Source: Hyphomicrobiales bacterium (lineage in GTDB: Bacteria > Pseudomonadota > Alphaproteobacteria > Rhizobiales > Xanthobacteraceae). Taken from it: a stretch of DNA of 64,000 nucleotides. The number at the start of each line of letters is the position of its first letter. Position 1 is the stretch's first letter. The stretch lies in assembly GCA_016185205.1 (NCBI GenBank), contig JACPOA010000084.1:1-64000 (forward strand). The letters run 5' to 3'. Under the pieces are notes generated by a model. That model searched no databases and was not told the DNA's origin. It worked only from the letters and a program-made list of their open reading frames with translations. This document shows, in pieces, positions 1-64,000 of this stretch. A program made the position numbers and the translations under genes.

Positions 1-147
1 ACGCAGCAACCTTACGCCATGTGGGTTTGTGGACAACGCAAAGCGCGTTGCCCACAAGCCCCACAAGGCCAAAAACAGCACAAACAGAAGCGGACAAATG
101 ATGTGCTACCAAAACCGGACAACTTGATTAGCTACCGACAGGCGGGC

Positions 148-331
148 TTCCCTTTCCCCGTCCTGCACGGGGAGAGGGTGGCGAGGACCGGAAGGTCCGA
201 GCCGGGTGTGGGGCTGTGCACGGCCCTGACCCGCCTCCGCTAAAGCTTCGGCGGCATAGCCGATGCTTTGCATCGGCGTTCTTGGCGTTAAGAACGGCGG
301 CCGAAGGCCGCCTATGCTCTCCCCGCAATGC
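148..331. repeat. intergenic palindromic repeat downstream of dnaE
   Basis: Bases 1-345 hold no convincing gene. This part contains a composite inverted repeat: a hairpin of the form CCCCGT...ACGGGG followed by GAGAGGGTGGCGAG, then a short CCGCTAAAGC/GCTTCGGCGG-like arm, and a closing CTCCCCGC/GCGGGG hairpin near 316-331. The GGAGAGGGTGGCGAG module recurs in related form at about 11.55 and 13.5 kb. It lies just past the dnaE stop and may also terminate transcription, but no T-run follows. Confidence 0.6.
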
Positions 332-345
332 GGGGCGAAGTGAAG

Positions 346-3300
346 TCACACCGCCTCCACCTGCACCACGCCGGGCACCGCCTTGATGGCGCCGGCGATC
401 TGCGGCGAGACCTTGAAGCGGCCGGGCAGCTTCACCTCCACCTCGGTGCCCTGCTTCAAGAGCAGCACCACGCTCACTTCGCCGTCGCCGTTGGCTTGCG
501 CCGAGCGCGGCGTATTTCCTTGCGCAGATCGGGCAGGCCCGACCTGCGATGGTTCGAGGCGCTTGGCGACGCCTTCGAGCGGGGCGCCGTCGCGCAGGAA
601 CACGCGCAGGCCCTTGTGCAGATTGGCAGCCGCGGCATCGAGCGGCTCGGCCGACTGGATACGGGCGCGCACCTCGTCGCCCTGCACTTCCGCCGACAGG
701 AACAGCAGCACCGCGGTGCCGGGATCCAGCAGGTCGCGATATTCGGCGAGGCCTTCCGAGAAGATCACCGCCTCGTAATGGCCGGTCGGATCGGACAGGC
801 CGATGATGCCCATCTTGCTGCCGGTGCGCGTGCGCCGCTCCTGGCGCGACACCACGGTGCCGGCAACGCGGCCGGCGGTGGCGCCCATCTTGACCGCGCG
901 CGCGAACTCGGCCCAGGACTGCACCCGCAGTTTTTTCAGCGCGGCGGCGTAATCGTCGAGCGGATGGCCGGAGAGAAAAAAGCCGACCGCTTCGTATTCG
1001 CGGCGCAGCCGCTCGGCCGGCAGCCAGGCCTCCATCTGCGGCAGCACGATAGATTCGCGCTTGTCCCCACCACCGAACAATTCGTTCTGCCCGACCGCGG
1101 CGGTCTCGTGCGCGCGCTGGGCGCGGCCCAACACCTGATCCACGGTCATGAACACCCGGGCGCGGTTCTTCTCGAAGTCGTCGAAGGCGCCGGCGCAGGC
1201 CAGGCTTTCCAGCACGCGCTTGTTGATGGCACGCGGATTGATGCGCCCGGCGAAGTCGGCCAAGTCGGAAAACTTGCGCCCGCCTCGCGCGGCCATGATC
1301 GCCTCCACCGCCTGGCGGCCGACGCCTTTCAAGGCGGCGAGCGCGTAGACGATGGTGTTGCCGTCGACCTCGAAGGCCACGTCGGAGCGGTTGATCGAGG
1401 GCGGATCGACCTTGATGCCGAGCCGCTCGGCCTCGGCGCGGAATTCGGCGAGCTTGTCGGTATTGCCCATGTCGAGCGTCATGGTGGCGGCGAGGAACTC
1501 GACCGGATAATTCGCCTTCATATAGGCGGTCTGGTAGGCGACCAGCGCGTAGGCCGCCGCGTGGCTCTTGTTGAAGCCGTATTCGGCGAAGCGCTCGAGC
1601 AGATCGAAGATGGCGTCGGCCTGGTGGCGCTCGACCCCGCGCTCGACGCTGCCGGAGACGAAACGCTCGCGCTGCGCCTGCATTTCCTTCCTGATCTTCT
1701 TGCCCATGGCGCGGCGCAGCAGGTCGGCTTCGCCGAGCGAGAAGCCGGCCAGGATCTGCGCGGCCTGCATCACCTGTTCCTGGTAGATGATGACGCCGAA
1801 GGTCTCCTTCAGCACGCTTTCCAGCTTGGGGTGAATGTAGTCGGGATGCTCCAGCCCGTGCTTGCGCGCGCAATAGGTCGGGATGTTCGCCATCGGGCCG
1901 GGGCGGTAGAGCGCGACCAGCGCGATGATGTCCTCGAAACGGTCGGGCCGCATGTCGAGCAGCGCGCGCCGCATGCCGGCGCTTTCCAGTTGGAACACGC
2001 CGACCGCTTCCGCGCGCGCCAGCAGGTCATACGTTTTGGCGTCGTCGAGCGGAATGGCGGTGAGATCGATGTCGATGCCGCGGCGGGCCACCAGCGCCAC
2101 CGCGGTCTGCAACACTGTGAGCGTCTTGAGGCCGAGGAAATCGAACTTCACCAGGCCGGCCTGCTCCACCCATTTCATGTTGAACTGGGTCACCGGCATG
2201 TCGGACTTCGGATCGCGATAGAGCGGCACCAGTTCCGACAGCGCGCGGTCGCCGATCACGATACCGGCGGCATGCGTGGAGGCGTGGCGCGTAAGACCCT
2301 CGAGCTTGCGCGCGATGTCGAAGGCGCGCTTGACCACCGGATCGCCGTCGCGCTCGGCTTGCAGCTTGGGTTCGCCCTCAATGGCCTGGGCCAGCGAGAT
2401 CGGGCTGGTCGGGTTCTGCGGCACCAGCTTGCACAGCTTGTCGACCTGGCCGTAGGGCATTTGCAGCACGCGGCCGACGTCGCGCAGCACGCCGCGTGCC
2501 TGCAACGTGCCGAAGGTGATGATCTGCGCCACCTGGTCGCGGCCGTAGCGCTGCTGCACGTATTCGATGACTTCGCCGCGGCGGTCCTGGCAGAAATCGA
2601 TATCGAAGTCCGGCATCGACACGCGCTCGGGATTCAAAAAGCGCTCGAACAACAGGCCGAAGCGGATCGGGTCGAGATCGGTGATGGTGAGCGCATAGGA
2701 GACCAAGGAGCCTGCGCCGGAGCCGCGGCCGGGGCCGACCGGAATACCTTTCATTTTCGCATGCTGGATGAAGTCGGCGACGATGAGGAAGTAGCCGGGA
2801 TATTTCATGCCGGCGATGACGCCGAGCTCGAAGTCGAGCCGCTCGCGATATTCGTCGACCGTGTGGCCGATTGCTACGCCGGCGGTGGAGAGCCGCAGCG
2901 TGAGGCCGGCCTCGGCACGCTTGCGCAACTCCTCGGCCTCGTCGACCACGCTGCCGCCCTCCGCGCCAAGCGAAAAGCGCGGCAGGATCGGCTGATGCGT
3001 GTGCGGACGGAACGAACAGCGCTCGGCGATCTCGACGGTCGAGGCCAGCGCCTCCGGCAGATCGGCGAACAGCTCGCGCATCTCGGCGCGGGTCTTGAAG
3101 CGATGCTCGGGGGTGAGTTGGCGGCGGTCGCTCTCCGAGACGAAGCGGCCTTCGGCGATGCAGATCAGCGCGTCATGCGCCTCGTAGTCGGCGACGGTGG
3201 CGAAATACGGCTCGTTGGTGGCAACCAGCGGAAGATTGTTGTTGTAGGCGAGATCGATCAGCACCGGCTCGGTCATGCGCTCGGCTCTGGTGCCGTGGCG

Positions 3301-3843
3301 CTGCAGTTCGACATAGAGGCGGTCGCCGAACAGGCGCATCAGCGCATCGAGCCTAGTTCCGGCGAGATGGCTCTGCCCCGCGGCAATCGCGAAATCGAGC
3401 GGGCCGCCGGGGCCTCCGGTGAGCGCGACGATGCCGTCGGTTTCACCGCTAAGCCAGTCGAGCTTGAGCCGCGGCGGCTCGTTCGGGCTCGAGTCGAGGA
3501 AGGCGCGCGAGGACAGCCGCATCAGGCTGCGATAGCCGGCCTCAGAGGCGGCCAAGAGCACGATGCGCGTGCGTTCGGCTCCCGCATTGGCGTTAGCGCG
3601 CGGCCCGTGATCGGTGTCGCCGAAATCGATCGCTAAGGCACAGCCGACGATCGGCTGGATGCCGGCGGAGGCGAGCTTCTCGGAGAATTCCAGCGCGCCG
3701 AACATGTTGTCGGTGTCGGTGAGCGCCAAGGCCGCCTGCTTGTCAGCCTTCGCCAGCTCGGCCAGGCGCGCGATGGTGAGCGCGCCCTCCAGCAGCGAAT
3801 AGGACGAGTGCACGTGCAAGTGCACGAAATCGAGATTGGACAA
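346..3843 (-). CDS. dnaE: DNA polymerase III subunit alpha
   Basis: Replicative polymerase catalytic subunit, about 1165 aa from the chosen start. The N-terminal PHP domain begins FVHLHVHSSYSLLEGA. The palm carries PDFDIDFCQDRRGEV with the metal-binding aspartates, followed by the fingers, a helix-hairpin-helix region and a C-terminal OB fold (GTVVSRQERRTRTG...MGIIGLSDPTG). No ATG fits. A TTG at 3843 gives SNLDFVHLHVHSS with AGGGA about 8 nt upstream, while a TTG at 3936 would add 31 residues that look non-coding. The gene lies downstream of a small SOS-type gene on the same strand, separated by a palindromic repeat. Length and motifs fit housekeeping DnaE1 rather than the error-prone DnaE2, and no imuA/imuB lies nearby. 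Confidence 0.96.
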   Translation of the reverse strand: MSNLDFVHLHVHSSYSLLEGALTIARLAELAKADKQAALALTDTDNMFGALEFSEKLASAGIQPIVGCALAIDFGDTDHGPRANANAGAERTRIVLLAASEAGYRSLMRLSSRAFLDSSPNEPPRLKLDWLSGETDGIVALTGGPGGPLDFAIAAGQSHLAGTRLDALMRLFGDRLYVELQRHGTRAERMTEPVLIDLAYNNNLPLVATNEPYFATVADYEAHDALICIAEGRFVSESDRRQLTPEHRFKTRAEMRELFADLPEALASTVEIAERCSFRPHTHQPILPRFSLGAEGGSVVDEAEELRKRAEAGLTLRLSTAGVAIGHTVDEYRERLDFELGVIAGMKYPGYFLIVADFIQHAKMKGIPVGPGRGSGAGSLVSYALTITDLDPIRFGLLFERFLNPERVSMPDFDIDFCQDRRGEVIEYVQQRYGRDQVAQIITFGTLQARGVLRDVGRVLQMPYGQVDKLCKLVPQNPTSPISLAQAIEGEPKLQAERDGDPVVKRAFDIARKLEGLTRHASTHAAGIVIGDRALSELVPLYRDPKSDMPVTQFNMKWVEQAGLVKFDFLGLKTLTVLQTAVALVARRGIDIDLTAIPLDDAKTYDLLARAEAVGVFQLESAGMRRALLDMRPDRFEDIIALVALYRPGPMANIPTYCARKHGLEHPDYIHPKLESVLKETFGVIIYQEQVMQAAQILAGFSLGEADLLRRAMGKKIRKEMQAQRERFVSGSVERGVERHQADAIFDLLERFAEYGFNKSHAAAYALVAYQTAYMKANYPVEFLAATMTLDMGNTDKLAEFRAEAERLGIKVDPPSINRSDVAFEVDGNTIVYALAALKGVGRQAVEAIMAARGGRKFSDLADFAGRINPRAINKRVLESLACAGAFDDFEKNRARVFMTVDQVLGRAQRAHETAAVGQNELFGGGDKRESIVLPQMEAWLPAERLRREYEAVGFFLSGHPLDDYAAALKKLRVQSWAEFARAVKMGATAGRVAGTVVSRQERRTRTGSKMGIIGLSDPTGHYEAVIFSEGLAEYRDLLDPGTAVLLFLSAEVQGDEVRARIQSAEPLDAAAANLHKGLRVFLRDGAPLEGVAKRLEPSQVGPARSAQGNTPRSAQANGDGEVSVVLLLKQGTEVEVKLPGRFKVSPQIAGAIKAVPGVVQVEAV

Positions 3844-3958
3844 GTGGCGATTCCCTGGTTGGCACCCAGAGTGGGGACGCGAGGCCGCGGAGTCCACCGG
3901 CAAGGGCGCGGAACTGCGCGCTATGCCGGTTTTCAACAGGGCGGCGACTGCCCATCAC

Positions 3959-4067
3959 CGTCATTCCGGGACGGCCCGCAGGGCCGGACCCGGAATCCAG
4001 AGGCCTACGCACACCCCGCCCCTGGATTCCGGGTTCGCTCGCTTGCGCTCGCGCCCCGGAATGACGG
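3959..4067. repeat. REP-type inverted repeat (CCGTCATTCCGGG...)
   Basis: The ends are exact inverted arms: CCGTCATTCCGGG at the left and CCCCGGAATGACGG at the right. Inside are a second pair (CCCGGAATCCAG / CTGGATTCCGGG) and a small GGCCCGCAGGGCC hairpin. It separates the 32-codon gene at 4073-4171 from dnaE. Such elements are dispersed through Bradyrhizobiaceae genomes. It may act as a transcription attenuator or RNA stabiliser here, which is inference. Confidence 0.8.
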
Positions 4068-4072
4068 GGGAA

Positions 4073-4171
4073 CTACAGATTACTGAACACCTGCGACCAG
4101 ATGGCGATCATGCCCACGAACAGTGCCAGCGACGCCAGCGCGGCGGCTTCCTGGATGACGGCTTTGACCAT
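4073..4171 (-). CDS. 32-aa SOS-type small inner-membrane protein (SidA-like candidate)
   Basis: An ATG at 4171 is preceded by GGGAGGAAG at optimal spacing and opens a 32-codon frame ending in TAG. The product starts MVKAVIQEAAALASL and has one predicted transmembrane helix (ALASLALFVGMIAIWSQVF) with a short charged N-terminus and almost no C-terminal tail. Upstream is a consensus sigma70-type promoter with a LexA-type box in its spacer (separate entry). Caulobacter SidA, a 29-aa SOS-induced inner-membrane division inhibitor, has the same size, topology and regulation. I cannot compare the sequences here, so the functional link is inference. It may be cotranscribed with dnaE or be monocistronic because of the palindrome between them. 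Confidence 0.7.
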   Translation of the reverse strand: MVKAVIQEAAALASLALFVGMIAIWSQVFSNL

Positions 4172-4196
4172 GGCTTCCTCCCTGGAACGGAGAGAG

Positions 4197-4226
4197 AACA
4201 TAGTTCATGTTATGTTCTTATGTCAA
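4197..4226 (-). promoter_or_regulatory. sigma70-type promoter with LexA (SOS) box in the spacer
   Basis: On the minus strand a perfect -35 TTGACA (4226-4221) is followed after 18 nt by a -10 TATGTT (4202-4197). The spacer contains GAACATAACATGAAC (4217-4203), which read on the plus strand is GTTC-N7-GTTC, the known LexA site of alphaproteobacteria. The predicted transcript start near 4190 gives a leader of about 19 nt containing the ribosome site of the 32-aa gene. The geometry predicts steric repression by LexA and induction by DNA damage. Confidence 0.8.
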
Positions 4227-4463
4227 GCCCCGGTCGTGGGTCAGTTTGAATGGAACAAAATGGACCTCATCGCCGGCCGGTTTTGACCCTTTACCCGGCG
4301 TTGCACAAAAATCACATGTGCATATCAAATGTGGAAACAGGCCGCATTTTTCTCATGCCGCCCTCGACAGACCCTAGGGTCATTACGTAAGTTGCATTCT
4401 GGTTTCCAACGACGTTTGCGGCGTTACTCACGTTCGCAGATGTCGCTTACAAGGGGGTTTAAT

Positions 4464-5150
4464 ATGCGCCGCTTACAATGTGCACTGCTCGCCACTGTTG
4501 CTGCTATCGGCTTCGCGTCGATCGCTTCCGCTGCCGACATGGCGGTTAAAGCGCGGCCGATGGCGCCGCTGCCGGTCGGCTACAATTGGACGGGCTGCTA
4601 CATCGGCGCCAATGTCGGCGGCATCTGGGGAAAATCCAACATCAGCATTCCGGCCTATCCCTCGAACTTTAACATCAACAATTCGAGCTTGTTGGGCGGC
4701 GGCCAGATCGGCTGCAATTACCAGATGAACCAATTCGTTGTCGGCGTGGAAGGCAATTGGGATTGGATGAATGTGAAAGGCGACGCACTATCCGGTGGCG
4801 GCGGCGCCGAACGCTACAGTGTTCGATGGGATTGGGATGCGTCGATTCGCGGCCGCCTCGGCTTTGCGCCGGCAGGCACGCCGTGGCTCCTCTACATCAC
4901 CGGCGGCCCTGCCTGGGCGAAGCTCGGCAGCGCGAACTTCATCCCGGCTTTGACTCCGGCGCAGTCGGGAACGCATAGCGGATGGACGCTCGGCGGTGGC
5001 GCCGAATACCAGTTGACACCCAACTGGATCGCTGGCCTTGAGTACCGTTACTCCTCTTACCAGAGCAAGCGGTACGTCTATCTGGGCCCGGTCGACGTCG
5101 ATCTTAAGACCAACGCGGTCACGGCACGGCTGAGCTACCTGTTCCATTAA
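4464..5150 (+). CDS. outer-membrane beta-barrel porin-family protein, copy 1
   Basis: Predicted Omp25/Omp31-type small outer-membrane barrel of about 228 aa. A Sec signal peptide (MRRLQCALLATVAAIGFASIASA) is followed by a short proline-rich segment and the motif YNWTGCYIGANVGG. Alternating Gly/aromatic strands include LGGGAEYQLTPNWIAGLEYRY, and the protein ends in LSYLFH with a C-terminal aromatic expected for BAM recognition. The ATG at 4464 is preceded by AAGGGGG. An in-frame upstream start exists but would add 45 residues before the signal peptide. It is followed by a strong terminator and by a paralogue with a nearly duplicated leader. Family role is structural or porin-like; the ligand is unknown. 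Confidence 0.88.
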   Translation: MRRLQCALLATVAAIGFASIASAADMAVKARPMAPLPVGYNWTGCYIGANVGGIWGKSNISIPAYPSNFNINNSSLLGGGQIGCNYQMNQFVVGVEGNWDWMNVKGDALSGGGGAERYSVRWDWDASIRGRLGFAPAGTPWLLYITGGPAWAKLGSANFIPALTPAQSGTHSGWTLGGGAEYQLTPNWIAGLEYRYSSYQSKRYVYLGPVDVDLKTNAVTARLSYLFH

Positions 5151-5186
5151 GATATCTCCGCGGTCGCAAAATTGGATTACTGCCAA

Positions 5187-5215
5187 AACCCCGGGCAACT
5201 CCGCCCGGGGTTTTT
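5187..5215 (+). terminator. Rho-independent terminator after porin copy 1
   Basis: A 10-bp stem AACCCCGGGC / GCCCGGGGTT with a 6-nt loop is followed by TTTTT, 37 nt past the stop codon. Confidence 0.85.
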
Positions 5216-5309
5216 CGTTGAAGGCTGTAGCCAACATAAGAGGTCGCCTTAGTTTGCAGCCTTTTTCTTCAAGGTGCCGATTTGGCCCTATCTGCAATAC
5301 CTTCTTCAA

Positions 5310-5561
5310 ACTGACCACTACCCAAGCCCGGGTTGTGGGTCAGTTTCAATGGGGCGAACCGGCCCCCCAGCGCTGGCCTTTTTTTGGCCTCTAGCCAAGC
5401 GTTGCATAAAAATCACGGTTGAAACGCATATGTGGAAACTGGCCGCAGTTGTCCCATACCGCCCTCGACAGACCCATAGGGTTTTGCATAATCTACGTTA
5501 AAGTTTCCAGTGACGTTTGCGGCGTTGCTCACGTTCGCAGATGTCGCTTACCAGGGGGATG
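5310..5561 (+). repeat. duplicated leader region of the second porin gene
   Basis: The 411-nt gap between the porin genes contains a diverged copy of the region at about 4224-4463. Shared blocks in the same order include GTGGGTCAGTTT, GCGTTGCA(C/T)AAAAATCAC, CCGCCCTCGACAGACCC, GACGTTTGCGGCGTT and CTCACGTTCGCAGATGTCGC. The leader was therefore duplicated together with the gene. The conservation of a leader of about 200 nt suggests a shared promoter or RNA regulatory segment. No small gene is supported in either leader. Confidence 0.75.
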
Positions 5562-6299
5562 ATGCGCCGCTTACAATGTGCTCTGCTCGCCACTGCTGCT
5601 GCTATAGGCTTCGCTTCGATCGCCTCAGCGGCCGACATGCCGGCCAAAGCCGTCAGAGGCCCAATTGTAGCGCCGGTCTACAACTGGACCGGCTGCTACA
5701 TCGGCGGGCACGCCGGTGTTGGCTGGGCCAAGAGAGACTGGAGCAACACTGCCAACACCACCGCGTTTGGTGATTTGAGTCCGGGCAATGGCTTCTCTCA
5801 AACCAATAGCGGCTTCGTCGGCGGCGGCCAACTCGGTTGCAACTATCAGGTTAACCAGTGGGTGTTAGGCATCGAGGGCACGTTTTCCGGCACCAGCATC
5901 AAGGGCGACCTCGCCAACGGCACGTTCGGTGCCGCCGACGATGTGTTCTCGTCCAAGATCAACAGTATCGCGACGGTCACCGGCCGCGTCGGCCTCGCCT
6001 TTAACAACTGGCTGCCCTACATCAAGGGCGGTTATGCTGGCGCTAATGTGAACTTTAGCGTTTCCGATACGGTGGGAATCGTCGGCTCGGGCAGCCAAAC
6101 GAGTTGGCACAACGGCTGGACTCTCGGCGGCGGCCTTGAATACGGCCTTACCCCGAACTGGATCCTCGGCATCGAGTACGACTACATCAGTCTAAATTCC
6201 AAGAACTACAACGTCGCCGGCGCTTCGGCAGGAGTCTACACCTTCGACGTCAAGCCGCGCATCTCCCAACTGCTCGCACGCATCAGCTACAAGTTCTAA
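5562..6299 (+). CDS. outer-membrane beta-barrel porin-family protein, copy 2
   Basis: Paralogue of the preceding gene, about 245 aa. The signal peptide (MRRLQCALLATAAAIGFASIASA) differs from copy 1 by one residue. It is followed by YNWTGCYIGGHAGVGW, repeated barrel strands (GFVGGGQLGCNYQVNQWVLGIEG, GGLEYGLTPNWILGIEYDY) and a C-terminal phenylalanine (RISYKF). ATG ATG occurs at 5559 and 5562. The AGGGGG ribosome site at 5553-5558 leaves no space for 5559, so 5562 is preferred. The mature parts are much more diverged than the signal peptides and leaders, which suggests diversifying barrels behind a conserved expression module. Ligand unknown. Confidence 0.87.
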   Translation: MRRLQCALLATAAAIGFASIASAADMPAKAVRGPIVAPVYNWTGCYIGGHAGVGWAKRDWSNTANTTAFGDLSPGNGFSQTNSGFVGGGQLGCNYQVNQWVLGIEGTFSGTSIKGDLANGTFGAADDVFSSKINSIATVTGRVGLAFNNWLPYIKGGYAGANVNFSVSDTVGIVGSGSQTSWHNGWTLGGGLEYGLTPNWILGIEYDYISLNSKNYNVAGASAGVYTFDVKPRISQLLARISYKF

Positions 6300-6324
6300 T
6301 CGCTGAAACGGCGTTGTGAATTGA

Positions 6325-6355
6325 AAGCCCCGGGCCAACGCCCGGGGCTTGTTGT
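6325..6355 (+). terminator. terminator after porin copy 2
   Basis: A 10-bp stem AAGCCCCGGG / CCCGGGGCTT lies 26 nt past the stop. Its following tract is imperfect (GTTGTTG). Confidence 0.7.
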
Positions 6356-6378
6356 TGAATGCTGCCGCGAAATGCAAG

Positions 6379-6404
6379 AAGGCCGCCCAGTTGGCGGCCT
6401 TTTT
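6379..6404. terminator. second hairpin terminator between convergent genes
   Basis: A 9-bp stem AAGGCCGCC / GGCGGCCTT with a 5-nt loop is followed by TTTT on the plus strand. It sits between the porin gene and the convergent lolD-side genes and could serve either direction. Confidence 0.7.
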
Positions 6405-6409
6405 ATTGA

Positions 6410-6572
6410 TTAATGAGCGGCCGCCTTCCACTTCATCATCGCCGTAGTCAGCTCGCCGGAGATCTTGGCGTAGTCGCCGGCCATCAGGACATCCGCTTGC
6501 GCTGTCGCCCTGGCTCACGCACTCGATCACCTTGGACGCGCATTTGTGGAAGTCGGCGTGCAGCTTGCGCAC
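6410..6572 (-). pseudogene. frameshifted C-terminal fragment, probably of a chemoreceptor-type CZB domain
   Basis: Immediately after the lolD stop a GTG opens a frame reading RKLHADFHKCASKVIECVSQGD. This frame then loses sense, and a second frame continues as VLMAGDYAKISGELTTAMMKWKAAAH before TAA at 6410. Joined by one frameshift near 6490, the two halves form a single helical segment. The HxxFH...GD...A..L..GDY...S..L pattern resembles the end of chemoreceptor zinc-binding (CZB) domains. It is either a decayed fragment or a small gene with a frameshift; a sequencing error cannot be excluded. Confidence 0.4.
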
Positions 6573-7304
6573 TCACTCCATCTCCACCACCTGCCCCTCG
6601 CGCAAGGTCACGCGCCGGTCCATGCGGGCGGCGATCTCCATGTTGTGGGTGGCGATGATGGTGGCGAGCCCCGAGGCGCGCACCAATTGGGTGAGCGCGG
6701 CGAACACATGGTCGGCGGTGTGCAGGTGGAGATTGCGGGTCGGCTCGTCGGCCAGCCGAATGCGCGGCGCAGTGGCGACCGCGCGCGCGATCGCCCCGCG
6801 CTGCTGCTCGCCGCCCGAGAGTTCCGCCGGCCGGTGATTGAGTCGCGCGCTCAAGCCGAGATAGCTCAACAGCTCGACCGCGCGTTTGTTCGCTTCCTTG
6901 CGCGTCAGGCCGCGGATCATCTGCGGCATCAGCACGTTTTCCAGCGCGGTGAATTCCGGCAGCAGATGGTGCGACTGGTAGATGAAGCCGATCTCGTTGC
7001 GGCGGATGCGGGTGCGTTCGGCATCGGACAGGATCGCGGTGGCGCGGCCGTCGATATAGACGTCGCCCTGGTCGGGATGCTCCAAGAGGCCGGCGATGTG
7101 CAGCAACGTCGATTTGCCGGCGCCCGACGGCGCCACCAGCGCCACCGATTGCCCGGGCCAGATCGCCAGTTCCGCGCCGCTGAGGATATGCAGTGCTTCG
7201 TCGCCCTGCCGGTAGGTGCGCTCGATGGCGTTGAGGAACAGGACCGGGATGTCATCGTCGTCCTGCGTCGCCTCGACGCCGGCGTCGGCAACCGCGTCAC
7301 TCAT
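6573..7304 (-). CDS. lolD: LolD-type lipoprotein-releasing ABC transporter ATPase
   Basis: ATPase of the Lol system, which extracts outer-membrane lipoproteins from the inner membrane for transfer to LolA. 243 aa. It has a Walker A ([12 protein letters not shown]), a Q-loop ([13 protein letters not shown]), the ABC signature (LSGGEQQR), a Walker B region ([11 protein letters not shown]) and an H-loop histidine (IIATHN). The signature-to-Walker B segment reads [10 protein letters not shown] rather than the usual ADEPTGNLD, so the D-loop is unusual. It overlaps the upstream permease gene by 8 nt, indicating translational coupling. Confidence 0.93.
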
Positions 7305-8565
7305 AGCGCAGCGCCTCCACCGGATCGAGGCGGGCCGCGCGCCAGGACGGATAAAGCGTGGCGAGGAGCGACAGCACCAGCGCCATCACCACCACCGCGC
7401 TGGTCTCGGCCGTGTCCATGTTGGCGGGCAGACGCGAGAGGAAATACAGCTCCGGCGAGAACAATTCGGTGCTGGTCATCCACGACAGGAACTGCCGGAT
7501 GCTCTCGACATTCCAGCAGATCACCACGCCGAGCAGGAAGCCGACGATGGTGCCGACCACGCCGATCGAGGCCCCCGTGATCAGGAACACGCGCATGATG
7601 GCGCCCTGGCTCGCGCCCATGGTGCGCAGGATCGCAATGTCCTGGCCCTTGTCTTTTACCAGCATGATCAGGCCGGACACGATGTTGAGCGCGGCCACCA
7701 GGACAATGAGGGTCAAGATCAGGAACATCACATTGCGCTCGACCTGCAGCGCGTTGAAGAAGGTGGCGTTGCGCTGGCGCCAGTCGATCATGAAGATCGG
7801 CCGCTGCGCTGAGTCCTGCACCGCTTTGCGGTAGCGGTCGACGCGGTCGGGATTGTCGGTATAGACCTCGATGGCGGTGACGTCGCCGGCGCGGTTGAAA
7901 TAGGCCTGCGCCTCCTTCAGCGGCATGAACACCATGGCGTTGTCGTATTCCGACATGCCGATCTCGAACACCGCGGCGATCTTGTAGACCTTGATGCGCG
8001 GCGTGGTGCCCATCGGCGTCACCGCGCCGCGCGGCGCCACCAGCGTGATGTTGTCGCCCGCGCGCAGCGAGAGCTGGTCGGCGAGCCTTCGCCCGATGGC
8101 GACGCCCTGGCCGTCGTCGAAACCGCCGAGCGAGCCCTGCTTGATGTTGTTGATGACCGAGGGCAGCTTCTCCAGATCCATCAGACGGATGCCGCGAACG
8201 AGCACGCCGCCGGCATTGAACGGCGAGGACGCCAGCGCCTGGCCTTCGACGATGGGAGCCGCCAGCTTGATGCCTTTGACGGCATTGATGCGCGCGGCCA
8301 CCTCCTCCCAATCGGTCAGCGGCTTTTCCAGCGGCTGGATCAGCAGGTGGCCGTTGAGGCCGAGGATCTTGTCGAGCAACTCGGTGCGAAAGCCGTTCAT
8401 CACCGCCATCACGATGATGAGGGTGGCGACGCCGAGCGTGATGCCGAGGAAGGAGAACCCGGCGATCACCGAGATGAATCCTTCCTTGCGCCGCGCCCGC
8501 AGGTAGCGCAGCGACAGCATCCATTCGAACGGCGAGAAGGGCCGCGTCCCGTTGGGCTCGGTCAT
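7297..8565 (-). CDS. lolC: LolC/LolE-family lipoprotein-releasing permease (LolF-like single subunit)
   Basis: Inner-membrane permease, 422 aa. An N-terminal TM segment ([29 protein letters not shown]) is followed by a large periplasmic MacB-like domain of about 220 residues. Three C-terminal TM segments follow ([60 protein letters not shown]), and the protein ends [11 protein letters not shown] as the family does. Only one permease gene accompanies lolD. This fits the single LolF arrangement described outside gammaproteobacteria, working as a homodimer, rather than separate LolC and LolE. It precedes lolD in the same transcript. Confidence 0.93.
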
Positions 8566-8658
8566 GAAAGGTTTTGGTTCCCGGAGCTTGGATTTTCACA
8601 CGATTCGGGCGGATTCGTGGGCAAAAAAGCCTGACAGCACACAGGTTTGTTCAAAAGG

Positions 8659-8746
8659 CGAATAGTGAGTAGCGAATAGCGAATAGTAAGAAGACGACGG
8701 GTTTGCCGTCCTATTTGCTACTCGCTACTCGCTACTCGCTATTTCG
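8659..8746. repeat. large imperfect hairpin of GCGAATAG/CTACTCGC repeats covering the proS stop
   Basis: The left arm is made of repeated GAATAGTGAGTAGCGAATAG-like units (8659-8686). The right arm is a run of CTACTCG units ending CTATTTCGC (8712-8746). The arms pair across a loop that itself contains GACGGG...GCCGTC. The right arm supplies the final codons (A-K-stop) of proS. It occupies most of the lolC-proS spacer and probably ends proS transcription in place of a classical terminator. Confidence 0.75.
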
Positions 8747-10061
8747 CTAAAAGATCCAGCGCCGCCGCGGGCGTCATCATCTCGCGGCTGCCGTCGGTGC
8801 GTTTCTTGACCTCGACCTTGCCTTCGGCCAGGCCGCGCGGGCCGACCATGACCTGCCAAGGCACACCAATGAGATCGGCGGTGGCGAACTTGGCGCCAGC
8901 GCGCTCGTCGATGTCGTGGTAGAGCACCTCGACGCCCTTGGCGGTGAGCGCGCGATAGAGCTGCTCGCAGGCGGCATCGGTGTCGGCCGCGCCCTGCTTC
9001 AAGTTGAGGATGGCGACCTTGAACGGCGCCACCGCCTCCGGCCAGACGATGCCGGCCTCGTCATGCGAGGCCTCGATGATGGCGGCGACCAGGCGCGACG
9101 GCCCGATGCCGTAGGAACCCATGTGCACCGGCTTGTCGCCGCCCTCGCCGGTCGAAACCACGGCCTTCATCGGCTCGGAATATTTGGTGCCGAAATAGAA
9201 GATGTGGCCGACCTCGATGCCGCGTGCCGACACTTGTTTGTCGGACGGCACTTTGGCGAAGGCCGCGGCGTCGTGCATGTCGGAGGTGGCGGCATATTGC
9301 GCGGTCCAGGCGTCGACGGTCGCCTGCAAGCCGGCGACGTCATCGAAATTCACATCCGCGCCCGGCACCGGCAGATCGAGATAATCTTTGTGGCAGAACA
9401 CCTCCGACTCGCCGGTCGAGGCGAGGATGATGAACTCGTGCGACAGGTTGCCGCCGATCGGGCCCGACTCCGCGCGCATCGGGATCGATTTCAACCCCAT
9501 GCGCGCGAAGGTGCGCAGATAAGCGACGAACATCTTGTTGTAGGAATGGGTCGCGCCGGCCTGATCGAGATCGAACGAATAGGCGTCCTTCATGAGGAAT
9601 TCGCGGCCGCGCATCAGCCCGAAGCGCGGGCGCACCTCGTCGCGGAATTTCCACTGGATGTGATAGAGATTGAGCGGCAGATCCTTGTACGAGCGCACGT
9701 AGGACCGGAAGATTTCCGTGATCATCTCCTCGTTGGTCGGCCCGTACAGCATGTCGCGCTCGTGGCGGTCCTTGATGCGCAGCATCTCCTTGCCGTAGGC
9801 CTCGTAGCGTCCGCTCTCGCGCCAGAGATCGGCCGACTGGATGGTCGGCATCAGCAGTTCGATGGCGCCGGAACGGTTCTGCTCCTCGCGCACGATGGCG
9901 CAGATTTTCTGCAAGACGCGGAAGCCGAGCGGCAGGAAGGCATAGATGCCAGCGGCCTCCTGCCGCATCATGCCGGCACGCAGCATCAGCCGGTGCGAGA
10001 CGATCTCCGCCTCTTTCGGCGTTTCGCGCAGAATGGGGAGGAAGAAGCGGGACAGGCGCAT
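8739..10061 (-). CDS. proS: prolyl-tRNA synthetase, short alphaproteobacterial type
   Basis: Charges tRNA-Pro. The start [19 protein letters not shown] at 10061 gives 440 aa. Class II motif 2 lies around [32 protein letters not shown], with motif 3 near [16 protein letters not shown] and a C-terminal anticodon-binding domain (VAILNLKQG...[21 protein letters not shown]). The length and direct junction between the motifs show it lacks the roughly 180-residue INS editing domain of the E. coli enzyme, as known for Rhodopseudomonas-type ProRS. Ala-tRNA-Pro clearance would then need a separate editing protein, none of which is in this window. A longer upstream frame has no coding character. Confidence 0.94.
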
Positions 10062-10129
10062 GGATTTCCGCTGAAGATTCGAGAAAAATACCGGCCCCCG
10101 AGTAAGCGGATCGGCCAGGAAAACACAAG

Positions 10130-10566
10130 GGCCTGGCCGAAACCGGCCTCGGCCTGTGCGCGCTACCGTTCGTTGGGGTGCTCGGCACCGTGGCGTCGAC
10201 CGCGCGTGTAGGCCGCACCCGGCCACTGAGATCGCGCCGGAAGCCGCTTTCGTCCATATCCACGATTTGGCGGACATGGCCGAGGTCGCCATCGCCCCGG
10301 GCCGCGCCGGACCGGTTGCCGTCACGGTTCGCGTATCGCGCGAAGATTCTGCTGACTTCGCTGTAAAGGAGGTGCGGCCGGTGCTCGATCCGCCAAACGC
10401 CGCCGGCAAATCGATCGAGCGTGCCGCCATCCGCAGGCCAGACGAAACCTGGCAGGTCGACCGGATTGACATTGAGCAAGCCGGTATCTGGACCGTGCGC
10501 GTCATCGCCGTGCCGGCGAGCGGACCGCCGCTCGTGCTCGACGCCCCCATCGTGATCGAACGCTGA
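10130..10566 (+). pseudogene. truncated, frameshifted copper-resistance CopD C-terminal remnant
   Basis: From about 10230 the frame reads [20 protein letters not shown], then [18 protein letters not shown]-like spacing, [17 protein letters not shown] and IWTVRV, ending APIVIER. This order is characteristic of the periplasmic C-terminal beta domain of CopC/CopD fusion proteins. Upstream, another frame reads [18 protein letters not shown], like the last TM helix of CopD, so a frameshift around 10200-10230 separates the parts. The N-terminal membrane domain is absent. A GTG at 10156 could start a 136-aa protein, but it has no signal peptide or ribosome site, so I call it a remnant. Confidence 0.6.
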
Positions 10567-10599
10567 CGTGCATAATTGCTGGTGACAACGTCCAGATTG

Positions 10600-10798
10600 T
10601 CGGGTAGGTACTCTGATCCGTGCGAATGGAAGTTCCGGCACGCAAAGACCGGCTTTCAGCCTTGCGGTCTGAGTCTTGGGAGGTAAGCAAGTCCTAGGCG
10701 CGATAACCGCCGCCGCCTCGATCGCCATACCAACAACAATCGAGGATCAAGGACAGTAACATGCGACGAGCAGGGCAAACGCGCCCTGCTCTTTTTTT
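10600..10798 (+). ncRNA. candidate structured small RNA ending in a terminator
   Basis: Between the CopD remnant and the convergent DUF1467 gene there is no supported protein gene. The plus strand can form hairpins AGACCG...CGGTCT (about 10645-10671) and CCTCGAT...ATCGAGG (about 10715-10746), and ends in a strong terminator at 10768-10798. With no upstream ORF obviously needing that terminator except the decayed CopD piece, an independent sRNA of about 100-200 nt is plausible. I do not recognise it as 6S, SRP or tmRNA. Confidence 0.35.
10768..10798 (+). terminator. strong Rho-independent terminator
   Basis: A perfect 9-bp stem GAGCAGGGC / GCCCTGCTC with a 6-nt loop is followed by seven T residues. 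It points toward the convergent gene ending at 10821. Confidence 0.9.
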
Positions 10799-10820
10799 AC
10801 GGGCCCCGGACACGTCCTTA

Positions 10821-11090
10821 TTACCGCGGCGGCGCGGAAATCTTCGACAGCAATTCAATCGGAATCAGACCGCGCGCATAGGCCACGTAGAGGATCGCGA
10901 AAATCACGCTGGCGATGAGCGTGGTCCATGCGAGCTTGCTCCAGACCCGATGGATCGCCGGCGCGCCCGGATCGGTGCCGGGCGCAACCTCGCCGGCCTC
11001 CTCCTGATTGCGCACGCCCCAGGGCAGCACGGCGAACAGCGTGACCCACCAGATCAGGAAATAGATCGCGATGAGGGTGCCGACGCGCAT
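10821..11090 (-). CDS. DUF1467 family small membrane protein
   Basis: 89 aa with two predicted TM helices: LIAIYFLIWWVTLFAVLPWGV near residues 7-27 and TTLIASVIFAILYVAYARGLI near 56-76. They are separated by an acidic/proline loop (NQEEAGEVAPGTDPGAP). The layout, with the WWVTLFAVLPWGVR motif, is that of DUF1467, an alphaproteobacterial family of unknown function commonly found beside mce and proS. It lies 6 nt downstream of mce on the same strand, so cotranscription is likely. Confidence 0.88.
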   Translation of the reverse strand: MRVGTLIAIYFLIWWVTLFAVLPWGVRNQEEAGEVAPGTDPGAPAIHRVWSKLAWTTLIASVIFAILYVAYARGLIPIELLSKISAPPR

Positions 11091-11096
11091 GTTGGA

Positions 11097-11501
11097 TTAT
11101 GCCTGCTCCAACTCAACCAGCGTGCCGCAAAAGTCTTTTGGATGGAGAAACAGCACCGGCTTGCCATGCGCGCCGATCTTGGGCTCGCCGTCGCCGAGCA
11201 CGCGCGCGCCTTGCGCCTTCAAGATATCGCGGGCGGCGCGGATGTCGGGCACCTCGTAGCAGACGTGGTGCATGCCGCCGTCGGGATTTTTTTCCAGGAA
11301 CTTCGCGATCGGCGAGCCTTCGCCCAGCGGTTCCAGCAGTTCGATCTTGGTGTTGGGCAGCGTGATGAACACGGTGGTGACGCCGTGCGCCGGCTGTGCT
11401 ACCCGCACCGAAACCTCGGCGCCGAGCGTATCGCGGTAGACCTTTGCCGCCTTGGCGATGTCGCGCACCGCGATGGCGACGTGATTGAGACGACCGATCA
11501 T
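11097..11501 (-). CDS. mce: methylmalonyl-CoA epimerase
   Basis: Interconverts (2R)- and (2S)-methylmalonyl-CoA in propionyl-CoA metabolism. The ATG at 11501 (MIGRLNHVAIAVRDI) gives 134 aa, typical of this glyoxalase/VOC family. Metal ligands are expected at His7 (LNHVAI), in the GGMHHVCYEV segment, and at Glu near the C-terminus (GTLVELEQ). A longer frame to 11579 would read into a repeat element and is rejected. It lies between rnj and the DUF1467 gene, all minus strand. Confidence 0.93.
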   Translation of the reverse strand: MIGRLNHVAIAVRDIAKAAKVYRDTLGAEVSVRVAQPAHGVTTVFITLPNTKIELLEPLGEGSPIAKFLEKNPDGGMHHVCYEVPDIRAARDILKAQGARVLGDGEPKIGAHGKPVLFLHPKDFCGTLVELEQA

Positions 11502-11542
11502 TGCTGTACCTCGTGTGCCCTTTCTAATCGCACGAACCTTCT

Positions 11543-11678
11543 TATCCCTCCCCCGCTTGCGGGGGAGGGTGGCGAGCAAAGCGAGCCGGGTGGGGGTAGC
11601 CGGTTTTGTGACCAGCAGCTGACCCCACCCGACTCCGCGCTACGCGCGGAGCCACCCTCCCCTTTCAGGGGAGGGATA
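11543..11678. repeat. palindromic intergenic repeat (TATCCCTCCCC...GGGGAGGGATA)
   Basis: The ends TATCCCTCCCC and GGGGAGGGATA are inverted. Internal blocks are GCGGGGGAGGGTGGCGAGC, GAGCCGGGTGGGGGT, ACCCCACCCGACTCC, and a CGCGCTACGCGCG hairpin. A second, clearly homologous copy is at 13406-13538, and a related module is at 148-331. It fills the spacer between mce and rnj. Confidence 0.85.
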
Positions 11679-11715
11679 GAAAGTCTTTGGCGTTGCCGAC
11701 AAGGCGAAGCAAGCA

Positions 11716-13392
11716 TCATACCGTCAACACATGTACATGGCACATCGGCTTTTTGCCCCAGCGTTGCGCCACCGCGGCGCGCACGGCGCGGCGCACCGCT
11801 TCGGCCACCGCATCGGGATCGCCGCGGCGCTTGCGCGGCAGGTTTTCGACCGTGTCGAGCACGGCGTCATAGACCGAATCCGCGATCAGCTCGCCGTCGC
11901 GGTCGCGCTCGGGAATGCCGATCAGATCGAGTTCGGGATCGGCCGCCAGCACGCCCTTGTTGTCGAGCGCGAGCGCGACCGAGACGCAGCCGGCAAAACT
12001 CAGCCGCTTGCGGTCGGCGACGGTGCGGGCGTCGGCCGCGACCAGCAGCGCGCCGTCCTTGTAGAGCCGACCGGCCGGCACTTCGTCGATGATGCGCAGG
12101 TCGGGCGCCAGCCGCACCAGATCGCCGTTGCGGCATTGCAGGACTTCCGGCACACCGCAGCTGCGCGCGAGCTTGGCGTGCTCGGACAGATGCAGCGCCT
12201 CGCCGTGCACGGGGATGACGATCTTCGGCTTGACCCAGGAGATCAGCTCGGCGAGCTCGGCGCGGCGCGGATGCCCCGACACATGCACCAGGTGGGTGCG
12301 ATCGGTGATCACCTCGATCCCCAAGTCGATCAGCCCGTTGATGATGCGGCCGACCTCCTTCTCGTTGCCGGGAATGGTGCGGGCGGAAAAGATCACCAGG
12401 TCGCCGCGCGACAGCGTCACCTCGGGATGCTCGTCGGCGGCGATGCGCGAGAGCGCGGCGCGCGGCTCGCCCTGACTGCCGGTGCACAGCGCCACTACCT
12501 TGTTGGGCGGCAGATAGCCGTAAGCATCGACCGGGCGGAACTCCGGCACGCCGTCGAGATAGCCGGTCTCGCGCGCGATCTGCACGATGCGCTCCATGGC
12601 GCGGCCGACCACTACCACCTCGCGCTCGGCGGCGCGCGCGGCCATCGCCACCGTGCGCAGGCGCGCCACGTTGGAGGCAAAGGTGGTCACCGCCACGCGG
12701 CCGCGCGCGTTCTTGATCAGCTCGGTGATGGTCTTGCCGACATCGGCTTCCGAGGGCGAGCGGCCGTCGCGCACCGCATTGGTGGAATCGCCGATGAGCG
12801 CGAGACAACCTTCCGCGCCGAGCGCGCGCAGTTTTTTCTCGTCGGTGACGTCACCTAGGATCGGCGTCGGATCGATCTTCCAGTCGCCGGTGTGCAACAC
12901 GGTGCCGCAGGGCGTGCGGATGATGAGCGCGTTCGATTCCGGGATCGAATGCGCCATCGACACCAGTTCGATGTCGAACGGCCCGACATTGAAGCGGCTA
13001 CCGAGCTGCACGATGGTGACCGGGATTTCCGGCGCGCCCGGCTCGCCGCGGCGCTTGGCTTCCAGCAAAGCGGCAGTGAACGGCGTGGCGTAGATCGGCA
13101 GCTTGAGCTTCGGCCACAGATCGACCAGCGCGCCGTAATGATCCTCATGCGCGTGGGTGAGCACCAGGCCGGCGAGGTTCTTGCGCTCCTCCAGCAGATA
13201 GCGGATGTCGGGCAGGATCAGATCGATGCCCGGCAGATGCTCTTCGGAGGCAAACGACACGCCGAGATCGACCGCCAGCCAGCTGCGCTTATTCTTGCTG
13301 CCGAGCCCGTAGATCGACAGGTTCATGCCGATCTCGCCGACGCCGCCGAGCGGCGCGAACACCAGGTCCTGTTGCTGTTTACGGTGCGGCAT
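11716..13392 (-). CDS. rnj: ribonuclease J
   Basis: Metallo-beta-lactamase/beta-CASP ribonuclease with 5'-3' exo and endo activity in mRNA turnover and rRNA maturation. 558 aa. The motif HAHEDHYGAL holds metal ligands, followed by LHTGDWKID. The beta-CASP motifs lie around FASNVARL and FSARTIPGNE, and VHVSGHPRRAEL and IPVHGEALHL complete the site. The C-terminal domain (about 450-558) is present. The start overlaps the birA stop by 1 nt (TGATG), so the two are translationally coupled. Its downstream spacer is filled by a palindromic repeat. Confidence 0.94.
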   Translation of the reverse strand: MPHRKQQQDLVFAPLGGVGEIGMNLSIYGLGSKNKRSWLAVDLGVSFASEEHLPGIDLILPDIRYLLEERKNLAGLVLTHAHEDHYGALVDLWPKLKLPIYATPFTAALLEAKRRGEPGAPEIPVTIVQLGSRFNVGPFDIELVSMAHSIPESNALIIRTPCGTVLHTGDWKIDPTPILGDVTDEKKLRALGAEGCLALIGDSTNAVRDGRSPSEADVGKTITELIKNARGRVAVTTFASNVARLRTVAMAARAAEREVVVVGRAMERIVQIARETGYLDGVPEFRPVDAYGYLPPNKVVALCTGSQGEPRAALSRIAADEHPEVTLSRGDLVIFSARTIPGNEKEVGRIINGLIDLGIEVITDRTHLVHVSGHPRRAELAELISWVKPKIVIPVHGEALHLSEHAKLARSCGVPEVLQCRNGDLVRLAPDLRIIDEVPAGRLYKDGALLVAADARTVADRKRLSFAGCVSVALALDNKGVLAADPELDLIGIPERDRDGELIADSVYDAVLDTVENLPRKRRGDPDAVAEAVRRAVRAAVAQRWGKKPMCHVHVLTV

Positions 13393-14291
13393 CAGCTTTT
13401 CTCTTTACCTCCCCCTGCAAGGGGGAGGTCGGACAGCGAAGCTGTCCGGGTGGGGGTCATCGCAGGGGCGGCCGACGAAAGATGACCCCTCCCCGAACCG
13501 CTTTCAGCGGTTCGACCCTCCCCTTTCAGGGGAGGGATAAATGGGGAAAGGCCGAAGACTTCGCCGGCGGTCACCGTCGTCACGCCGCCGGCTTCGCGCA
13601 CCAGCAGCCGGCCGGCATCGTCGAGCCCCTCAAAGCGGCCGGCGAATTCGCGCTCCGGCAGCCGCACCTGGATCGCCGCGCCGAGGCCGGCCGCGCGCTT
13701 GAGCCAATCGGCGCGAATGGAAAAAAAGCCCTGCCCGCGCTGCCATTGTAAGAGTCGGCTCTGCATGGCCGCCGACAGTGCCGCTAAAAGCTGCGCCGGT
13801 GTCACCAGCGCCCCGGCACTGGACAGATCGGTCGCCGGATAGGATGTGACTTGCGGGTGCGCGGTGCAATTGACGCCGATGCCGACGGCCACGGAAAACT
13901 TCGGTCCGCCCTCGCCTTCGATCAGGATGCCGGCGACCTTCGCATGGCCCAGCAACAGATCGTTCGGCCATTTCACCTTCAGCAACGGCCCGAGCTGCGG
14001 CGCGCAGGCGGCGACCGCGTCATGCAGCGCCAGCGCCGTCACGAACGACAATTGCGGCGCCAATTCCGGCGCCGCCGGCTCGGTCAAAAGCAGCGTGGCG
14101 TAGAGATTGCCCGGCGGCGACACCCAGGTGCTGTTGCGGCGGCCGCGGCCGGCGCTCTGACTCAGCGCGGTGATCCACAACGGCCCGCGCTCGCCGGCGC
14201 GCACAAGCGCCAGCGCCTCGGCATTGGTGGAGCCGAGCGTCTCGTAAGCTTTGTGCCGGACCCCCGCCAGGCCCGTGGCTTCGCGGTTCAT
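13392..14291 (-). CDS. birA: biotin--[acetyl-CoA-carboxylase] ligase with repeat-derived C-terminal tail
   Basis: Attaches biotin to carboxylase BCCP domains. 299 aa. It has the substrate-binding ETLGSTNAEAL region, the ligase loop SAGRGRRNSTWVSPPGNLYATLL, and the KWPNDLLL and GVGINC(T) motifs. The C-terminal SH3-like domain reaches TVTAGEVFGL. There is no N-terminal DNA-binding domain, so this is a monofunctional type I ligase. From about 13540 to the stop the reading frame runs through a palindromic repeat, adding about 48 low-complexity residues (FIPPLKGEGRTAESG...). It starts directly after the nuoN stop and overlaps rnj by 1 nt. Confidence 0.92.
   Translation of the reverse strand: MNREATGLAGVRHKAYETLGSTNAEALALVRAGERGPLWITALSQSAGRGRRNSTWVSPPGNLYATLLLTEPAAPELAPQLSFVTALALHDAVAACAPQLGPLLKVKWPNDLLLGHAKVAGILIEGEGGPKFSVAVGIGVNCTAHPQVTSYPATDLSSAGALVTPAQLLAALSAAMQSRLLQWQRGQGFFSIRADWLKRAAGLGAAIQVRLPEREFAGRFEGLDDAGRLLVREAGGVTTVTAGEVFGLSPFIPPLKGEGRTAESGSGRGHLSSAAPAMTPTRTASLSDLPLAGGGKEKS
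13406..13538. repeat. palindromic repeat lying inside the 3' end of birA
   Basis: Same family as 11543-11678. It shares CCCCCTGCAAGGGGGAGG, GGGTGGGGGTCAT, GATGACCCCTCCCC and CCTCCCCTTTCAGGGGAGG, but has different variable hairpins (AGCGAAGCT; ACCGCTTTCAGCGGT). Its whole length is read as codons of birA on the minus strand, which explains the unusual C-terminal tail. Confidence 0.85.
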
Positions 14292-15737
14292 TCAGAAAAG
14301 GGACTTTGCCGCCACCGTCGCCGCGTCCAGGATCGGGGCGGGATAGGCGAAGAACAGCATGACGACCAGTCCGGACACGCCCAGCACCAGCCGCAACAGC
14401 CCCGGCATGCGCTCGAAGCCCTTCACCGGCTCGTCGAAATACATCATCTTCACGATGTTCAGATAGTAATAGGCGCCCACCACGCTGGCGAGCACGCCGA
14501 TCACCGCCAGCGTGTAGAGCCCGGCCTTGATGGCGGCGAGGAACACGTAGAACTTGGCGAAGAAACCGGCGAGCGGCGGAATGCCGGCGAGCGAGAACAG
14601 CAGCATCGCCAGGAAGAACGCCATGGTCGGATGCGTGCGCGCTAATCCTGCGAGATCGCCGATGTTTTCCACGAACACGCCATCGCGCCGCATGCTCAGG
14701 ATCACCGCGAAGGTGCCGAGCGTCATCGCGACATAGATCGACATATAGACCAGCACGCCCTGCACGCCTTCCGGCGTCCCGGCGGCCAGCCCCACGAGCG
14801 CGAAGCCCATGTGGCCGATCGAGGAATAGGCCATCAGGCGTTTGATGTTGCGCTGGCCGATGGCGGCGAAGGCGCCCAGCACCATCGAGGCGATCGACAC
14901 GAACACCACGATCTGTTGCCATTCATGCGTAATGCCGGGGAACGCCACCACGGTGGCGCGCACGAAGATGGCGATGCCGGCGACCTTTGGGGCGGCTGCG
15001 AAGAACGCGGTCACCGGCGTCGGCGCGCCTTCATAGACGTCGGGCGTCCACATGTGGAACGGCACCGCGGAAATCTTGAAGCAGAAGCCGACGAACAGGA
15101 ACACCAGCCCGAAGATCAGCCCGAGGCCGGCGCCGGCTTGGGTCGCCTTGGCAATTCCAGTGAAGCTGATCGTGCCGGTGAAGCCGTAGATCAGCGAGGC
15201 GCCGTACAGCAGCATGCCGGACGACAGCGCACCCAGCACGAAATATTTCAGGCCGGCTTCGGTCGATTTTACATTGTCGCGGTTGGAGGCCGCCACCACG
15301 TAGAGCGGCAGGCTCATCAGTTCGAGCCCGAGATAGAGCGCGATCAGGTCGGCGGCCGAAATCAGCATGAACATGCCGAGCGTCGAGAGCAGGAACAGCA
15401 CGCCGTATTCGAACTTCTGCTGTTTCTCGACCGTCAGCCAGTTAAGCGACAGCATCAGCGTGCCGGTCGAGCCGGCGAGCGCCAGCAGCTTGAGGAAGCG
15501 CGCATAATCGTCGACCACGAAGCTGCCCTCGAACAGCGACGTGCGGCCGGCCGGCATCAGCACGATGGCGAGCCCGGCCAGCGCCAGCACGCCGACGCAG
15601 AAGCCGTTGACGATGCCGGCGCTGCGCGCGCTCTGCTGCACGAAAACGCCGGCCATCAGCATCAGCAAGGCGCCGAAGCCCAACACGGCTTCCGGCAGCA
15701 TCGGCAGCAGCCCTTGAAATTGCGTCAGCTGGTTCAT
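14292..15737 (-). CDS. nuoN: NADH-quinone oxidoreductase subunit N
   Basis: Antiporter-like proton-pumping membrane subunit of Complex I, 481 aa with about 14 TM helices. The expected conserved lysine lies in a TM segment near [26 protein letters not shown] second characteristic motif is [19 protein letters not shown]. It is the last gene of the 14-subunit operon. Its stop abuts the birA start and its start lies 10 nt after nuoM, so birA and rnj may be read from the same transcript. Confidence 0.97.
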
Positions 15738-15747
15738 CGGGCTTTGC

Positions 15748-17250
15748 TCACTGAACGATCAGGGCGGCGGTCTTGGCCGCGGCAATGGCGTGTTGATAGT
15801 TGTCGAGCAACTGGGCGACCGAGGCCGCCGACATGTCGAGCACCGGGCCGGGCGCGACACCGAACAGGATGGTGAGGATCACCAGCGGCGCGAAGATCAC
15901 CGCCTCGCGCCAGCCGATGTCCTTGATGCCTTCCAGGCTCGGCTTCAGGTTGCCGAACATCATCTTGCGGTACAGCCACAAGGCATAGGCCGCCGACAGG
16001 ATGACGCCGAAGGTGGCGATCGAGGCCACCGCGATATTGTTCTTGAAGGTGCCGATCAGCGTCAGGAATTCGCCGACAAAGCCGGAGGTGCCCGGCAGGC
16101 CGACATTGGCCAGCGTGAATACCATGAACACGAAGGCATAAAGCGGCATGCGGTTCACGAGCCCGCCGTAGGCGGCGATCTCGCGCGTATGCATGCGGTC
16201 GTAGACCACGCCGACGGCAAGGAACAGCGCGCCCGAGACGATGCCATGCGAGATCATCTGGAAGATGCCGCCGGCGACGCCCTGCGTGGTGGCCGCGAAG
16301 ATGCCCATGGTGACGAAGCCCATGTGCGCCACCGATGAATAGGCGATCAGTTTCTTCACGTCCTCCTGCATCAGCGCCACCAGCGAGGTGTAGATGATGG
16401 CAACCACCGAGAGCGTAAAGATCAGTGGCGCGAAGTCGTGGCTGGCCGACGGGAACATCGGCAGCGAGAAGCGCAGGAAACCGTAGCCGCCCATCTTCAG
16501 CAGGATGGCCGCGAGGATGACGGAGCCGGCGGTCGGCGCCTCGACATGCGCGTCCGGCAGCCAGGTGTGCACCGGCCACATCGGCATCTTGACCGCGAAG
16601 GACGCAAAGAAGGCGAGCCAGGCCCATTTCTGCAGCTCGAGCGGGAAGCCGAAGCGCAGCAGCGTCGGAATATCGGTGGTCTGCGCCTGCCAATACATCG
16701 CCATGATGGCGAGCAGCATCAGCACCGAGCCGAGCAGCGTGTAGAGGAAGAACTTGAAGCTGGCATAGACCCGACGCGGGCCGCCCCACACGCCGATGAT
16801 CAGGAACATCGGGATCAGGCCGCCTTCGAAGAACAGATAGAACAGCACCAGATCGAGCGCCGCGAAAGTGCCGATCATCAGCGTTTCCAGCACCAGGAAC
16901 GCGATCATGTATTCCTTGACGCGCTTCTGGATCGAGGTCCAGCTCGCCAGGATGCAGATCGGCATCAGCCCGGTGGTGAGGATCACGAACGGCAGCGAAA
17001 TGCCGTCGACGCCCATGTGATAGTTCGAGATGCCGAGCCAGGGATACTTCTCGACAAACTGGAATTCCGCCGAACTCGCATCAAAACGCCAGACCAGCAC
17101 CAGCGAGATCGCGAAGGTGACCAGCGTCGTCCACATCGCCACCCAGCGCGCGGTGCCCTTGGCGAGGTTGTCATTGCCGCGCACGAAACAAATGAACAGC
17201 GCGCCCAGGAGCGGCAGGAAGGTGACGACGGAGAGGATCGGCCAATTCAT
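15748..17250 (-). CDS. nuoM: NADH-quinone oxidoreductase subunit M
   Basis: Proton-pumping antiporter-like subunit of Complex I. The start [19 protein letters not shown] at 17250 gives 500 aa. Signatures are [24 protein letters not shown] (essential Glu in TM5), [24 protein letters not shown] (TM7 Lys) and [18 protein letters not shown]. The reading frame extends upstream of 17250 without coding character, and the chosen start is the family start. It lies between nuoL and nuoN. Confidence 0.97.
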
Positions 17251-17261
17251 CTCATTGAACC

Positions 17262-19331
17262 TTAATGCACCGCGAACATGAAGTAGGTGATGAAGGCGGC
17301 CGCGCCAATCAGCATGGCGAAGGCGTAGTGGTAGAGATAGCCGGTCTGCAGGCGCACCACATTGCGGGTGACGTCGAGCACGCGGGCGGACACGCCGTCG
17401 GGGCCGAAGCCGTCGATCAGCCAGCCGTCGCCGGCTTTCCAGAGCGAGCGGCCGAGCCACTTGGCCGGGCGCACGAAGATGATTTCGTACAGCTCGTCGA
17501 AGTACCACTTGTTGAGCAGGAAGCGGTAGAGGAAGTCGTGCTGGCGCGCGAGCTCGACCGGGATATCCGGCCGGCGGATATAGAAGTGCCAGGCGACGAT
17601 AAAGCCAAGCGCCATCATCACGGTCGGCAGCAGGGCGATCTCGAGCGGCACGTGATGCATGTTCTCAAGCACGTGGTTGGTCTTCGCGAACACGAGCGAC
17701 TCGCGGAAGAAGCCCTCGACGCCTTGGCCGGCAAAGATTTCCTTGAACGGCAGGCCGGCGAGCACCGAGCCGAGCGCCAGGAAGCCGAGCGGGATCAGCA
17801 TCGTATAGGGGCTCTCATGCGCCTCCTTCCAATGCTTGCGGTCGTGCGGTTCGCCGTGGAAGGTCTTGAAGATCAGCCGCCATGAATAGAACGAGGTAAG
17901 CAGCGCGGCGGCGACCGTGCAGACGAAGGCGTAGAGCGCCATCGGGTTGGTGCCGACATAGGCCGCCTCGATGATGGCGTCCTTGGAGAAATAGCCGGCG
18001 GTGAGCGGGAAGCCGGTGAGCGCCAGCGTGCCGACGATCATCACCGTGTAGGTATAGGGGATACGGTCCTTCAGCCCGCCCATGTGCCGCATGTCCTGCT
18101 CGTGATGCATGGCATGGATCACCGAGCCGGAGCCGAGGAACAACAGCGCCTTGAAGAATGCATGCGTGAACAGGTGGAACATGCCGACCGAATAGGCGCC
18201 GACGCCCATGGCCACGAACATGTAGCCGAGCTGCGAGCAGGTCGAATAGGCGACCACGCGCTTGATGTCGTTCTGCACCAGGGCGACGGTGGCGGCGAAG
18301 ATCGCGGTGGTGGCGCCGATAAAGGTGACGAAAGTCTGCGCGTCGGGCGCCAGTTCGAACAGCGGCGACAGCCGCGCCACCATGAATACGCCGGCCGTCA
18401 CCATGGTGGCGGCGTGGATCAACGCCGAGACCGGGGTCGGGCCTTCCATGGCGTCGGGCAGCCAGGTGTGCAGCAGGAACTGCGCCGACTTGCCCATGGC
18501 GCCCATGAACAGCAGCAAGCAGATCAGCGTGAGCGCGTCGGCGCGCCAGCCGAAGAACCAGATCGTCTTGCCGAGCAGCGAGGGCGCCTGTGCGAACACG
18601 GTTTCCAAATTGATCGCACCGATCAGCATGAACAGCGCGAAAATGCCGAGCGCGAAGCCGAAATCGCCGACGCGGTTGACCACGAAGGCCTTGATCGCGG
18701 CGGCATTGGCTTCCGGCTTGTGATACCAGAAGCCGATCAGCAGATAGCTGGCGAGGCCGACGCCTTCCCAGCCGAAGAACATCTGCACCAGATTGTCGGC
18801 GGTCACCAGCATCAGCATGAAGAAGGTGAAGATCGACAGATAGGCGAAGAAGCGCGGCCGGTACGGGTCCTCTTCCATGTAGCCGATGGAGTAGAGGTGC
18901 ACGAAAGCGGAAATCGTGTTCACCACCACCAGCATCACCGCGGTCAGCGTGTCGATGCGCAGCGCCCAGTCGATCTTGAGGTCGCCGGAGGCGATCCAGG
19001 TGAAGACCTGCACCCGCGCATCGTGATGGCCGAAGCCGACATCGACGAAGGCGATCCACGACAGGATCATGGAGATCATCAGCAGCGTGGTGGTGATCAA
19101 CTCGGCCATGCGCGAGCCGGCGGCCGCCGGCTCATGGCCATGCGCATCGTGGCCGGCGCCATGGCTGTGCGCGGCGTGGCCGGCATGCGTGTCGTGGTGG
19201 GCGACGGCCGCGCCCTCGTCGGCGCCAGGCAGCGGCCCCTGCCCCGGGAAACGACCGATCGCGCCGGCAAGCGCAATCAGCCCGGCGAGAATCGCGCCGA
19301 GCAGCGGCAGAAAGACGATTGCCTGATACAT
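17262..19331 (-). CDS. nuoL: NADH-quinone oxidoreductase subunit L
   Basis: Largest antiporter-like subunit of Complex I with the long lateral helix, 689 aa. It carries [18 protein letters not shown] (conserved Glu), [35 protein letters not shown]-type segments and [18 protein letters not shown]. The C-terminal lateral arm and final TM are present. Between TM1 and TM2 (residues about 38-75) there is a histidine-rich insertion ([19 protein letters not shown]) that looks like a metal-binding or low-complexity loop facing one side of the membrane. It follows nuoK by 7 nt. Confidence 0.97.
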
Positions 19332-19338
19332 GCGCCCC

Positions 19339-19647
19339 TCAGCCCTTCATCAAATTGATGTCTTCAACCGCGATCGAACCGCGATTGCGGAAATAGACCA
19401 CGAGAATGGCGAGCCCGATCGCCGCTTCGGCGGCCGCGACGGTGAGCACCAAGAGCGCGTAGATCTGACCGACGATGTCGCCCATATGGCTGGAGAAGGC
19501 GACCAGATTGATGTTGACCGCGAGCAGGATCAGCTCGATCGACATCAGGATGATGATCACGTTCTTGCGGTTGAGGAAGATGCCGAAAATCCCGAGCGTG
19601 AACAGGATGGCGGCGACCGAGAGATAATGGCCAATACCGATGGTCAT
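19339..19647 (-). CDS. nuoK: NADH-quinone oxidoreductase subunit K
   Basis: Small membrane subunit of Complex I, 102 aa, three TM helices. The buried glutamates expected for proton transfer are seen in [18 protein letters not shown] (helix 2) and [23 protein letters not shown] (helix 3). It overlaps nuoJ by 4 nt. Confidence 0.97.
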
Positions 19648-20267
19648 GTGTTGCTCCCCAGGCCCTGGCCGCTGCGCACCTTGAGGATTTGGATCGCCAG
19701 CTTCGGGTCGCGCATGACCTGTGTCGGGATGTCCTGGCGCTTGACGCGCTCCTTGTGGCGCAGCGTCAGCACGATGGCGCCGATCATGGCGACCAGCAGG
19801 ATCACGCCGGCGGCCTCGAAGAAATAGGCATAGCGGGTGTAGAGCACGAGGCCGATCGCCTCGGTGTTGGAAATATTGGCCGGGATCTTGGCGGCGATCG
19901 CCTGCGGAATGCCGGGCCCGATGACCCAGGAGCCCACCACCAGCAGAAGTTCGGCGAGGAAGATGCCGCCGATCAGCATGCCGATCGGCAGGTATTGCAG
20001 CACGCCCTGCTTGAGCTCGGCGAAATCGACGTCGAGCATCATCACCACGAACAGGAACAGCACGGCGACCGCGCCGACATAGACCACGATCAGGATCATC
20101 GCCAGGAATTCGGCGCCCAGCATCACGAACAGCCCGGCCGCGTTGACGAAGGTGAGGATGAGATAGAGCACCGAGTGCACCGGATTGCGCGCCGCGATCA
20201 CCATGAAGGCGCTGGCGACGCAGAGGCCGGCGAACAGATAGAAAAAGAGCGCGGCGACGATCATCAT
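19644..20267 (-). CDS. nuoJ: NADH-quinone oxidoreductase subunit J
   Basis: Membrane subunit of Complex [22 protein letters not shown] starts at 20267 (a second ATG at 20264), giving about 207 aa and five TM helices. [51 protein letters not shown] holds the family motif with the flexible TM3. The frame continues upstream but overlaps nuoI out of frame, so the internal MM is the start. It overlaps nuoK by 4 nt. Confidence 0.95.
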
Positions 20268-20268
20268 C

Positions 20269-20757
20269 TCACCTGTAGGGTGCATCGAGCGCGATGTTGG
20301 TCGCGATCTCGCGCTCCCAACGGTCGCCATTCGCGAGCAGGCGCTCCTTGTCGTAGTAGAGCTCCTCGCGCGTCTCGGTGGCGTATTCGAAATTTGGACC
20401 TTCCACGATGGCATCGACCGGGCAGGCCTCCTGGCACAGGCCGCAATAGATGCATTTGACCATGTCGATGTCGTAGCGCGTGGTGCGGCGCGTGCCGTCA
20501 TTACGGCGCGGACCGGCCTCGATGGTGATGGCCTGCGCCGGGCAGATCGCCTCGCACAGCTTGCAGGCGATGCAGCGTTCCTCGCCGTTCGGATAGCGGC
20601 GCAACGCGTGCTCGCCGCGGAAGCGCGGTGAGATCGGCCCCTTCTCGAACGGATAGTTGAAGGTCGGCTTCGCCTTGAAGAAATAGCGCATCGCCAGCAC
20701 AAACGCCGTCAGGAATTCCCAGAGGAACAGTCGCTGAGCTGCGTGATCGAGCCTCAT
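20269..20757 (-). CDS. nuoI: NADH-quinone oxidoreductase subunit I (two 4Fe-4S)
   Basis: Peripheral-arm ferredoxin-like subunit of Complex I carrying clusters N6a and N6b. 162 aa. It has two CxxCxxCxxxCP motifs: [15 protein letters not shown] and [15 protein letters not shown]. The N-terminal helix RHALRRY-like region anchors it to the membrane arm. It begins 8 nt after nuoH and ends 1 nt before the nuoJ start. Confidence 0.97.
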
Positions 20758-20764
20758 CGCATCC

Positions 20765-21790
20765 TCACTTTGCCGCCAGCCCGCCGTATTGGATGGCGAA
20801 CGCGACGATCGCCACCATCGCCAAGGAGATCGGCAGGAACACCTTCCAGCCGAGCCGCATCAGTTGGTCGTAGCGATAACGCGGAACCATGGCCTTAGCC
20901 ATGGCGATCAGGAAGAAGAAGAAGAACCCCTTGAGCGAGAACCAGATCACGCCCGGCACCCAGGTGAACGGCGGATACGGGATCGGTGACAGCCAGCCGC
21001 CCATGAAGAGGATGGTGGCCATGGCGCACATCGTCATGATCGCCACGTATTCGCCGAGCATGAACAGCATGTAGAGCGTGGAGCCGTATTCGACCATGAA
21101 ACCGGCGACCAGCTCGGACTCCGCTTCCACCAGGTCGAACGGCGGCCGGTTGGTTTCCGCCAGCGCCGAGACGAAGAAGATCACGAACATCGGGAACAGC
21201 GGCAGCCAGTACCAGCCGAGCGCCCCGTAGGCCGTATCCTGCGCCCGCACGATGGCCGACAGATTGAGCGAGCCGGCGCACAGCAGCACGGTGATGATGA
21301 CGAAGCCGATGGAGACTTCGTAGGACACCATCTGCGCCGCCGAGCGCAGCGCCGCGAGGAACGGATATTTCGAATTCGACGCCCAGCCGCCCATGATGAT
21401 GCCGTAGACCATGAGCGAGGAGATCGCGAAGATGTACAGCACGCCGACATTGATGTCGGCGACCACCCAGTTGGTATTGACCGGGATCACCGCCCAGGCC
21501 GAGAGCGCCAGCAGGGAGGCGATCAGCGGCGCCAGCACGAACACGCCCTTGTTGGCGCTCGACGGGATCGTCGGCTCCTTCAGGCAGAATTTCAGCATGT
21601 CGGCGAAGGACTGGAACAAACCCCAGGGTCCGACCACGTTGGGTCCGCGCCGCAGTTGCACCGCCGCCCAGATCTTGCGGTCAGCATAGATGAGGTAGGC
21701 GAGCACGACCAGCAGGCAGACCAGCATCAGCAGCGATTGCGCCACCATGACGATCACCGGCCAAACATAGCTGAAGAAGAATTCGGCCAT
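20765..21790 (-). CDS. nuoH: NADH-quinone oxidoreductase subunit H
   Basis: Membrane subunit forming much of the quinone-binding chamber, 341 aa with 8 TM helices. Signatures are [46 protein letters not shown] and [21 protein letters not shown], containing the acidic residues of the E-channel. Its start lies 4 nt from the nuoG stop. Confidence 0.97.
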
Positions 21791-21794
21791 CGCC

Positions 21795-23876
21795 CTACTC
21801 CGCCGCCGTCAGTGGCGAATGCTTCGCCGCCGCGTTCGCCAGCGCCGAACACTCGGCCATGATGGCGGATGCGCGCGCGATAGGATTGGTGAAATAGAAG
21901 TCGGCCACCGACGATGCGAGCTGCGCCTTGTCGGGCGTGCCGCCGAGCTTGGCGAGCTTGCCGATATCGGCGGCATCGGCCGGCGCGATCTGATCGATGT
22001 GCATCATGTGCGGATGCGCGGCGAACAGCGCCTGCCGCAAAGCGCTGAGCGAGTCATAGGGCAGCGTGTGGCCGAGCGCGTCGGACAGCGCGCGCAGGAT
22101 CGCCCAGTCCTCGCGCGCATCGCCCGGCGGGAACGCGGCGCGGCTGGCCATCTGCACGCGGCCCTCGGTGTTCACATAGATCGCGGATTTTTCCGGATAG
22201 GCGGCGCCCGGCAGGATCACGTCGGCGCGATGCGCGCCGCGGTCGCCATGGGTGCCGATATAGACGACGAACGGTCCGGGCGCGACCTCGACCTCGTCGG
22301 CGCCGAGCAGGAACAACAGTTCGACGCCGCCCGCGGCCATCTGCGCGACATCAAGCCCGCCCGCGCTGGGAGTAAGGCCAAGATCGAGCGCGCCGACGCG
22401 GGACGCGGCGGTATGCAATACCGAAAAGCCGTTCCAGCCATCCGTGATGGCGCCGAATTCGACCGCCGCCCTGGCGGCCAGCGACGCGATCGCCGCGCCG
22501 TCCTTGCGCGCCAGCGCACCGGCGCCGACCAGGATGAGCGGATTTTTCGCGGCCTTCAGCGCCTCGGCGAACTTGGTTTGGGCGAGACCGGCGAGCGTGT
22601 CCGCGCCGGCGCCGAGATAGTCATATGAATAGGTGAGATCGGCCTTGTCGCCGATCACGCCGATCGGGAACGGGCCGGCGCGCCAGCGCTTGCGGATGCG
22701 GGCGTTGAGCACCGGCGCCTCACGGCGCGGATTGGAGCCGACGATCAGCAGCGCATCGGCGTGCTCGATGCCGGCGATGGTGGCGTTGAACAGATAGCTC
22801 GCCCTGCCCCGTTTCGGATCGAACGCCGCGCCGTCCTGGCGCGCGTCGATATTGGCGCTGCCGAGGCGGGTCATCAGGTCCTTGAGCGCGTACATTTCCT
22901 CGGCGCCGGCGAGATCGCCGACGATGGCGCCGACCTTCTTGCCGGACGTCGATTTGAGCTTGCCGGCGATGGCCGCGAAGGCTTCCTTCCAGCTCGCCGA
23001 CCGCAGGCGGCCGTTCTCGCGCAGATAGGGCTGATCCAGCCGCTGCGTGCGCAGACCGTCGACCACGTGTCGCGTTTTGTCGGAAATCCACTCTTCGTTC
23101 ACGTCGTCATTGTTACGCGGCAGGATGCGCATCACCTCGCGGCCGCGCGTGTCGATGCGGATGGCCGAGCCGAGCGCGTCCATCACGTCGACCGACTGCG
23201 TCTTGTTGAGCTCCCACGGCCGCGCCGCGAAGGCATAGGGCTTGGAGGTGAGCGCGCCGACCGGACAGAGATCGACCACGTTGCTTTGCAGCTCCGAGGT
23301 CATCGCGTGCTCGAGATAGGTGGTGATCTCCATGTCCTCGCCGCGGCCGATGGCGCCGAGCTCAGGCACGCCGGCCACCTCGGTCGAGAAGCGGATGCAG
23401 CGCGTGCAGTGGATGCAGCGCGTCATGATGGTCTTGACCAGCGGACCGATATATTTGTCCTCGACCGCGCGCTTGTTCTCGGCATAGCGGCTGGCATCGG
23501 ACCCATAGGCCATGGCCTGGTCCTGCAGATCGCATTCGCCGCCCTGGTCGCAGATCGGACAATCGAGTGGGTGGTTGACCAGCAGGAACTCCATCACGCC
23601 TTCGCGCGCCTTCTTCACCATCGGCGACTTGGTGCTCAGGACTTTCGGTGAGCCGTCTTTGTTGGGCATCAGGTCCTTGACGCCCATGGCGCACGAGGCC
23701 TGCGGCTTCGGAATCCCCACCACTTCGATCAAACACATGCGGCAATTGCCGGCGATCGACAGCTGTTCGTGGAAGCAGAAGCGCGGGATTTCCGCGCCGG
23801 CGGCTTCGCAGGCCTGGAGCAGCGTGTACTCCGGCGGAACGTCGACTTCTTTACCGTCAATGATGAGCTTGGCCAT
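21795..23876 (-). CDS. nuoG: NADH-quinone oxidoreductase subunit G
   Basis: Large iron-sulfur subunit of the Complex I NADH module, 693 aa. The N-terminal 2Fe-2S ferredoxin domain has [15 protein letters not shown]. It is followed by the His-Cys3 N5 site ([18 protein letters not shown]) and a 4Fe-4S pair near [16 protein letters not shown] with [10 protein letters not shown]. The C-terminal molybdopterin-oxidoreductase-like domain, which is catalytically silent, fills residues about 220-690. It lies 10 nt downstream of the small coiled-coil gene. Confidence 0.96.
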
Positions 23877-23886
23877 TCAATTCCGC

Positions 23887-24096
23887 CTAATGCGCCGCAT
23901 CCGTTAGTTCAAGCCGCCGTTCGATACGCTCGACACGACTATCTAAACGATCGAGCGGCCGGTTAACGCCTGCCAGCCCTTCCTCAACCGAGGTCACACG
24001 ACTTTTCAAATCCTGCAAATCATCCGCCATGCGTTCGGTACGCTCGTCGATTTTGCGCAGTAGAACGAGAACGACATTGTCAGGCTCGCTTGCCAT
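23887..24096 (-). CDS. small coiled-coil protein inserted between nuoF and nuoG
   Basis: 69 aa, highly charged: IDERTERMADDLQDLKSRV is followed by two further heptad-like repeats, LDRLDSRVERIERRLEL. No TM helix or signal peptide. Hydrophobic a/d positions (L, V, I) every 3-4 residues predict one long parallel coiled coil. It starts with ATG at 24096 on the operon strand, 67 nt after nuoF, and ends 10 nt before nuoG. Similar short helical proteins often sit near sensor or defence genes, but nothing shows a Complex I role. It could be an assembly accessory or a bystander. Confidence 0.65.
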   Translation of the reverse strand: MASEPDNVVLVLLRKIDERTERMADDLQDLKSRVTSVEEGLAGVNRPLDRLDSRVERIERRLELTDAAH

Positions 24097-24163
24097 CGTG
24101 TTCTCCCTATTCCCGCACGTTCACTCACATTTCCCGATGCAGATGCTCGCCGCACCGGTCGTC

Positions 24164-25474
24164 CTACTCCGCCGCCTCGCGCACCGCGCCATGGGCGTCG
24201 GCATTGCGCGTATATTGGTCGATGCGCCGCTCGATTTCGGGCCGGAAATGCCGCAGCAGTCCCTGCACCGGCCAGGCGGCGCCATCACCGAAGGCACAGA
24301 TGGTGTGGCCTTCGATTTGGGTGGTGACTTCCCACAGCATGTCGATCTCGCGCTTCTGCGCGCGGCCTTCCGTCATGCGGGTGAGCACGCGCCACATCCA
24401 GCCCATGCCCTCGCGGCAGGGCGTGCACTGGCCGCAGCTCTCGTGCTTGTAGAAATAGGAGATACGCGTCATGGCACGGATGATGTCGGTGGACTTGTCC
24501 ATCACGACCACGCCGGCGGTGCCGAGCGCCGACTTCTTGTCGCGGCAGCCGTCGAAATCCATCAGCAGCGTATCGGCCTGATCGGCGCCGGCCGGCACCA
24601 AAGGCATCGACGAGCCGCCCGGAATGACCGCCAGCAGATTGTCCCAGCCGCCGCGCACGCCGCCGGCATGGGTCTCCAGCAGTTCGCGCAGCGGAATGCC
24701 CATCGCGTCTTCGACGTTGCAGGGCTTTACGACGTGGCCGGAAATGCAGAACAGCTTGGTGCCGGTATTGTTGGGCCGGCCGATGCCGGCGAACCAGGTC
24801 GCGCCGCGCCGCATGATGTCGGGCACCACCGCGATCGACTCGACGTTCTGCACCGTGGTCGGGCAGCCGTAGAGGCCGACATTGGCCGGGAACGGCGGCT
24901 TCAGGCGCGGCTGGCCCTTCTTGCCTTCCAGACTTTCGAGCAGCGCGGTTTCCTCGCCGCAGATATAGGCGCCGGCGCCGTGATGCACGTAGAGATCGAA
25001 ATCCCAGCCGTGCACATTGTTCTTGCCGATCAGCTTAGCCTCATAGGCCTCGTCGATCGCCGCCTGCAGGCGTTCACGCTCGCGGATGAATTCGCCGCGC
25101 ACATAGATGTAGCCGGCATTGGCGCCCATGGCGCAGCCGGCGATCAGGCAGCCCTCGATCAGGAGATGCGGATCGTTGCGCATGATCTCGCGGTCTTTGC
25201 AGGTGCCGGGCTCGGATTCGTCGGCATTGACCACGAGATAATGCGGGCGCTCGCCCAACTGCTTGGGCATGAACGACCACTTCAATCCGGTCGGGAAGCC
25301 GGCGCCGCCGCGACCGCGCAGGCCGGAGGCCTTCACATCGTTGACGATGGCGTCGCGCCCCTTGGCCAGGATCGCCTTGGTGCCGTCCCAGGCGCCGCGC
25401 GCACGCGCGCCCTTGAGCCCCGAGTCATGGAGCCCGTAGAGATTTTTGAAAATGCGATCCTTGTCAGCGAGCAT
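24164..25474 (-). CDS. nuoF: NADH-quinone oxidoreductase subunit F
   Basis: NADH- and FMN-binding subunit of Complex I carrying cluster N3, 436 aa. The FMN/NADH site includes [18 protein letters not shown] and [15 protein letters not shown]. The 4Fe-4S motif is [12 protein letters not shown] with a fourth cysteine downstream near GDGAAW. Its start overlaps nothing; the nuoE stop lies 12 nt away. The 67-nt spacer before the next gene is the longest gap in this operon segment. Confidence 0.97.
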
Positions 25475-25486
25475 TGATTGTTCCCG

Positions 25487-26116
25487 TCAGGAGCGCTTTG
25501 AATCGGAATAGAGCGATTTGTCGGTCAGCGTGGTCGGACCGCCAACCGGCGCCGACAGCTGCCGGTCGATCTGCGGGCCGGGCTTCGGCGTCTTGCCGGC
25601 GGCAAACTGGTCGAGCACCTTGCCGAAGCTTTCGGCGGTCAGGTCCTCGTAGTAGTCGGAACCGACCTGCACCATCGGCGCATTGACGCAGGCGCCCAGG
25701 CATTCGACCTCGACCCAGGAGAACTTGCCGTCCTCGGTGACGTGCATCTGATCGCCGATGCGCTTGCGGCAGACTTTTTCCAGCTCGTCGGCGCCGCGCA
25801 GCCGGCACGGCGTGGTGCCGCACAGTTGCACGTGGACTTTGCCGACCGGCGCCAGATTGAACATGGTGTAGAAGGTGGCGACTTCGAGCACGCGGATATG
25901 CGCCATGCCGAGGAATTCGGCGACCGCGCGGATGGCCGCTTCCGGCAGCCAGCCGCCGACCTGCTCCTGCGCGCGCCATAGCAGCGGAATCACCGCCGAC
26001 TGCTGGCGGCCTTCCGGATATTTGGCGATTTGCTGCTTGGCCCAAGCCAAGTTGTCCTTGCTGAAGGCGAATTCCTTCGGCTGCTGTTCCGGCGGGGCGA
26101 GACGACGAACGCTCAT
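25487..26116 (-). CDS. nuoE: NADH-quinone oxidoreductase subunit E
   Basis: Thioredoxin-fold 2Fe-2S subunit (cluster N1a). [19 protein letters not shown] at 26116 gives 209 aa. Cluster cysteines are in [10 protein letters not shown] (C-x4-C) and [10 protein letters not shown] (C-x3-C). The C-terminus has an extra tail of about 45 residues with basic and Pro/Gly content, as in many alphaproteobacterial NuoE. The start overlaps the nuoD stop as ATGA. Confidence 0.96.
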
Positions 26117-27303
26117 CGGTCGATCTCCCCGAACACGATGTCGAGCGTGCCCATGATGCAGGACACGTCGGCCAGCAGGTGACCGCGGCACATGAAATCC
26201 ATCGCGCCCAAATGCGCGTAGCCGGGCGCGCGGATTTTGCATTTGTAGGGTTTGTTGCTGCCGTCGGCGACCAGATAGACGCCGAACTCGCCCTTGGGCG
26301 CCTCGACCGCGGCATAGGTCTCGCCGGCCGGCACGTGGAAGCCTTCGGTGTAGAGCTTGAAGTGATGGATCAACGATTCCATGGAGCGTTTCATTTCAGC
26401 GCGCTTGGGTGGCACGATCTTGTTGTCGACGACCGAGATCGGCCCCTGGCCTTGCGGGCTGCGCAGTTTTTCGACGCACTGCTTCATGATGCGGATCGAC
26501 TGGCACATCTCCTCCATGCGGATGAGATAGCGGTCGTAAGAGTCGCCGTGCTTGCCGACCGGAATGTCGAATTCGAGCTCGGAATAGCACTCGTAGGGCT
26601 GCGACTTGCGCAGATCCCAGGCCGCGCCCGAACCGCGCACCATCACGCCGGAGAAGCCGCGGGCCCAGGCGTCCGCCAGCTTGACCACGCCGATGTCGAC
26701 CATACGCTGCTTGAAGATGCGGTTCTCGGTGAGCAGGCCGTGCAGGTCGTCGACGAATTTCAGATACGGATCGCAGAAGTCCCAGATGTCGTCGATCAGC
26801 TTGTTCGGCAGGTCCTGGTGCACGCCGCCGACGCGGAAATAAGCCGCGTGCATGCGCGCGCCCGAGGCGCGCTCATAAAATCCCATCAGCTTCTCGCGCT
26901 CTTCGAAGCCCCACACCGGCGGGGTGAGCGCGCCCACGTCCAGCGCCTGCGTGGTGATGTTGAGGATGTGCGACAGCAGCCGGCCGATTTCCGAATAGAG
27001 CACGCGGATGAGCTGGCCGCGTTTGGGCAGCTGGACGCCCAGCAGTTTCTCCGCCGCCAGGCAGAAGGCGTGCTCCTGATTCATCGGCGCGACATAATCG
27101 AGCCGGTCGAAATACGGCACCGCCTGCATATAGGTCTTGTACTCGATCAGCTTTTCGGTGCCGCGATGCAGCAAGCCGATATGCGGATCGACGCGCTCGA
27201 CGATCTCGCCGTCGAGTTCCAGCACCAGGCGCAGCACGCCGTGCGCGGCCGGATGCTGCGGCCCGAAATTGATGGTGAAATTGCGTACCGCGGTTTCAGC
27301 CAT
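26113..27303 (-). CDS. nuoD: NADH-quinone oxidoreductase subunit D
   Basis: 49-kDa quinone-site subunit. The ATG at 27303 ([22 protein letters not shown]) gives 396 aa. The GPQHPAAHG loop is part of the quinone pocket. The segment [31 protein letters not shown] and the C-terminal DIVFGEIDR are typical. It starts 3 nt past the nuoC stop and overlaps nuoE by 4 nt. Confidence 0.97.
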
Positions 27304-27305
27304 TT

Positions 27306-27905
27306 TCACTTCGCCTTCTCGTCGCCGGGCAGCACGTAGTCGGTACCTTCCCAGGGCGACAGGAAATCGAAGTTGCGGAACTCCTGCGCCAGCCGAACCT
27401 TTTCGTAGACGACGCGCTTGAGCTCGTCGTCGTAGCGCACCTCGACAAAGCCGGTGAGCGGGAAATCCTTGCGCAGCGGATGGCCCTCGAAACCGTAGTC
27501 GGTGAGGATGCGGCGCAGGTCGGGATGGCCGGAAAACAGCACGCCGTAGAGATCGAAGGTTTCGCGCTCGTACCAATCGGCGCCGCGGAACACCTCGACC
27601 AGCGAGGGCACCGGCGTCACCTCGTCGGTCACGGCCTTCACGCGGATGCGCTGGTTCAGCCGCGGCGACAGCAAATGGTAGACCACGTCGAAGCGCTGCG
27701 CGCGGCTCGGCCAGTCGACCGCGGTGATGTCGATGATGCAGATGAACTGGCAGGCCGGATCGTCGCGCAGGAAGGTCGCGACCTTGACGATGTCGGCGGC
27801 CTTGGCGTTGACGGCGAGTTCGCCATTCGCCACCTCATAGCCGATGACGGACGCCGGCAACGCGGTCTTGATCGTTGTCCCAAGCCTGTCGAGCGCTTCG
27901 TCCAT
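27306..27905 (-). CDS. nuoC: NADH-quinone oxidoreductase subunit C
   Basis: 30-kDa peripheral-arm subunit. [17 protein letters not shown] at 27905 gives 199 aa. The family signature [47 protein letters not shown] is intact. The frame extends upstream but overlaps nuoB in a different frame, so the internal ATG is the start. nuoC and nuoD are separate genes, as usual outside gammaproteobacteria. Confidence 0.97.
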
Positions 27906-27916
27906 TTCTGCTCCGC

Positions 27917-28477
27917 TTAACGCTCGATCGTGCCGGTACGGCGAATCTTCTTCTGCAACAGCATCACGCCGTAGAGCAGCGCCTCGGCGGTCGGCGGACA
28001 GCCGGGTACATAGATGTCGACCGGCACGATGCGATCGCAGCCGCGCACCACCGAATACGAATAATGATAGTAGCCGCCGCCGTTGGCGCAGGATCCCATC
28101 GAGATCACGTAGCGCGGCTCCGGCATCTGGTCGTAGACCTTGCGCATGGCCGGCGCCATTTTGTTGGTGAGCGTGCCGGCGACGATCATGACGTCGGACT
28201 GGCGCGGGCTGGCGCGCGGCGCGAAGCCGTAGCGCTCGCAATCATAGCGCGGCATCGCCATGTGCATCATCTCGACCGCGCAGCAGGCGAGCCCGAAGGT
28301 CATCCACATCAGCGAGCCGGTGCGCGACCAGGTGATCAGGTCGTCGACCGCGGTGATGACGAAGCCCTTGTCGGCGAGTTCGTTGTTGATGGTGCCGAAA
28401 AACGCATCGTCGGCGCCAACCGGCTTGCCGGTGCGCGGATCGAGAATGCCTGTCGGCGCGGGTGCGACCAGGGTCAT
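27917..28477 (-). CDS. nuoB: NADH-quinone oxidoreductase subunit B
   Basis: 20-kDa subunit carrying terminal cluster N2. [19 protein letters not shown] at 28477 gives 186 aa. Cluster ligands are the adjacent cysteines in [12 protein letters not shown], one in [13 protein letters not shown], and one in [13 protein letters not shown]. It lies 7 nt downstream of nuoA. Confidence 0.97.
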
Positions 28478-28484
28478 GGGTGAC

Positions 28485-28850
28485 TCAATCCCATTCGAGC
28501 GCCCCCTTCTTCCATTCATAGATGAAGCCGACGGTCAGCACGCCCAGGAACGCCATCATCGTCCAGAAGCCGAAGAGGCCGATCTGACGGAACGCCACCG
28601 CCCACGGGAACAGAAAGCTCACTTCGAGGTCGAAGATAATGAACAGGATGGCGACGAGATAGAAGCGCACGTCGAATTTCATGCGCGCGTCGTCGAAGGC
28701 GTTGAAGCCGCACTCGTAAGCCGAGAGCTTCTCCGGGTCCGGCGACTTGAAGGCGACAAGGAAAGGCGCGATCAGCAGCGCACCTGCGATCACCAGCGCG
28801 ACCGCCACGAATATGATCACCGGGAGATAGTCCAGCAGCAATGCGTTCAT
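28485..28850 (-). CDS. nuoA: NADH-quinone oxidoreductase subunit A
   Basis: First gene of the operon and a membrane subunit at the arm junction. [19 protein letters not shown] at 28850 gives 121 aa and three TM helices. The quinone-site loop [37 protein letters not shown] carries the reporter cysteine. The operon promoter should lie in 28851-29000, but I cannot single out one convincing -35/-10 pair. The 293-nt gap to the divergent gene at 29144 shows no other gene. Confidence 0.96.
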
Positions 28851-29039
28851 CGGCGACCTCAGCAGCCCACAGCCCCGCCCCGACCCGGAATTACGCCCGC
28901 CCTGGACCTCTCGGCGCCCTGAACCCGCGCCAAAACCTCGCACACCAAACGCCCTTGCAGTGTTGGAAGTAGCTCAAGGACGGGAGCGGCTGAGGCTTAG
29001 CGCAGCGCACAATGGGTGGCAAGCCAACATTCGATAGGC

Positions 29040-29060
29040 ATGCATGTAACCGTCATGCAT
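29040..29060. promoter_or_regulatory. perfect 7-bp inverted repeat upstream of a receptor gene
   Basis: ATGCATG-N7-CATGCAT lies about 84 nt upstream of the Bug receptor start and about 190 nt from nuoA, in the divergent spacer. The spacing suits a dimeric regulator operator. The regulator is unknown. Confidence 0.4.
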
Positions 29061-29143
29061 GGCCGGAATTGACCTAGCGCAATGCGGCGTCGATAGTTCT
29101 GTGTCCGCGCCGGCGATCCGCGCGCCGCAACCCGGGGACCGCG

Positions 29144-30124
29144 ATGACATTACCGCAATGCGCCGCTGGCGTCCTCTTTTCGATGGCAGCGCTGATTTTC
29201 GCCGCCTGTCCGGCCGCGGCCGACGACTATCCCTCGCGAACGGTCAAAATCATAGTTCCATTCGGCGCCGGCGGACCGACCGACGTCTATACCCGCGCCA
29301 TCGCCGAGGAACTTCGCAAGTCCCTGCACCAGACCTTCATCATGGAGAACCGCCCGGGCGCCGGCACCACCATCGGCACCGACGCGGTCGCGAAGAGCCC
29401 GCCCGACGGCTACACGCTACTGATGATTTCCGGCACGCAGACCGTCAACGAGACGCTTTACGGCAAGAAGCCGTATCAGCTGATGCGCGACCTGGTGCCG
29501 ATCGCGCCGCTGATCGACACCGACCTGGTGCTGGTGGTGCACCCGTCCGTGCCGGCGAAGAACCTGGCCGAGCTGCTGGCGCTGGCCAAGGCCAAGCCCG
29601 GCACGATCAATTATGGCTCGTCGGGCCCAGGCTCGAACTACCACATGGCCGGCGAGCTTCTAAAGAACATCACCGGCGCCGACATTGTGCATGTGCCCTA
29701 CAAGGGCTCGACCGGCGCGCGCAACGACATCCTGAGCGGCCAGATTCAGATGCTGTTCGACAGCGTTCCGACCATGGCGCCGATGATCAAGGCCGGGCTG
29801 GTCAGGCCGCTCGGCACCAGCGGCAAGACCCGTTCGCCGATCCTGCCCGACGTGCCGACACTCGACGAAGCCGGGGCGAAAGGATTCCAGGCGACGTTAT
29901 GGACCGGCTTCATGGCGCCGGCCGCCACGCCGAAGGAAATCGTTGCGAAGCTTCATGCCGCAATCACCAAGGCCGTTTCCCAGCCTGCGATCAAGAAGCA
30001 GTGGGAAGAGCAAGGCGCCAATCCGATGACTATGACTCAGGCGGAATACGCGGCGTTCATGCAGGCCCAGGTCGACAAATGGGCCGGCATCATCAAGGCC
30101 AACCACATTCCGCCGATCAACTAG
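29144..30124 (+). CDS. Bug-family (TctC-like) periplasmic solute-binding protein
   Basis: Predicted extracytoplasmic receptor of the tripartite tricarboxylate transporter type, 326 aa. The signal peptide (MTLPQCAAGVLFSMAALIFAACPAAA) is followed by DDYPSRTVKIIVPFGAGGPTD, the family N-terminal signature. GRPGAGTTIGTDAVA-type and GTINYGSSGPGSNYHMAGELL segments follow, with VPYKGSTGARNDILSGQIQMLFD. The ligand cannot be read from sequence. No TctA/TctB membrane genes lie nearby, so it is an orphan receptor, as is common in this family. ATG at 29144; no clear strong ribosome site. Confidence 0.9.
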   Translation: MTLPQCAAGVLFSMAALIFAACPAAADDYPSRTVKIIVPFGAGGPTDVYTRAIAEELRKSLHQTFIMENRPGAGTTIGTDAVAKSPPDGYTLLMISGTQTVNETLYGKKPYQLMRDLVPIAPLIDTDLVLVVHPSVPAKNLAELLALAKAKPGTINYGSSGPGSNYHMAGELLKNITGADIVHVPYKGSTGARNDILSGQIQMLFDSVPTMAPMIKAGLVRPLGTSGKTRSPILPDVPTLDEAGAKGFQATLWTGFMAPAATPKEIVAKLHAAITKAVSQPAIKKQWEEQGANPMTMTQAEYAAFMQAQVDKWAGIIKANHIPPIN

Positions 30125-30157
30125 CGTAACGACACGGAACAACTCCGCGCTGCATCG

Positions 30158-31561
30158 TCAAATGGAATTGGTACGAAGCGGATGCACCGTCGCGCTGCCT
30201 TCTGGCTTGGCCAATGCTTCGATCGCACTGAGTTGAAGTTCAAGCGAGTAACTCAAACCTTGCGGCAGATAATCCAGCACAATGTCGCTCGCGAACTGCC
30301 GCGCGGAATCCAGTATGATAATGCTGCCAAATCCTCTCCGTGTCGGCTGAATCGGTGGCGGCCCGCCGATTTCCTTCCACGCAAATGAGAATTTCCCGTC
30401 GCCATTGAGGCGATCTATCTTACCCTCAATCAAGATCTGCCCTTCCGGCATAGACAGCGCCCCGTATTTAAGCGCGTTGGTGCCGAGCTCGTGCACGATC
30501 AACGCGAATTGCTGGGCCGCGGAAGGGGTCAGAACGATATCGCACCCGCTGACGTTCAAGCGTCCGGAGAAACCGGCAAATTCTCGGGCCAGAATGTCGG
30601 CCAGCGACGCGCCCTCCCACTTGGCGTCCGCCAGCATCGCGTAGGCTTGGGCAAGAGCTTGCAGCCGGCCATTCAAGACGTACTTGATTTCCCCGGCCGT
30701 TTTTCCCTCATCGATGCTGCGAGCGGCGATGGTCTTGAAAACAGCAAACAAGTTCTGTGTTCGATGCTGCAATTCGCGGATGACCAGTTTTTGATTGTCC
30801 TGCGCTCGCTTGCGCTCGGTGATATCGATCACCGTCGCCAAGACAGCGACGTTGCCATTGCGGCGAACCGGGTTGAGGCCAATCTCGACCGGAAATTCGC
30901 TGCCGTCCTTGCGCTTGCCACTGAGGTCGCGTCCGGCTCCCATCAGTCGTGTCGCGGGCGCTTGCTGGTACGATTTCCGCAGGGCCGCATGCGCATCGGC
31001 CTGCCGGTCAGGAACCAAGACCTCGATGTTTTTTCCTACCAGCTCCGACCGCTGGTAGCCGAACAATTTCTCCGAACTGGCATTGACCAGCCGGATGTTT
31101 CCCTGCTCATCGACTAGAATAATGCCATTGGGCGCGGACTCGATGAGAACGCGCACATTTTGTTCCTGCGCCAGTACGCGCTCGACCGCCGCATTCAGGA
31201 GAGTGATGATCGCCACATTGACGCCGCCGACAGCGACGAACAGCAACAGCGAGACGACTTCGCGCTGATCGAGCTGCCATCCGAAGTGGGCCGGGAGGAA
31301 AAGGTACCAGGCGGTCACCGCGGACAAGATGATCGACAGAACGCCGGGCCAAAAACCCCCGATCAAGGTCGCAGCAATGATCGCCGGATAATAAGTGATG
31401 AAGGGGAGCCCCTCGACCACGCTCCCGCCGACGGCCCAGCGCACAAGGATTGCGGCCGCGACGAGACCCACGGCCGTGCCGTAAGTTGCGACCGGATTTT
31501 CCCTCACCCGGCGCAGGCGTTCGACGAGGCTATGCTGTTCGAAGGAAAGCGAAAACGGCAT
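30158..31561 (-). CDS. membrane PAS sensor histidine kinase, HWE family
   Basis: 467 aa starting MPFSLSFEQHSLVERL at 31561, with GGGGAGC about 5 nt upstream. An N-terminal membrane part resembling DUF4118 (four TM segments, residues about 25-125) is followed by a PAS domain (NVRVLIESAPNGIILVDEQ, then S-box-like GSEFPVEIGLNPVRRNG). The kinase core follows. The phosphoacceptor box is RELQHRTQNLFAVFKTIAARS and the N-box is HELGTNALKYGALS. WKEIGGPP and RRGFGSIII give the W-x-E and GFG signatures of HWE kinases. No response regulator is adjacent, so it is an orphan. PAS redox or light sensing is possible but no ligand residue is evident. Confidence 0.88.
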   Translation of the reverse strand: MPFSLSFEQHSLVERLRRVRENPVATYGTAVGLVAAAILVRWAVGGSVVEGLPFITYYPAIIAATLIGGFWPGVLSIILSAVTAWYLFLPAHFGWQLDQREVVSLLLFVAVGGVNVAIITLLNAAVERVLAQEQNVRVLIESAPNGIILVDEQGNIRLVNASSEKLFGYQRSELVGKNIEVLVPDRQADAHAALRKSYQQAPATRLMGAGRDLSGKRKDGSEFPVEIGLNPVRRNGNVAVLATVIDITERKRAQDNQKLVIRELQHRTQNLFAVFKTIAARSIDEGKTAGEIKYVLNGRLQALAQAYAMLADAKWEGASLADILAREFAGFSGRLNVSGCDIVLTPSAAQQFALIVHELGTNALKYGALSMPEGQILIEGKIDRLNGDGKFSFAWKEIGGPPPIQPTRRGFGSIIILDSARQFASDIVLDYLPQGLSYSLELQLSAIEALAKPEGSATVHPLRTNSI

Positions 31562-31932
31562 TAGCTGCTCCCCCCAGCCGCCGGTATTATAACCCCCACC
31601 CCCCCATAAAAAAGCCCTCGCATTGACCCGTGTGTGTCGCCCACCCGACATCGCCCACCCGACATAGAGTGAGCGTCGCGAACCACGCGGCAAGATTGGA
31701 GAGAAGAGTTCGCTTTTGCAGCCAAAGCGAACATCGGCTAACCGTTGCTCACCAAATCCCGCCCACGAACTTGACCCGGGGGCAGGAAACGGTTTCCCGC
31801 CGGAGCCTGTGCTCGGGCCGGCCAAAGGCCGGACCCGTGTGCGAAGCCCGCTACGGCGGGCGAAGCAACGCCGAATAAGATCACAAGCAAGCACAATACG
31901 GCATAAGCCGATCAAACAGTGACAGGTGCACG
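31562..31932. other. 371-nt intergenic region with tandem and palindromic repeats
   Basis: No gene is supported. It holds a 14-bp tandem duplication (CGCCCACCCGACAT at 31638-31651 and 31652-31665). A long C-rich tract lies near 31590. A composite repeat runs from about 31785 to 31868 (AAACGGTTTCCCGCC; GGGCCGGCCAAAGGCCGGACCC; GCGAAGCCCGC/GGCGGGCGAAGC), sharing modules with the repeats at 33375 and 48323. Promoters for the divergent kinase and hydrolase genes should lie here but are not obvious. Confidence 0.6.
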
Positions 31933-32862
31933 ATGAACGAGATGAGCAAGCCGGCCGCCGCCATCAAGGGCGAGGAGCACTGGACGGCCAAGGACGGCGG
32001 CGTGAAGCTGTTTCTGTTCGAGAAATGCGCGGGCGATCCGGCCAACAGCATCGGCACCATCCTGTTCGTGCACGGCTCCTCGATGGCCTCGCAGCCGACC
32101 TTCGACCTGCAGGTGCCGGGCCGGCCCGACTCCTCGGCGATGGATCACTTCGCGCGCCGCGGCTACGACTGCTGGTGCTTCGACATGGAGGGTTACGGCC
32201 GCTCGACCAAGGACCGCGACAACAACGCACCGATTTCTCAAGGCGCCGACGACTGCACCGCGGCGGCGCTCTATATCCAGAGGCTGCGCGGCAAACGACC
32301 GTTCCTGGTATACGGGATTTCATCCGGCGCGCTGCGCGCGGCGATGTTCGCCGAACGCCATCCCGAGATGGTGGCGCGGCTCGCGCTCGATGCCATGGTG
32401 TGGACCGGCGAAGGCTCGCCGACGCTCGAGCAGCGGCGCAAGAAGCTGCCCGAGTTCGCGGCCAAGAACCGGCGGCCGATCGACAAGGCCTTCATCCATT
32501 CGGTGTTCGACCGCGATCATCCCGACACCGCCGAGCGCAAGGTAATCGAGGCCTTCGCCGACGCGGTGGTGGCGCTCGATACTTCGGTGCCGACCGGCAC
32601 CTATGTCGACATGTGTTCGAAGCTGCCGGTGGTGAATCCGGAGAAGATCACGGTGCCGGTGCTGATCATGCGCGGCCAGCATGACGGCATCGCATCGATG
32701 GACGATCTGTTGAAGTTTTTCGCGAAGCTGGCGAACCCGGACAAGCAGTTCAGCGTGATGTCGGGCATCTCGCATGCCAGCTTCCAGCAGAAGAACTACA
32801 TGATGGTGTATCATATCCTGGCCAGCTTCTTCGCGCAGCCGGAGCCGGTGTATCGGGGGTGA
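31933..32862 (+). CDS. alpha/beta hydrolase
   Basis: 309 aa, cytoplasmic (no signal peptide). The oxyanion region is ILFVHGSSMASQPTFDL. The nucleophile elbow is GISSGALRA (Ser in G-x-S-x-G), the acid lies near VPVLIMRGQHDGIASMD, and the catalytic histidine is in MSGISHASFQQ. The fold and the RGYDCWCFDMEGYGRST segment match lysophospholipase/haloperoxidase-like hydrolases. Substrate unknown. The ATG at 31933 is followed 12 nt later by an alternative ATG (MSKPAAA). Lone gene in an accessory stretch. Confidence 0.88.
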   Translation: MNEMSKPAAAIKGEEHWTAKDGGVKLFLFEKCAGDPANSIGTILFVHGSSMASQPTFDLQVPGRPDSSAMDHFARRGYDCWCFDMEGYGRSTKDRDNNAPISQGADDCTAAALYIQRLRGKRPFLVYGISSGALRAAMFAERHPEMVARLALDAMVWTGEGSPTLEQRRKKLPEFAAKNRRPIDKAFIHSVFDRDHPDTAERKVIEAFADAVVALDTSVPTGTYVDMCSKLPVVNPEKITVPVLIMRGQHDGIASMDDLLKFFAKLANPDKQFSVMSGISHASFQQKNYMMVYHILASFFAQPEPVYRG

Positions 32863-32977
32863 CAGTCGCGTGTCACGGGCGCAGCAAGTAGCCCGTATTG
32901 AACGCAGCGAAATTCGGGCTATACTTACCTCCGGTTGTTTTCGGTGGCTTTGTTCACCTTAAATGGAGGGTTGAGTC

Positions 32978-33337
32978 ATGGCAGTTCCTCAGACCAAGTC
33001 CGGGCTTTGTCAGGTCGTGGGTAAAGGCGGCGTCGGGGAATCGGGGGCAACCGCGCTTGTCACCCACACAGTGACCGGTAAAAGTGAGATTGTGATGGTT
33101 GTCCGAAATGTGGGGAGCAGTTTGTGTCCCAACACGGGCGCGATCGCCATGCTGATCGTCAATGGTGTGCCGGCAGCGCATGGCAATATCACCGCTGCTA
33201 AGACAAGCATTCAGGCGAGCGCCAAGCCCGGCGACCAGGTCATTGCGCTGGTTCACGCCATTCCGTTGTTCAATGGAATCATGTGCATAAGGCTCGGCGA
33301 ACTCGACTTCACGCTGGAACAATGCGACTTGGAGTAG
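32978..33337 (+). CDS. 119-aa hypothetical protein, beta-rich, four cysteines
   Basis: I do not recognise the family. The ATG at 32978 has a strong GGAGGG site 8-9 nt upstream, which supports expression. The protein begins MAVPQTKSGLCQVVGKGGVGE, lacks a signal peptide or TM helix, and alternates short hydrophobic strands (ATALVTHTVTG, SEIVMVVRNVG, AIAMLIVNGVPA, DQVIALVHAIPLF) like a small beta-sandwich. Cysteines occur at about positions 11, 50, 105 and 116. It stands alone between the hydrolase gene and a palindromic repeat. It could be a secreted or capsid-like decoration protein, but that is a guess. Confidence 0.7.
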   Translation: MAVPQTKSGLCQVVGKGGVGESGATALVTHTVTGKSEIVMVVRNVGSSLCPNTGAIAMLIVNGVPAAHGNITAAKTSIQASAKPGDQVIALVHAIPLFNGIMCIRLGELDFTLEQCDLE

Positions 33338-33374
33338 GCAGCAAACCTCACATCCTGGTTGAGAACCTTAGACC

Positions 33375-33454
33375 GTCATCCTGCGGTACGAGCCAACGGG
33401 TCCGGCCCGCTTGGGCCGGCCCGATGACAGGCTCCGCGAGCCTCGAAGGATGAC
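33375..33454. repeat. palindromic intergenic repeat (GTCATCC...GGATGAC)
   Basis: Ends GTCATCCTGCGG and CTCGAAGGATGAC are inverted. The centre contains GTCCGGCCCGCTTGGGCCGGCCC and GGCTCCGCGAGCC hairpins. It fills the convergent spacer between the 119-aa gene and the haloacid dehalogenase gene and may terminate both. Confidence 0.75.
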
Positions 33455-33468
33455 AGCCACCGCACGAT

Positions 33469-34191
33469 TCAGACTCCGAGCTTATCCGCGACGTCGTTCA
33501 AATCCTTCCCCGCCACATCGACCGGCACGCTCGGCGCGCGTTCGCCTTTGCCCGGCCCGTGCTCGTTGGGCCGCGCGACATGGGCGGTGCGTAGCCCGAG
33601 TGCCGCGGCGGCGGCGAGATCGTTTGAGTGCGCGGCCACCAACATGCACTGCTCGGGTTTGAGATCGAACGCCTCGCAGGCGGCGAGATAGACGCGCGGC
33701 TTCGGCTTGAAGTCGCGCGCGATCTCGGCGCCGAGGATGGCGTCCCACGGAAATTGATTGCGCCGCGCGAGATCGACCATCAGCGAGATGTTGCCGTTCG
33801 ACAGCGGCGCCAGCCAGAATTTTCGTTTGAGCCGCGCCAACGCCGCCGGCACCTCCGGCCAGGCATCGAGCCGGTGCCAAGCAAGATTGAGCCCAGCGAC
33901 CGCCTCCTCCGGTAAAGCCGGCACGCCGAAGCGCGGCAGGATGCGCTCGAGATTGTGCCGGTGCAGCACGTCGAGCTTGGCGAAGGGCTGCCGGCCGGCG
34001 CGCACCGCCTCCATGGCGGGCTGGTATTCGTTGCGCCAGGCGTCCGCGAATACCTCCCAATCGAGGTTGGCCCCAAGCGGTCTTAAGACCGCCTTGGCCT
34101 CGCGCGCTACCGATGTACGCCAGTCGACCAGGGTGCCGAATACGTCGAAGAACAGGGCTCGGACGCCGAGGATCGGGGTGTCTGCGCGCAT
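33469..34191 (-). CDS. haloacid dehalogenase, type II
   Basis: HAD-superfamily hydrolase of the (S)-2-haloacid dehalogenase type, about 240 aa. The nucleophile motif I is FFDVFGTLVDWR (Asp). Motif II is LSNGNISLM, motif III includes DFKPKPRVYLAAC, and motif IV is MLVAAHSNDLAAAAALGLRTAHV. The start MRADTPILGVRALFFD at 34191 is chosen; a TTG 15 nt upstream is possible. The DVFGTLVDWR box and AAHSND motif favour a dehalogenase over a phosphatase. The true substrate is unknown. Confidence 0.9.
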   Translation of the reverse strand: MRADTPILGVRALFFDVFGTLVDWRTSVAREAKAVLRPLGANLDWEVFADAWRNEYQPAMEAVRAGRQPFAKLDVLHRHNLERILPRFGVPALPEEAVAGLNLAWHRLDAWPEVPAALARLKRKFWLAPLSNGNISLMVDLARRNQFPWDAILGAEIARDFKPKPRVYLAACEAFDLKPEQCMLVAAHSNDLAAAAALGLRTAHVARPNEHGPGKGERAPSVPVDVAGKDLNDVADKLGV

Positions 34192-34254
34192 GAATTGAGC
34201 GCCCAAAACCTGTGGTTTCGGGAGCCCGAAACCGGGGCTAAGTCATTGATAAAA

Positions 34255-34331
34255 TGGCGGGAGCGACGGGACTCGAACCCGCGGCCTCTGCCGTGACAGG
34301 GCAGCGCTCTAACCAACTGAGCTACGCCCCC
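34255..34331 (-). tRNA. tRNA-Asp (GTC)
   Basis: 77 nt including encoded CCA. The acceptor GGGGGCG pairs with CGCTCCC. The D-arm contains AGCTCAGTTGGTTAGAGC. The anticodon loop is CTGTCAC (GTC), and the T-arm contains GGTTCGAGTCC. The anticodon and identity nucleotides fit Asp. Confidence 0.96.
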
Positions 34332-34519
34332 GCGGGCGTTCCGACGAGGTAAAGGCCCCCCGCCCCATAGTCAAGGCAAAGCCTATCCGTTCGCGTAAAA
34401 TTGCGAAAAAGCCTTATTTACCGCGAAGAATCGATGGTCAGAGTGCCCCCGAATCGTCTATCCGGGGGTTGTGTTTGGCGCTTCGCCAAGCGCGCGGATT
34501 CACGAGGAGGGTCCCACCG

Positions 34520-34849
34520 ATTGCATTCGTTCCAGGAAAAGTCCCGTCAACGACACCAAAAGCGCCGGCACCGCCAACCGTCACGTTGAAGCACCTGGCG
34601 GCGGCGCTCGCTGAAGCGCACGAGATGTCGAAAAAGCAGGCGGAAGCCGTGCTCGGCGACTTCGTCGGCAACATCGTCAAGCACTTGAAGAAGGGCGAGC
34701 GTATCCGCATCGGCGGCCTCGGCATCCTTCAGGTGCGCAAGCGTGCCGCGCGTATCGGCCGCAATCCGGCCACCGGCGAGCAGATCCAGATCAAGGCGAG
34801 CAAGAAGGTCGCCTTCCGCGCCTCCAAGGAATTGAAGGAGTCGATCTGA
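34520..34849 (+). CDS. hupB: HU-family DNA-binding protein with non-ATG start
   Basis: Histone-like nucleoid protein. The core TVTLKHLAAALAEAHEMSKKQAEAVLGDFVGNIVKHLKKGERIRIGGLGILQVRKRAAR is followed by the DNA-binding arm IGRNPATGEQIQIKASKKVAFRASKELKESI. No in-frame ATG or GTG precedes the core. An ATT at 34520 has GAGGAGG 9 nt upstream and gives 109 aa, the usual length of alphaproteobacterial HU with a basic Pro/Ala-rich N-terminus. TTG codons at 34469 and 34475 would give up to 126 aa but lack a good ribosome site. Position beside lon is typical of hupB. A strong terminator follows. Confidence 0.85.
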   Translation: MAFVPGKVPSTTPKAPAPPTVTLKHLAAALAEAHEMSKKQAEAVLGDFVGNIVKHLKKGERIRIGGLGILQVRKRAARIGRNPATGEQIQIKASKKVAFRASKELKESI

Positions 34850-34880
34850 CGGCTTTCGAGCCGGGCCCTCCGGGGAAATA

Positions 34881-34923
34881 GCGGCGGGCGTGGAGCGACA
34901 AGCTCCGCGCCCGCCGTTTTATT
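34881..34923 (+). terminator. strong terminator after the HU gene
   Basis: A 15-bp perfect stem starting CGGCGGGCGTGGAGC with a 5-nt GACAA loop is followed by TTTTATTT, about 32 nt past the HU stop. Confidence 0.92.
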
Positions 34924-34983
34924 TCTGCTGACTTGTTTGCTGGCTTGCCTTGGCGCGCGTTCCGGAGATATTGAGCGGCAGCC

Positions 34984-35059
34984 GGGCGGTTAGCTCAGTT
35001 GGTAGAGCGCCTGCTTTACACGCAGGATGTCGGCGGTTCGAATCCGTCACCGCCCACCA
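34984..35059 (+). tRNA. tRNA-Val (TAC)
   Basis: 76 nt with encoded CCA. The acceptor GGGCGGT pairs with ACCGCCC. The D-arm TAGCTCAGTTGGTAGAGC, anticodon stem CCTGC/GCAGG with loop TTTACAC (TAC), and T-arm GGTTCGAATCC are all intact. Confidence 0.96.
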
Positions 35060-35285
35060 ACCTACGCTGCGAAGCAGCGGAGGTTGTCCGCCGTAGCTTT
35101 AGCGAAGGCGGACAGAGCAAACTGCTCGCAGCTTCGGTTGGCAAGCCAGCCTTCACTCGCGAAGCGGCGAAGGCTGCCGCGCCGTAGCCCATAAAGCGCG
35201 TTTACGCGCGTCTTCGACGCGCTATGGGGCGAAGGCGGGCCGTGCATCCGCGAGCTTCGGCTCGGCAAGCCAACCTTCGGAACGT
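35060..35285. repeat. repeat-rich spacer between tRNA-Val and lon
   Basis: No gene is seen. It is built of short palindromes: CTGCGAAGCAG, TGTCCGCC...GGCGGACA (35085-35114, enclosing GTAGCTTTAGCGAA), CGCGAAGCGGCGAAGGCT, GCGCGTTTACGCGC and CGTCTTCGACG. The CGCCGTAGCTTTAGCGAAGGCG module also occurs inverted at 47298-47321 and in part at 230-260. This is an interspersed repeat cluster. Confidence 0.7.
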
Positions 35286-35294
35286 TGCCAAACG

Positions 35295-35320
35295 AAAACG
35301 GCGCCTTGCGGCGCCGTTTC
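35295..35320 (-). terminator. terminator after lon
   Basis: A 10-bp stem AAACGGCGCC / GGCGCCGTTT with a TTGC loop lies 24 nt past the lon stop. On the minus strand it is followed by TTTTCGTTT. Confidence 0.8.
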
Positions 35321-35343
35321 CTGTTTCGTTTGTGTGATCCCGC

Positions 35344-37782
<2,439 letters not shown>

Positions 37783-38107
37783 TGGCCTAGTGTCCTTTTT
37801 GTTGTGCCCCTGTTCGTTGACCCGCGGTTGCGGCATCGCCGAACAGTGCCGATCAGGATGGACAAGGAGGCGGCGGGCAATCGCTACGCCCGGCGCGGCT
37901 TGGAAGGGATAGGCCCCTCGCCCAGTCGAAAACTACGAACTTTCGTACGCCGGTTTTCTTCAGACGCTATACGTAGGATGACGCTCTCAGCTCTGCAAGT
38001 AATGCCCGTTTTTCCAGTTAAAACGAGGCTCGCAGGCATAATAACACCGCTTACCGAGCGAATCGGTAAGCTTATCGCGGTATCCGGAACCCGACAGGCG
38101 GGACACT
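37783..38107. other. intergenic region upstream of lon with two inverted repeats
   Basis: No gene is supported. A 9-bp hairpin GCTTACCGA-GCGAA-TCGGTAAGC at 38049-38071 lies 36-58 nt past the clpX stop. It may terminate clpX, though no T-run follows directly. A short palindrome TACGAACTTTCGTA at 37934-37947 lies about 150 nt upstream of lon and could be an operator. An isolated lon promoter is expected here. Confidence 0.5.
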
Positions 38108-39385
<1,278 letters not shown>

Positions 39386-39675
39386 TCCGCTCTCCGTCAC
39401 TCCCGTCCGCACTCTGCGTATTCGGCGCCGCTTTCGCTTCCCCTACCGATACGCAACGAACGAAGCAAGTTTCGCGCCGGAATACCAGCACGGCGGCCAT
39501 TCACTGGGCGGCCCGCAGCCCTACTGCCCCCACACCATAAGCGAAGCATGCTAACGACGTGATAATCAAGATTCTATTAACGATAATGCTTCGCCCATAT
39601 ACCCAAACACCGGCTGCCCTGCCGTACGTCCCGATACCGGTCTAGCCACGTTATGGAACCGCTGGAAGGCCAAAA

Positions 39676-40308
39676 TCAGGCGGGTTTGGGGAGCATTTCC
39701 TCCGGGCGCTTGGCGATGACCTGGTCGACCAGGCCGAAGTCCTTGGCCGCCTCGGCGGTCAGAAAATAGTCGCGCTCGAGCGCGTCCTCGATCTTCTTCA
39801 GCGACTGGCCGGTATGCTTGACGTAGACCTCGTTGAGCCGCTTCTTCAGGTTCAGGATCTCCTGGGCGTGCAGCATGATGTCGGTCGCCTGACCCTGGAA
39901 CCCACCGGACGGCTGGTGCACCATGATGCGGGCATTGGGCAGCGCGAAACGCATGTCCTTGGCGCCGGCGGCGAGCAGCAGCGAGCCCATCGAGGCGGCC
40001 TGCCCGATACATAGCGTGGATACCGGCGGGCGCACGAATTGCATGGTGTCGTAGATCGCCATGCCGGAGGTCACCACCCCGCCCGGCGAATTGATGTAAA
40101 TGGACAGCTCTTTTTTCGGATTTTCCGCTTCCAGGAACAGAAGCTGCGCCACCACCAGGGTGGCCATAGCGTCCTCGATCGGACCGGTGATGAAGATGAT
40201 GCGTTCCTTCAGGAGTCGCGAAAAGATATCGTAGGCGCGTTCACCACGGTTGGTCTGCTCGACCACCATGGGGACGAGCTGCATATAGGTCTCGACGGGA
40301 TCTTTCAT
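39676..40308 (-). CDS. clpP: ATP-dependent Clp protease proteolytic subunit
   Basis: Serine peptidase forming the 14-mer chamber, 210 aa. The catalytic triad is visible: Ser in [11 protein letters not shown], His in [11 protein letters not shown], and Asp in the [17 protein letters not shown] region. The propeptide start is [18 protein letters not shown]. It lies between tig and clpX in the conserved order. Confidence 0.97.
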
Positions 40309-40407
40309 TTCGACTCCTTCACGCGAATCACGAGGCTAGATTAGCCTCAAGCCCGCGTCGGGATGATCTATTTTCGAAGCGGTTCCGGCGCAAGCAGCGT
40401 CGGTCGT

Positions 40408-41760
40408 TCAGGTTACCGATTCGTCTTCTTTATAGAGCTCCTCGCGCGCGACCTTGTTCTCGGTCACGCTGGCGAGTTCGAGCAGGAAGTCGACCACCTT
40501 TTCCTCGAAGATCGGCGCGCGCATGGCGGCGAGCGCCTGCGGGTTCTGCCGCAAGTAGTCGTATATCCGCTGCTCCTGGCCGGGGAACTGGCGCACGCGC
40601 TCCATCACCACGCGGTTCATTTCGTCCTCGGTCACGGTGATGGTGTTTTTCTCGCCGATCTCGGCCAGCACCAGGCCGAGCCGCACCCGGCGCTCGGCGA
40701 TGGCGCGGTATTCGGCCTTGGCCTTTTCTTCGGTGGTGTTCTCGTCGGCGAACGTCTTCTTCTCGTTCTCCATTTCGGTGAGCACCGATTTCCAAACGCG
40801 ATCGTATTCTTCTTCCACCAGCGACGGCGGCGGCTCGAACTTGTGCAGTCTGTCGAGCTCGTCGAGCAGCGCGCGCTTGAGCTTCTGGCGCGACATCCCA
40901 TGATGCTCGCGCACGATGCGGTCTTTGACCGCGTCGCGCAGCTTGGCGAGCGATTCCAGACCGAGCGACTTGGCGAATTCTTCGTCGACCGTGACCGAGC
41001 CGGGCGCTTCGATCGACTTGGCGGTGACGACGAACTCGGCATCCTTGCCGGCCAGGGACTGCTGCCCGTAGTGCTCGGGGAACTTCACCTTCAGCGTGCG
41101 GGTTTCGCCGCTGGCGATGCCGATCAGCTGATCTTCGAAGCCGGGGATGAAGGTGTTCGACCCGATCAACACGGCCGCATCGTCGCCGGTGCCGCCTTCG
41201 AACGGCGTGCCGTCGATGGTTCCGGCATAGGAAATGGTGACGCGATCATCCTTGGCGGCCTTCTCACCCTCGGCCTTCGGCGTATAGGGCTTGTTCTGCT
41301 CGGCGATGCGGGCGATGCCCTCCTCGACTTCGGCGTCGGTGACCTCGGTCGTGAGCTTGGTGAGCTTGATGGTCTTGAAATCGGCCAGCGCGATCGGCGG
41401 CACGATTTCGACCGCCATCGTGTAATCGAGGTCGCTCTCGCCGGCGATCAGCTTCTCGACCGCGGCTTGCTCGGTCGGCAGTGTCACCTTCGGATCGGCG
41501 GCGAGCTTGTAGCCGCGCTCGCTGACGATCTGGTTATTGGCGTCGCGCACCGTCGTTTCGATCACCTCCGCCATGGTCGAGCGGCCATAGAGCCGCTTGA
41601 GATGGGCGACCGGCACCTTGCCGGGACGGAAGCCATTGATGCGGACGCGATCCTTGATCTCGTCCAGGCGTGCGTTGACTTTGGCGTCGAGTTCGGCGGC
41701 CGGGACCACCACCTTGAATTCGCGCTTGAGACCTTCGGATAGCGTTTCGGTAACTTGCAT
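40408..41760 (-). CDS. tig: trigger factor
   Basis: Ribosome-associated chaperone and peptidyl-prolyl isomerase, 450 aa. The ribosome-binding domain contains the signature [17 protein letters not shown]. The FKBP-like PPIase domain lies around residues 155-245 ([50 protein letters not shown]), and the helical chaperone domain fills the rest. It is first in the tig-clpP-clpX order, about 100 nt upstream of clpP. Confidence 0.97.
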
Positions 41761-41855
41761 TGCTCACACTTCGTTGTTGTCGCACGCGCGTCGCGTCGGT
41801 CTTACAGCAGCCAACCGCACCGGACGTGTCGGAATTAAACTTTCAGCCCTCGGCG

Positions 41856-41940
<85 letters not shown>

Positions 41941-42092
41941 TAAGGGCCATTTCTGGACGATCCTGGCGCCGCAGTCCCGCCGGGCTTAACGCGCCGATGC
42001 CCGCCAAGGCAAGCACTCTGCCTTGCGAGCGGCGGGCTTATATCACGCGGAAATCTGGACGCACCATAAAAATAGGCCACGACCGAAGCGGC

Positions 42093-43607
42093 TCAAGGGC
42101 GCGCGGCGCGGGCGTTTGCCAGTTCCGCAAACAGCCGCCGGTAGACCGGCGACAGCGCCTCGGGCAGGTCTTCCGAGATCAGCCCGGGACCGAATTCGGC
42201 TGCTGCCTCGCCATGCAGCCAGACGGCGGCGCTGGCCGCCTCGAAGGCCGGCATGCCCTGCGCCAGAAGGCCGGCGATTATGCCGGACAGCACATCGCCG
42301 GAGCCGGCGGTCGCCAGAGTGGGCGGTGCATTGTCGGCAATCGAGGCACGGCCGTCGGGTGCGGCCACCACGGTGTCGGCACCCTTGAGCAAAACGACGG
42401 CCCCGCTCGTTCGGGCCGCCAAACGCGCCTTCTCAAGTTTCGCATGAACATTAGAATTATCATATACCTCTTTAAATAATCTTGAGAATTCACCTTCATG
42501 CGGCGTCATAACAAGATCCCGTCCAGCCCGCTTGGCTATGGCCGAAGCAAGCGCCGCCGGCGTCTCGGCGAAGCTCGTCAAGGCGTCGGCGTCGAGCACG
42601 ACGGCAGCGGGACTGGTGAGCGCCGCCTGCACCAAGTCCCGCATAGCCAGGCCAACGCCGCCGCCGGGGCCCAGCACCACCGCATTGCGCCGCCGGTCGG
42701 TGAGAAATTCGGCCAATTCGGCCGCCCCATCCACCGGCCGCACCATTACCGCCAGGCTGGACGCAGCATTGACGCTGAGGGCCTCGCGTGGGCTGGCGAT
42801 GGTGACGAGCCCCGCCCCTGCCCGTAGCGCACCCCGCGCCGCCAGCCGCGCCGCCCCGGTGGTCGATATGCCGCCCGACACCACCACGGCGTGGCCGCGC
42901 GAATATTTGTGGCCCCCCTCGGCCGGCATTGGAAACAGGTGTCCCCACAGCCGCGGCCGATTGGCGAAGGTTAAGGGCTTGATCCGCTCCAGCACGCGGT
43001 CGGAGATGCCGATATCGGCCACGTCGACGCTGCCGCAATGCAGCCGGCCGGGCAGCAGCAGATGGCCGATCTTGTGCCTGAAAAACGTGACGGTATGGGT
43101 GGCCTTAACGGCCAGCCCCATCACCGCGCCGGTGGTGCCGTTGACGCCACTGGGCAGGTCGACCGCTATCACCGGCACGCCGGCCCCGTTCATCGCCTTG
43201 ATCATCGCGGCCGGCAGGCCCTCGACCGCGCGGTCGAGACCGGCGCCGAACAGCGCGTCAACGACAATGTCGCAGTCGGTGAGCGAGACCGGCGAGGCCG
43301 CCTCGACCGGCCCGCTCCAGCGCTCGGCCGCAAGCAGCGCGTCGCCTTTCAGCCGCCGCCGGTCGCCGACAAAGCTGACGCGCACCAAATAACCCCGCTC
43401 GGCCAGATGGCGGGCGGCCACGAAGCCGTCGCCGCCATTGTTGCCCGGGCCGGCCACGATCACGACGCGGCGGCCCTGCAGCACGGCAGACACGGCGTCG
43501 GCGACCGCGCGGCCGGCATTTTCCATCAGATCGATGCCCGGAGTGCCCCCGGCGATGGTCAGCCGGTCGGCTTCCGCCATTTCGGCAGTGGTGAGGAGTT
43601 CGATCAT
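42093..43607 (-). CDS. nnrD: bifunctional NAD(P)H-hydrate epimerase / ADP-dependent dehydratase
   Basis: Repairs hydrated NADH/NADPH. MIELLTTAEMAEADRLTIAG at 43607 gives 504 aa. The N-terminal YjeF/NnrE domain has DLMENAGRAVADAV and VAGPGNNGGDGFVAARHLAERG. The C-terminal kinase-fold NnrD domain (from about residue 215) has HKYSRGHAVVVSGG, VVLGPGGGVGL, VMTPHEGEFSRLF, LLKGADTVVA and ANAPPTLATAGSGDVLSGIIAGLLAQGM-type motifs. It is divergent from glnB. Confidence 0.95.
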   Translation of the reverse strand: MIELLTTAEMAEADRLTIAGGTPGIDLMENAGRAVADAVSAVLQGRRVVIVAGPGNNGGDGFVAARHLAERGYLVRVSFVGDRRRLKGDALLAAERWSGPVEAASPVSLTDCDIVVDALFGAGLDRAVEGLPAAMIKAMNGAGVPVIAVDLPSGVNGTTGAVMGLAVKATHTVTFFRHKIGHLLLPGRLHCGSVDVADIGISDRVLERIKPLTFANRPRLWGHLFPMPAEGGHKYSRGHAVVVSGGISTTGAARLAARGALRAGAGLVTIASPREALSVNAASSLAVMVRPVDGAAELAEFLTDRRRNAVVLGPGGGVGLAMRDLVQAALTSPAAVVLDADALTSFAETPAALASAIAKRAGRDLVMTPHEGEFSRLFKEVYDNSNVHAKLEKARLAARTSGAVVLLKGADTVVAAPDGRASIADNAPPTLATAGSGDVLSGIIAGLLAQGMPAFEAASAAVWLHGEAAAEFGPGLISEDLPEALSPVYRRLFAELANARAARP

Positions 43608-43804
43608 CGCGCATGAGACTATCGGCCCGGCCGCATGGGGACAAACGCCGCTAATCGCCTGCGTCACCACGTCTCTTCGCCCGCTGGCCAAAGTTTAATC
43701 AGAGTGCTTAATTGCCAGGCATCGAACATTAAGCAGCCCGGCAACACTGCATTCCTGACCGCCCAAACTATTGGGAGAAAACGTCTTTTGCGCGATTGCC
43801 GGCT

Positions 43805-43820
43805 TGGCACGGGACCTGCT
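43805..43820 (+). promoter_or_regulatory. sigma54 (RpoN) promoter of glnB
   Basis: TGGCACGGGACCTGCT matches the sigma54 consensus TGGCACRNNNNTTGCW with one mismatch and exact GG/GC spacing. It ends 56 nt upstream of the glnB ATG. NtrC-dependent control of PII and glutamine synthetase under nitrogen limitation is the established pattern for glnBA operons. I did not find a clear NtrC site upstream. Confidence 0.85.
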
Positions 43821-43852
43821 AACCGGTAGCGCGGCTCGCCGGGTGCTGTTGA

Positions 43853-44215
<363 letters not shown>

Positions 44216-44273
44216 AAACCGCGGGCACACGTCCCTGCGGAATTGTTTCATGAAAAACGGGGGAATGAGATCC

Positions 44274-45683
44274 ATGACGACAGCTAAGAATGTCATGAAG
44301 ATGATTAAGGACAACGACGTGAAGTACGTCGATTTCCGTTTTACCGATCCGCGCGGCAAGTGGCAGCACGTCACTTTCGACGTCTCCATGATTGAGGAAG
44401 ATACGTTTGCCGAAGGCCAGATGTTCGACGGCTCTTCGATCGCCGGCTGGAAGGCGATCCATGAGTCCGACATGTGCCTGATGCCGGATCCCGTCAGCGC
44501 CTGCATCGATCCGTTCTTCGCCGAGACCACGCTGGTGCTGGTCTGCGACGTGCTCGAGCCGACCACAGGTGAACCATACAATAGAGACCCTCGCGGCATC
44601 GCCAAGAAGGCCGAGGGCATGGTGAAATCGATGGGCGTCGGCGACACCATCTCTTTCGGCCCCGAGGCCGAGTTCTTCGTGTTCGACGACGTCAAGTACA
44701 AGGCCGATCCCTACAACACCGGTTTCAAACTCGACTCGATCGAATTTCCGTCCAATTCCGACACCGAATACGAAGGCGGCAATCTCGGCCACCGCATCGG
44801 CACCAAGAAGGGCTACTTCCCGGTGCCGCCGCAGGATTCGGTGCAGGACATGCGCTCGGAAATGCTCGGCGCCATGGCGCGCATGGGCGCCAAGGTCGAG
44901 AAGCACCACCACGAGGTGGCCTCCGCCCAGCACGAGCTCGGCTTGAAGTTCTCGCCGCTGACGCAGATGGCCGACATGATGCAGGTTTACAAATACTGCA
45001 TCACGCAGGTGGCGCAGATCTACGGCAAGACCGCAACCTTCATGCCGAAGCCGATCTACGGCGACAACGGCTCGGGCATGCATTGCCACCAGTCGATCTG
45101 GAAAGGCGGCAAGCCGGTGTTCGCGGGCAACAAATATTCCGACCTGTCGGAAACCTGCCTGTCCTACATCGCCGGCATCATCAAGCACGCCAAAGCGATC
45201 AACGCCTTCACCAACCCGACCACCAACTCCTACAAGCGTCTGGTGCCGGGCTTCGAGGCGCCGGTGCTGCTCGCCTACTCGGCGCGCAACCGCTCGGCCT
45301 CCTGCCGCATCCCCTACACCACCAACCCGAAGGCCAAGCGCGTCGAGGTGCGTTTCCCCGATCCGCTCGCCAATCCATATCTCGCCTTCGCGGCGATGAC
45401 GATGGCCGGCCTCGACGGCATCAAGCACAAGCTCGATCCGGGCGGCCCGATGGACAAGGACCTGTACGATTTGCCGCCGAACGAGTTGAAGAAGATCCCG
45501 ACCGTGTGCGGCAGCTTGCGCGAGGCGCTCACGAATCTCGACAAGGATCGCGAGTTCCTGAAAGCCGGCGGCGTGTTCGATGACGACTTCATCGACGCCT
45601 ATATCGAACTGAAGATGACCGAGGTGATCCGCTTCGAGCACACGCCGCATCCGGTCGAATACGACATGTACTATTCGGCGTAA
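44274..45683 (+). CDS. glnA: glutamine synthetase type I
   Basis: Condenses glutamate and ammonia to glutamine. [22 protein letters not shown] at 44274 gives 469 aa, the family length. An ATG at 44265 is too close to the GGGGG site. Signatures are [53 protein letters not shown] and the adenylylation loop [12 protein letters not shown] (Tyr). A terminator follows. The 3' end of a second copy persists at 48151-48322, so the gene was once tandemly duplicated. Confidence 0.98.
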
Positions 45684-45722
45684 CATTCCTCCCAATCGTC
45701 GCGAAAGCGATGCAACTCGATC

Positions 45723-45752
45723 GGGCGCCCCGCAAGGGCGCCCGTTTTGTTT
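45723..45752 (+). terminator. terminator after glnA
   Basis: GGGCGCCC-CGCAA-GGGCGCCC forms an 8-bp stem followed by GTTTTGTTT, 40 nt past the stop. A diverged duplicate sits at 48459-48494. Confidence 0.88.
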
Positions 45753-45933
45753 GAGGGCTGACTGGGGCGTGGGTACCTAAGCGCGTCGGCTCAAAGTTGA
45801 CGCGCTTGCACGCGCCGCTGACCAATGTCTGCCTTCGGAGTAAAAGCTGATATCACAATTAAAGGGCATCACATCCTCTCTTGTGATTCATTTCAGACCT
45901 TCATTGGCAAAGTTCTTCAAGATATCCGATGCT

Positions 45934-47290
45934 CTACGACAGCGACGTTTTTGATGAAGCGATAGTCGACGTGGCAACACCGAACCTTGGAATCTTCACC
46001 GGCTTTCTCCCAATGACAAAGTCGAACGTTGTCGCGGTCATGACAACATCGATCCCGCCATAGTGCATCTGCCGATGGTGATTGGCGCAAAGGGTCATAA
46101 CGTTTGACGCCGTAAGCGACCCGACTTCCTTTTTCGAGACCGGCATAGCATGGTGAGCTTCGACGTAGGGCTCGCCGTTCTTTTTCAAGAAACCCACTGG
46201 ATCGAGACCGAGCGCCTCACACAGTTGGCACCTGAATCCTGTCGCCTGCTTTACCAGAGCGCCGATGGGCCCCCGCTCAACGTACCTGCTGAGCCTCTCC
46301 TTCTCCTCGGGTTTGGCATGGAGATATTTCTCCTCCATCGCCGCGAGCTTGTCGAACGTTACCTCCAATTGCTCTGCGGGCGACGGTAGATCATCCAGCT
46401 CTTCCGTCGAGGCTACTTCGTCGTTTGTCCCGATGCCGAGCAAGGAATCGAAGGCGGCGTTGAACGGGTAGAAGCGCAGATTAAAGCGGAACGTGAACTC
46501 ATTCAGGTAGGTTTGCAGGTGCTTCGGGCTGACCCGCCCGTGGCGTGTGCCTTGCAGCCAAGCCTTCAAGTCCGAAAAAACGAGGTGTACGTTCGGCGGG
46601 AATTCTTCAGCGACCTCTGGGTTGCCGCTTTCCATGACCGGCCGGTGCTCATAGCCGCGCGCACCGAGAGAATTGTACTCGCTCCATGCATCCGTGATGA
46701 CCCTTGCCCCCGGCGCGACAGCCTGTTCCACGAAACCACACAAAACCTTAGCGCCACGGTTCGGGACGATTTCAAGGCGAAGGCGACCCGCATAGAGCCC
46801 GCCCAGCTGCATGGGCTTATCGCCCTTCTTGGCCGGTTGCTGGCGGACCTCGAAGGCGGCGGCCACAAGCGTTTGATCCTTGGGTCCGCTGCCTTCACCA
46901 CGGCCAACGCCGCCGATGTAGGTTTCGTCAACCTCGACGTGTTCCCCCCGACTGAGATTGCTGCCGATCCGATCGCGATTTAGCCGAACCGTGCCGGCAC
47001 GCAGCTTGTGCAGGATTTGGAAGGCGGTTTCGAGAGTGATGTCAAACTGGCGCTGAAATTGAACCATCGATATGCCGCGCGTCATGCTCGATACGAGATA
47101 GGCGCCCCAAAACCACGTCGTCAGCGGTGTGTGTTTGCTCGCGCTGTTCGTCTCGGCTCATTTCGCCCATTTTCTTAAGGCGACCGTCCGGGTGTTTCAG
47201 CCAAGCTGGCATGGCGTCAGGCGTTCCCCGGATTGCGGTACGCACGTCTGGCACAATGGCACCAAGCAGACGTGCCGCTTTACGGCGCAA
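45934..47290 (-). mobile_element. IS1595-type (ISXO2-like) transposase with C-terminal HNH domain, 5' end broken
   Basis: An open frame from 47085 encodes 383 aa. GEHVEVDETYIGG and RVITDAWSEYNSL hold the first two catalytic aspartates of DDE_Tnp_IS1595. FSDLKAWLQGTRH and SPKHLQTYLNEFTFRFNLR give the third site, with Asp where the family usually has Asn. A helical linker (about 245-285) leads to an HNH domain: CQLCEALG, then EAHHAMPV, NVMTLCANHHRQMHY. Upstream of the ATG the expected start (PLTTWFWGAYLVSS) is in frame back to a stop. The N-terminal zinc-ribbon is frameshifted or degenerate over 47100-47290. Terminal inverted repeats and target duplication were not resolved. Confidence 0.8.
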
Positions 47291-47394
47291 TACGCTTCCG
47301 CCTTCGCTAAAGCTACGGCGGACAGGTCACTATTGCGCCCTTCGGGCACCTTTTTTACGATGCTGACCAGCCGTGGCGCGGCAGTCGGCAGTCC

Positions 47395-47739
47395 TCACGC
47401 CGCCTTCCTTCTGCGCCGCGCGGCGGTCTCCACCACATCGGGATTGGCGTCGATCAGTTCGAGCAAGAGCGAACTTGCCGCATCTGGACGCCGCGCGCCC
47501 TGCTCCCATTGCTGCACGGTTTTTGCCGGCAGGCCAAACCGCTCGGAGAATATGCGCACGGATTTTGCAGCTTTTTTTCGGATTGCCTTGATGCGCGCGG
47601 GCGCTATCGGTGTGGGGGCCTCTATAATCGTCATCCGGCCGCGGCCCCGCCGCCAAGCATGAATTTCCTTCAGCGACTTGATGACGGATTGACCTACTTC
47701 AGTCGTTTTGCCGCCGGCCGCCACGATCTTCTTTTTCAT
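47395..47739 (-). CDS. type II antitoxin, Xre/HigA-like HTH
   Basis: 114 aa. The C-terminal half holds a helix-turn-helix (MTIIEAPTPIAPARIKAIRKK, then FSERFGLPAKTVQQWEQGARRPD). GLPAKTVQQWEQG is the recognition helix motif of Xre-type antitoxins. It ends in a basic tail (ARRRRKAA). The N-terminal part is charged and probably binds the toxin. It lies 3 nt downstream of the toxin gene on the same strand, giving a toxin-first order as in higBA-type operons. Confidence 0.85.
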   Translation of the reverse strand: MKKKIVAAGGKTTEVGQSVIKSLKEIHAWRRGRGRMTIIEAPTPIAPARIKAIRKKAAKSVRIFSERFGLPAKTVQQWEQGARRPDAASSLLLELIDANPDVVETAARRRRKAA

Positions 47740-47742
47740 GTC

Positions 47743-48066
47743 TCACTCCGCTTCGATCTCGCGTATGAGCGCTGCGATCATTTTGCGCTCGGATGCCGTA
47801 ATGTCTGCCTGTTCGCTCTTGGCGTACACATCAAGCAACGCCAGTGCGGTCCCGCGCAGCACAACCGCATAAATCACACGAGCGCCGCCGCTCTTGCCGC
47901 GACCGGGCAAGCGGGCCCGGACCTTTCGTGCCCCGCCGGTTCCAGGAATGACCGCGCCAAGATCGGGCCGCTCAACCAGCATCCTGATGAGGTCGCCAAC
48001 GCCATCTTCATCAAGACCAGCGCGCCTGGCGCGACGGTCGAAATTACGCGGGCGAAATACCCTCAT
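47743..48066 (-). CDS. type II toxin, RelE/HigB-like
   Basis: 107 aa starting MRVFRPRNFDRRARRAGL at 48066. The order of helices and strands (DLIRMLVERPDLGAVIPGTGGARKVRARLPGRGKSGGARVIYAVV, then ALALLDVYAKSEQADITASE) is that of RelE/HigB-like mRNA interferases of the DUF1044/RelE group. The conserved GGARKVR and GGARVIYAV motifs and the DVYAKSEQ motif are present. The start codon lies inside an operator palindrome, so autoregulation is likely. It is part of the insertion zone between the glnA copies. Confidence 0.87.
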   Translation of the reverse strand: MRVFRPRNFDRRARRAGLDEDGVGDLIRMLVERPDLGAVIPGTGGARKVRARLPGRGKSGGARVIYAVVLRGTALALLDVYAKSEQADITASERKMIAALIREIEAE

Positions 48067-48089
48067 TGAGGTAATATAGCTCAATGAGG
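48061..48089 (-). promoter_or_regulatory. operator palindrome of the toxin-antitoxin operon
   Basis: CCTCATTGAG-N9-CTCAATGAGG is a perfect 10-bp inverted repeat. The left arm covers the toxin start codon (48066) and the central bases on the minus strand read CTATATTAC, suitable as a -10 element. This is the expected layout for conditional cooperative repression by the toxin-antitoxin complex. Confidence 0.8.
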
Positions 48090-48150
48090 TAAAAATAGCA
48101 ATGTGGCGACGGCGGCGATGTGGCGACCGGGGCGCTATTGCACTCTACAT

Positions 48151-48322
48151 GCTGCATCCAGCAGGTGGCGCAGATCTACGGCAAGACCGCGAGTTTCTGA
48201 AAGCCGGCGGCGTGTTCGATGACGACTTCATCGACAGCTACATCGAGCTGAAGATGACGGAAGTGATCCGCTTCGAGCACACGCCGCATCCGGTCGAATA
48301 CGACATGTACTACTCGGCGTAG
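48151..48322 (+). pseudogene. remnant of a second glnA copy with internal deletion
   Basis: 48152-48190 matches the glnA segment at about 44998-45035 (CAGGTGGCGCAGATCTACGG). From 48190 to the stop it matches the last 135 nt of glnA (from about 45548) with a few synonymous changes. About 515 nt are missing between the parts, and the junction shifts the frame. 5' of 48151 no glnA similarity is seen. The duplicated downstream terminator region shows the whole 3' portion was copied. It cannot encode an enzyme. Confidence 0.92.
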
Positions 48323-48408
48323 CGCATGATCCCGAAAAGTGGGAACCGGTTTCCCGCCTTCGCGAAGCCCGCTTCGGCGGGCGAAGGAAGGTCGGAAAAG
48401 ATCATGCG
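48323..48408. repeat. CGCATGATC...GATCATGCG palindromic repeat
   Basis: The perfectly inverted ends CGCATGATC and GATCATGCG enclose CCGAAAAGTGGGAACCGG and GGTCGGAAAAG, plus a GCGAAGCCCGC/GCGGGCGAAGG hairpin. It begins at the base after the glnA-remnant stop. The CGAAAAGTGGGAACCGG core is a common dispersed repeat in Bradyrhizobiaceae. The inner hairpin is shared with about 31840-31868. Confidence 0.85.
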
Positions 48409-48458
48409 CTAAGTGAAAGCGTTCCTCCCAATCGTCGCGAAAGCGATGCAACTCAATC

Positions 48459-48494
48459 GGGCGTCTCCCACCAGGAGGCGCCCGTTTTCTTTGG
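48459..48494 (+). terminator. duplicated glnA terminator
   Basis: GGGCGTCTCC-CACCA-GGAGGCGCCC is followed by GTTTTCTTT. Flanking bases (TTCCTCCCAATCGTCGCGAA and GCGATGCAACTC) match the region after intact glnA, so this is the paralogous terminator. Confidence 0.82.
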
Positions 48495-48518
48495 GGGCTG
48501 ACGAGGGCACCGGTCCCC

Positions 48519-49469
48519 TCATGGAGGACGTCGGGCGGAAATCCAATCCAAGCGGTCGGCCGGCACCCCAAGACGGCTTAGCAACTTCATCGTCCGTGCT
48601 CTGTGTTCGGGATCGAGCATCCAGTGATAATGGACGTGTATGGGCACTATGCTGGCCCATTCGTCGCTCCAGTGCTGGGGTTCGTCGAGGATATGCAGCG
48701 GCACGTTGTAGCGGATGTCGAGTGCGCGGAAGCGCCGTGTCGTCGACCATGCGGCAATCGAGAACGCTGCCTGGTTCGAACCCCAGTACTCGGCGGCCAA
48801 ATCCGGGACAAAACCCGTCGATGCGAAGATGCGAAATCCGTTACGGCCCTTGTAGGGGCGAATGTCGGCCAATACCGACCGGGTGAAGATATCCGCGGCC
48901 CGTTGCAGGATTCCGGTTTCGCGCCGCACGACCGAATAGCCTCCATTGTAGGACGCGCGTACTATGGTGCGGTCGAAGGTGGTTTCTATGAACGGCAACC
49001 GGTCGATTGGAGATTCTGCAAGCGCGCAAAGCGCTTGCCAGTAGGCCTCGAACTCGTCGCCCGGCCCTGCCGTCGTGCTGCCCTTGACGTCCACCGGACG
49101 AGCGGCGACGTCGAATTGCTCGCCGAGGAGATCGGGCTCGTCGAGAAAAATCGTATCGCTGTCGAGCACGATCAGTGTACTCGCGGCGACATTCTCAGCG
49201 GCCCACGCCGCGGCATAGACGCGGTTCGCGCTGCCGTATTCAGGGCAATTCGTGTTCAGCGGCGCTTCGTGGTATGTGGCGCCGAGCTTTTCGAGCTGCG
49301 TTCGAGTGGCGTTGTCGACACCGAGAGCCGGCCGCGGCGCGATCACAAGAATTTCCGCGCTGCTGTATCGGCCGGCGAACGCCCGAATACTGTCGATCAG
49401 CAGCAGCGCCTGATCGCGAATAGCGTTGTTTTCGATACACAGGACGTAAGCGAGCTCGACTTGCTTCAT
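48519..49469 (-). CDS. putative glycosyltransferase (GT-A-like, DxD)
   Basis: MKQVELAYVLCIENNAIRDQAL at 49469 gives 316 aa. An N-terminal Rossmann-like region (AYVLCIENN; SSAEILVIAPRPALG) is followed by STLIVLDSDTIFLDEPDLL with a D-S-D metal motif, and later FIETTFDRTIVRASYNGGYSVVRRE. This is like nucleotide-sugar transferases that count or match sugars. No TM helix. Substrate unknown. It is the last gene of a three-gene operon (DUF6625, methyltransferase, this), with the methyltransferase stop 6 nt upstream. Confidence 0.7.
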   Translation of the reverse strand: MKQVELAYVLCIENNAIRDQALLLIDSIRAFAGRYSSAEILVIAPRPALGVDNATRTQLEKLGATYHEAPLNTNCPEYGSANRVYAAAWAAENVAASTLIVLDSDTIFLDEPDLLGEQFDVAARPVDVKGSTTAGPGDEFEAYWQALCALAESPIDRLPFIETTFDRTIVRASYNGGYSVVRRETGILQRAADIFTRSVLADIRPYKGRNGFRIFASTGFVPDLAAEYWGSNQAAFSIAAWSTTRRFRALDIRYNVPLHILDEPQHWSDEWASIVPIHVHYHWMLDPEHRARTMKLLSRLGVPADRLDWISARRPP

Positions 49470-49474
49470 GGTAT

Positions 49475-50137
49475 TTAGCGCTTTCGCATAATATTTGTAT
49501 CGGACAGAAGTGCCGCCGGCTTGCAGAGAGCCAGAGCGGTCCCCGACTGGGCGTAGCGCTTGAATCCTGCATCCAGCAGGTCGGCTGCAGCGCGAGTGGG
49601 CCCGCTCCACTGGCCAATATCATGAACGACAATCCAGCCATCTTGGATTATTCCCGGAACCCAGGCTTGCAGGTCTGCGCGAATGGCCTCGTAGTCATGG
49701 TCCGCATCAACAAACAGCAGACCGATTGAATCGGAAAAGCCCACTGCGGCGGCCAAAGTCGAAAGTCTCATCACTTCGACGCGCTCCAGTAAGCCTGCTT
49801 GTTCCAAATTCCGCGAGAATGTCGGGTAAGTGTTGACGACCCCGTCGACGAGAGTTTCCGCATCGAAATAGCGGCAGCCGGGCTGGTGCTCGGCGGAGCC
49901 TCGAAACGTGTCGACGCAGACAAGTGAACCGGACGACGCATCCTTCAGGGCAGCAGCGAGAACGATCGAAGATCGGCCGCAATATGACCCAAGCTCGACA
50001 ACCCGCCCATGACGGCTCGCCGCCGCAGAAAGCCGGTAGAGCAGTTCCGCCTCCTCGCGGCTGAGCCACCCTTTTGCCCGTTCCGCGTAGGACCAAGCGA
50101 GTTCGAACGGGTATGAAGGCGGCCTGTCACCGTTCAC
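49475..50137 (-). CDS. class I SAM-dependent methyltransferase (Methyltransf_24 type)
   Basis: 220 aa. The SAM motif is RVVELGSYCGRSSIVLAAAL, then VCVDTFRGSAEHQPG, and FVDADHDYEAIRADLQAW with GIIQDGWIVVHDI. This matches O- or N-methyltransferases found in polysaccharide clusters. It overlaps the upstream DUF6625 gene by 4 nt. Likely target is a sugar or glycan, inferred only from neighbours. Confidence 0.85.
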   Translation of the reverse strand: MNGDRPPSYPFELAWSYAERAKGWLSREEAELLYRLSAAASRHGRVVELGSYCGRSSIVLAAALKDASSGSLVCVDTFRGSAEHQPGCRYFDAETLVDGVVNTYPTFSRNLEQAGLLERVEVMRLSTLAAAVGFSDSIGLLFVDADHDYEAIRADLQAWVPGIIQDGWIVVHDIGQWSGPTRAAADLLDAGFKRYAQSGTALALCKPAALLSDTNIMRKR

Positions 50138-51066
50138 GGTGAAGGTCCAAAGTCGTGCGTCGGCGTCTTACCGGTGATTCCTGCGGGGCTGATACAGAAA
50201 CCATCAGCGGCTAACTGTCGCCAATCCGCTTGGACGATGTCCTTGAGCCCGACCCAGGCGCCTTCTCCTTGCACCGGCGGACTTCGCATGTACTTGTCCG
50301 TCTTCCACCGCATGAAATGCAAGCACAGGAACTCGCGCTCGCCATCGCAATCGTTCGTAAGACGCCCGTGTTTCCAGAACCATCGCTGCGGATAGTTCAT
50401 GGTGCCGTCGACCCAGCCCTTTGGGCTGAGAACCGTCGAATGGTGTTGCACGAATACGTTACCCCGCCGGCACGGATTAAAACGCTCCATGATGCCTCGC
50501 AAACCCGAAGATTCCGGCTCGGACGGGTGAAAAACGCGATAAAAGGTTCGCTCATCCATTTCGCGGTATTGCGGATGTTCAAGGATTTCGCGATAGCCCG
50601 GAATTCGCCGATAGGCGTGGCGAAGCGCACGCGTGTTACGAAGAATTGCGAAATGCCCGGCAAACATGTCATTGCGGATGGAAAGCGCGTTGCTTCTTGC
50701 AAGCAGTTCGTCGGTATAGAATTCGCTGATGGTTCCGTAGACGAGATCAATATCTCCCCAGCCGAAGAAACGATAACCAGCGATGTCGCGCGCGTGGATG
50801 TCACCGTATGACGGCTTCAGGTCGCACAGTTTATAGGGATCGGAGGGATCAAACGCGATCCGCAGACGATCTCGGACCAGCGCCTTGTAGTCTTCAAAAC
50901 TAAGATGGACGTAGTCGACATTCGCCGCCTTGTTCTCGGGCTCGCCGCAATCCGTGTAGAACCGCCAACGTACATCCGGATTCCATTTGCAGCTTTCGAT
51001 GAACAGATTCATCCACCCCGGCCAGCGGCCGAAGTAGGGCATCAGCATGATCAACCATTCACGCAT
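50134..51066 (-). CDS. DUF6625-type putative glycosyltransferase
   Basis: MREWLIMLMPYFGRWPGWMNLF at 51066 gives 310 aa. The motifs PYFGRWPGWMNLFIESCKWNPD and YKLCDLKPSYGDIHARDIAGYRFFGWGDIDLVYG are those of DUF6625 proteins, thought to be GT-A-like transferases; GDIDLV supplies the acidic metal site. First gene of the operon. Several codons and a somewhat lower GC content than the flanks suggest a transferred surface-glycan module, but I did not compute this. Confidence 0.75.
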   Translation of the reverse strand: MREWLIMLMPYFGRWPGWMNLFIESCKWNPDVRWRFYTDCGEPENKAANVDYVHLSFEDYKALVRDRLRIAFDPSDPYKLCDLKPSYGDIHARDIAGYRFFGWGDIDLVYGTISEFYTDELLARSNALSIRNDMFAGHFAILRNTRALRHAYRRIPGYREILEHPQYREMDERTFYRVFHPSEPESSGLRGIMERFNPCRRGNVFVQHHSTVLSPKGWVDGTMNYPQRWFWKHGRLTNDCDGEREFLCLHFMRWKTDKYMRSPPVQGEGAWVGLKDIVQADWRQLAADGFCISPAGITGKTPTHDFGPSP

Positions 51067-51261
51067 GTCGAATTCCAAAGATAAACTCGCTATCGATCTC
51101 GTCCGAGTCCGTCTCACCCAGCAGTAACCCATTTCAGTATCGGGGTATTTCTGAAACGACAGATAGCTCTAGAGTCGCGGCCGGCTGACGGCAAATATGT
51201 CCTGAATTTTTCTGAAAAAACAGCTAAGCTGCACGCGGGTTAAAGCCTGAGGGAGGCTGTG

Positions 51262-52236
51262 ATGAAGCCGGTCGTTACCGCTGCGCTGGCCGTTTTTGGC
51301 CTTTTTGCCTTCGCCGCGCCGGTTCTGGCGCAACCCTACCCGAACCGCACCGTCACCATCATCGTGCCCTATTCCGCCGGTGGGCCGACCGACGAGACAG
51401 CGCGCGTGGTGGCGCGTGCACTGACGGAAAAGCTCAAGCAGAATTTCATCGTACAGAACGTCACCGGCGGCGGCACCAACATCGCCACCAACCAGGTCGC
51501 GCACGCCGCGCCGGACGGCTACACGCTGCTGCTGCACAATCTGGCGATTGCCGCGAACGTCACGCTTTATAAGGCGCTGCCGTTCGACACGGAAAAAGAC
51601 CTGACCCCGGTCCTGTTCATCAATCGCAATCCGCTGGTGCTGGTTGGGCGCAAGGACCTTGAGCCGAATACGCTCACAGAACTCATCGCCTGGATGAAAA
51701 CGCATCGGGCGAAGGCTGCGGTCGCGGGATTCGGCACCACGGGGCATCTCGCCACCAATATATTCCTGCAGGAAACCAAACTCACCGCCGACCAGATTCC
51801 GTATCGCGGCGGGGCTCCGCTCGTCACCGATCTTCTGGGCGGCCATGTCGACCTGTTCTTCGGCACGCCGCAGCAACTGGCGCCGCAGGTTACGGCTGGG
51901 AAGTTGAAGGCCTATGGCTTCACCACAAAAGAAAAGTCGTCGCTGCTCCCGGCCGCCGAGAGTTTTGTGCAGCTGTTTGGACCAAAGTTCGAAATTCAAT
52001 ATTGGCAGGCGTTGTTCGCACCGAGCGGTACGCCGGACTCGATTATGAACGAGCTGAATTCCGCATTGCAGGAGATCGTTTCCGATCCGGCCATCCTCAA
52101 GACTTGGGCGGCCGCGGGAGTCTCCGCTTTTCCGAAAGCTGAACTTTCGCCAGCGGCAGGGCGTGCGCTGCTCAAGAGCGAAATCGCGCGTTGGGGCCAA
52201 GTGATCCGCGACAACAACATTCGCATCGAACAGTAG
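51262..52236 (+). CDS. Bug-family periplasmic solute-binding protein, second copy
   Basis: 324 aa starting MKPVVTAALAVFGLFAFAAPVLAQ, a clear signal peptide. QPYPNRTVTIIVPYSAGGPTDETARVVARAL is the family signature, with GGGTNIATNQVAHAAPDGYTLLLHNL, GFGTTGHLATNIFLQ and IPYRGGAPLVTDLLGGHVDLFFGT following. GAGGGAGG lies 5-6 nt upstream of the ATG; a GTG at 51259 is also in frame. Distinct from the receptor at 29144. No membrane subunits are nearby. Ligand unknown. Confidence 0.9.
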   Translation: MKPVVTAALAVFGLFAFAAPVLAQPYPNRTVTIIVPYSAGGPTDETARVVARALTEKLKQNFIVQNVTGGGTNIATNQVAHAAPDGYTLLLHNLAIAANVTLYKALPFDTEKDLTPVLFINRNPLVLVGRKDLEPNTLTELIAWMKTHRAKAAVAGFGTTGHLATNIFLQETKLTADQIPYRGGAPLVTDLLGGHVDLFFGTPQQLAPQVTAGKLKAYGFTTKEKSSLLPAAESFVQLFGPKFEIQYWQALFAPSGTPDSIMNELNSALQEIVSDPAILKTWAAAGVSAFPKAELSPAAGRALLKSEIARWGQVIRDNNIRIEQ

Positions 52237-52321
52237 CGAACAATCCATTGCGGACCGGCGGCGGGCTGCGCATCTGGATCGCGCCGAGGTGTTCGCGCGC
52301 CTGCGGCGGCGAATGGATCGA

Positions 52322-52576
52322 TCAGACGATCAGGAAAACGATGACGGCCAGAGCGGCGGCAATGCCGGCCACGCTCGCCAGCAGTTGCTTGCGATGCCGC
52401 CTGGGCCCGTAGACGCCGGCGGCGCGGCGCTGCGCGATCAGCGCGGCGTCGAATTCGGCCGACGAGGAATAGGCGCAAGCCAGCGCGGCACCGGCGCGCT
52501 CGGCATAGGCCTCGAGCGCGAGCAGCTGGGCCTCGGCAAGCCTGTTAACTTGTCCGCTATTGGCGAGACGCAACAT
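52322..52576 (-). CDS. 84-aa C-terminally anchored hypothetical protein
   Basis: Family not recognised. Residues 1-50 are helical and charged (AEAQLLALEAYAERAGAALA). Then a basic stretch (RRAAGVYGPRRHRKQ) precedes one C-terminal TM helix (LLASVAGIAAALAVIVFLIV), so it is a tail-anchored membrane protein. ATG at 52576. It lies between the Bug receptor and the GGDEF gene, whose stop is 43 nt away. Function unknown. Confidence 0.6.
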   Translation of the reverse strand: MLRLANSGQVNRLAEAQLLALEAYAERAGAALACAYSSSAEFDAALIAQRRAAGVYGPRRHRKQLLASVAGIAAALAVIVFLIV

Positions 52577-52618
52577 CCGCGCATGCTAACGCCGATACAG
52601 TTAACGAGGCGTTGCGCA

Positions 52619-53908
52619 CTACCCGCTTGCCGTCGAACTGACCGGTTTGGCCCACCGCGCGGCGAGCTTGCGTTGCAATGTGCCGCCTCCCATGGCCGAT
52701 TGTGCCCTGCGTGCAGCCGCAATCTGGCGGGCGGGCTCGCTTCCCGGTTCCTCGTCGGCCGCGTGAAACCGGTTGCGACCGTCATGTTTAGCGCGATAGA
52801 GCGCGGCGTCGGCGCGCAAGATCAGCGCGTCGATATCTGGCACCGCTTGGTACGACGTGGCGAGGCCGATGCTCACAGTCGCGCCGATCGCATGGTTATC
52901 GACAGCGACGCCGGCATCTTCGAAGGCGGCGCGAAGCCGCTCGGCAATATGCAGGGCGCCTTCCATCGGCTCCGGGACGATGGCTGCGAATTCCTCGCCG
53001 CCAAGCCTGCCGACGATGTCGCTCGCGCGCATGCTTTTACACGCTACCTGCGCAAATAGCCGCAGGACGCTGTCGCCAACGCCATGGCCAAAGCGATCGT
53101 TGACCGACTTGAAATGATCGAGATCGAACATCATCAGCGTCACCGGGTCGCCGCGCGCGCCTTGGTAGGTCTGCAGCTTGAGCGCAGATTCTAGGAACGC
53201 GCCGCGATTGCTCAGCCCGGTGAGAAAATCGGTCGTCGCCGCCTTGCGGTAGACGTGGACGTGATGATCCTTGACCATCAGCAGCACGATAAAGGCGGTA
53301 CCGACCGCGTAAATAATCGTCTCCAGCGCGAGCACCGTCAACCAGTGAACCGCGATCGTTTCCGGCAAGAACGCCCGCATCGCAAGCGGCATCAGGAAGA
53401 TCGCCGCGTAAAGGCAAGGCACCACGATCGCGGCCGTGCGCGAATAGAAAGATTTGCGCCGCTCGCGTGCGAGCTCGTATGCGATGAAGAACGTGTAGAT
53501 GGCGACAACGATGGCGCCAAAAGCAACGCGCGCATTGCTGTCCACGGACAGCACCGGAATCTGGGAAAGGATCAGCCATACGATGGCGCCGGCAAAAGCG
53601 GCGAGCGGCCACAGCCGCCGCCCATAAAACAGCCGCACGCCGTTCCAGATCATGCCGCAGGCCACGAAGATCAGCGCTTCCGGGAATTCCGGCGGCACCT
53701 TGAACAGCGGTGCCGGCGCGCCCCACAGCGCGATCGAGGCGGCGCCGATCAGATAGGCCGAGCCCCACCAGGCCAATGCCCGCACATCCCGCTGCTGCAG
53801 CCAGGCAAAGATCAGGAAAAGGCCGAGAAATCCAGCGAGGCAGGCTGCCACGAACGACAGTGTCGGCACATCCAATGACGACGATTGCAGACTGGCTGCG
53901 GCGAGCAT
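52619..53908 (-). CDS. membrane diguanylate cyclase (GGDEF), intact I-site
   Basis: 429 aa. About six TM helices occupy residues 15-215 (first LSFVAACLAGFLGLFLIFAWL). The GGDEF domain follows: FLTGLSNRGAFLE, MMFDLDHFKSVNDRFGHGVGDSVL, and RASDIVGRLGGEEFAAIVPE. GGEEF is the active-site signature, and R-x-x-D five residues before it is the inhibitory I-site. It should make c-di-GMP and be product-inhibited. A C-terminal Ala/Arg-rich tail of about 40 residues has no known role. Confidence 0.9.
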   Translation of the reverse strand: MLAAASLQSSSLDVPTLSFVAACLAGFLGLFLIFAWLQQRDVRALAWWGSAYLIGAASIALWGAPAPLFKVPPEFPEALIFVACGMIWNGVRLFYGRRLWPLAAFAGAIVWLILSQIPVLSVDSNARVAFGAIVVAIYTFFIAYELARERRKSFYSRTAAIVVPCLYAAIFLMPLAMRAFLPETIAVHWLTVLALETIIYAVGTAFIVLLMVKDHHVHVYRKAATTDFLTGLSNRGAFLESALKLQTYQGARGDPVTLMMFDLDHFKSVNDRFGHGVGDSVLRLFAQVACKSMRASDIVGRLGGEEFAAIVPEPMEGALHIAERLRAAFEDAGVAVDNHAIGATVSIGLATSYQAVPDIDALILRADAALYRAKHDGRNRFHAADEEPGSEPARQIAAARRAQSAMGGGTLQRKLAARWAKPVSSTASG

Positions 53909-54053
53909 TCAATTTCCACCTGCCGCCCCCCGGCACACGCCAGACACCGGGCCGCATCGGCACAACATACCACCCTGTGCGTAGGCAAAGCCTTGCGCAT
54001 TCGCGCAGGCTTCGACGAAAGACTTGTGAAAATTGGATTCAATTGCTGCGCGT

Positions 54054-55286
54054 TTAGGCCCGCACGGGGGTTTGGCGCCAGCTCCGGCGGTCGCTTGCGG
54101 CCGCTTTGCTCTGCGCCGCGTCGTCGGCAATCTCAGGCTCGGAAAATTCTACACGGTCGCGACCGTTCGCCTTGGCGCGATACATCGCCTGGTCGGCGGC
54201 CGCCAGCAGGCCGGCCACCGGCAACGCCGGATCGCAGCCCAACGTCACGCCGACGCTGACGCTGGGAGTGAGATCGTCGGTGCCATAATCGGCCGCCGCT
54301 TTCGCGAAATTGCGGCGCACACGGTCGGCGATCGCCACCGCTTCGCCGAGATCGCCGACCGGCAGCACCGCCGCGAATTCTTCGCCGCCGATGCGGCCGA
54401 ACAGGGTGTCGGATCCGAGCGTGCGGGTCGCGGTCGATGCGAAAATCTGCAGCACCGTGTCGCCGGTGCCGTGGCCGAGCTCGTCATTGATGGTCTTGAA
54501 GCGGTCGAGATCGAACAGAAACACCGCCAGCGGCTCGAAATCGAGGCTCTGCTGCATCAGCAGCCGATTGGCGCCGTCGAGGAAGGCGCGGCGGTTGGGC
54601 ACGCCGCTGAGCGGGTCGATCAGCGACGCGATCTTGTGCTGCAGCTCGGTGCGTTCCTTGGTCATGTTGAGCAGCAGGAATGCCAGCACCACCGTGAACA
54701 GCAGCGTTCCGAAGGCGAGCAGCGCGAACGACACGCCGCTCATCACCGACTGGCCTTGCAGGATCGGCGACAAGAGCGTGGCCGGAATGCGCGCCAGCAG
54801 CGCCGCGGCATAGGCAAGCAGCGCGCACACCGTCGGCCAGCGCGACATCAGCGGTTCGGAACGGCCGCGCCAGAATTCTTCCGCCGTGACCGCGGCGAGC
54901 ATGGCCATCAGCGCGGAGACCAGCACCACGCGCAGATTGATGTCGGCCGCGAAGGCCGGGACCATGCAAGCGATCAGCCACAGCGTGGGCGCCGCCAACA
55001 CCAGACCGGGGCGCACCGGCCGGCCATCGAAGATGCGCGCGCCCGCCCAGGTGAGCGCGGAGCCGAGCAGTACCAGTGCATTGGCGAGGGTGATCGCGAT
55101 CCAGTCGGGCGCCGAGTTGTGCGTGGTGAGGAGTGCCAAGCCTAGGGCGCCAACGATATAGGCGGCGCCCCAGATCATCGGCGCGCGCACGGCGCGGTTC
55201 TGCAGCCCTGCGAATACGAGCAAGGCGCCGAGCAGCGCCGTGACGAATACCGTCACAACCGACAATGTCTGGACGTCGAGAGTCAT
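54054..55286 (-). CDS. membrane diguanylate cyclase (GGDEF), I-site lost
   Basis: MTLDVQTLSVVTVFVTALLG at 55286 gives 410 aa, a paralogue with the same layout of about six N-terminal TM helices then GGDEF. Signatures are LSGVPNRRAFLDGA, FLFDLDRFKTINDELGHGTGDTVL and DTLFGRIGGEEFAAVLP. The R-x-x-D I-site is absent (GSDT instead), so it may escape product inhibition. About 145 nt separate it from the previous gene, with no EAL or PilZ partner. The upstream start at 55355 is rejected because its residues do not match the paralogue. Confidence 0.88.
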   Translation of the reverse strand: MTLDVQTLSVVTVFVTALLGALLVFAGLQNRAVRAPMIWGAAYIVGALGLALLTTHNSAPDWIAITLANALVLLGSALTWAGARIFDGRPVRPGLVLAAPTLWLIACMVPAFAADINLRVVLVSALMAMLAAVTAEEFWRGRSEPLMSRWPTVCALLAYAAALLARIPATLLSPILQGQSVMSGVSFALLAFGTLLFTVVLAFLLLNMTKERTELQHKIASLIDPLSGVPNRRAFLDGANRLLMQQSLDFEPLAVFLFDLDRFKTINDELGHGTGDTVLQIFASTATRTLGSDTLFGRIGGEEFAAVLPVGDLGEAVAIADRVRRNFAKAAADYGTDDLTPSVSVGVTLGCDPALPVAGLLAAADQAMYRAKANGRDRVEFSEPEIADDAAQSKAAASDRRSWRQTPVRA

Positions 55287-55427
55287 TGGTCCCACCGCAC
55301 CCTGGCCCGCGTCAAAATTAGCCTGCCATGGTTTGATAGGTGTTACTGCGCTCACCGCACTCGCTGTTAGCGTTGCCGAACGGTAAATGAAGTCGCTGCA
55401 AATCTAGGCAATAGGCCGTTACCAAAG

Positions 55428-55457
55428 CAAAAGGGCACGCTTTGGCGTGCCCTTTCG
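55428..55457 (-). terminator. terminator after rpsI
   Basis: AAGGGCACGC / GCGTGCCCTT forms a 10-bp stem. On the minus strand it is followed by a short T-rich stretch. It lies 22 nt past the rpsI stop. Confidence 0.8.
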
Positions 55458-55478
55458 TCCGAATTCGCAAACTGTTTG

Positions 55479-55955
55479 TTAGCGCTTGGAGAACTGGAAG
55501 GAGCGCCGCGCCTTGGCCCGGCCGTACTTTTTGCGTTCCACCACGCGCGAGTCGCGGGTGAGGAAGCCGCCGCGCTTAAGCGCGCCGCGCAGATCCGGCT
55601 CGAAATAGGTCAGCGCCTTGGAGATACCATGACGCACGGCGCCGGCCTGGCCGGACAAGCCGCCGCCCGAGACGGTGCAGATCACGTCGTACTGGGTCGC
55701 GCGGTTGGCGGCGATCAGCGGCTGGTTGATCATCATGCGCAGCACCGGACGGGCGAAGAACACTTCGATCGTCTTGGTGTTGACGACGATCTTGCCGGAG
55801 CCGGGCTTGATCCAGACGCGGGCGACCGCGTTCTTGCGCTTGCCGGTGGCATAGGCGCGGCCCTGCGCGTCGAGCTTCTGCACGTATTGCGGCGCTTCCG
55901 GTGCGGCCGGCTTGAGGCTCGCCAAACCTTCCAGCGACTGTACGGTCTCGGCCAC
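55479..55955 (-). CDS. rpsI: 30S ribosomal protein S9
   Basis: 158 aa. The conserved C-terminal two-thirds have [21 protein letters not shown] and [49 protein letters not shown]. The last KR lies near the P-site tRNA. It starts 2 nt from the rplM stop, the universal rplM-rpsI pair. A stem-loop terminator follows. Confidence 0.98.
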
Positions 55956-55957
55956 GA

Positions 55958-56422
55958 TCAGGCACTCCTCACGTTCTTGCGGTTCATGATGCCGACATCG
56001 AGCATTTCCGGCTTCTGCGCCTCATGCGGATGCTCGGCGCCGGGATAGACGCGCAGATTTCCGAGTTGCACGCGGCCAAGCGGTCCGCGCGGCAGCATGC
56101 GCTCGATCGCCTTCTCGAGGACGCGCTCGGGGAAACGGCCCTCGAAGATCGACTTGGCCGTGCGCTCCTTGATGCCACCGATGAAGCCGGTGTGATGGTA
56201 ATAGACTTTCTTCTCGCGCTTCCTGCCCGTGAACACCACTTTGGCGGCGTTGATGATGATGACGTTGTCGCCATCGTCGACATGCGGGGTGTAGGTGGGC
56301 TTGTGCTTGCCGCGCAGCCGCATGGCGACGATCGCGGCGAGACGGCCAACGATGAGCCCGGTGGCGTCGATCGCCACCCATTTCTTCTCGATGTCGGCGG
56401 CCTTGGCCGAGTAGGTCTTCAT
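55958..56422 (-). CDS. rplM: 50S ribosomal protein L13
   Basis: [27 protein letters not shown] at 56422 gives 154 aa. Signatures are [21 protein letters not shown] and [32 protein letters not shown]. First gene of the rplM-rpsI operon. The 148 nt upstream should contain its promoter. Confidence 0.98.
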
Positions 56423-56570
56423 GACGAATCCTTGGAAATTTAGGCGCGCAACCGCGCCGAAGTCGTGGGCTGTGTAGCCGAGCGGAGCTGCGTGGTCAAC
56501 GCCCCTGCCGCAAGGCTTTATAAACAGGATCAATGGGTTATAAGAATGGTAATTTAGCACCAGCGGCTAA

Positions 56571-57002
56571 TCACCGCTGTGCCGGGATGGAATACGTGGC
56601 GGTGACATGCGCCACCGGCTCGTCCGAGCCGGCCGAATAGATTGCCACCTCCCCTACCGCTAAGCGTTTGCCAACCTTCAGCAATTTGGCATCGGCGATG
56701 AGGTCGGCCTGCGCCGGCTTGCGCAAAAAATTGATGGTGAGATTGGTGGTCACCGCCAGCGGCTGCGGCCCGATCGCCGAAAACACCGCGACATACATCG
56801 CGAAATCGGCAAGCTCCATCATGGTCGGACCGGATATGGTGCCACCCGGGCGCAGGTAATCCTCGTGAAAGTGCCGTCGTACGCGGATATCGGCGTATTC
56901 CACGCGCTCAAGGGTGAGCCCGCAGCCCGGATAGAACGCCTGCGGAAACACCTCATGCAGCAGTTTGGCGATTTCGTCGGCCGACATGGCTGGCGCGGGC
57001 AT
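56571..57002 (-). CDS. hotdog-fold thioesterase, PaaI family
   Basis: 143 aa with MPAPAMSADEIAKLLHEVFPQ. The motif RPGGTISGPTMMELADFAMYVAVFSAIG holds the catalytic loop, followed by TNLTINFLRKPAQADLIADAKLLKVGKRLAVGEVAIYSAG. This fits acyl-CoA thioesterases of the PaaI/YbgC type. It is divergent from the enoyl-CoA hydratase gene at 57120, so both may serve acyl-CoA metabolism. Confidence 0.88.
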   Translation of the reverse strand: MPAPAMSADEIAKLLHEVFPQAFYPGCGLTLERVEYADIRVRRHFHEDYLRPGGTISGPTMMELADFAMYVAVFSAIGPQPLAVTTNLTINFLRKPAQADLIADAKLLKVGKRLAVGEVAIYSAGSDEPVAHVTATYSIPAQR

Positions 57003-57119
57003 TGAGGTCCCCCCATGCTTTTGGGCGGACCATGCCGGGGGCCGGCGGCGTTTTCAATCCTTGCCATCGCCGGCACACGGCTTAACACTCGGGCGAACCG
57101 CACACCCGGATATCGATCC

Positions 57120-57944
57120 ATGAATGTCCAGCCAGCCCGCGTCAGCGCAACATCCGAACCCGCGCTGCTGCGCGAGCGCGACGGCGAGATCGCCATCCTG
57201 GTGCTCAACCGGCCGCAGGCGCGCAACAGCCTGTCGGAGGCGCTGCTGGTGGCGCTCTCCGACGCATGGACGGAGATCGCCGCCGACAGGACGATCCGCG
57301 CGGTGGTGCTGGCGGCCAATGGTCCGGCCTTCTGCGCCGGCCACGATCTCAAGGAACTCACCGCGCGGCGCAGCGACGCCGACGGCGGCCGCAGCTATTT
57401 CCGCCACATCATGACGACCTGCAGCGCGATGATGCAGCAGATCGTCAACCTGCCGCAGCCGGTGATCGCCGCCGTGCAGGGCGTCGCCAGCGCCGCCGGC
57501 TGCCAGCTGGTGGCAAGCTGCGATCTCGCCATCGCCTCCTCGACCGCGAAATTCGCCACCCCCGGCGTCGACATCGGGCTGTTCTGTTCGACGCCGATGG
57601 TGGCGCTGTCGCGCAATGTGGCGCGCAAACACGCGATGGAGATGCTGCTCACCGGCGAGATGGTCACGGCCAATGACGCCGCGCGCATCGGACTGATCAA
57701 TCGCGCGGTGCAGCACGGCGAAGAGCGCAAAGCGGCGCTCGCGCTCGCCAAGCAGATCGCGGCGAAATCGTCCTATGTGCTCAAGATCGGCAAGCAGGCT
57801 TTCTACCGGCAGGCCGAACTGGGTTTGGCCGAGGCTTACGCTTACGCCTCCGAAGTGATGACCGAAAACATGATGGCGCGCGACGCCGAGGAAGGCATTT
57901 GCGCCTTCATCGAGAAGCGCGACCCGTCTTGGGAAGACCGCTGA
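57120..57944 (+). CDS. enoyl-CoA hydratase/isomerase, first copy
   Basis: MNVQPARVSATSEPALLRERDG at 57120 gives 274 aa. The crotonase oxyanion motif is PAFCAGHDLKELTARRSDADGG, and the second is VQGVASAAGCQLVASCDLAIASSTAKFATPGVDIGLFCSTPMVALSRNV. The long variable loop near the active site fits short-chain enoyl-CoA hydratase rather than a dehalogenase. Acts in fatty-acid or amino-acid degradation. It lies 22 nt upstream of the PPOX-fold gene on the same strand. Confidence 0.88.
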   Translation: MNVQPARVSATSEPALLRERDGEIAILVLNRPQARNSLSEALLVALSDAWTEIAADRTIRAVVLAANGPAFCAGHDLKELTARRSDADGGRSYFRHIMTTCSAMMQQIVNLPQPVIAAVQGVASAAGCQLVASCDLAIASSTAKFATPGVDIGLFCSTPMVALSRNVARKHAMEMLLTGEMVTANDAARIGLINRAVQHGEERKAALALAKQIAAKSSYVLKIGKQAFYRQAELGLAEAYAYASEVMTENMMARDAEEGICAFIEKRDPSWEDR

Positions 57945-57966
57945 TGATCGCGGCGCCGGTCGTTCC

Positions 57967-58608
57967 ATGAACAATTCCACATTGGTCTTCACGCCGGCCG
58001 CGCGGAAAGCGCAAGGCCAGCGCGGCTCGGCCAAGGCCTATGAGCAGCGCATCGCCGAAGGCTTTCCCGACACGGTGACGGCCGAACTCGCCGCTTTCAT
58101 CGCCGAGCAGGACACGGTGTATCTCGCCACCGCCAGCGCCGAGGGCGCGCCTTACATCCAGCATCGCGGCGGGCCGAAGGGCTTCCTCAAGGTGCTCGAC
58201 GAGCGCACGCTCGGTTTCGCCGATTACCGCGGCAACCGGCAATACATCACGCTCGCCAATCTTTCCGAAAACGATCGCGCTTTTCTGTTCCTGCTCGATC
58301 CGGCGCGCAAACAACGCATCAAGCTGTGGGGCCGCGCGCGCGTGGTGGAGAACGATCCCGCTTTGGTCGAGCGGCTGTTCGACAAAGATTATAAGGCACG
58401 GCCCGAGCGCGCCATTCTGTTCACCATCGAAGCCTGGGACGTGAACTGCTCCTCGCACATCGTCACGCGCTTCACCGAAGCCGAGATCGAACAGGCGCTC
58501 GCCAAAGTGCAGGCCAAGATCGCCGAGCTGGAGGCCGAGAACGCGCGCCTGCGCGCGGCGCTCGCGCAACAGCCCGCGTCCGAGCCGGCGCCAAAGAAGT
58601 CACAATGA
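57967..58608 (+). CDS. pyridoxamine 5'-phosphate oxidase-fold protein
   Basis: 213 aa. The FMN-binding split-barrel part is LAAFIAEQDTVYLATASAEGAPYIQHRGGPKGFLKVLDERTLGFADYRGNRQYITLANLSENDRAFLFLLDPA. It ends in a charged helix (ALAKVQAKIAELEAENARLRAALAQQ) that could be a coiled coil. Resembles general stress or FMN-flavin reductase-like PPOX proteins rather than PdxH. The product is unknown. It overlaps the next gene by 4 nt. Confidence 0.82.
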   Translation: MNNSTLVFTPAARKAQGQRGSAKAYEQRIAEGFPDTVTAELAAFIAEQDTVYLATASAEGAPYIQHRGGPKGFLKVLDERTLGFADYRGNRQYITLANLSENDRAFLFLLDPARKQRIKLWGRARVVENDPALVERLFDKDYKARPERAILFTIEAWDVNCSSHIVTRFTEAEIEQALAKVQAKIAELEAENARLRAALAQQPASEPAPKKSQ

Positions 58609-59192
58609 ATCACGATCAATATTCCGACAGCTATATCCGCGGTATCCTCAACACGGTGAAGACCATCGCCATGGTCGGCATCTCGCCGAAGGACAACCGG
58701 CCGAGCTATTTCGCCTTCAAATATCTGCTCGAGCGCGGCTACCGCATGATCCCGGTCAATCCCGGCCAGGCCGGCAAGGACATCCTCGGGCAAAAGGTTT
58801 ACGCCAAGCTTAGCGACATTCCGGAGCCGGTCGACATGGTCGATATCTTCCGCGCATCCGAACACGTGCTGCCGATCGTGCAGGAGGCGTTGACGCTCAA
58901 ACCAAATCCGCAAGTGATCTGGATGCAGCTCAGCGTGCGCAACGACGAAGCGGCGGCGCTGGCCGAACAGGCCGGCCTCAAAGTGGTGATGGATCGCTGC
59001 CCGAAGATCGAATATGGCCGGCTGTCGTCGGAGATTTCCTGGATGGGGATCAATTCGCGCACACTCTCGTCCAAGCGCGCGCAGATCCTCGGCAAGGGGG
59101 TGCAGCGCATGGGGCTCAACAGCAGCACATCGCAGGGCGGCGAGACGCAAGGCGCCGACCGGGCGCAGAAAACCGAAGAAAACAGCGGCTGA
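58605..59192 (+). CDS. CoA-binding domain protein (YccU-like)
   Basis: 195 aa. The Rossmann fold begins IRGILNTVKTIAMVGISPKDNRPSY, then FAFKYLLERGYRMIPVNPGQAGKDILGQKVYAKLSDIP, VDMVDIFRASEHVLPIVQEAL and MQLSVRNDEAAALAEQAGLKVVMDRCPKIE. These are the CoA_binding and succinyl-CoA synthetase-like motifs. The C-terminal Gln/Ser-rich tail (MGLNSSTSQGGETQGADRAQK) looks disordered. 177 nt precede metY. Confidence 0.88.
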   Translation: MNHDQYSDSYIRGILNTVKTIAMVGISPKDNRPSYFAFKYLLERGYRMIPVNPGQAGKDILGQKVYAKLSDIPEPVDMVDIFRASEHVLPIVQEALTLKPNPQVIWMQLSVRNDEAAALAEQAGLKVVMDRCPKIEYGRLSSEISWMGINSRTLSSKRAQILGKGVQRMGLNSSTSQGGETQGADRAQKTEENSG

Positions 59193-59368
59193 ACGGCGCC
59201 GCGGCGCGATCAAGCCATTCCAAATATTGGCGGTATTTTAGCCGGCCGCTTCCGAAATGGCCGCGGCTTGACCTGTCGCCTTGACGCCACACCCGACTGG
59301 CCCGTAAATCGCGCAACTTTTCCGCCTAAGGTCGCTGCGGCCGCGGGCAACAGCAAAACGGGGTAGCC

Positions 59369-60658
59369 ATGGCCGACGCCGAACGCATTCCGGGCTTCAA
59401 CACGCTGGCGATCCACGCCGGCGCCAAACCCGATCCCACCACCGGCGCGCGCGCGACGCCGATCTACCAGACCACGTCGTTCGTGTTCGACGACGTCGAT
59501 CACGCCGCCTCGCTGTTCGGCCTGCAAGCCTTCGGCAACATCTATACCCGTATCGGCAACCCGACCTGCGCCGTGCTGGAAGAGCGCGTCGCCGCGCTCG
59601 AAGGCGGCACCGCCGGCCTGGCGGTCGCCTCCGGCCATGCCGCGCAGGTGATCGTGATGCACGCGCTGATGACGCCGGGCGACGAATTCGTCGCCTCCAA
59701 GAAGCTCTATGGCGGCTCGATCAACCAGTTCAATCATTCGTTCAAGAATTTCGGCTGGAACGTGGTGTGGGCCGATCCCGACGACATCGCCTCGTTTGAA
59801 AAAGCGGTCACGCCGAAGACCAAGGCGATCTTCATCGAGTCGATCGCCAATCCGGGCGGCGTCATCACCGACATCGAGGCGATCGCCAAGATCGCGCGCA
59901 AGGCCGGCGTGCCGCTGATCGTCGACAACACGCTGGCGACGCCCTACCTGTGCAAGCCGATCGATTACGGCGCCAACATCGTGGTGCATTCGCTCACCAA
60001 GTTCCTCGGCGGCCACGGCAACTCGATCGGCGGCCTGATCGTCGACGGCGGAAACTTCAACTGGACGCGCAAAGGGCAATACCCGATGCTGTCGGAGCCG
60101 CGCCCGGAATATTCCGGCATCGTGCTGGCCGAGACCTTCGGCAATTTCGCCTTCGCCATCGCCTGCCGCGTGCTCGGCCTGCGCGACCTCGGACCGGCGC
60201 TGTCGCCGTTCAACGCCTTCCTCATCATCACCGGCATCGAGACGCTGCCGCTGCGCATGCAGCGCCACTCCGAGAACGCGCAAGCCGTCGCCGAATGGCT
60301 GGTGAAACGGCCGGAGGTGGCCTGGGTGAGCTATCCGGGATTGGCCGGCGACAAGTACAATGCGCTGGCCAAGAAATACGTGCCGAAGGGCTGCGGCGCG
60401 GTGCTCACCTTCGGCCTCAAGGGCGGCTACGACGCCGGCGTCAAGCTGGTGTCGAACGTGAAGCTGTTCTCGCATCTCGCCAATATCGGCGACACCCGCT
60501 CGCTCATCATCCACCCCGCCTCCACCACGCATAAGCAATTGTCCGATGCGCAGAAGGTGCAGGCCGGCGCCGGACCCGACGTGGTGCGCCTCTCGATCGG
60601 GCTGGAGGATGCGGCCGACATCATCGCCGATCTCGAACAGGGATTGAGCGCTAAGTGA
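59369..60658 (+). CDS. metY: O-acetylhomoserine aminocarboxypropyltransferase/sulfhydrylase
   Basis: PLP enzyme making homocysteine or methionine directly from O-acetylhomoserine, 429 aa. Residues MADAERIPGFNTLAIHAGAKPDPTTGARATPIYQTTSFVF begin the domain. The PLP lysine is in VVHSLTKFLGGHGNSIGG. Substrate motifs EGGTAGLAVASGHAAQVI and SRSLIIHPASTTHKQLS-like ending are typical. It overlaps the following gene as GTGA. No obvious SAM riboswitch was recognised in the 176-nt leader. Confidence 0.93.
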   Translation: MADAERIPGFNTLAIHAGAKPDPTTGARATPIYQTTSFVFDDVDHAASLFGLQAFGNIYTRIGNPTCAVLEERVAALEGGTAGLAVASGHAAQVIVMHALMTPGDEFVASKKLYGGSINQFNHSFKNFGWNVVWADPDDIASFEKAVTPKTKAIFIESIANPGGVITDIEAIAKIARKAGVPLIVDNTLATPYLCKPIDYGANIVVHSLTKFLGGHGNSIGGLIVDGGNFNWTRKGQYPMLSEPRPEYSGIVLAETFGNFAFAIACRVLGLRDLGPALSPFNAFLIITGIETLPLRMQRHSENAQAVAEWLVKRPEVAWVSYPGLAGDKYNALAKKYVPKGCGAVLTFGLKGGYDAGVKLVSNVKLFSHLANIGDTRSLIIHPASTTHKQLSDAQKVQAGAGPDVVRLSIGLEDAADIIADLEQGLSAK

Positions 60659-61527
60659 GCACTACGGTCGTCCTCGGCACGGCGACGCCGGGCGGCGGCT
60701 TCCCGCTCTATGGCGGCGCCTTCGCCGAGACCATCAACGAGACCGACAACTCGCTCGCGGTCGAGCCGCGCAACACCAAAGGCTCGACCGAGAACATCCC
60801 GCTGCTGGAAGCGGGAGCGCTCGACATCGCGCTGGTCACCGGCGAACCGGCCTACGAGGCGTGGGAAGGCATCGGGCGGCCGCGATCGGAGCTGAAGATC
60901 GTCGCCGCCATGTATTCGACCGCCGGCATGCTTGTCGTGCGCGGCGACAGCACGGCGCGTTCGATCAAGGACCTGCTCGGCAAACCGGTGGCGTTCGGCG
61001 CCAAGGGCTCGGGGCTCACCATCCTGTCGCGCTATGTGCTCGACGGGCTCGGGCTCGACCAGGCTCGCGATTTTCAGGCGATCTTCCTCGACAAAGCCGG
61101 CGACGGGCCGGCCATGGTGCTCGACGGCCGCGCCGCGGCGCTGTGGGGCGGCGGCGTCGGCTGGCCCGGCTTTGCGGCGGTGGCGCAGGCCGGCGGCCGC
61201 TTCATCGCGCCCTCGCCTGAAGAAGCCACGCGCATCCGCGCCAAGCACAGCTTCCTGAAAGCGACCACGCTGCCGGCCGGCAGCTATCCGGGGCAGACCG
61301 AAGCTGTGAACTCGGTCGGCTCCTGGAGCTTCGTGCTGGCTCGCCCGACGCTCACCGACGATACCGCCTACGCGCTCGCCCACGCCCTGCACAAAGGCCA
61401 CGCCGCCTTCGTCAAGCGGCTGGCGCAGGCGGCCGAGACCACGCCGCAGAACACCGCCGCCGCCGCGCCACAGCCCGAACTGATTCATCCGGGCGTGCGG
61501 AAATATTTAAGAGAGATTGGGCTGTAG
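60655..61527 (+). CDS. TAXI-like TRAP solute-binding protein without signal peptide
   Basis: 290 aa from a GTG at 60655 (MSTTVVLGTATPGGGFPLYGGA). The TAXI pattern GTATPGGGFPLYGGAFAETIN, LEAGALDIALVTGEPAYEAWEG, VRGDSTARSIKDLLGKPVAFGAKGSG and ADGRAAALWGGG is present. It starts directly at the first strand, so no export signal is visible and it is predicted cytoplasmic. The GTGA overlap with metY shows translational coupling. Other TRAP components are absent here. Function unclear: a sensor or a moonlighting metabolite-binding protein is possible. Confidence 0.85.
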   Translation: MSTTVVLGTATPGGGFPLYGGAFAETINETDNSLAVEPRNTKGSTENIPLLEAGALDIALVTGEPAYEAWEGIGRPRSELKIVAAMYSTAGMLVVRGDSTARSIKDLLGKPVAFGAKGSGLTILSRYVLDGLGLDQARDFQAIFLDKAGDGPAMVLDGRAAALWGGGVGWPGFAAVAQAGGRFIAPSPEEATRIRAKHSFLKATTLPAGSYPGQTEAVNSVGSWSFVLARPTLTDDTAYALAHALHKGHAAFVKRLAQAAETTPQNTAAAAPQPELIHPGVRKYLREIGL

Positions 61528-61531
61528 GCGT

Positions 61532-62284
61532 TTATTTCTTCAACGTCCTTGCGACGTAGTCGCGTATAAAATCGAGCGTTGCCGGCGCGGTCCAGATGTC
61601 GGTGACCTTCTTGTCGGTCGCCTGCCCGCTGGCCGCCATGCGCTCGCTCACCGCCTGGCGGATTTGCATTTTGGTCTGCGCGAAAGCCGGCGGCGACAGC
61701 GCGGCGAGCGATTGCGCGGCGGCCATGGCCCGCTCCATCATCAGCGCGGGCGCCACCGCCTCGTTGACCCAGCCGCGATGCGCCGCCACATCGGCGGCGA
61801 AGGTCTCGCCGCTGAGGATTGTCTCGCTGAAAAAATACGGCGGCACCGCGAAGCGCACGATCTCGAAGGCGAGCGCCGGAAACGGCACGCCCACCAGCAG
61901 TTCGGTGACGCCGATGCGCCCGCTCTCGCGCGCCATAATGCGGCGGTCGGCGCAAGCCGCGAGCACCGCGCCGCCGGCGATGGCGTGGCCGTTGATCGCG
62001 GCCACCACCGGTTTGGGATGGAAGAACACCGTGTCGTAGAGCTTGTGCAGGACGGGCAGGAATTTGCGGATGTAGTCGGCGCCGCCCTCGCTCAGCCGCT
62101 TGAGATCGACGCCGGCGGAAAACATGCGGCCCTGCCCGGTGATCACCACCGCCTTGGCAGCGGAGCCGCGCAGCTCCTGGAAGCGCGCGGCCAGCGCCTC
62201 GCAGAACTCGAGGTCGAGCGCATTGGCCTTGCCGTGCATCAGCGTCAGCACGGCGATACCGTCATTGATTTTGACGTCGATCAT
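61532..62284 (-). CDS. enoyl-CoA hydratase/isomerase, second copy
   Basis: MIDVKINDGIAVLTLMHGKANALD at 62284 gives 250 aa. Crotonase motifs: GQGRMFSAGVDLKRLSEGG and AAINGHAIAGGAVLAACADRRIMARESGRIGVTELLVGVPFPALAFEIVR. It ends with a run of helices typical of the fold. Distinct from the hydratase at 57120 (different loop and length). It overlaps ctaA by 4 nt (ATGA). Confidence 0.88.
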   Translation of the reverse strand: MIDVKINDGIAVLTLMHGKANALDLEFCEALAARFQELRGSAAKAVVITGQGRMFSAGVDLKRLSEGGADYIRKFLPVLHKLYDTVFFHPKPVVAAINGHAIAGGAVLAACADRRIMARESGRIGVTELLVGVPFPALAFEIVRFAVPPYFFSETILSGETFAADVAAHRGWVNEAVAPALMMERAMAAAQSLAALSPPAFAQTKMQIRQAVSERMAASGQATDKKVTDIWTAPATLDFIRDYVARTLKK

Positions 62285-63354
62285 GCGGCCACCGCCGCCG
62301 TGCGCGGCAACTGAAGCGCATGATGGGTTAGCCGCTCGGCATAGACCACCGCGTAAGTCAACACCACGATCGCCGCCACCTGGTGCGCTAGCGCAAGCCC
62401 GAGCGGCGCCTCGTACAGCAGCGTGACGATGCCGAGCGCGGCCTGCAGCGTCACCAAGACTGCCAGTACGACCGCGCCGCGCAGCTCGCTGCGCAAGCGC
62501 CAGGCGGCATAGACCTGCAGCAGCGCCAGCGCCCAGATGCCGTCGGCCAGCATGCGATGGTTGATCTGCACGACGAGATCGTTCTCGAACAGATTGCGCC
62601 AGAGCGGGCTGATGAACAGCAGCCGGTCGAGCGACGGTATCCATTCGCCATCGATGGTCGGCCAGGTGTTGTATTTCAATCCGGCATCGAGCCCGGCCAC
62701 CAGCGCACCGAGATAGATCTGCACCAGCAGCAGCGCCGCGAGCGCCAGCGCGCCGAGCCGCAGCAGTCCGGGCGCATCGCTCGGCCGGCGCGGCACGATC
62801 TGCTGCGCCGTCCACAACACCGCCGCGTAGATCGCGCAGGCGAACGTCATATGGAACGCCAGCCGGTATTGCGAGACCTTGGTCAGCGTGCTGCCGGCGA
62901 GTCCCGACGACACCATCCACCAGCCAACCACGCCGAGCAACGCACCGGCGGCAAAGATCGTCCACAGCCGCAGCCGCAGCCCCGGCGGAATCCAGCCGCG
63001 CCACAGAAAGAATAGGAACGGCAATAGGAACACCGCGCCGGTTAAGCGCGCCAGCACCCGGTGCGACCACTCCCAATAATAGATCACCTTGAACTGATCG
63101 AGCTGCATGCCGCGGTTGAGTTCGCGGTATTGCGGAATTTCCTTATATTTCTCGAACTCAGCCTGCCAGGCCGGCTCGCTCACCGGCGGCAGCACGCCGG
63201 TGACCGGCTTCCATTCGACGATCGAAAGCCCCGACACGGTGAGCCGGGTGGCGCCGCCGATCGCCAGCGTCAGGAAAATCATCGCCGCCACCGCGAACAG
63301 CCACAGCCTTAGCGCACGCGGGCGATAGTCAGGGGTTGAAATAAGATCGGACAT
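62281..63354 (-). CDS. ctaA: heme A synthase (COX15/CtaA)
   Basis: Oxidises the heme O methyl group to formyl for cytochrome c oxidase. MSDLISTPDYRPRALRLWLFAV at 63354 gives 357 aa and eight TM helices in two four-helix halves. The first half has IGGATRLTVSGLSIVEWKPVTG and WEWSHRVLARLTG with a heme-binding His. The second half has AFHMTFACAIYAAVL, VAGLDAGLKYNTWP, VVQINHRMLADGIW and LALAHQVAAIVVLTYAV with the paired His ligands. The chosen start begins the first TM; upstream residues do not belong to the family. Confidence 0.94.
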   Translation of the reverse strand: MSDLISTPDYRPRALRLWLFAVAAMIFLTLAIGGATRLTVSGLSIVEWKPVTGVLPPVSEPAWQAEFEKYKEIPQYRELNRGMQLDQFKVIYYWEWSHRVLARLTGAVFLLPFLFFLWRGWIPPGLRLRLWTIFAAGALLGVVGWWMVSSGLAGSTLTKVSQYRLAFHMTFACAIYAAVLWTAQQIVPRRPSDAPGLLRLGALALAALLLVQIYLGALVAGLDAGLKYNTWPTIDGEWIPSLDRLLFISPLWRNLFENDLVVQINHRMLADGIWALALLQVYAAWRLRSELRGAVVLAVLVTLQAALGIVTLLYEAPLGLALAHQVAAIVVLTYAVVYAERLTHHALQLPRTAAVAA

Positions 63355-63434
63355 GGCATGCCGCCTTGCAGGAGACGGCGCGGACCATATAGTCAGGCGC
63401 GCTGCACCGCAAATGACACCGGCGAAGACCACCT

Positions 63435-63650
63435 ATGTCCATCCGCAGCCGCAAGCTGATCGGCACCGTCGCTTTGCTGCTGCTGGCGACGGCCTGGGGC
63501 CTGTTGGCGATGGCGCTGGCGCAGTCGGTCTTGACCGATATCAACGGCTTCGTGGCAGCGATTTTCTACGTCGTCGCCGGCTTGGGCTGGGTGCTGCCGG
63601 CGATGCCGATCGTGAGTTGGATGGCGAAGCCGGATAAGACGAAGGTATGA
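63435..63650 (+). CDS. DUF2842 domain protein
   Basis: 71 aa with two TM helices (LIGTVALLLLATAWGLLAMA and FVAAIFYVVAGLGWVLPAM) and the DUF2842 sequence pattern ending PIVSWMAKPD. Family found in alphaproteobacteria, function unknown. It is divergent from ctaA with an 80-nt gap, and may share respiratory context. Confidence 0.85.
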   Translation: MSIRSRKLIGTVALLLLATAWGLLAMALAQSVLTDINGFVAAIFYVVAGLGWVLPAMPIVSWMAKPDKTKV

Positions 63651-63688
63651 AGCGCGCGGCGAGATCGTGGCGCAAGTTATGCCAGCGT

Positions 63689-64000
63689 CTATTTGAGCAC
63701 ACCCTTTCGCCGGAAATGTTCGTCTTCGATTTGCCTGGTCGCCGTCTCAAGCCACTGCATGACCCCCTCAAGCATTTTTCGCAAATCGCGGATTTGAACA
63801 GCGTCAGCAACGCTAGCCATCACCATTCCAGGCTCCGGATCGTGCCCGAGCACACGCTTGAAGTCAGGCGCATATTTCGTAACGAACACGTATGCATCCT
63901 CATCAGGGAACCGTCTGATTGCAAAGTGAGCCAAAAGGTTCCGAAGCGTACGGCCTTGCTTGATCCGTTGAAACGCGATGACATTATTCGACGTTAGCTC
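63689..64000 (-). CDS. hypothetical protein, partial at the right edge
   Basis: Reads in from beyond 64000. The visible part begins near LTSNNVIAFQRIKQGRTLRN and continues as LLAHFAIRRFPDEDAYVFVTKYAP, ending HFRRKGVLK at 63689. The TTG at 63934 is an internal start candidate only, since the frame stays open to the edge. Soluble, mixed helix/strand, with no motif I can name. It is convergent with the DUF2842 gene. Confidence 0.55.
   Translation of the reverse strand, partial: ELTSNNVIAFQRIKQGRTLRNLLAHFAIRRFPDEDAYVFVTKYAPDFKRVLGHDPEPGMVMASVADAVQIRDLRKMLEGVMQWLETATRQIEDEHFRRKGVLK

What the first reader, a model, noticed from the sequence alone, without database searches (positions are those of the whole stretch)
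4073..4226. LexA-controlled 32-aa membrane protein beside dnaE
A complete SOS-type expression unit is readable: TTGACA, an 18-nt spacer holding GAACATAACATGAAC, TATGTT, GGGAGGAAG, then a 32-codon ORF encoding one TM helix. It resembles Caulobacter SidA in size and control but lies next to dnaE. It is short enough to be missed by gene callers. If real, it could link DNA damage to division arrest in Rhizobiales and might couple to dnaE expression.
Basis: partly seen in the sequence, partly recalled or inferred. Interest (0 to 1): 0.82.

Follow-up and report, generated by a model that had tools for sequence, protein, structure and literature searches.

The report
SOS-controlled mini membrane protein beside dnaE
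A tiny 32-residue membrane protein that bacteria of this group probably switch on when their DNA is damaged sits, behind a conserved double switch, next to the main DNA polymerase gene, and is most likely a brake that stops cell division until the damage is repaired.

Summary
The 32-codon ORF (window 4171-4073, minus) is a real gene under purifying selection: 31 of 36 same-genus genomes, own included, and 230 of 296 family genomes match. Two LexA-type boxes, not one, overlap its promoter as GAAC-N7-GAAC-TAT-GTTC-N7-GTTC; 28 of 30 genus loci keep the pair. That operator, scanned alone over a public genome collection, hit 72 stretches; 70 carry this ORF and 69 carry dnaE directly downstream. In a draw of 70 genomes of the order made through dnaE, 35 have a box upstream of dnaE (permuted words 0-1) and 33 of those a small hydrophobic ORF after it. 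Similar peptides stand at the same place in other alphaproteobacterial orders. Caulobacter sidA, a proven 29-aa SOS division inhibitor, has the locus number next to the one inferred for dnaE, so dnaE adjacency is probably a likeness, not a difference. Best reading: the Hyphomicrobiales counterpart of SidA, blocking septal FtsW/I/N. LexA binding, induction and function are inferred; SidA's own sequence could not be compared. Nothing shows that dnaE is co-transcribed.

The parts
4073..4171 (-). 32-codon ORF with stop, MVKAVIQEAAALASLALFVGMIAIWSQVFSNL, one predicted membrane helix (hydropathy only)
4197..4226 (-). sigma-70-type promoter TTGACA-18-TATGTT
   Evidence: TTGAC with TATGTT or AATGTT in 28 of 30 genus loci
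4203..4217 (+). LexA-type box 1 (GTTC-N7-GTTC on +; GAAC-N7-GAAC on the gene strand), inside the -35/-10 spacer
4185..4199 (-).
4174..4182 (-). Shine-Dalgarno-like GGGAGGAAG
   Evidence: upstream sequences of relatives
346..3843 (-). dnaE1 (replicative DNA polymerase III alpha), downstream neighbour on the same strand; TTG start at 3843 is inferred
   Evidence: gene name from its sequence (recalled)
3957..4070 (.). long imperfect palindrome between the ORF and dnaE
6573..8565 (-). lolD and lolC, conserved upstream neighbours on the same strand (names from sequence, recalled)

Best explanation
The ORF encodes an SOS-induced, single-helix inner-membrane peptide. Without damage, LexA dimers on two facing boxes cover the promoter spacer, the -10 and the start site and keep it tightly off. 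After DNA damage, RecA-stimulated LexA cleavage frees the promoter, the peptide is made from a good ribosome site and accumulates, and one conserved face of its helix binds the late divisome (FtsW, perhaps FtsI/FtsN), holding septal wall synthesis inactive until repair. It works like Caulobacter SidA and is probably its positional orthologue in Hyphomicrobiales: a fast-evolving gene kept beside dnaE in much of the Alphaproteobacteria. Shown: the gene is coding and conserved; LexA-type boxes are conserved on its promoter; the lolC-lolD-ORF-dnaE order is conserved. Inferred: LexA binding, induction, membrane insertion, target and division arrest.
For: Coding and conserved. Operator: 28 of 30 genus loci and 16 of 18 other same-family loci L149-L166; the operator-only scan finds 72 stretches, 70 with the ORF. 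Neighbourhood: dnaE downstream on the same strand in 69 of 72; the others are an unrelated Chitinophaga match and two loci ending within 390 nt downstream. Order, drawn through dnaE: GAAC-N7-GAAC upstream in 35 of 70, eleven permuted words 0-1, other spacings 0-5; a small hydrophobic ORF follows in 33 of 35, with ATG start in 32 of 35 against 168 of 2464 control positions in unboxed loci. Class: 19 of 97, permuted words 0-2, other spacings 0-6; all 19 are followed by such an ORF, one only with a non-ATG start. Of 16 distinct peptides from other orders, 14 score above at least 196 of their 200 shuffles with the order profile. Co-absence: of 14 no-hit family genomes with 800 nt upstream of dnaE held, 13 have no box, and the one with boxes has a diverged 32-aa ORF. 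Helix face: conservation period of 100 degrees, P 0.0006 in A3, F18 and W25 invariant. One FtsW/RodA-family protein in the genome. SidA: 29-aa inner-membrane, LexA-controlled, interacts with FtsW and FtsN (PMC4211646, passages).
Against: No induction, binding or phenotype data. By sequence alone the family does not leave the order: 17 of 387 class genomes reached E 0.05, and of the 13 outside the order only one (L225) has dnaE beside it. No exact box was found within 700 nt upstream of dnaE in 35 of 70 order genomes; this undercounts, since L388 and L392 come from genomes with good profile hits farther from dnaE, but the gene is clearly dispensable or replaced in many. In the closer set A2 the helical periodicity is not significant (P 0.19). 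10 of 40 weaker order hits lack an exact box, and L187's only exact box is at -156. Two of 16 other-order peptides fail or nearly fail the shuffle test (L322, 59 of 200 shuffles reach it; L302, 9), as do L120, L394 and L415 (57, 66, 89). The next Caulobacter locus number after sidA, CCNA_02005, is a nucleoside hydrolase (PMC3667746, passage), not lolD.
Confidence: 0.66

Rival explanations
1. SOS-induced membrane toxin of the TisB/DinQ kind: the peptide depolarises or disturbs the membrane to slow growth or favour persistence, rather than binding the divisome.
For: Size, one hydrophobic helix and LexA control fit TisB/DinQ equally well (abstract starts in the listings).
Against: No long structured leader is evident: 13 nt separate box 2 from the ATG, and the short leader plus ORF is not unusually folded (z +1.10). 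One helix face is conserved across the order (A3), which suggests a protein partner. The position beside dnaE is fixed. An antisense RNA gene was not searched for.
Confidence: 0.17
2. The unit is mainly an SOS promoter for dnaE1: LexA control lets damage raise replicative polymerase, and the peptide is a minor or leader product.
For: dnaE is downstream on the same strand in 69 of 72 operator loci; no simple intrinsic terminator found in window 3800-4300.
Against: The peptide itself is under strong selection; the distance to dnaE varies 150-716 nt; a -82.6 kcal/mol hairpin intervenes in the window; the word dnaE does not occur in the main text of a Caulobacter SOS regulon paper (PMC12700426, word search; its supplementary gene tables were not seen).
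Confidence: 0.08
3. SOS-induced modulator of another inner-membrane target, such as the neighbouring Lol lipoprotein exporter.
For: lolD and lolC are conserved upstream neighbours (56 and 52 of 72).
Against: No functional link known to me; the distance to lolD varies widely.
Confidence: 0.07
4. Chance ORF and chance motif.
For: Single GTTC-N7-GTTC matches are at chance level in the window and genome.
Against: Selection, operator conservation and controls.
Confidence: 0.01

Closest known systems
SidA of Caulobacter crescentus (CCNA_02004)
   Same: About 30 residues, inner-membrane, LexA-controlled, Alphaproteobacteria; beside dnaE by locus-number inference
   Different: Other order; 32 not 29 residues; sequence similarity untested; two facing LexA boxes in this family (whether sidA has one or two was not seen); lolD rather than a nucleoside hydrolase on the other side
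YneA (Bacillus), SosA (Staphylococcus), DidA (Caulobacter)
   Same: Damage-induced membrane division inhibitors; YneA also acts on FtsW (titles and abstract starts; DidA from passages)
   Different: yneA is called an unrelated gene in PMC4211646 (passage); larger (recalled); DidA is SOS-independent
TisB and DinQ of Escherichia coli
   Same: SOS-induced single-helix membrane peptides (abstract starts)
   Different: Toxins with antisense RNA control; no dnaE linkage (TisB details recalled)
SulA of Escherichia coli
   Same: Same physiological role expected
   Different: Acts on FtsZ; not widely conserved beyond gammaproteobacteria (PMC4211646, passage)

Membership tests
LexA (SOS) regulon of Alphaproteobacteria | GTTC-N7-GTTC box overlapping the promoter, conserved | tested here: met
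   motif named in PMC12700426 (passage); boxes before lexA and recA in this genome
LexA (SOS) regulon of Alphaproteobacteria | LexA binding and damage induction | not testable with these tools
   needs wet work
SidA-type SOS division inhibitors | About 30-residue membrane peptide | tested here: met
   32 residues in 30 of 30 genus loci; best 17-residue hydropathy mean 2.24 (in the 42-aa reading); the structure job did not return
SidA-type SOS division inhibitors | Sequence homology to Caulobacter SidA | not tested
   SidA's sequence was not retrieved: no Caulobacter genome could be named among the handles
SidA-type SOS division inhibitors | Gene beside dnaE | tested here: inconclusive
   Met for this family; for sidA only inferred from locus numbers
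SidA-type SOS division inhibitors | Binds FtsW/FtsN and blocks division | not testable with these tools
   An FtsW-family protein exists in the genome; interaction untested
TisB/DinQ-type toxins | Structured leader and antisense RNA antitoxin | tested here: inconclusive
   Only 13 nt between box 2 and ATG and fold z +1.10 speak against a structured leader; antisense RNA not searched for
Any Pfam, NCBIfam or PHROGs family | Profile match | tested here: not met
   0 of 40 members match at E 0.01 in each library

The most novel reading that the evidence does not exclude
An ancestral alphaproteobacterial damage-checkpoint locus: a LexA-controlled SidA-type division inhibitor has been kept beside dnaE since early in the class while its sequence drifted almost past recognition, and in some lineages its SOS promoter also reads into dnaE1, coupling replicative polymerase supply to division arrest.
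Probability: 0.2. Interest if true: 0.85.

Novelty: new member of a known kind. Interest (0 to 1): 0.7.

Why it matters
[quoted passage not shown] That is a limited search: most subscription papers, the original SidA paper among them, were not seen. This gives a specific, easily deleted candidate with a findable address, upstream of dnaE. It suggests that SidA is not a Caulobacter oddity but one of a widespread family without a library model, and it offers many natural variants for mapping how a 30-residue helix could switch off septal wall synthesis.

Tried and rejected
Chance origin: rejected. Known-family match: none (the NCBIfam hit, 13.9 bits against a cut-off of 60, is on hydrophobic residues). 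Operon with dnaE: no support beyond adjacency. Structure prediction of the ORF was submitted but had not returned; nothing rests on it. Looking for a Caulobacter-like locus by a nucleoside-hydrolase motif in L252-L320 gave nothing. Paper searches for the dnaE locus tag CCNA_02003 gave nothing, hence the inference from offsets.

Rows dropped or partial: one search covers 97 of the 109 class loci held (12 gave no DnaE position), out of 187 genomes with a dnaE match; the later regions were picked by me from the ranked list, mostly larger genomes. The 19 boxed class loci include two of the same order; the other 17 come from 11 families, and L291's peptide equals L279's, so 16 were tested. One search covers 70 of the 71 genomes. 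One search left 66 genomes without a match; only the 20 listed were followed, 16 gave dnaE and two of those were cut at contig ends. Searches cover 40 of the weaker hits. The scan demanded TAT between the boxes, so relatives with another middle, such as the AAT of L149, were not found by it. The nine added to the 61 strict matches were judged by eye.

Full report
What is there. On the minus strand, 4226-4073 reads TTGACA, an 18-nt spacer, TATGTT, a GGGAGGAAG ribosome site and a 32-codon ORF. The spacer contains GAACATAACATGAAC, the alphaproteobacterial LexA box GTTC-N7-GTTC (motif as given in PMC12700426, passage) read from the other strand. A second box, GTTCTCTCTCCGTTC, follows three bases later and faces the first. 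Box 1 fills the spacer; box 2 covers the end of the -10 and the presumed start of transcription.

Is it more than chance? A lone box is not: 2 matches in the window against 2.00 expected, 91 in the genome against 124 for the reversed word. The pair and its conservation are. The ORF matches 31 of 36 same-genus genomes, own included, and 33 of 60 searched in all; of the two outside the genus one is marginal (E 0.66) and one good (E 1.9e-5). In 30 loci the peptide is always 32 residues, and 28 have the full double operator; the two exceptions have ambiguous bases or a contig end upstream. Synonymous differences (mean pS 0.56) exceed replacement ones (pN 0.14) over 29 distinct ORFs. Codon positions 1/2/3 have majority frequencies 0.82/0.97/0.68, falling to 0.41 in the 80 nt after the stop (29 loci). 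So the frame is real and selected.

Operator scan. GAAC-N7-GAAC-TAT-GTTC-N7-GTTC, used without the ORF, was scanned over genome contigs: 72 stretches. 61 pass a strict peptide pattern and 9 more show the peptide by eye in the same output (L078, L089, L091, L102, L109, L110, L112, L118, L144), so 70 of 72. The exceptions are L082 (Chitinophaga, taken as chance) and L120 (Cohaesibacteraceae, a different short hydrophobic ORF at the same place). Record titles name Pseudolabrys, Pseudorhodoplanes, Rhodoplanes, Bradyrhizobium, Rhodopseudomonas and Tardiphaga among others. The double operator with a 3-nt middle is also in 16 of 18 other same-family loci (L149-L166) but in 0 of 51 loci L167-L217, nearly all from other families: it looks like a feature of this family, while most of the others have single boxes.

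Neighbourhood. dnaE lies downstream on the same strand in 69 of the 72 stretches, L120 included; besides L082, L089 and L114 end within 390 nt. LolD is found in 56, LolC in 52 and ProS in 28, all upstream on the same strand. So the order is proS-lolC-lolD-ORF-dnaE. The distance from operator to dnaE varies from 150 to 716 nt. In the window a palindrome with a predicted fold of -82.6 kcal/mol (z -5.91) lies in it, and no simple terminator was found. This neither shows nor excludes read-through.

How far it reaches. In the family, 230 of 296 genomes and 35 of 47 genera match. In the order, 109 of 397 genomes and 39 of 142 genera match at E 0.05. Weaker hits were tested independently: of 40 fetched (E 6.5e-7 to 0.032), 30 have an exact box within 160 nt upstream, one of them (L187) only at -156, and 35 have dnaE after the ORF on the same strand. 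A second draw started from dnaE, not from the peptide: 70 of 71 order genomes gave a dnaE place. 35 of 70 have GAAC-N7-GAAC within 700 nt upstream, against 0 or 1 for each of the eleven other orderings of the same letters and 0 to 5 for other spacings; 33 of the 35 are followed by a 22-48-residue hydrophobic ORF. With ATG starts only it is 32 of 35, against 168 of 2464 control positions in unboxed loci.

Outside the order. A profile search of 387 class genomes gave 17 hits at E 0.05; 13 lie outside the order and only one of these (L225) has dnaE beside it, so sequence alone does not carry further. Starting from dnaE, 19 of 97 examined class loci have the forward box, permuted words 0 to 2, other spacings 0 to 6, and all 19 are followed by a small hydrophobic ORF, one only with a non-ATG start. 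Two of the 19 are of the same order; the other 17 come from 11 families. Of 16 distinct peptides from these, 14 score above at least 196 of their 200 own shuffles with the order profile; L302 (9 shuffles reach it) and L322 (59) do not. This suggests one old, fast-changing family; it does not prove it.

Absence is concerted. Of the 66 family genomes without a profile hit, the 20 listed were followed; 16 gave dnaE and two of those were cut by contig ends. Of the 14 left, 13 have no box, and the one with boxes (L364) has a double operator and a diverged 32-residue ORF that the profile had missed.

LexA in this genome. A LexA gene is present (61.1 bits) with a box starting 83 nt before its ORF, and recA has one starting 117 nt before its ORF. 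Boxes also lie before ORFs that I read as UvrA/Ssb and RadA (names from sequence, recalled). Many of the genome's 91 matches are certainly chance.

Mechanism. The peptide has one hydrophobic stretch, with a basic residue (K3) near the N-terminus and an acidic one (E8) at its start. Across 40 diverse members, conservation repeats with the 100-degree period of a helix (P 0.0006), with F18 and W25 invariant (A3). In the closer set A2 the period is not significant (P 0.19). This points to a conserved face for a partner in the membrane. Caulobacter SidA, a 29-residue LexA-controlled inner-membrane protein, stops division through FtsW and interacts with FtsN (PMC4211646, passages). The genome has one FtsW/RodA-family protein. 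The most likely mechanism is therefore damage-induced blocking of septal wall synthesis. Everything after the conserved operator is inferred.

SidA and dnaE. Papers give sidA as CCNA_02004 (PMC10769358, passage), dnaE as CC1926 and lexA as CC1902 (PMC1839093, passage), and lexA as CCNA_01979 (PMC11535069, passage). The offset of 77 puts dnaE at CCNA_02003, next to sidA. CCNA_02005 is a nucleoside hydrolase (PMC3667746, passage). This is inference from numbers; strand and distance are unknown to me. I could not read the Caulobacter genome, nor compare sequences.

Novelty. None of 40 members matches Pfam, NCBIfam or PHROGs at E 0.01 and no PDB chain matches at E 1. The paper searches listed no paper whose title or abstract start describes this gene; only listings and the passages named here were read, and the original SidA paper was not seen, so an earlier remark on relatives cannot be excluded. 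It is a new member, in effect a large new branch, of a known kind.

Noticed in passing
window 3957-4070: Large imperfect palindrome (CGTCATTCCGGG arms) between the ORF and dnaE, fold -82.6 kcal/mol; the arm occurs at two other places in the window with one mismatch.
   Followed up: partly
window 4329-6299: Two tandem Omp31-like beta-barrel ORFs (name recalled) with similar upstream stretches, between lolD and the small ORF; a related protein lies upstream in 11 of 18 family loci L149-L166 but in 2 of 72.
   Followed up: no
L238 851-865 and 1116-1130 (own genome C29): The only other exact GAACATAACATGAAC in the genome, and a nearby LexA-type box starting 59 nt before a 630-aa ORF that looks like a type III restriction methylase (name recalled).
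   Followed up: partly
L045, L049 (own genome C16, C18): LexA-type boxes beside a HigB-like and a HigA-like ORF (names from sequence, recalled).
   Followed up: no
L120, L394, L415: Peptides of the type M[LI]VL[KR][DE]xCALxV at the same LexA-box and dnaE position but without profile similarity: possibly a replaced inhibitor.
   Followed up: partly
L168, L171-L176: One family (f20) carries two boxes in another arrangement, at about -82 and -51, which may mean that double control arose more than once.
   Followed up: no
L178, L186, L187, L207, L212-L214: One family (f44) has imperfect boxes such as GAACAAAACAAATAC before a 27-31-aa member, perhaps a drifted LexA site.
   Followed up: no
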